A stretch of DNA of 13,018 nucleotides, taken from contig JAGLIP010000009.1 in NCBI GenBank assembly GCA_023142905.1, forward strand, positions 1 to 13,018, in the 5' to 3' direction. The notes beneath the pieces are model-generated. The model ran no database searches, was not told where the DNA came from, and was given only the letters and a program-made list of their open reading frames with translations. Shown one piece after another: positions 1 through 13,018 of this stretch (positions are counted from its first letter, which is position 1; each line of letters begins with the position of its first letter). Source of the DNA: Candidatus Aenigmatarchaeota archaeon (GTDB taxonomy: Archaea; EX4484-52; B79-G9). The translations under genes and the position numbers were made by a program.

Positions 1-788
1 ATCTAAAAGAAATGGTTGAATGGCCTCTTAAGCAGCCGGAAGCATTCACAAATATGGGTATAAAACCGCCAAAAGGAATCCTTCTTTATGGGGTTCCCGG
101 AACCGGCAAAACACTTCTTGCTAAAGCTGTTGCCAAAGAATCCGAGGCAAATTTTATATCCATAAAAGGACCGGAACTTCTAAGCAAATGGGTTGGAGAG
201 TCTGAGAAGCATGTCCGCGAAATGTTCAAAAAAGCAAAACAAGTAGCACCATGCATAATATTTTTCGATGAGGTTGAATCAATTGCACCGAAACGGGGAA
301 AGTCAGTAACAGAGGTTACTGACCGCGTCTTAACACAACTATTGACTGAACTAGACGGACTTGAAGGATTAGAAGGTGTTGTTATCATCGGCGCCACAAA
401 CAGGCCGGATATAATAGATTCTGCACTTATGCGACCGGGAAGATTTGACCGGCATGTGTATGTTCCAGTCCCTGACAAAGACACACGAAAAAAGATTTTT
501 GAGATACATACCAAAAATATGCCTCTTGCAAAAGATGTAAATCTCTCGGTTATGGTTTCAAAAACAGATAATTATGTTGGCGCGGATATCGAGGCATTGT
601 GCCGCGAGGCCGCAATAAATGCACTTCGTAAAAATATGGAAGCAAAGGAAGTAACGCTAAAAGATTTTGATGTTGCATTCGAAAAAGTGAAGGCGTCCGG
701 TGATAAAAAAGCACAGGATGTTTTCAAAAAAAGGATCGAAGATACAAAAATACAGCCGCCTAAACAGGAATTCGGTTATGTCGGATAA
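1..788 (+). CDS. Cdc48/VAT-type AAA+ ATPase, C-terminal AAA module (5'-truncated by window edge)
   Basis: Partial gene: the frame is open through the left edge (L-K-E precede the first in-window Met at 12), so that Met is internal. Counting from it, the AAA module has Walker A GVPGTGKT (27-34), Walker [10 protein letters not shown] (82-90, D86/E87), sensor 1 N130 in GATNRPD, and two arginine fingers in LMRPGR (R141, R144). A helical lid follows to about residue 230, then a basic tail ending in EFGYVG. The start [11 protein letters not shown] and the spacing of these motifs are typical of the second AAA ring of Cdc48/p97/VAT, an ATP-driven hexamer that unfolds and extracts proteins. Inference: the missing 5' part holds the N domain and first AAA ring, though a single-AAA relative cannot be excluded. 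It is transcribed in the same direction as rpa-radA, but a T-rich tract and a TATA box between them suggest separate transcription units. Confidence 0.9.
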
Positions 789-790
789 CC

Positions 791-809
791 AATTTCTTTC
801 TTTTTCTTA
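791..809 (+). terminator. T-rich tract, probable terminator of the Cdc48 gene
   Basis: Directly after the stop codon comes a run of almost pure T and C (AATTTCTTTCTTTTTCTTA). Archaeal RNA polymerase commonly stops at U-rich tracts without a hairpin, and the next gene has its own TATA box. No stem-loop is seen. Confidence 0.4.
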
Positions 810-830
810 TCGGCACGCAACCACCACTAC

Positions 831-839
831 ATTTAAAAG
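831..839 (+). promoter_or_regulatory. TATA box of the rpa-radA operon
   Basis: ATTTAAAAG is centred 26 bp upstream of the rpa ATG at 861. At the usual archaeal TATA-to-start distance, transcription would begin on or next to the A of the start codon. No Shine-Dalgarno sequence is present before this ATG, which agrees with a leaderless mRNA. Confidence 0.6.
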
Positions 840-860
840 TTGTTGTGATAAAAACTGTTT

Positions 861-1871
861 ATGGTCACAGAAGACGAATTGATAAAAACAATAACAGAAG
901 AAGCGTCAGTAACACGCGAAGAAGTTCTTGAAAAAATAGAAGAAAAAGAAATAGAATATTCTGGTCTTGTATCGCGTATAGGTGCTGTATATATTGTCGG
1001 GCGTGAATTCGGTGTTGAACTTGTAAAACCGACTAGTAAAAACCTTAAAATAAAAAATATAGTATCTGACATGAATTGTGTTGAATTTACAGGAAAGGTT
1101 ATCCATGTTTCTGATGTAAAAGAATTCAAAAACGACAAAGGAGATGGAAAAGTCGCAAGCATAATTCTTGGTGATGAAACAGGCACCATCAGGCTTTCTC
1201 TTTGGAATGAAAAGGCCGATGCTGTTGAAAAGATATCTGTTGGTGATATTTTTGAGGTTCTTGGAGGATACACAAAAAAAGATTATCGTGGAATGCCTGA
1301 AGTCAGATTAAGCAAACTTGGGAACTTAAAAAACCTCGATAATGTGGAAATAACTGTTGCACAAACAAGCACACAAAACCAAAACGGCTACACGCACACA
1401 ACGCTCGATAAAGTAAATGAAAATGATTTTATCAGCATAAAAGCACATATAGTACAAATATTTGAAAGAACCATCATACACTCACTTTGCCCCTCGTGTA
1501 AAAAAAAGATACAAGAAAACAAATGTGAAGTTCACGGCTCTGTTGAGCCGGAAAAATTTCTTGTTGTTTCCGGAGTTATTGATGATGGTTATGGATGTAT
1601 AAACGCTGTTTTTTTCAGGGATGCTGCAGAAGCGGTACTTCAAAAAACAACAGAGGAAATAGAAACCGAAATAAAAGAAAAGGGTGAAAAATCATTTTTT
1701 AGTTCTCTTGATGTTCTTGGCAGCTGGTTTTTGCTAAAGGGTGTTATTAAAAAGAGCAACATATCAGAAATTTTAGAGTTTTCTGTAAAAGAGGCAAAAA
1801 AACCAGATATCATAAACGAGATTAACGAACTTTTGGGTGGATTAAAGGAAAAAGAAACAATTGAAACATAA
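861..1871 (+). CDS. Replication protein A (RPA), zinc-finger-containing ssDNA-binding protein
   Basis: Single-stranded DNA-binding protein of replication, repair and recombination, 336 aa. Residues 1-55 form the small helical N-terminal region common in archaeal RPAs (EELIK-like start, then GLVSRIGAVYIVGREFGVEL). Residues about 73-155 are a first OB fold (FTGKVIHVSD, ILGDETGTIRLSLW, GDIFEVLGGY). Residues about 188-310 are a second OB fold interrupted by a zinc finger with ligands C210, C213, C222 and H225. Archaeal RPAs range from one to several OB folds; this is a short to medium form that probably binds as a monomer or homo-oligomer. It is the first gene of an operon with radA, 12 bp apart. 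The N-terminal ATG is supported by the TATA box 26 bp upstream. The assignment to the RPA family is firm; the paralogue type is not known. Confidence 0.9.
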   Translation: MVTEDELIKTITEEASVTREEVLEKIEEKEIEYSGLVSRIGAVYIVGREFGVELVKPTSKNLKIKNIVSDMNCVEFTGKVIHVSDVKEFKNDKGDGKVASIILGDETGTIRLSLWNEKADAVEKISVGDIFEVLGGYTKKDYRGMPEVRLSKLGNLKNLDNVEITVAQTSTQNQNGYTHTTLDKVNENDFISIKAHIVQIFERTIIHSLCPSCKKKIQENKCEVHGSVEPEKFLVVSGVIDDGYGCINAVFFRDAAEAVLQKTTEEIETEIKEKGEKSFFSSLDVLGSWFLLKGVIKKSNISEILEFSVKEAKKPDIINEINELLGGLKEKETIET

Positions 1872-1873
1872 AA

Positions 1874-1878
1874 GGTGA
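1874..1878 (+). promoter_or_regulatory. Shine-Dalgarno site of radA
   Basis: GGTGA lies 5 nt before the radA ATG, within the 12-bp rpa-radA gap. The same GGTG element recurs at the same distance before four other in-operon starts in this window, so it sets the ribosome-binding standard used here to choose starts. Confidence 0.75.
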
Positions 1879-1883
1879 AATAA

Positions 1884-2825
1884 ATGACAAAAGAAACAAC
1901 AGTAGAAGATTTGCCCGGAGTTGGTCCGAAAACAGCTGAAAAACTTGCAGATTCAGGTTTTGATGACCTTATGTCTATAGCAACTGCCAGCGCTTCAGAA
2001 ATTGCAGCCATTGCAGAAGTTGGCACAGGAACGGCAGCAAAAGTAATCGCAGCTGCGAGAAGCGCGCTTGAGATGGGTTTTGAAACCGGTCTTGCTGCAC
2101 TTGAAAAAAGAGATCTTATCGGAAAAATAACAACCGGCAGTAAAGAAATAGATAATCTTTTAGGTGGTGGGTTTGAAACATCCGCAATAACAGAATGCTA
2201 CGGTGCTTTTGGTTCTTCAAAAACACAGATAGCACATCAATTAGCTGTAAATGTCCAGCTTCCGAAAGAAAACGGTGGGCTTGACGGAACGACACTTTAC
2301 ATTGACACGGAGCACACCTTCCGGCCTGAAAGAATACAACAGATGGCAGAGGCCCTTGGAGTTGACCCCAAAGAAGCTCTTTCAAAAATATTTATCGGCA
2401 AAGCATACAATTCAGACCACCAGATACTCCTTGCAGACAAGGCAAAAGACATAATAAAAGAAAACAATGTAAAACTCATTGTTGTTGACTCACTTATGTC
2501 TCATTTCCGCGCGGATTATATTGGAAGGGGGTCGTTAGCAGACAGGCAGCAAAAATTGAACAAGCACCTGCATACACTTCAAAAACTTGCAGACACATAC
2601 AATGCTTGTGTGTATCTAACAAACCAAGTGATGTCTAAACCAGATATGCTATTTGGAGACCCGACACAGGCTGTTGGCGGCCATGTGCTACACCATGCTG
2701 CAACATTTAGGCTTTACTTAAGAAAAAGTAAAGGGAATAAACGGATTGCAAAGCTTGTGGACTCCCCCAACCTACCCGATGGCGAGGCGGTATACGAAAT
2801 ACATACAGAAGGCGTCAGAGATTAA
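1884..2825 (+). CDS. radA: DNA repair and recombination protein RadA
   Basis: Archaeal RecA/Rad51-family recombinase that forms nucleoprotein filaments on ssDNA and drives strand exchange; 313 aa, close to the usual 310-350. The N-terminal helix-hairpin-helix domain is clear ([13 protein letters not shown], 9-21, to about 60). A linker with the GFETG-type polymerisation motif (about 65-69) leads to the RecA core: Walker A 107-114, [13 protein letters not shown] (138-150), Walker B LIVVDS (198-203), L1 FRADYIGRG (208-216), and L2 near VMSKPD to HVLHHAAT (249-274). The Walker A reads GAFGSSKT, whereas most RadA proteins have GEFGSGKT, so the usual glycine before the catalytic lysine is serine and the glutamate is alanine. 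All other motifs look intact, so the protein is probably active. It is co-transcribed with rpa, whose product it must displace or cooperate with on ssDNA. Confidence 0.96.
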
Positions 2826-2880
2826 TTTCTAGCAAGATTATTTAATTTATACTAATCTATAGAAATCAAACAAATATTAA

Positions 2881-2920
2881 AAAAGAAAAAGGCCTTACGG
2901 GCCTTCTTTTTTTATTTTTT
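2881..2920. terminator. Bidirectional hairpin terminator between radA and the PRC-barrel gene
   Basis: A perfect AAGGCC/GGCCTT stem (2889-2894 with 2900-2905) encloses a TTACG loop. On the plus strand it is followed by C and T7-A-T7. On the minus strand the stem is followed by a T-rich run as well. It sits between two convergent genes (radA ending 2825, PRC-barrel ending 2927), so it can end transcription from both sides. Confidence 0.7.
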
Positions 2921-2926
2921 TAGAAT

Positions 2927-3193
2927 TTAAAATATATCTTTCTCAGATACAATAACAAAGTCGCCGACAGATTTTACTGAAGAGAAAGGAACCAAAAAAC
3001 GCCCCATATCATCTGCCTGTAGTTGAATGTCGCTTGTAGCTTTTGTGGGCTCAACTAAAAGAAGATTCATCAGTTCACCTGTATCTGCAATGAAACTAAC
3101 ATCGCCAACAACACCGAACTTGCGACCGGTTTCGTCGCTTATTATTGTTTTTCCCCGTAGATCCCGTCCACGAATTTTTGTTTCTTTTACCAT
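2927..3193 (-). CDS. Small PRC-barrel domain protein
   Basis: An 88-aa single-domain protein. It matches the PRC-barrel pattern: start KETKIRGRDLRGKTIIS, then ETGRKFGVVGDVSFIADTGEL with its conserved G-x-V/G-D-V turn, a middle LLVEP strand, and a final IPxSSVxSVGDxVIV-like strand (VPFSSVKSVGDFVIV). PRC barrels occur in photosynthetic reaction centre H subunits and in RimM; stand-alone archaeal versions are abundant and their role is unresolved, with suggested RNA or division links. The start at 3193 is chosen because GGTG lies 6 nt upstream; GTG at 3202 and ATG at 3199 are in frame but overlap that site. No membrane segment is seen. It may have its own promoter rather than being the last gene of the ATPase-DUF92 operon. 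Confidence 0.82.
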   Translation of the reverse strand: MVKETKIRGRDLRGKTIISDETGRKFGVVGDVSFIADTGELMNLLLVEPTKATSDIQLQADDMGRFLVPFSSVKSVGDFVIVSEKDIF

Positions 3194-3197
3194 AAAC

Positions 3198-3203
3198 ATC
3201 ACC
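3198..3203 (-). promoter_or_regulatory. Shine-Dalgarno site that decides the PRC-barrel start
   Basis: On the minus strand GGTGAT is followed by GTTT and then the ATG at 3193. The spacing from GGTG to ATG is 6 nt, as for radA. It includes the bases of two upstream in-frame candidate starts (3202 and 3199), which argues against those. Confidence 0.65.
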
Positions 3204-3230
3204 TTAATATGTTTAGTTATTAGTGCGAAA

Positions 3231-3240
3231 AATTAATAAA
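3231..3240 (-). promoter_or_regulatory. Possible TATA box for the PRC-barrel gene
   Basis: TTTATTAATT on the minus strand lies in the 64-bp gap after the DUF92 gene. A start about 25 bp downstream (near 3210) would give a short leader containing the GGTG site. The gene could instead be read through from DUF92. Confidence 0.4.
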
Positions 3241-3257
3241 GCTATTTAGAACACCAC

Positions 3258-3947
3258 TTATAAAAACATCAGTAATTTTGCAGTGATTGCTGCTGTGAGT
3301 GTTGCAGTAAAATTAACAGAACCGTTCGTCATCTGTTTCTTATTTTCAAAAACAGCGCCTAAAACACTATCAATCAGGGATCCTAAAACCCCTGCAACAA
3401 AAACAGCTAAAAAAAGTTTAGTCCTATTAACTTCTAAATAAAAACTTGAAGCAAAAAAGAATGCTGCGGCGCCTATAATTGCGGCGCCGATTACTGCCGC
3501 AATAAGGCCCGTAATTGTTATTCCGCCGTTTGTTCCTTTAGGCACTTTTGTTTTTAAGTCTGTAATCATGCGCGGCTGTTCTTTTGAATGCGCGCCAATC
3601 TCAGAGCTTAAAGTGTCTGCAAGTGCTGCTGAAATGCTTCCAAGATACATGTATGGAAAACCAAAAACAGCGCTCATAAACGCAACAAGCCCGTTAGATA
3701 TTACATTATCTAACCCGCGCACCTCATGTTCTTCATCCTTATTTTTATGTAATCTGTGTGTGGCGTAAATAGATACGGCCAAAAATAAAAAAAGAACAAA
3801 CAACCAAACCCCTCCACGAAGATAAAAAATAATGACTCCGAACACAATAGACATTACCGTTGCTGTCGGATCAAGTGCTTTTGAACTTAAAACAATGGTG
3901 GCCACAATTATCACAACAAGAGACAAAACCAACCATTCAAAAAACAT
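3258..3947 (-). CDS. DUF92 family integral membrane protein (TMEM19/VTE6-like)
   Basis: A 229-aa polytopic membrane protein with about six or seven hydrophobic segments (near 1-22, 29-45, 46-64, 88-110, 143-168, 177-200, 211-229). The family signatures are present: RGLDNVISNG (77-86), ADTLSSEIG (110-118), GTNGGIT (138-144) and the late GSLIDSVLGA (189-198) followed by TNGSVNF. The Arabidopsis DUF92 member VTE6 is a phytyl-phosphate kinase, and the family is related to CTP-dependent polyprenol kinases. A role in making isoprenoid diphosphates for archaeal lipid or glycan carriers is therefore an attractive inference, but it is not shown. The ATG is preceded by GGTG at 5 nt and lies 13 bp after the upstream ATPase stop, so the two genes are probably co-transcribed. 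Confidence 0.88.
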   Translation of the reverse strand: MFFEWLVLSLVVIIVATIVLSSKALDPTATVMSIVFGVIIFYLRGGVWLFVLFLFLAVSIYATHRLHKNKDEEHEVRGLDNVISNGLVAFMSAVFGFPYMYLGSISAALADTLSSEIGAHSKEQPRMITDLKTKVPKGTNGGITITGLIAAVIGAAIIGAAAFFFASSFYLEVNRTKLFLAVFVAGVLGSLIDSVLGAVFENKKQMTNGSVNFTATLTAAITAKLLMFL

Positions 3948-3952
3948 AAATA

Positions 3953-3956
3953 CACC
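3953..3956 (-). promoter_or_regulatory. Shine-Dalgarno site of the DUF92 gene
   Basis: GGTG on the minus strand, 5 nt (TATTT) before ATG 3947, in the 13-bp gap after the ATPase gene. It supports translation of DUF92 from a shared mRNA. Confidence 0.65.
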
Positions 3957-3960
3957 AACT

Positions 3961-5031
3961 TCACGCAGTAACCAAAAGGCTTTTTACTTTTGGGGCAAGA
4001 ACATACGCGTATGAGCGCCCCTGCCTTTCACGCACGACAAGGTTTATTGCCTCAAGCCTGCGCAAAATGTTATTTATTGCCCTTAATGCGTGTGCTTTAG
4101 ACTTATAATCTTTTTTGTAATCCAATAAATCAACAACCTCTTTGGGTGTAAGTGCTCCGCGTTTTTCAAGAAAGTCCATTATTGTTTTCTGTTTTTCTGT
4201 CAGAATTTTGAGATTTGTTGTTACTTCATCAATTGTATTTTGAACGGGCTGCTCGTCAAAATAAGACGAATCTATTATTTCTGCGTCTTGTTCCTGTGCC
4301 TTTTTTAAAAGAGAATTGCATAGTTTTAAAACCTCTCTTGGAAAACCACCGGTCCTTTTGTATATTTCACCAACAGCATCCATTGTAAACGGCTCGATGG
4401 ATTTACCGCCAACAGCTTCTATGCGCCGTTTTATTAGCTGAACAACTTCATCTTTTGTAAGTGTGGTAAGTTCTATATCAGCTACAATCCGTTGAGAAAG
4501 TGTCTCTAATGATTTAAGCTGGTTTTCTCTTATTTTTGGGAGGCCGGCAAAAACTATTGTTGCTCCTTCCACTTGATCGGTTATTGTTCTTAACCATTCA
4601 AGCACTGGTGTGTCTGTTTCATGCGCCTCATCAACAAGTATCACTAGTTGTTTTCCTTTTTGCTTTTGTTTTATTTTTTCTGCAAGATTGTATATGTTTG
4701 TGTTGTCTTTTCTCAATGTTAGAAAAATGCGGCTCAAAAATGACTTATTCAGCAGGTTGTCCTTAAATACAACAACTATGTCCTCTTCTTTTGATGGTGG
4801 TTTTGGAAGATATAGGGTGTTATATTTGTCTGATATCCATTTTAAAAGTGTTGTCTTTCCGGCACCAGTTGAGCCTATAAGAAGTATGTGTTTTTGCTTT
4901 TCATCCAGATTAGCTGTAAGTGTGTCTATTTGGTTTTTATATCCTACAAGAAGTGTTGGCCGTATTTCGAGTGTGAATGGATTATGCGCCCACCCATGCT
5001 TTTCAAGCCACTTTTTTGTTGCTTCAGTTAT
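3961..5031 (-). CDS. Orc1/ExeA-like AAA ATPase with C-terminal winged helix; probable AUA start
   Basis: About 356 aa. The frame opens at a stop codon (5055-5053) and contains no ATG, GTG or TTG before Walker A. TTG at 4737 would remove the P-loop and cannot be the true start. An ATA at 5031 lies 5 nt after GGTG and gives a sensible family N-terminus (TEATKKWLEKHGWAHNPFTL, then LLVGYKNQI). Domains: NPF and GY-x-x-Q lead-in typical of ExeA/Orc-like AAA proteins (about 17-35), Walker A GSTGAGKT (53-60), Walker B LVILVDEAH (129-137), sensor-1-like TIVFAGLP (about 158-165), sensor-2-like GGFPREVLKL (about 228-237), and a winged helix (about 275-348) with LTPKEVVDLLDY. Such ATPases resemble Cdc6/Orc1 and MoxR/ExeA proteins; binding DNA through the winged helix is inferred. 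It is not a canonical Cdc6. It heads an operon with DUF92, and two direct repeats lie immediately upstream. The coding frame is certain; the start is probable. Confidence 0.83.
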   Translation of the reverse strand: MTEATKKWLEKHGWAHNPFTLEIRPTLLVGYKNQIDTLTANLDEKQKHILLIGSTGAGKTTLLKWISDKYNTLYLPKPPSKEEDIVVVFKDNLLNKSFLSRIFLTLRKDNTNIYNLAEKIKQKQKGKQLVILVDEAHETDTPVLEWLRTITDQVEGATIVFAGLPKIRENQLKSLETLSQRIVADIELTTLTKDEVVQLIKRRIEAVGGKSIEPFTMDAVGEIYKRTGGFPREVLKLCNSLLKKAQEQDAEIIDSSYFDEQPVQNTIDEVTTNLKILTEKQKTIMDFLEKRGALTPKEVVDLLDYKKDYKSKAHALRAINNILRRLEAINLVVRERQGRSYAYVLAPKVKSLLVTA

Positions 5032-5034
5032 AAA

Positions 5035-5040
5035 ATCACC
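5035..5040 (-). promoter_or_regulatory. Shine-Dalgarno site pointing to a non-canonical AUA start
   Basis: GGTGAT on the minus strand, with GGTG 5 nt before ATA 5031. The same element precedes the starts of radA, PRC-barrel, DUF92 and the OB-fold gene. There is no ATG, GTG or TTG in frame at a suitable distance. Confidence 0.55.
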
Positions 5041-5048
5041 GATCCAGT

Positions 5049-5091
5049 AAAATCATGAAATTTTGGTTCATTTGATGTATTTCAAGCTTTT
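5049..5091. repeat. Direct repeat, copy 1 (43 bp)
   Basis: Begins AAAATCATGAAATTTTGG and ends ATTTCAAGCTTTT. It repeats at 5107-5150 with the same first 18 bases and last 13 bases, three substitutions and one single-base indel in between. Inside each copy TGAAAT and ATTTCA form an inverted pair. Copy 1 overlaps the upstream limit of the ATPase reading frame. Confidence 0.85.
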
Positions 5092-5110
5092 CAACCTTGA
5101 TGGTTGAAAA
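5088..5110. other. Hairpin bridging the two direct repeats
   Basis: TTTTCAACC and GGTTGAAAA form a perfect 9-bp inverted repeat around a TTGAT loop. It starts in the last four bases of repeat copy 1 and ends in the first four bases of copy 2. It has no T-run directly after it on either strand, so it looks more like a protein-binding site or structured leader than a terminator. Confidence 0.7.
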
Positions 5111-5150
5111 TCATGAAATTTTGGTGTATATTGATGGATTTCAAGCTTTT
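5107..5150. repeat. Direct repeat, copy 2 (44 bp)
   Basis: Second copy, offset by 58 bp from the first, with the same 18-base head and 13-base tail. The region between 5053 and 5277 holds the repeats, the hairpin and the thpR promoter, and I see no gene in it. Confidence 0.85.
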
Positions 5151-5196
5151 TAGTTGCTTGGGGTCCTAGGTTATACGCAATTAAAACTCTACAAAC

Positions 5197-5205
5197 TATA
5201 TAAAA
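5197..5205 (+). promoter_or_regulatory. TATA box of the thpR operon
   Basis: TATATAAAA is the best TATA match in the 225-bp ATPase/thpR intergenic region. A start about 25 bp downstream falls near 5226-5230 and gives a leader of about 60 nt before ATG 5290, so this transcript would not be leaderless. Confidence 0.6.
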
Positions 5206-5289
5206 CCAAGAGATAAATTATTGTTATCCTGTTATTTTATAAATGTTGCTTTTTTGGCAGATATTCATATTAACTTCATGCGTGAACTT

Positions 5290-5850
5290 ATGAGATGTTT
5301 TGTTGCTATTGATATAAAAAAAGAACTATTGTGTTTGATAGACTACATACAAAAAGAACTTCGTGAAGTTGATGGGCGCTTTTCTTTTATTTTGCCAGAA
5401 ACCACCCACATAACCCTTAGGTTTCTGGGCGAGACAGATGATAAAACTTTGCGTGAAGTTACAACACAGTTGCGTGAAGTTGTTAAAAAACATCGGCCAT
5501 TTGAATTAAATACAACGAATGTTGGTGTTTTTCAAAGAAATGGTATTGCGCATATAATTTGGTTGGGTGTGGAATTAAAAACAGAATTACAAACCCTTGT
5601 TAAAGACATTTCGAATATAAAACCGGAAGATGTTAGTGTTTTTAATAAGTTCACGCCACACATAACACTTGCCCGTGTGAAGTATGTGAATGATTCTCGT
5701 GAACTTAATAAGACTATTTCCGCTATGGGCAGAATACAAACAAAAAGCATACAGGTCAATGAAATAAAGATAAAAAAAAGCACATTAACACAACAAGGAC
5801 CAATATACGAAGATGTAGAATCATTTAAATTGGGTGGTGAGTTTGCGTGA
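5290..5850 (+). CDS. thpR: RNA 2',3'-cyclic phosphodiesterase / 2'-5' RNA ligase family (ThpR)
   Basis: 186-aa member of the 2H phosphoesterase superfamily. Both catalytic HxTx motifs are present: H40-I-T-L43 in PETTHITLRFLGE and H124-I-T-L127 in FTPHITLARVK. ThpR/LigT proteins open RNA 2',3'-cyclic phosphates to 2'-phosphates and can join tRNA halves by a 2'-5' bond in vitro; the cellular role in archaea is unsettled. The start at 5290 gives the family-typical MRCFVAIDI and the usual length, with GTGA 4 nt upstream. ATG 5278 and TTG 5221 are in frame, but the extra residues they add do not resemble the family. The stop overlaps the GTG of the next gene, so the two are translationally coupled. 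Confidence 0.93.
   Translation: MRCFVAIDIKKELLCLIDYIQKELREVDGRFSFILPETTHITLRFLGETDDKTLREVTTQLREVVKKHRPFELNTTNVGVFQRNGIAHIIWLGVELKTELQTLVKDISNIKPEDVSVFNKFTPHITLARVKYVNDSRELNKTISAMGRIQTKSIQVNEIKIKKSTLTQQGPIYEDVESFKLGGEFA
5836..5840 (+). promoter_or_regulatory. Shine-Dalgarno site inside thpR for the OB-fold gene
   Basis: GGTGA (part of GGTGGTGA, 5833-5840) lies 6 nt before GTG 5847, within the last codons of thpR. It supports the GTG start in the GTGA overlap. Confidence 0.65.
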
Positions 5851-6212
5851 ACAAAATCAATGAACAAACCATAAAAAAATTATGTCTCGTTCTTGCTATT
5901 TTTGGCATACTATTAATTTATATCTCTCAAGCAACACAAAACATAACATCCTATAAAATAAAAGACATTGATGAAACCCTTGTTGGTGAAAAAGTAAAGG
6001 TGTGCGGCATCTTGCGTGAACAAAAAGAAAGTTCTGGTGGCACATATTTTGTAAAACTCTATGACGACAAAAGCATTGATGTTGTCTTTTTTAAAAACAA
6101 TGTGTTCAATATTTATGATTTTGATCTAGGAGATGTCGTGTGTGTAACCGGCAGAATAAAAAAATACAATGGATTTTTAGAGCTTATAGGTGAGGGTGTG
6201 CAACGCGTGTAA
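5847..6212 (+). CDS. Membrane-anchored OB-fold protein
   Basis: A 121-aa protein that starts on GTG in a GTGA overlap with the thpR stop. Residues about 11-27 are one hydrophobic helix (LCLVLAIFGILLIYI), preceded by lysines, so the protein is probably held in the membrane by its N-terminus. Residues about 46-118 form a single OB fold of the tRNA_anti type: GEKVKVCGILREQ, YFVKLYDD, SIDVVFF, DLGDVVCVTGRIKKYNGFLEL. Such folds usually bind nucleic acid but can bind other ligands. With one N-terminal anchor after a short lysine-containing segment, the positive-inside rule does not firmly settle which side the OB domain faces. Coupling to thpR hints at an RNA-related task; this is inference only. 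Confidence 0.8.
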   Translation: MNKINEQTIKKLCLVLAIFGILLIYISQATQNITSYKIKDIDETLVGEKVKVCGILREQKESSGGTYFVKLYDDKSIDVVFFKNNVFNIYDFDLGDVVCVTGRIKKYNGFLELIGEGVQRV

Positions 6213-6220
6213 TTCACGCG
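6204..6220. other. CGCGTG/CACGCG hairpin over the convergent gene ends
   Basis: CGCGTG (6204-6209) and CACGCG (6215-6220) are a perfect 6-bp inverted repeat with a TAATT loop that contains the stop codon of the OB-fold gene. A second CACGCG at 6234-6239 could pair instead. It lies between two converging genes 9 bp apart and may slow or end transcription, though no strong T-run follows. Confidence 0.45.
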
Positions 6221-6221
6221 A

Positions 6222-7919
6222 TTAATGATGTTTCACGCGAACCGCAACACCAGTATTAAAATCATCCATCTCTTTTTCATTCATTAGTGCTGTTCCGCAT
6301 GAAAGTAGTTTATTCTTAGCGTCAACAACAAATACCGAATCACCCGGACGAATATTTTTATCCGCATATTTCACGAATTTTGCAAAAATGTTTTTTCCCA
6401 ACGCGGCAAAATCAGTGACAGAATCGTCAACAACCACACAATATTTTTTCTCAGTTAACACAGTGTGTAGTTTTTTAGCGCCCTGAAACGAAGGCACAAA
6501 TAACCCATCACTTGCACGAATAGTTCCGAGAAGTGTTTTTTCATCCCACACGCGCCTTATTCTTTTTGTCTTTTCAGAGATTTCAACAGTCGTTTTTTTA
6601 GAGAATATTTTTTTTGCGTTTTTTCCGTATTGGTATTGAACAATTGAGGAAATATTATCCATGGGGTCTGTTTTGTGTTTTGGTTTAAAATACCCAGGAA
6701 CAATACTTTGGCCGAAAGGATATGTTGTTTTGAGTGTTGCAGGAATTTTTAATCCCATCCATTGATATTTACGGCTTTTGCTTGTGACTTGCTTTAATTG
6801 TTTTTTCGCACGATATATTTCCGGTCTGTTTTTTGACTCAATGCCGGTGTAAAAAAATGCGCGTTTTTTGTTTGCAGGCTCTTGTTTTTCAAGGTAATTA
6901 TTGTGTTTTTGCAAGGCCTTGTATGCTTCGTATATTTTCGGGTGGGCTCTTGCGCGCATATCAACAAGATCCCATAGCGCGCCTCTTTGTATTGCGTCTT
7001 TTATTGTTCGTATTTCAGAAAATGTTACGAATAAATTGTGTCTTGCAAGATCTGTTTCAGTAATTTCTTTCGGTGTATTTTTGATGCAAATGGGGCATGT
7101 ACATGGAAAATCTTCAATTGTGTTTAAGTCAAGTGTTCCTGTTGGTGTCATATATCTTTTGGATCGGGCAAAAATAGCATATGCTGCAGAATCAAAAACA
7201 TCAATCCCCAAGGCAACAAGAAATGAAAATATCATTGGGTGTCCGCACCCAAATGCGTGTGTTGGTTTTGCTGAAGAGATATGTTTTTTTGTAGAGATGA
7301 TGATATCTACAAGATCTTTGTATCTGTATTGTTCCATTAAGGGTACAATGCCGCCTATTGAAAAAATGTCGGGTTCTGTTTTTGTTACCTCTTTTGCCGC
7401 CTTTTGTCTTAAATCCCTGAAAATACCGCCCTGTACAGGCCCGTTAAGAAGTGCTGTACTACCAATATCGTTTTTTGCCTGCTTTATTCGTGTTATTGTT
7501 GTTTTAAGTTTTTCTGCTGCTGTTTTTCTTGTGTCTGTTGGCAGGGTAAATTCATCCAACGGAGTTATGATATCGGATCCTATTTTTTTTTGAAAATCAA
7601 TGGTTTCTTTTGGCGTGATTCTAACAGAGCCTTTTGAATACATCTGAAATGTTCCGGAATCGGTGTATATCGGACCCCGCCAGCCATAGAATTTATGCAG
7701 GCCCTTGTTTTCTATCTCTTGTCGGTGTTTTGAATTTTTTATAATGTATGCATTTGTGATTAAAAGGTCTGCTTTGAATTTTCGCTTCAATTCTTTAGGG
7801 GTTATTTCCGGTTTATTTGGATTCACCACAATTGCTATTGTCGGGGTCTGTATTTTGTGTTTTTTTATTGACCAACTACCGATTCTTCCTGAAGCATCTC
7901 TTTTTTTGAGTTCGAACAT
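6222..7919 (-). CDS. tgtA: Archaeosine tRNA-guanine transglycosylase (TgtA)
   Basis: Exchanges guanine at tRNA position 15 for preQ0, the first tRNA-level step of archaeosine synthesis; 565 aa, normal for the full-length archaeal enzyme. Catalytic domain: TDSGTFQMY (86-94, with the general-acid/base Asp 87), GPVQGGIF (160-167), SIGGIVP (187-193), GIDVFDS (238-244, probable nucleophile D240), RYMTPTGTLDL, then zinc ligands C273, C275, C278 and H294 in FPCTCPIC and ARHNL. The middle C1/C2 domains follow (TYPFGQS, YQYGKNAKKIF), and a C-terminal PUA domain (about 490-565: FAKFVKYADKNIRPGDSVFVV, then LLSCGTALM) that recognises tRNA. All key residues seem intact; DSGTFQ has Thr where Ser, Ala or Gly is common. 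It is divergent from the RaSEA-ArcS gene, with 52 bp between the chosen ATGs, and apparently shares its TATA box. Confidence 0.96.
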   Translation of the reverse strand: MFELKKRDASGRIGSWSIKKHKIQTPTIAIVVNPNKPEITPKELKRKFKADLLITNAYIIKNSKHRQEIENKGLHKFYGWRGPIYTDSGTFQMYSKGSVRITPKETIDFQKKIGSDIITPLDEFTLPTDTRKTAAEKLKTTITRIKQAKNDIGSTALLNGPVQGGIFRDLRQKAAKEVTKTEPDIFSIGGIVPLMEQYRYKDLVDIIISTKKHISSAKPTHAFGCGHPMIFSFLVALGIDVFDSAAYAIFARSKRYMTPTGTLDLNTIEDFPCTCPICIKNTPKEITETDLARHNLFVTFSEIRTIKDAIQRGALWDLVDMRARAHPKIYEAYKALQKHNNYLEKQEPANKKRAFFYTGIESKNRPEIYRAKKQLKQVTSKSRKYQWMGLKIPATLKTTYPFGQSIVPGYFKPKHKTDPMDNISSIVQYQYGKNAKKIFSKKTTVEISEKTKRIRRVWDEKTLLGTIRASDGLFVPSFQGAKKLHTVLTEKKYCVVVDDSVTDFAALGKNIFAKFVKYADKNIRPGDSVFVVDAKNKLLSCGTALMNEKEMDDFNTGVAVRVKHH

Positions 7920-7943
7920 AGTAAATGTTAGTTTGTGGGTTTC

Positions 7944-7953
7944 TTAAATTTAA
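7944..7953. promoter_or_regulatory. Shared palindromic TATA element between tgtA and the RaSEA-ArcS gene
   Basis: TTAAATTTAA is a perfect 10-bp palindrome. It is about 29 bp from the tgtA ATG (7919) on the minus strand and about 24 bp from ATG 7972 on the plus strand, so it fits leaderless starts in both directions. No other good TATA match lies in this gap. Confidence 0.55.
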
Positions 7954-7971
7954 CACCCCAATATGTCGTTC

Positions 7972-9306
7972 ATGATTAAAAAAACAAAAACAATAATTGT
8001 TGATTCCGGAAGATGTTCCTGGGGGAAATGTATTTTTTGCAGTTTCTCTAAAAAACCGAATACACAAGAAGCATCAGTTGAGCGGCTTAAAAGGGGTCTT
8101 GATTCAGCACTAAAAGAGGATATTTTTGAACTCAAATATCTAAATTCGGGTAGTTTTCTTGACGAAAAACAAATTCCAAAAGAATTTAGAAACTATTTCT
8201 TTGAAAAGTGTAACAGTTCAGGCATTTCTGAAGTCGTTGTTGAATGCCTTCCGGAACATGTAAATAAAAATGTTTTGCGGGATATTAAAAAAAGGTGTAA
8301 AAAAGTGCGCGTAAGTTTTGCTTTAGGCCTTGAAGTTGCTGATGATAAGGTTCTTAAAAAAATAATGAAGAGTTTTGATGTAAAAACATATGAAAAAACA
8401 GTAATTCTTTTGAAAAAATACGGCTTTGGTGTGCGCACATACTTGATGACTAATTTGCCAAATGTTCTTGAGGTAAAAAAAAGTCTTGAAAAATCTGTTG
8501 ATTTTGCGCTCAAGAAGAGCGATTCTGTTGCAATAATAAACACATACCCGTATGGTTATTCTCCGCTTTTTTCAATGTGGGTTGAGCGAAAATGGACTCC
8601 ATTGGATAAAAACGAGTTTTTTGATGTATGTGAAAAATACAAAAATAACAAAAAGGTTGAGCTCTTTTTTGATGATTATTTGACATACCCCAAATTTCCT
8701 GATTTTCTGAAACAAAAAATTGTGGGTGCTACAAGCGAATGCCTTAATCACGCGCACTTTGATGTGTGGCAGGAATATTTTGAAAGATTTTATGTTGTGC
8801 CGTCAATAAAAGAATATGCGCTTTTTCTTCCATGCGCGTTTAGAAAACCATATTCGCGGTCACAAACCCATAAAAAAATACTTGAAAGATTACAGGGGAT
8901 TGCATCATATAAAAAAATACATCAAATAATGATTTCAACGCCGGGAATTATTCCGCGGGACTTTGAGAGCAAATACCCATTTGAATCTTATGACTGGCCT
9001 GAATGGGAAGAGACCGAGAAAATAAAAAAAGAATATATTGAAGTTACAAAAAAAAGAGTAAAAAGATATCTTTTAAAACACCAATACAAAAAGATATTTT
9101 CCTATTTCAAGTCAGAGTCAGAAAGTTTTATAGCACTTAAAGATGCGTGCGCAGAACTCAAAGTGCCGCTTATAACCCTACTGGATGAAAAGATGTATAA
9201 AGAAATAAAACACATGAACAACGGCAAAACACCAAATGCGATTTTAACGCAACGACGGCTTTTGGATTCTTTTGTAAAAGTGTTAAGAAAAAATATTGAT
9301 GATTAA
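7972..9306 (+). CDS. Archaeosine synthase: RaSEA-like radical SAM domain fused to an ArcS core
   Basis: 444 aa. The N-terminal part (about 5-280) is a radical SAM domain of the RaSEA/Elp3-like type: cluster cysteines C15, C20, C23 in GRCSWGKCIFCSF, then LKYLNSGSFLDEKQIP, VVECLPEHV, VSFALGLEVADDKVLKKIMK, GFGVRTYLM and NTYPYGYSPLF. The C-terminal part carries PCAFRKPYSRSQTH (287-300), an exact match to the ArcS-specific motif PCX3KPYX2SX2H, followed by the ArcS core (ISTPGIIPRDFESKYPFESYDW, about 321-342). Known roles: ArcS couples lysine to preQ0-15 in tRNA, and RaSEA cleaves the adduct to archaeosine. A single chain for both is inferred from the motifs. The TGT-like and PUA parts of full ArcS are absent. 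The start at 7972 is chosen for its distance from the TATA palindrome; ATG 7963 is the in-frame alternative. Confidence 0.8.
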   Translation: MIKKTKTIIVDSGRCSWGKCIFCSFSKKPNTQEASVERLKRGLDSALKEDIFELKYLNSGSFLDEKQIPKEFRNYFFEKCNSSGISEVVVECLPEHVNKNVLRDIKKRCKKVRVSFALGLEVADDKVLKKIMKSFDVKTYEKTVILLKKYGFGVRTYLMTNLPNVLEVKKSLEKSVDFALKKSDSVAIINTYPYGYSPLFSMWVERKWTPLDKNEFFDVCEKYKNNKKVELFFDDYLTYPKFPDFLKQKIVGATSECLNHAHFDVWQEYFERFYVVPSIKEYALFLPCAFRKPYSRSQTHKKILERLQGIASYKKIHQIMISTPGIIPRDFESKYPFESYDWPEWEETEKIKKEYIEVTKKRVKRYLLKHQYKKIFSYFKSESESFIALKDACAELKVPLITLLDEKMYKEIKHMNNGKTPNAILTQRRLLDSFVKVLRKNIDD

Positions 9307-9307
9307 A

Positions 9308-10369
9308 ATGTATTCTGAACGGATTAAAAAAATTCATGAACTTGTAAAAAAAGAAAATTTAGATGCTGTATTTTTAAGTGGTGTTGACTGCACAATACCG
9401 AATATTTATTATTTTACCGGATTTCTTGATGTATTCCCTTCCTCTTTTGTTGTTTCAGACAAAAGTGAGTGGCTTTTGACATTCTCACCAAGAAAAGCCA
9501 GGATCAAAACAAAAATAAAACAAGTCGTGGATCTCAACGATATAAGAATATCCGAATTCTTAAAAAAAAGAGGCCTTGATTGCGGGAGAATTGGGATTGA
9601 CGGCAAAGAACAATACTCTTTTTTTGAGGCGCTTAAAAAGCAGCTTCCGGGATTGACGCTGGTTAATATTTCGACACAAATAAATTCTATTCGTTGCGTA
9701 AAAGATGATTTTGAGCTGCAGAAAATACGGACCGCGTGTCTTCTTACAGATGGTGTTATGGAAGATGTTGCTTCTGAAACGATTGTTGGGAAAAACGAAC
9801 TTCAGGTCGCAAATATTATCAAAAAAGCCATGCTTGATAAAGGCAAAGACTGGGCATTTGACACAATTGTTGCCGGAGACACCAACTCGTCTTTTGTGCA
9901 TCATGTTCCTGAAAAAATAAAATTTCGAAATATTGCGCTTCTTGATTTTGGTGTTAAGCATGACTATTATTGCGCGGATATGGCACGAATGATTTTGCTT
10001 GAGCGAAAAAAAGAGCACAAACGGGCTGTGGATGCATTAAAAGATGTGCATGCGCTTCTTGACGATTATGTAAAACCCGGGGTTCCTGCATGCAACATAC
10101 ATAATTTCGCAAAAAACAGGCTTATTGAATTGGGTTTTAAAGAAACTAATTTCGGTGAATTTCATGCACTGGGTCATTCTGTGGGGCTTGAAGCACATGA
10201 CGGCTTTGGGCTGTCGCCAAAAAACACACAGCCAGTTTTGGAAAATATGGTGTTGACTTTAGAGCCCGCAATATATTTTCCGGGTAGTTTTGGTGTACGG
10301 CTTGAAGACACAATTGTCGTTACAAAAACAGGAATCAAAAGGCTTACTAAATCAAGTTATGATTCGTAA
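9308..10369 (+). CDS. M24 family metallopeptidase (Xaa-Pro dipeptidase / aminopeptidase P type)
   Basis: 353 aa, the usual size for a two-domain creatinase-fold peptidase that removes residues before proline. The N-terminal creatinase-like domain (about 1-130) starts MYSERIKKIHELVKKENLDAVFL and has YYFTGF. The catalytic pita-bread domain holds all five metal ligands: D213 (LLDFGV), D224 (CADMAR), H290 (HALGHSVGLEAHD), E319 (TLEPAIY) and E333 (GVRLEDT), plus H286 and H297 placed as in E. coli PepP. Whether it is a dipeptidase or an aminopeptidase cannot be told from the sequence. The start is 1 nt after the RaSEA-ArcS stop, so the two are co-transcribed; in-frame ATG 9299 and TTG 9296 would overlap that gene and add nothing family-like. 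The link to tRNA modification is probably only positional. Confidence 0.92.
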   Translation: MYSERIKKIHELVKKENLDAVFLSGVDCTIPNIYYFTGFLDVFPSSFVVSDKSEWLLTFSPRKARIKTKIKQVVDLNDIRISEFLKKRGLDCGRIGIDGKEQYSFFEALKKQLPGLTLVNISTQINSIRCVKDDFELQKIRTACLLTDGVMEDVASETIVGKNELQVANIIKKAMLDKGKDWAFDTIVAGDTNSSFVHHVPEKIKFRNIALLDFGVKHDYYCADMARMILLERKKEHKRAVDALKDVHALLDDYVKPGVPACNIHNFAKNRLIELGFKETNFGEFHALGHSVGLEAHDGFGLSPKNTQPVLENMVLTLEPAIYFPGSFGVRLEDTIVVTKTGIKRLTKSSYDS

Positions 10370-10374
10370 CCACA

Positions 10375-11235
10375 TTATTTTTTTCTTAAGACATACATTG
10401 GTGTGATTTTAGAATATTCATTATCTTCAGATTCAAAAACATCCACTATTTCAAAATATTTTTGGTATTCTAGTTCTTCTTTATCCCGATAATTATAAAC
10501 AAAAACTTTGTCTATAAATTTAGTGCTCCAAAAATTCCAAACAATGTCAAGTATTTCATTTAGATTTTCAAACCCAGTATTAAATCTTTCATTGTTTCTT
10601 ATTCCCGCAATCATTTCTTTTGGTTTTAAAAAAGTGGCTAAATGTGTTTTAGTGTCATACGATAATATCTGCAACTCTAATTCAAGTTCTAACGCACTTT
10701 TATATGTGGGTTTTTTATCTGAAAATTTATTCAAAAGATTTTCTAAATTTTTAATTTTATTTTCTTTTGGGATACAGAATGCGCGAGTTATAAATACGCC
10801 GTTGGATTTAAGAAGTCGGTGTATTTCAGACAACAATAAATCTCTTTTATCCCATGGAATGTTTGGCAGAACGGCATCGCCAATAACCACATCAAACTGC
10901 CCGCTTTTTAAGTGTGTTTCAATCCAGTTTGATACCACAATTACTTCATCCGGGTTTTTTGTTTTTAAAAGAGAATTCATTGCTTCTATCATTTCTTGGT
11001 TTATATCCACAATTGTTGTTTTAAAATTAAATTTCGTTAGTATGTCTCTTATTTCCGGGGTTGCTCCAAGAACTAGTGCTGTTTCTGCGTTGCAGTTATC
11101 TTTTTTTTGTTTCAGCCAGCCATTATATTTTTCAGCTTCTTCCCGTGATATGCGGCTCGGTGGCGTAAAATAAACATTCCACATATTTGCTATTTGTTTC
11201 CAAACAATTGATGTGTTGGCTATGTTTTCAGACAT
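10375..11235 (-). CDS. Class I SAM-dependent methyltransferase, substrate unknown
   Basis: 286 aa. A Rossmann methyltransferase domain spans about residues 48-155: motif I LVLGATPE (54-61), acidic ribose-binding D77 in TTIVDINQEM, motif after strand 4 FDVVIGDAVLPNIPW (114-128), and LLKSNGVFITRAF (141-153), all in the normal order. The N-terminal 47 residues (WNVYFTPPSRISREEAEKY) and the C-terminal 130 residues are not recognised and presumably fix the substrate. Motif I has GATPE in place of the common GxGxG. The gene ends 5 bp from the M24 gene and starts 49 bp from the alpha/beta hydrolase ATG, divergently. Its codons look more AT-rich than the upstream housekeeping genes by eye, which would fit an acquired gene, but composition was not computed. 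Confidence 0.85.
   Translation of the reverse strand: MSENIANTSIVWKQIANMWNVYFTPPSRISREEAEKYNGWLKQKKDNCNAETALVLGATPEIRDILTKFNFKTTIVDINQEMIEAMNSLLKTKNPDEVIVVSNWIETHLKSGQFDVVIGDAVLPNIPWDKRDLLLSEIHRLLKSNGVFITRAFCIPKENKIKNLENLLNKFSDKKPTYKSALELELELQILSYDTKTHLATFLKPKEMIAGIRNNERFNTGFENLNEILDIVWNFWSTKFIDKVFVYNYRDKEELEYQKYFEIVDVFESEDNEYSKITPMYVLRKK
10377..10385 (+). terminator. T7 tract after the M24 gene
   Basis: ATTTTTTTC starts 7 bases after the M24 stop codon and lies inside the last codons of the convergent methyltransferase gene. It suits a U-tract stop for the plus-strand transcript. Confidence 0.4.
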
Positions 11236-11254
11236 AACAATAATAACACCATTG

Positions 11255-11268
11255 TTTTATTAAATATT
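11255..11268. promoter_or_regulatory. Shared TATA element between the methyltransferase and hydrolase genes
   Basis: TTTTATTAAATATT, with the near-palindromic core TTTATTAAA centred at 11260, lies exactly midway between the minus-strand ATG (11235) and the plus-strand ATG (11285), 25 bp from each. No ribosome-binding site at normal spacing precedes either start, so both mRNAs look leaderless. Confidence 0.55.
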
Positions 11269-11284
11269 GTGTTTCAATCCAATT

Positions 11285-12154
11285 ATGGTTACCCCAACAT
11301 GTGAATTAGTTAGAATACAAACTCAAGACAATTTAGAACTTCAGGGGCTATTATATAAACCAAAAATAAAAACAGATAAGATTTTGATTCACATACACGC
11401 ATTGATTGGAAATTTCTATGAAAATTTGTTTATAGATTATATTGCAAAAGAAGTTGTTTCAAAAGGATTTGCATTTTTAACATACAATAATCGCGGTGCG
11501 GGGATTTTAGGGGAATTTATCAAAAAAGAAAAAACTAAAAGAACACACATACAATCCGGCGGAAGTGTTGAAAAATTTGAGGATTGTATTATGGATGTCG
11601 GTGCCGGAATTGATTTTGCCGCCAAAAAAGGGTATGATTCAGTTGTTTTAGAAGGCCATAGCCTGGGCTGTCAAAAAATAGCATATTATCGATCCGAAAC
11701 AAAGGATAAACGAGTTAAAAAAATGGTCTTTTTGGCGCCTGTGAATGATATAGCCTATGTGAAAAGAGTGTTAGGTGAGAAATATAATGAATTTTTAAAT
11801 ATTGCAAAAAAGTTAAAAAATGAAGGCAAAGGCAATGAATTAATCCCGAAAGAAATGGCGTTTTATCCTATGATGACCGTAGACAAATATCTTGATTTCG
11901 TCGACCCAACAACGGAACATGGAAAAGTATTGGATTATTCCGGAAGCCTTAAATGCCTTAAAAAAATAAATTGCCCTTCACTTGCGATTTTTGGTTCCGA
12001 TGATGATTACGAAGACCAGCCAGAAAAAACCTTGTCGTTTCTAAAAAACAAATTTAGTTGGGATACGGAATTAGTATGTAATGCAGACCATTGGTTTTTC
12101 GGAAAAGAAATAAAATTAAGTAAACTCATTTCTTCAGGGATTACAAAACTATAA
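11285..12154 (+). CDS. Alpha/beta hydrolase, substrate unknown
   Basis: 289 aa with the alpha/beta hydrolase fold: oxyanion region HIHALIGNFYEN (36-47), YNNRGAG (67-73), nucleophile elbow GHSLGCQ with S126, probable acid in FGSDDDY (236-242, D239-D241) and catalytic H269 in NADHWF. The insert between the nucleophile and the acid (about 153-225) is a lid-like helical cap. It resembles archaeal and bacterial esterase-type proteins of the DUF1749 group, but the match is by motif only. No signal peptide or membrane helix is seen, so it should be cytosolic. The start at 11285 fits the TATA distance; TTG 11267 lies inside the promoter and is rejected. It is divergent from the methyltransferase and converges on the M42 gene with only 2 bp between stops. 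Confidence 0.86.
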   Translation: MVTPTCELVRIQTQDNLELQGLLYKPKIKTDKILIHIHALIGNFYENLFIDYIAKEVVSKGFAFLTYNNRGAGILGEFIKKEKTKRTHIQSGGSVEKFEDCIMDVGAGIDFAAKKGYDSVVLEGHSLGCQKIAYYRSETKDKRVKKMVFLAPVNDIAYVKRVLGEKYNEFLNIAKKLKNEGKGNELIPKEMAFYPMMTVDKYLDFVDPTTEHGKVLDYSGSLKCLKKINCPSLAIFGSDDDYEDQPEKTLSFLKNKFSWDTELVCNADHWFFGKEIKLSKLISSGITKL

Positions 12155-12156
12155 TT

Positions 12157-13018
12157 CTAAAAATATTTTTCTGCAGATTTTATAGATGCTACAACCAATT
12201 TTGCTGCGCCTACAAGATCATCCAAATTCACTATTTCTGTCGGGCTGTGTATGTGTCTTCCAGGAAGCGATATCAACCCGGTCGGTATTCCTTCACGAGA
12301 CATGTTTATTATTGTGGCGTCTGTTGTTCCAAATCTAAGACCTATTTCGAGCTGGTGTTTTATTTTATTGTTTTTTGCAGTACCAACAAGCCATTCTTTT
12401 ATATTTTTTCGTATGAGAAGTCCTCTTCCTTCTGCGTCTGCAAGGGTTACTATTGGCCCTTTGCCAAGAATTGTTGATGAATCTGATTTTGTTATTCCCG
12501 GCATATCTCCGGTAGAGGTTATATCAATAACAAGAGCAATATCGGGATTTATTCCAAATGCTGCTGTTCTTGACCCTTTAAGGCCTACTTCTTCCTGCGT
12601 ACAAAAAAGAAAGTGCGCCTCACCGGAAAAATTGTTTCCAATATTCTTTATTGCCTCAACCAATACGGCGCAACCGGCTCGATCATCAAATGCTGTTCCC
12701 CGTACGGAATTATCCTGAAGCTCTACAAAAGGAACATCGAAGGTTATTTGATCACCAATTTCAATTCCGTGTTGAATCAATAAATCTTTTTCTTTGTTTT
12801 TAGCATTATCTTTATCTTTTTTTTCTTTATCAATAAGGCCAATATCAACGAATAATTCTTTTAATTTTGTAACTTTTTTTGATTCGTCTGCTTCTTCAAA
12901 AAACGGACCCTTACAGACAATCACACCATTGATTTCGCGATTTTTTGTGTGTATTTTTACAGGTGTCATAGGGGTTATTTTTTCTGAAATTCCGCCAATT
13001 GGTGTTACTTTAATATAT
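12157..13018 (-). CDS. M42 family metallo-aminopeptidase (TET/FrvX-like), N-terminus outside window
   Basis: Partial: the frame stays open to the right edge, where the residues IKVTPIGGISEKITP fit the M42 family upstream of Met 12969, so that Met is internal. The first metal-binding His lies outside the window. Counting from Met 12969: DD pair in TAFDDRAG (92-98), catalytic and metal-binding E126/E127 in TQEEVGLKGSR, metal Asp D149 in VIDIT, and final metal His in GRHIHSPTE (H239/H241). M42 enzymes form dodecameric tetrahedral (TET) aminopeptidases that degrade peptides released by the proteasome or unfoldases. A Lys/Asp-rich stretch (about residues 47-63) lengthens the region before GIEIGD compared with the usual short link. 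The other substrate-site motifs look intact, so the protein is probably active. Confidence 0.93.
   Translation of the reverse strand, partial: YIKVTPIGGISEKITPMTPVKIHTKNREINGVIVCKGPFFEEADESKKVTKLKELFVDIGLIDKEKKDKDNAKNKEKDLLIQHGIEIGDQITFDVPFVELQDNSVRGTAFDDRAGCAVLVEAIKNIGNNFSGEAHFLFCTQEEVGLKGSRTAAFGINPDIALVIDITSTGDMPGITKSDSSTILGKGPIVTLADAEGRGLLIRKNIKEWLVGTAKNNKIKHQLEIGLRFGTTDATIINMSREGIPTGLISLPGRHIHSPTEIVNLDDLVGAAKLVVASIKSAEKYF

Follow-up and report, generated by a model that had tools for sequence, protein, structure and literature searches.

A widespread archaeal protein joining a RaSEA-like radical-SAM domain to an ArcS core, a predicted single-chain archaeosine synthase

An open reading frame at 7972..9306 (+) of the 13,018-nt stretch of Aenigmatarchaeota DNA analysed here (the window) encodes a single-chain protein of 444 aa, in which translation, Pfam and NCBIfam recognise a RaSEA-like radical-SAM domain and an ArcS core. 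We predict that this protein is, most likely, an archaeosine synthase in one chain, and infer both activities, the substrate and the order of the steps. This reading is favoured because of the two domains, the identity of the best-matching families (RaSEA and ArcS), the invariant residues in both halves, the co-evolution and predicted joint fold of the halves, and the linkage to tgtA. Further reasons are that no separate copies were found in its own assembly and that the ArcS of Thermococcus kodakarensis works only with RaSEA. The RaSEA/ArcS fusion is a widespread single-chain form and is not peculiar to its own organism.

Domain architecture and family assignment

The RaSEA-like radical-SAM domain occupies about residues 1-240 (7972..8691, +), with a Pfam Radical_SAM match at residues 12-165 (E 1.4e-11, 45.3 bits; cut-off 29.5). 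The ArcS core occupies residues 259-444 (8746..9303, +), with a match to DUF5591, the Pfam equivalent of this core, at residues 267-388 (E 2.7e-20, 73.2 bits; cut-off 26). The earlier note had described a radical-SAM domain with C15, C20 and C23 followed in frame by an ArcS core, and the translation and both sets of profiles bore this out. A start at the alternative in-frame ATG, position 7963, would lengthen the protein by three residues to 447 aa, which is the length of P0002, the closest relative of the window protein among the matches listed. The orthologue at locus L006 is 94% identical to the window protein.

Euryarchaeal ArcS has TGT-like and PUA parts, and there ArcS and RaSEA are two proteins, whereas the fusion consists of the ArcS core only, combined with a shortened RaSEA match. 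No TGT, C1, C2 or PUA domain was matched by Pfam in the window protein at E <= 1, as the earlier note had anticipated. Pfam recognised no tRNA-binding domain in it either, which counts against archaeosine synthesis.

The top NCBIfam match of the window protein was TIGR01210 (RaSEA; 103.3 bits), below the equivalog cut-off of 212.15. It spanned model positions 12-184 of 313, indicating that the remainder of RaSEA is diverged or lacking, a second point against a synthase. For the C-terminal half, the ArcS models NF040592 and NF053620 were the top NCBIfam matches (76.5 and 77.5 bits; cut-offs 440 and 600). The profile check proposed in the earlier note thus returned RaSEA and DUF5591/ArcS as the best families but left the NCBIfam equivalog cut-offs unreached. 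The protein resembles both families and passes the equivalog threshold of neither, which also speaks against the assignment. In alignment A1, which comprises 93 non-redundant fusions, every member matched RaSEA (93/93) and ArcS NF040592 (93/93) at E <= 1e-10, the likeness being judged by family profiles rather than by direct alignment to canonical euryarchaeal sequences.

Predicted structure

The AlphaFold model of the entire chain (pLDDT 96.1, pTM 0.92) predicts one confidently folded unit, in line with the fusion proposed earlier. The top PDB matches by sequence were AF0587 (2q07; residues 263-380, E 2e-10), the nearest solved fold of the ArcS core, and a queuine lyase (6p78; residues 4-199, E 5e-4). 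With VIA-align, the ArcS half of the model likewise resembled AF0587 and the radical-SAM half queuine lyase (top row). Foldseek placed viperins and Elp3 at the top of its radical-SAM list, so that queuine lyase led only in VIA-align, which counts against the synthase assignment. Queuine lyase acts on a 7-deazaguanine and is a free-standing bacterial enzyme with 18% identity; AF0587 aligns without a radical-SAM match, and its entry title gives the function as unknown.

Conserved residues and selection

The Cx4CxxC motif (C15, C20 and C23; 8014..8040, +), which presumably ligates a [4Fe-4S] cluster, is invariant in the 93 rows of A1. Other first-half invariants include S59, G60, D64, E91, G119, E121, K133, N190 and W208. 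In the second half, translation gives PCAFRKPYSRSQTH at residues 287-300 (8830..8871, +), an exact fit, as the earlier note had stated, to PCX3KPYX2SX2H, which we take, following its definition, to be the ArcS motif. It is followed by a second conserved ArcS segment, ISTPGIIPRDFESKYPFESYDWPEWEE, at residues 321-347 (8932..9012, +; translation and A1). Within the motif, C288, K292, P293, Y294 and S297 are invariant in A1; further second-half invariants include S322, G325, P328, P336, F337, Y340, W342, E344, E347, R362 and A388.

Of 121 proteins (the window protein and the 120 listed among 169 relatives), 105 had the exact motif. In a 117-protein alignment, from which four fragments of the 121 had been left out beforehand, the motif His was replaced by Trp in ten and by Phe in one of the 15 rows shown, and Trp also took its place in 7/9 fusions examined in the survey of loci L130-L141. 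The motif His is therefore not strictly kept in the fusion family, another point against a synthase.

Comparison of the window gene with L006 gave a dN of 0.026 and a dS of 0.17, with dN/dS about 0.15 for the whole gene, 0.11 for the radical-SAM half and 0.26 for the ArcS half; dN was low in each half (0.027 and 0.025). Across 168 fusions, the patristic distances of the two half-trees correlated at 0.70, compared with 0.07 for the largest of 200 shuffles. The two halves of the fusion co-evolve.

The tgtA neighbour

A tgtA gene (ArcTGT; 565 aa, TGT + C2 + PUA) lies at 6222..7919 (-), supported by TIGR00432 (492.9 bits; cut-off 350) and by the Pfam domains TGT, TGT_C2 and PUA. It is separated from the fusion by a divergent intergenic region (7920..7971) of 43 or 52 bases, depending on the start codon. 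Depending on the choice of its start, an M24 peptidase ORF downstream either overlaps the stop codon of the fusion or begins right after it. On the far side of tgtA, between its 3' end and a 2',3'-cyclic phosphodiesterase gene (5221-5850), a small protein with an OB-fold match (Pfam) and an apparently hydrophobic N-terminus is encoded at 5847-6212 (+).

Among the 34 genomes of the same phylum, 27 had a tgtA match (25 above the cut-off). Such a match was present in 23 of the 25 fusion genomes and missing in 2, and tgtA occurred without the fusion in four genomes that are 57-81% complete. The two genes shared a contig in 18 of the 25 fusion genomes and lay on different contigs in 5. In 17 of these 18 the orientation was divergent, with gaps between the matches of 55-195 bases (nine pairs), 774 bases (one) and 2.4-3.9 kb (seven); the remaining pair lay on the same strand, separated by 41 kb. 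In the locus survey, tgtA was within the flank at 13 of the 31 loci L006-L036, always divergent and extending to records titled Aenigmatarchaeota and Nanoarchaeota, and at 18/45 loci overall (L006-L036 included). This neighbourhood is linkage, not contact. Besides the normal tgtA, G033 has a second TGT-like sequence that is broken into two pieces (G033:C3:31432-32592).

Distribution across archaea

Taxon names here are record titles or source labels. A protein search yielded 169 relatives, and 112 of the 120 listed carry both Pfam domains. Their source names include Nanohaloarchaea, Micrarchaeota, Aenigmarchaeota, Altiarchaeota, Nanoarchaeota, Asgardarchaeia, Methanomethylicia and Culexarchaeum. 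The fused frame recurred in three more genomes of the same genus (one cut by a contig end). In the phylum as a whole, the fusion was found in 25/34 genomes, 24 with a single frame (some cut by contig ends) and one, G020, with the gene spread across two contigs; a further genome, G015, had a weak radical-SAM match only. The seven genomes of the phylum with a completeness of 90% or more and a contamination of 5% or less all carried the fusion (7/7).

Elsewhere, the fusion was found in 15/17 genomes (>=80% complete) of the phylum of the Altarchaeum genome G050 and in 14/156 genomes of any completeness in the phylum of the Nanoarchaeota-titled G055 (12/106 and 14/143 in stricter subsets). The phylum of the Thermoproteales-titled G056 contained at least 9 full fusions, plus G056 itself in two pieces, among 397 genomes; these genomes are >=85% complete and come from a larger group, and candidates per genome were scored in part and matches were counted from a shortened list, making the count a lower bound. 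The earlier note had placed the fusion "in this organism", which proved too narrow. An ArcS-core half alone was absent from the matches listed in the G050-phylum and G055-phylum surveys.

In the source assembly of the window, a fragmented MAG of 218 contigs, the search for a separate arcS called for by the earlier note found no second DUF5591 protein, the fusion being the sole match, and no other RaSEA-grade match, as the second TIGR01210 match (39.7 bits) fell in a different radical-SAM ORF. Because this assembly is about 80% complete, separate arcS and RaSEA genes are missing from the data rather than proven absent. Outside the phylum, second ArcS-core-like matches occur in some fusion genomes, namely a 261-aa DUF5591-like ORF in G049 and matches of 41.1 and 49.7 bits in G308 and G346, and these were counted against the synthase reading. 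In G056, and probably also in G457, the second ArcS-core match lies in a TgtA-like protein. In some TgtA proteins (L115:2563-4215 (-) and G024:C11:59391-59660), the C-terminal part scores weakly as an ArcS core; this suggests that DUF5591 and a TgtA C-terminal domain are akin and that the likeness can mislead arcS counts.

Several further sequences were recorded in these surveys. G024, which carries the fusion, also has a frame of 403 aa that matches DUF5591 below threshold, at 20.7 bits (G024:C11:75404-75745; L063). The fusion genes G047:C123:16538-17797 and G053:C139 are read with one in-frame TGA, possibly through decay or sequencing error. P0197-P0206, two of which bear the name Gemmatimonadota, are TIGR01210-like and about 320-360 aa long; the members looked at, P0197 and P0201, have most of the conserved radical-SAM residues, and P0197 and P0198, unlike the window protein, have a C-terminal CxxC...CxxC pair.

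Related two-gene and split forms

At twelve loci of the G056 phylum (L130-L141), a small ArcS core of 224-254 aa with the full motif is encoded, and at 11 of them a radical-SAM ORF of 240-267 aa adjoins or overlaps it, in fusion-like order in 7 and reversed in 4. For the radical-SAM ORFs of L131, L135 and L141, which were scanned, RaSEA was the only family at E <= 0.001 (46.8-60.6 bits). Like the fusion, these loci comprise two small domains; unlike it, they have separate ORFs, distant sequences and a reversed order in 4/11, and their radical-SAM ORFs deviate at some fusion-invariant positions (e.g., D64 and N190). Trees gave no settled position for the two-gene forms relative to the fusions. 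At L142-L149 in the same phylum, free-standing DUF5591 proteins of 188-214 aa carry the full PCxxxKPYxxSxxH motif, with no RaSEA-like match in the examined locus. With free-standing ArcS cores of about 190-250 aa encoded at these loci, the core may have been minimal already when the fusion captured it, and the compression from a full ArcS envisaged in the earlier note was not borne out.

Split forms were found as well. Residues 207-444 of the fusion have their counterparts in NEQ526 of Nanoarchaeum equitans (P0158, 245 aa) and in P0161 (246 aa), and its N-terminal part in P0162-P0164 (232-236 aa), which end in an insertion in common with the intact fusion P0159. In the half-trees, the split N-halves are sister to P0159 with a support of 1.0 and the C-halves with 0.989. 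These proteins thus resemble the fusion in their relation to P0159 and differ in being split at about residue 206, equivalent to 8587..8589 (+) of the window. Because the break falls within the radical-SAM domain and not between the domains, it points to the splitting of a fused gene. The N-halves found were P0162-P0164, with none matching NEQ526 from N. equitans, and halves were paired by sequence and tree, a pairing that does not establish shared host organisms. Table 1 of PMC3655853 gives ten split proteins of N. equitans, TgtA among them, and NEQ526 is absent from that table. A PUA-less one-chain synthase with internal transfer of the lysine adduct could conceivably be old and standard in DPANN, Altiarchaeota and some other archaea, having later been re-split inside the catalytic barrel in Nanoarchaeum with NEQ526 as an unlisted half, but we put this forward tentatively, as somewhat less probable than not.

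Proposed function and alternative explanations

In the proposed pathway, TgtA, encoded next door, would place preQ0 at tRNA G15; the C-terminal ArcS core would attach lysine to the preQ0 nitrile; and the N-terminal RaSEA-like radical-SAM domain would cleave the lysine adduct via a 5'-deoxyadenosyl radical to give the formamidine of archaeosine. The obligate ArcS-RaSEA complex of Thermococcus would correspond to one chain here, with preQ0-lysine presumably handed between two sites within it. According to passages of PMC11298593, ArcTGT inserts preQ0 and RaSEA then yields archaeosine, and lysine transfer by T. kodakarensis ArcS requires the complex with RaSEA, for which even apo-RaSEA suffices. 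The two family signatures of the fusion thus belong, in T. kodakarensis, to an obligate physical complex. The same passages report that ArcS accepts even the preQ0 nucleoside, with a very high Km of 433 uM for the 5'-phosphorylated form, and that D-arm structure speeds up the T. kodakarensis enzyme. The Thermococcus data make it plausible that the fusion does both steps and that the missing PUA need not abolish catalysis. They do not favour delivery of tRNA to the fusion by TgtA, which the earlier note had suggested and which is a guess: in these passages ArcTGT did not co-purify with the ArcS-RaSEA complex, and the tgtA adjacency is linkage.

Other explanations can be weighed against a single-chain synthase. 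If only one half were catalytic and the other a scaffold or tRNA binder, amidation might be finished by, e.g., QueF-L or Gat-QueC. The aerobically purified apo-RaSEA complex of T. kodakarensis transfers lysine and its ArcS needs RaSEA physically, so that RaSEA is also structural there (passages of PMC11298593), and the loose conservation of the motif His points the same way. A decayed half, however, should lose its invariants, and both halves keep theirs (the three cluster cysteines; C288, K292 and S297) together with a low dN, which makes this explanation improbable. Slightly less probable again is action on another 7-deazaguanine substrate, such as a free base or DNA, instead of preQ0 in tRNA. 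The conserved divergent pairing with tgtA (17/18 one-contig genomes; 13/31 loci) and the presence of tgtA in 23/25 fusion genomes of the phylum argue against it, and a search for a viral relative of the fusion found none, although the protein lacks a PUA domain, its best radical-SAM row in VIA-align is a queuine lyase with the free base queuine in its solved structure, and T. kodakarensis ArcS accepts a nucleoside in the passages cited above. That assembly or annotation joined two genes artificially might be suspected from the fragmentation of the source MAG (218 contigs), but it is refuted, to the point of being negligible, by 24 genomes of the phylum that show one fused frame (the 25th over two contigs) and by many independent records.

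Implications

A literature search, with the main 2010 and 2019 papers outside it, found no description of the fusion, and priority is uncertain. Annotation has partly met it already, as the source labels 'DUF5591 domain-containing protein' and 'archaeosine synthase' indicate. The single-chain archaeosine synthase proposed here would correct that annotation, because the window protein falls below the family cut-offs and its relatives are also labelled radical SAM protein or hypothetical protein. Recurring in many small-genome archaea, the fusion appears to be a genuine, though largely overlooked, variant of a known pathway. By the gene-fusion argument, ArcS and RaSEA would work together as one machine, and the fusion points to which minimal portion of ArcS has been retained. 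Structures of ArcS-RaSEA-tRNA complexes are still needed according to a passage of PMC11298593, and the fusion may offer a small one-chain target for structural and mechanistic work on archaeosine synthesis. It would also provide a route to archaeosine in those archaea for which no gene but the fused one was found.
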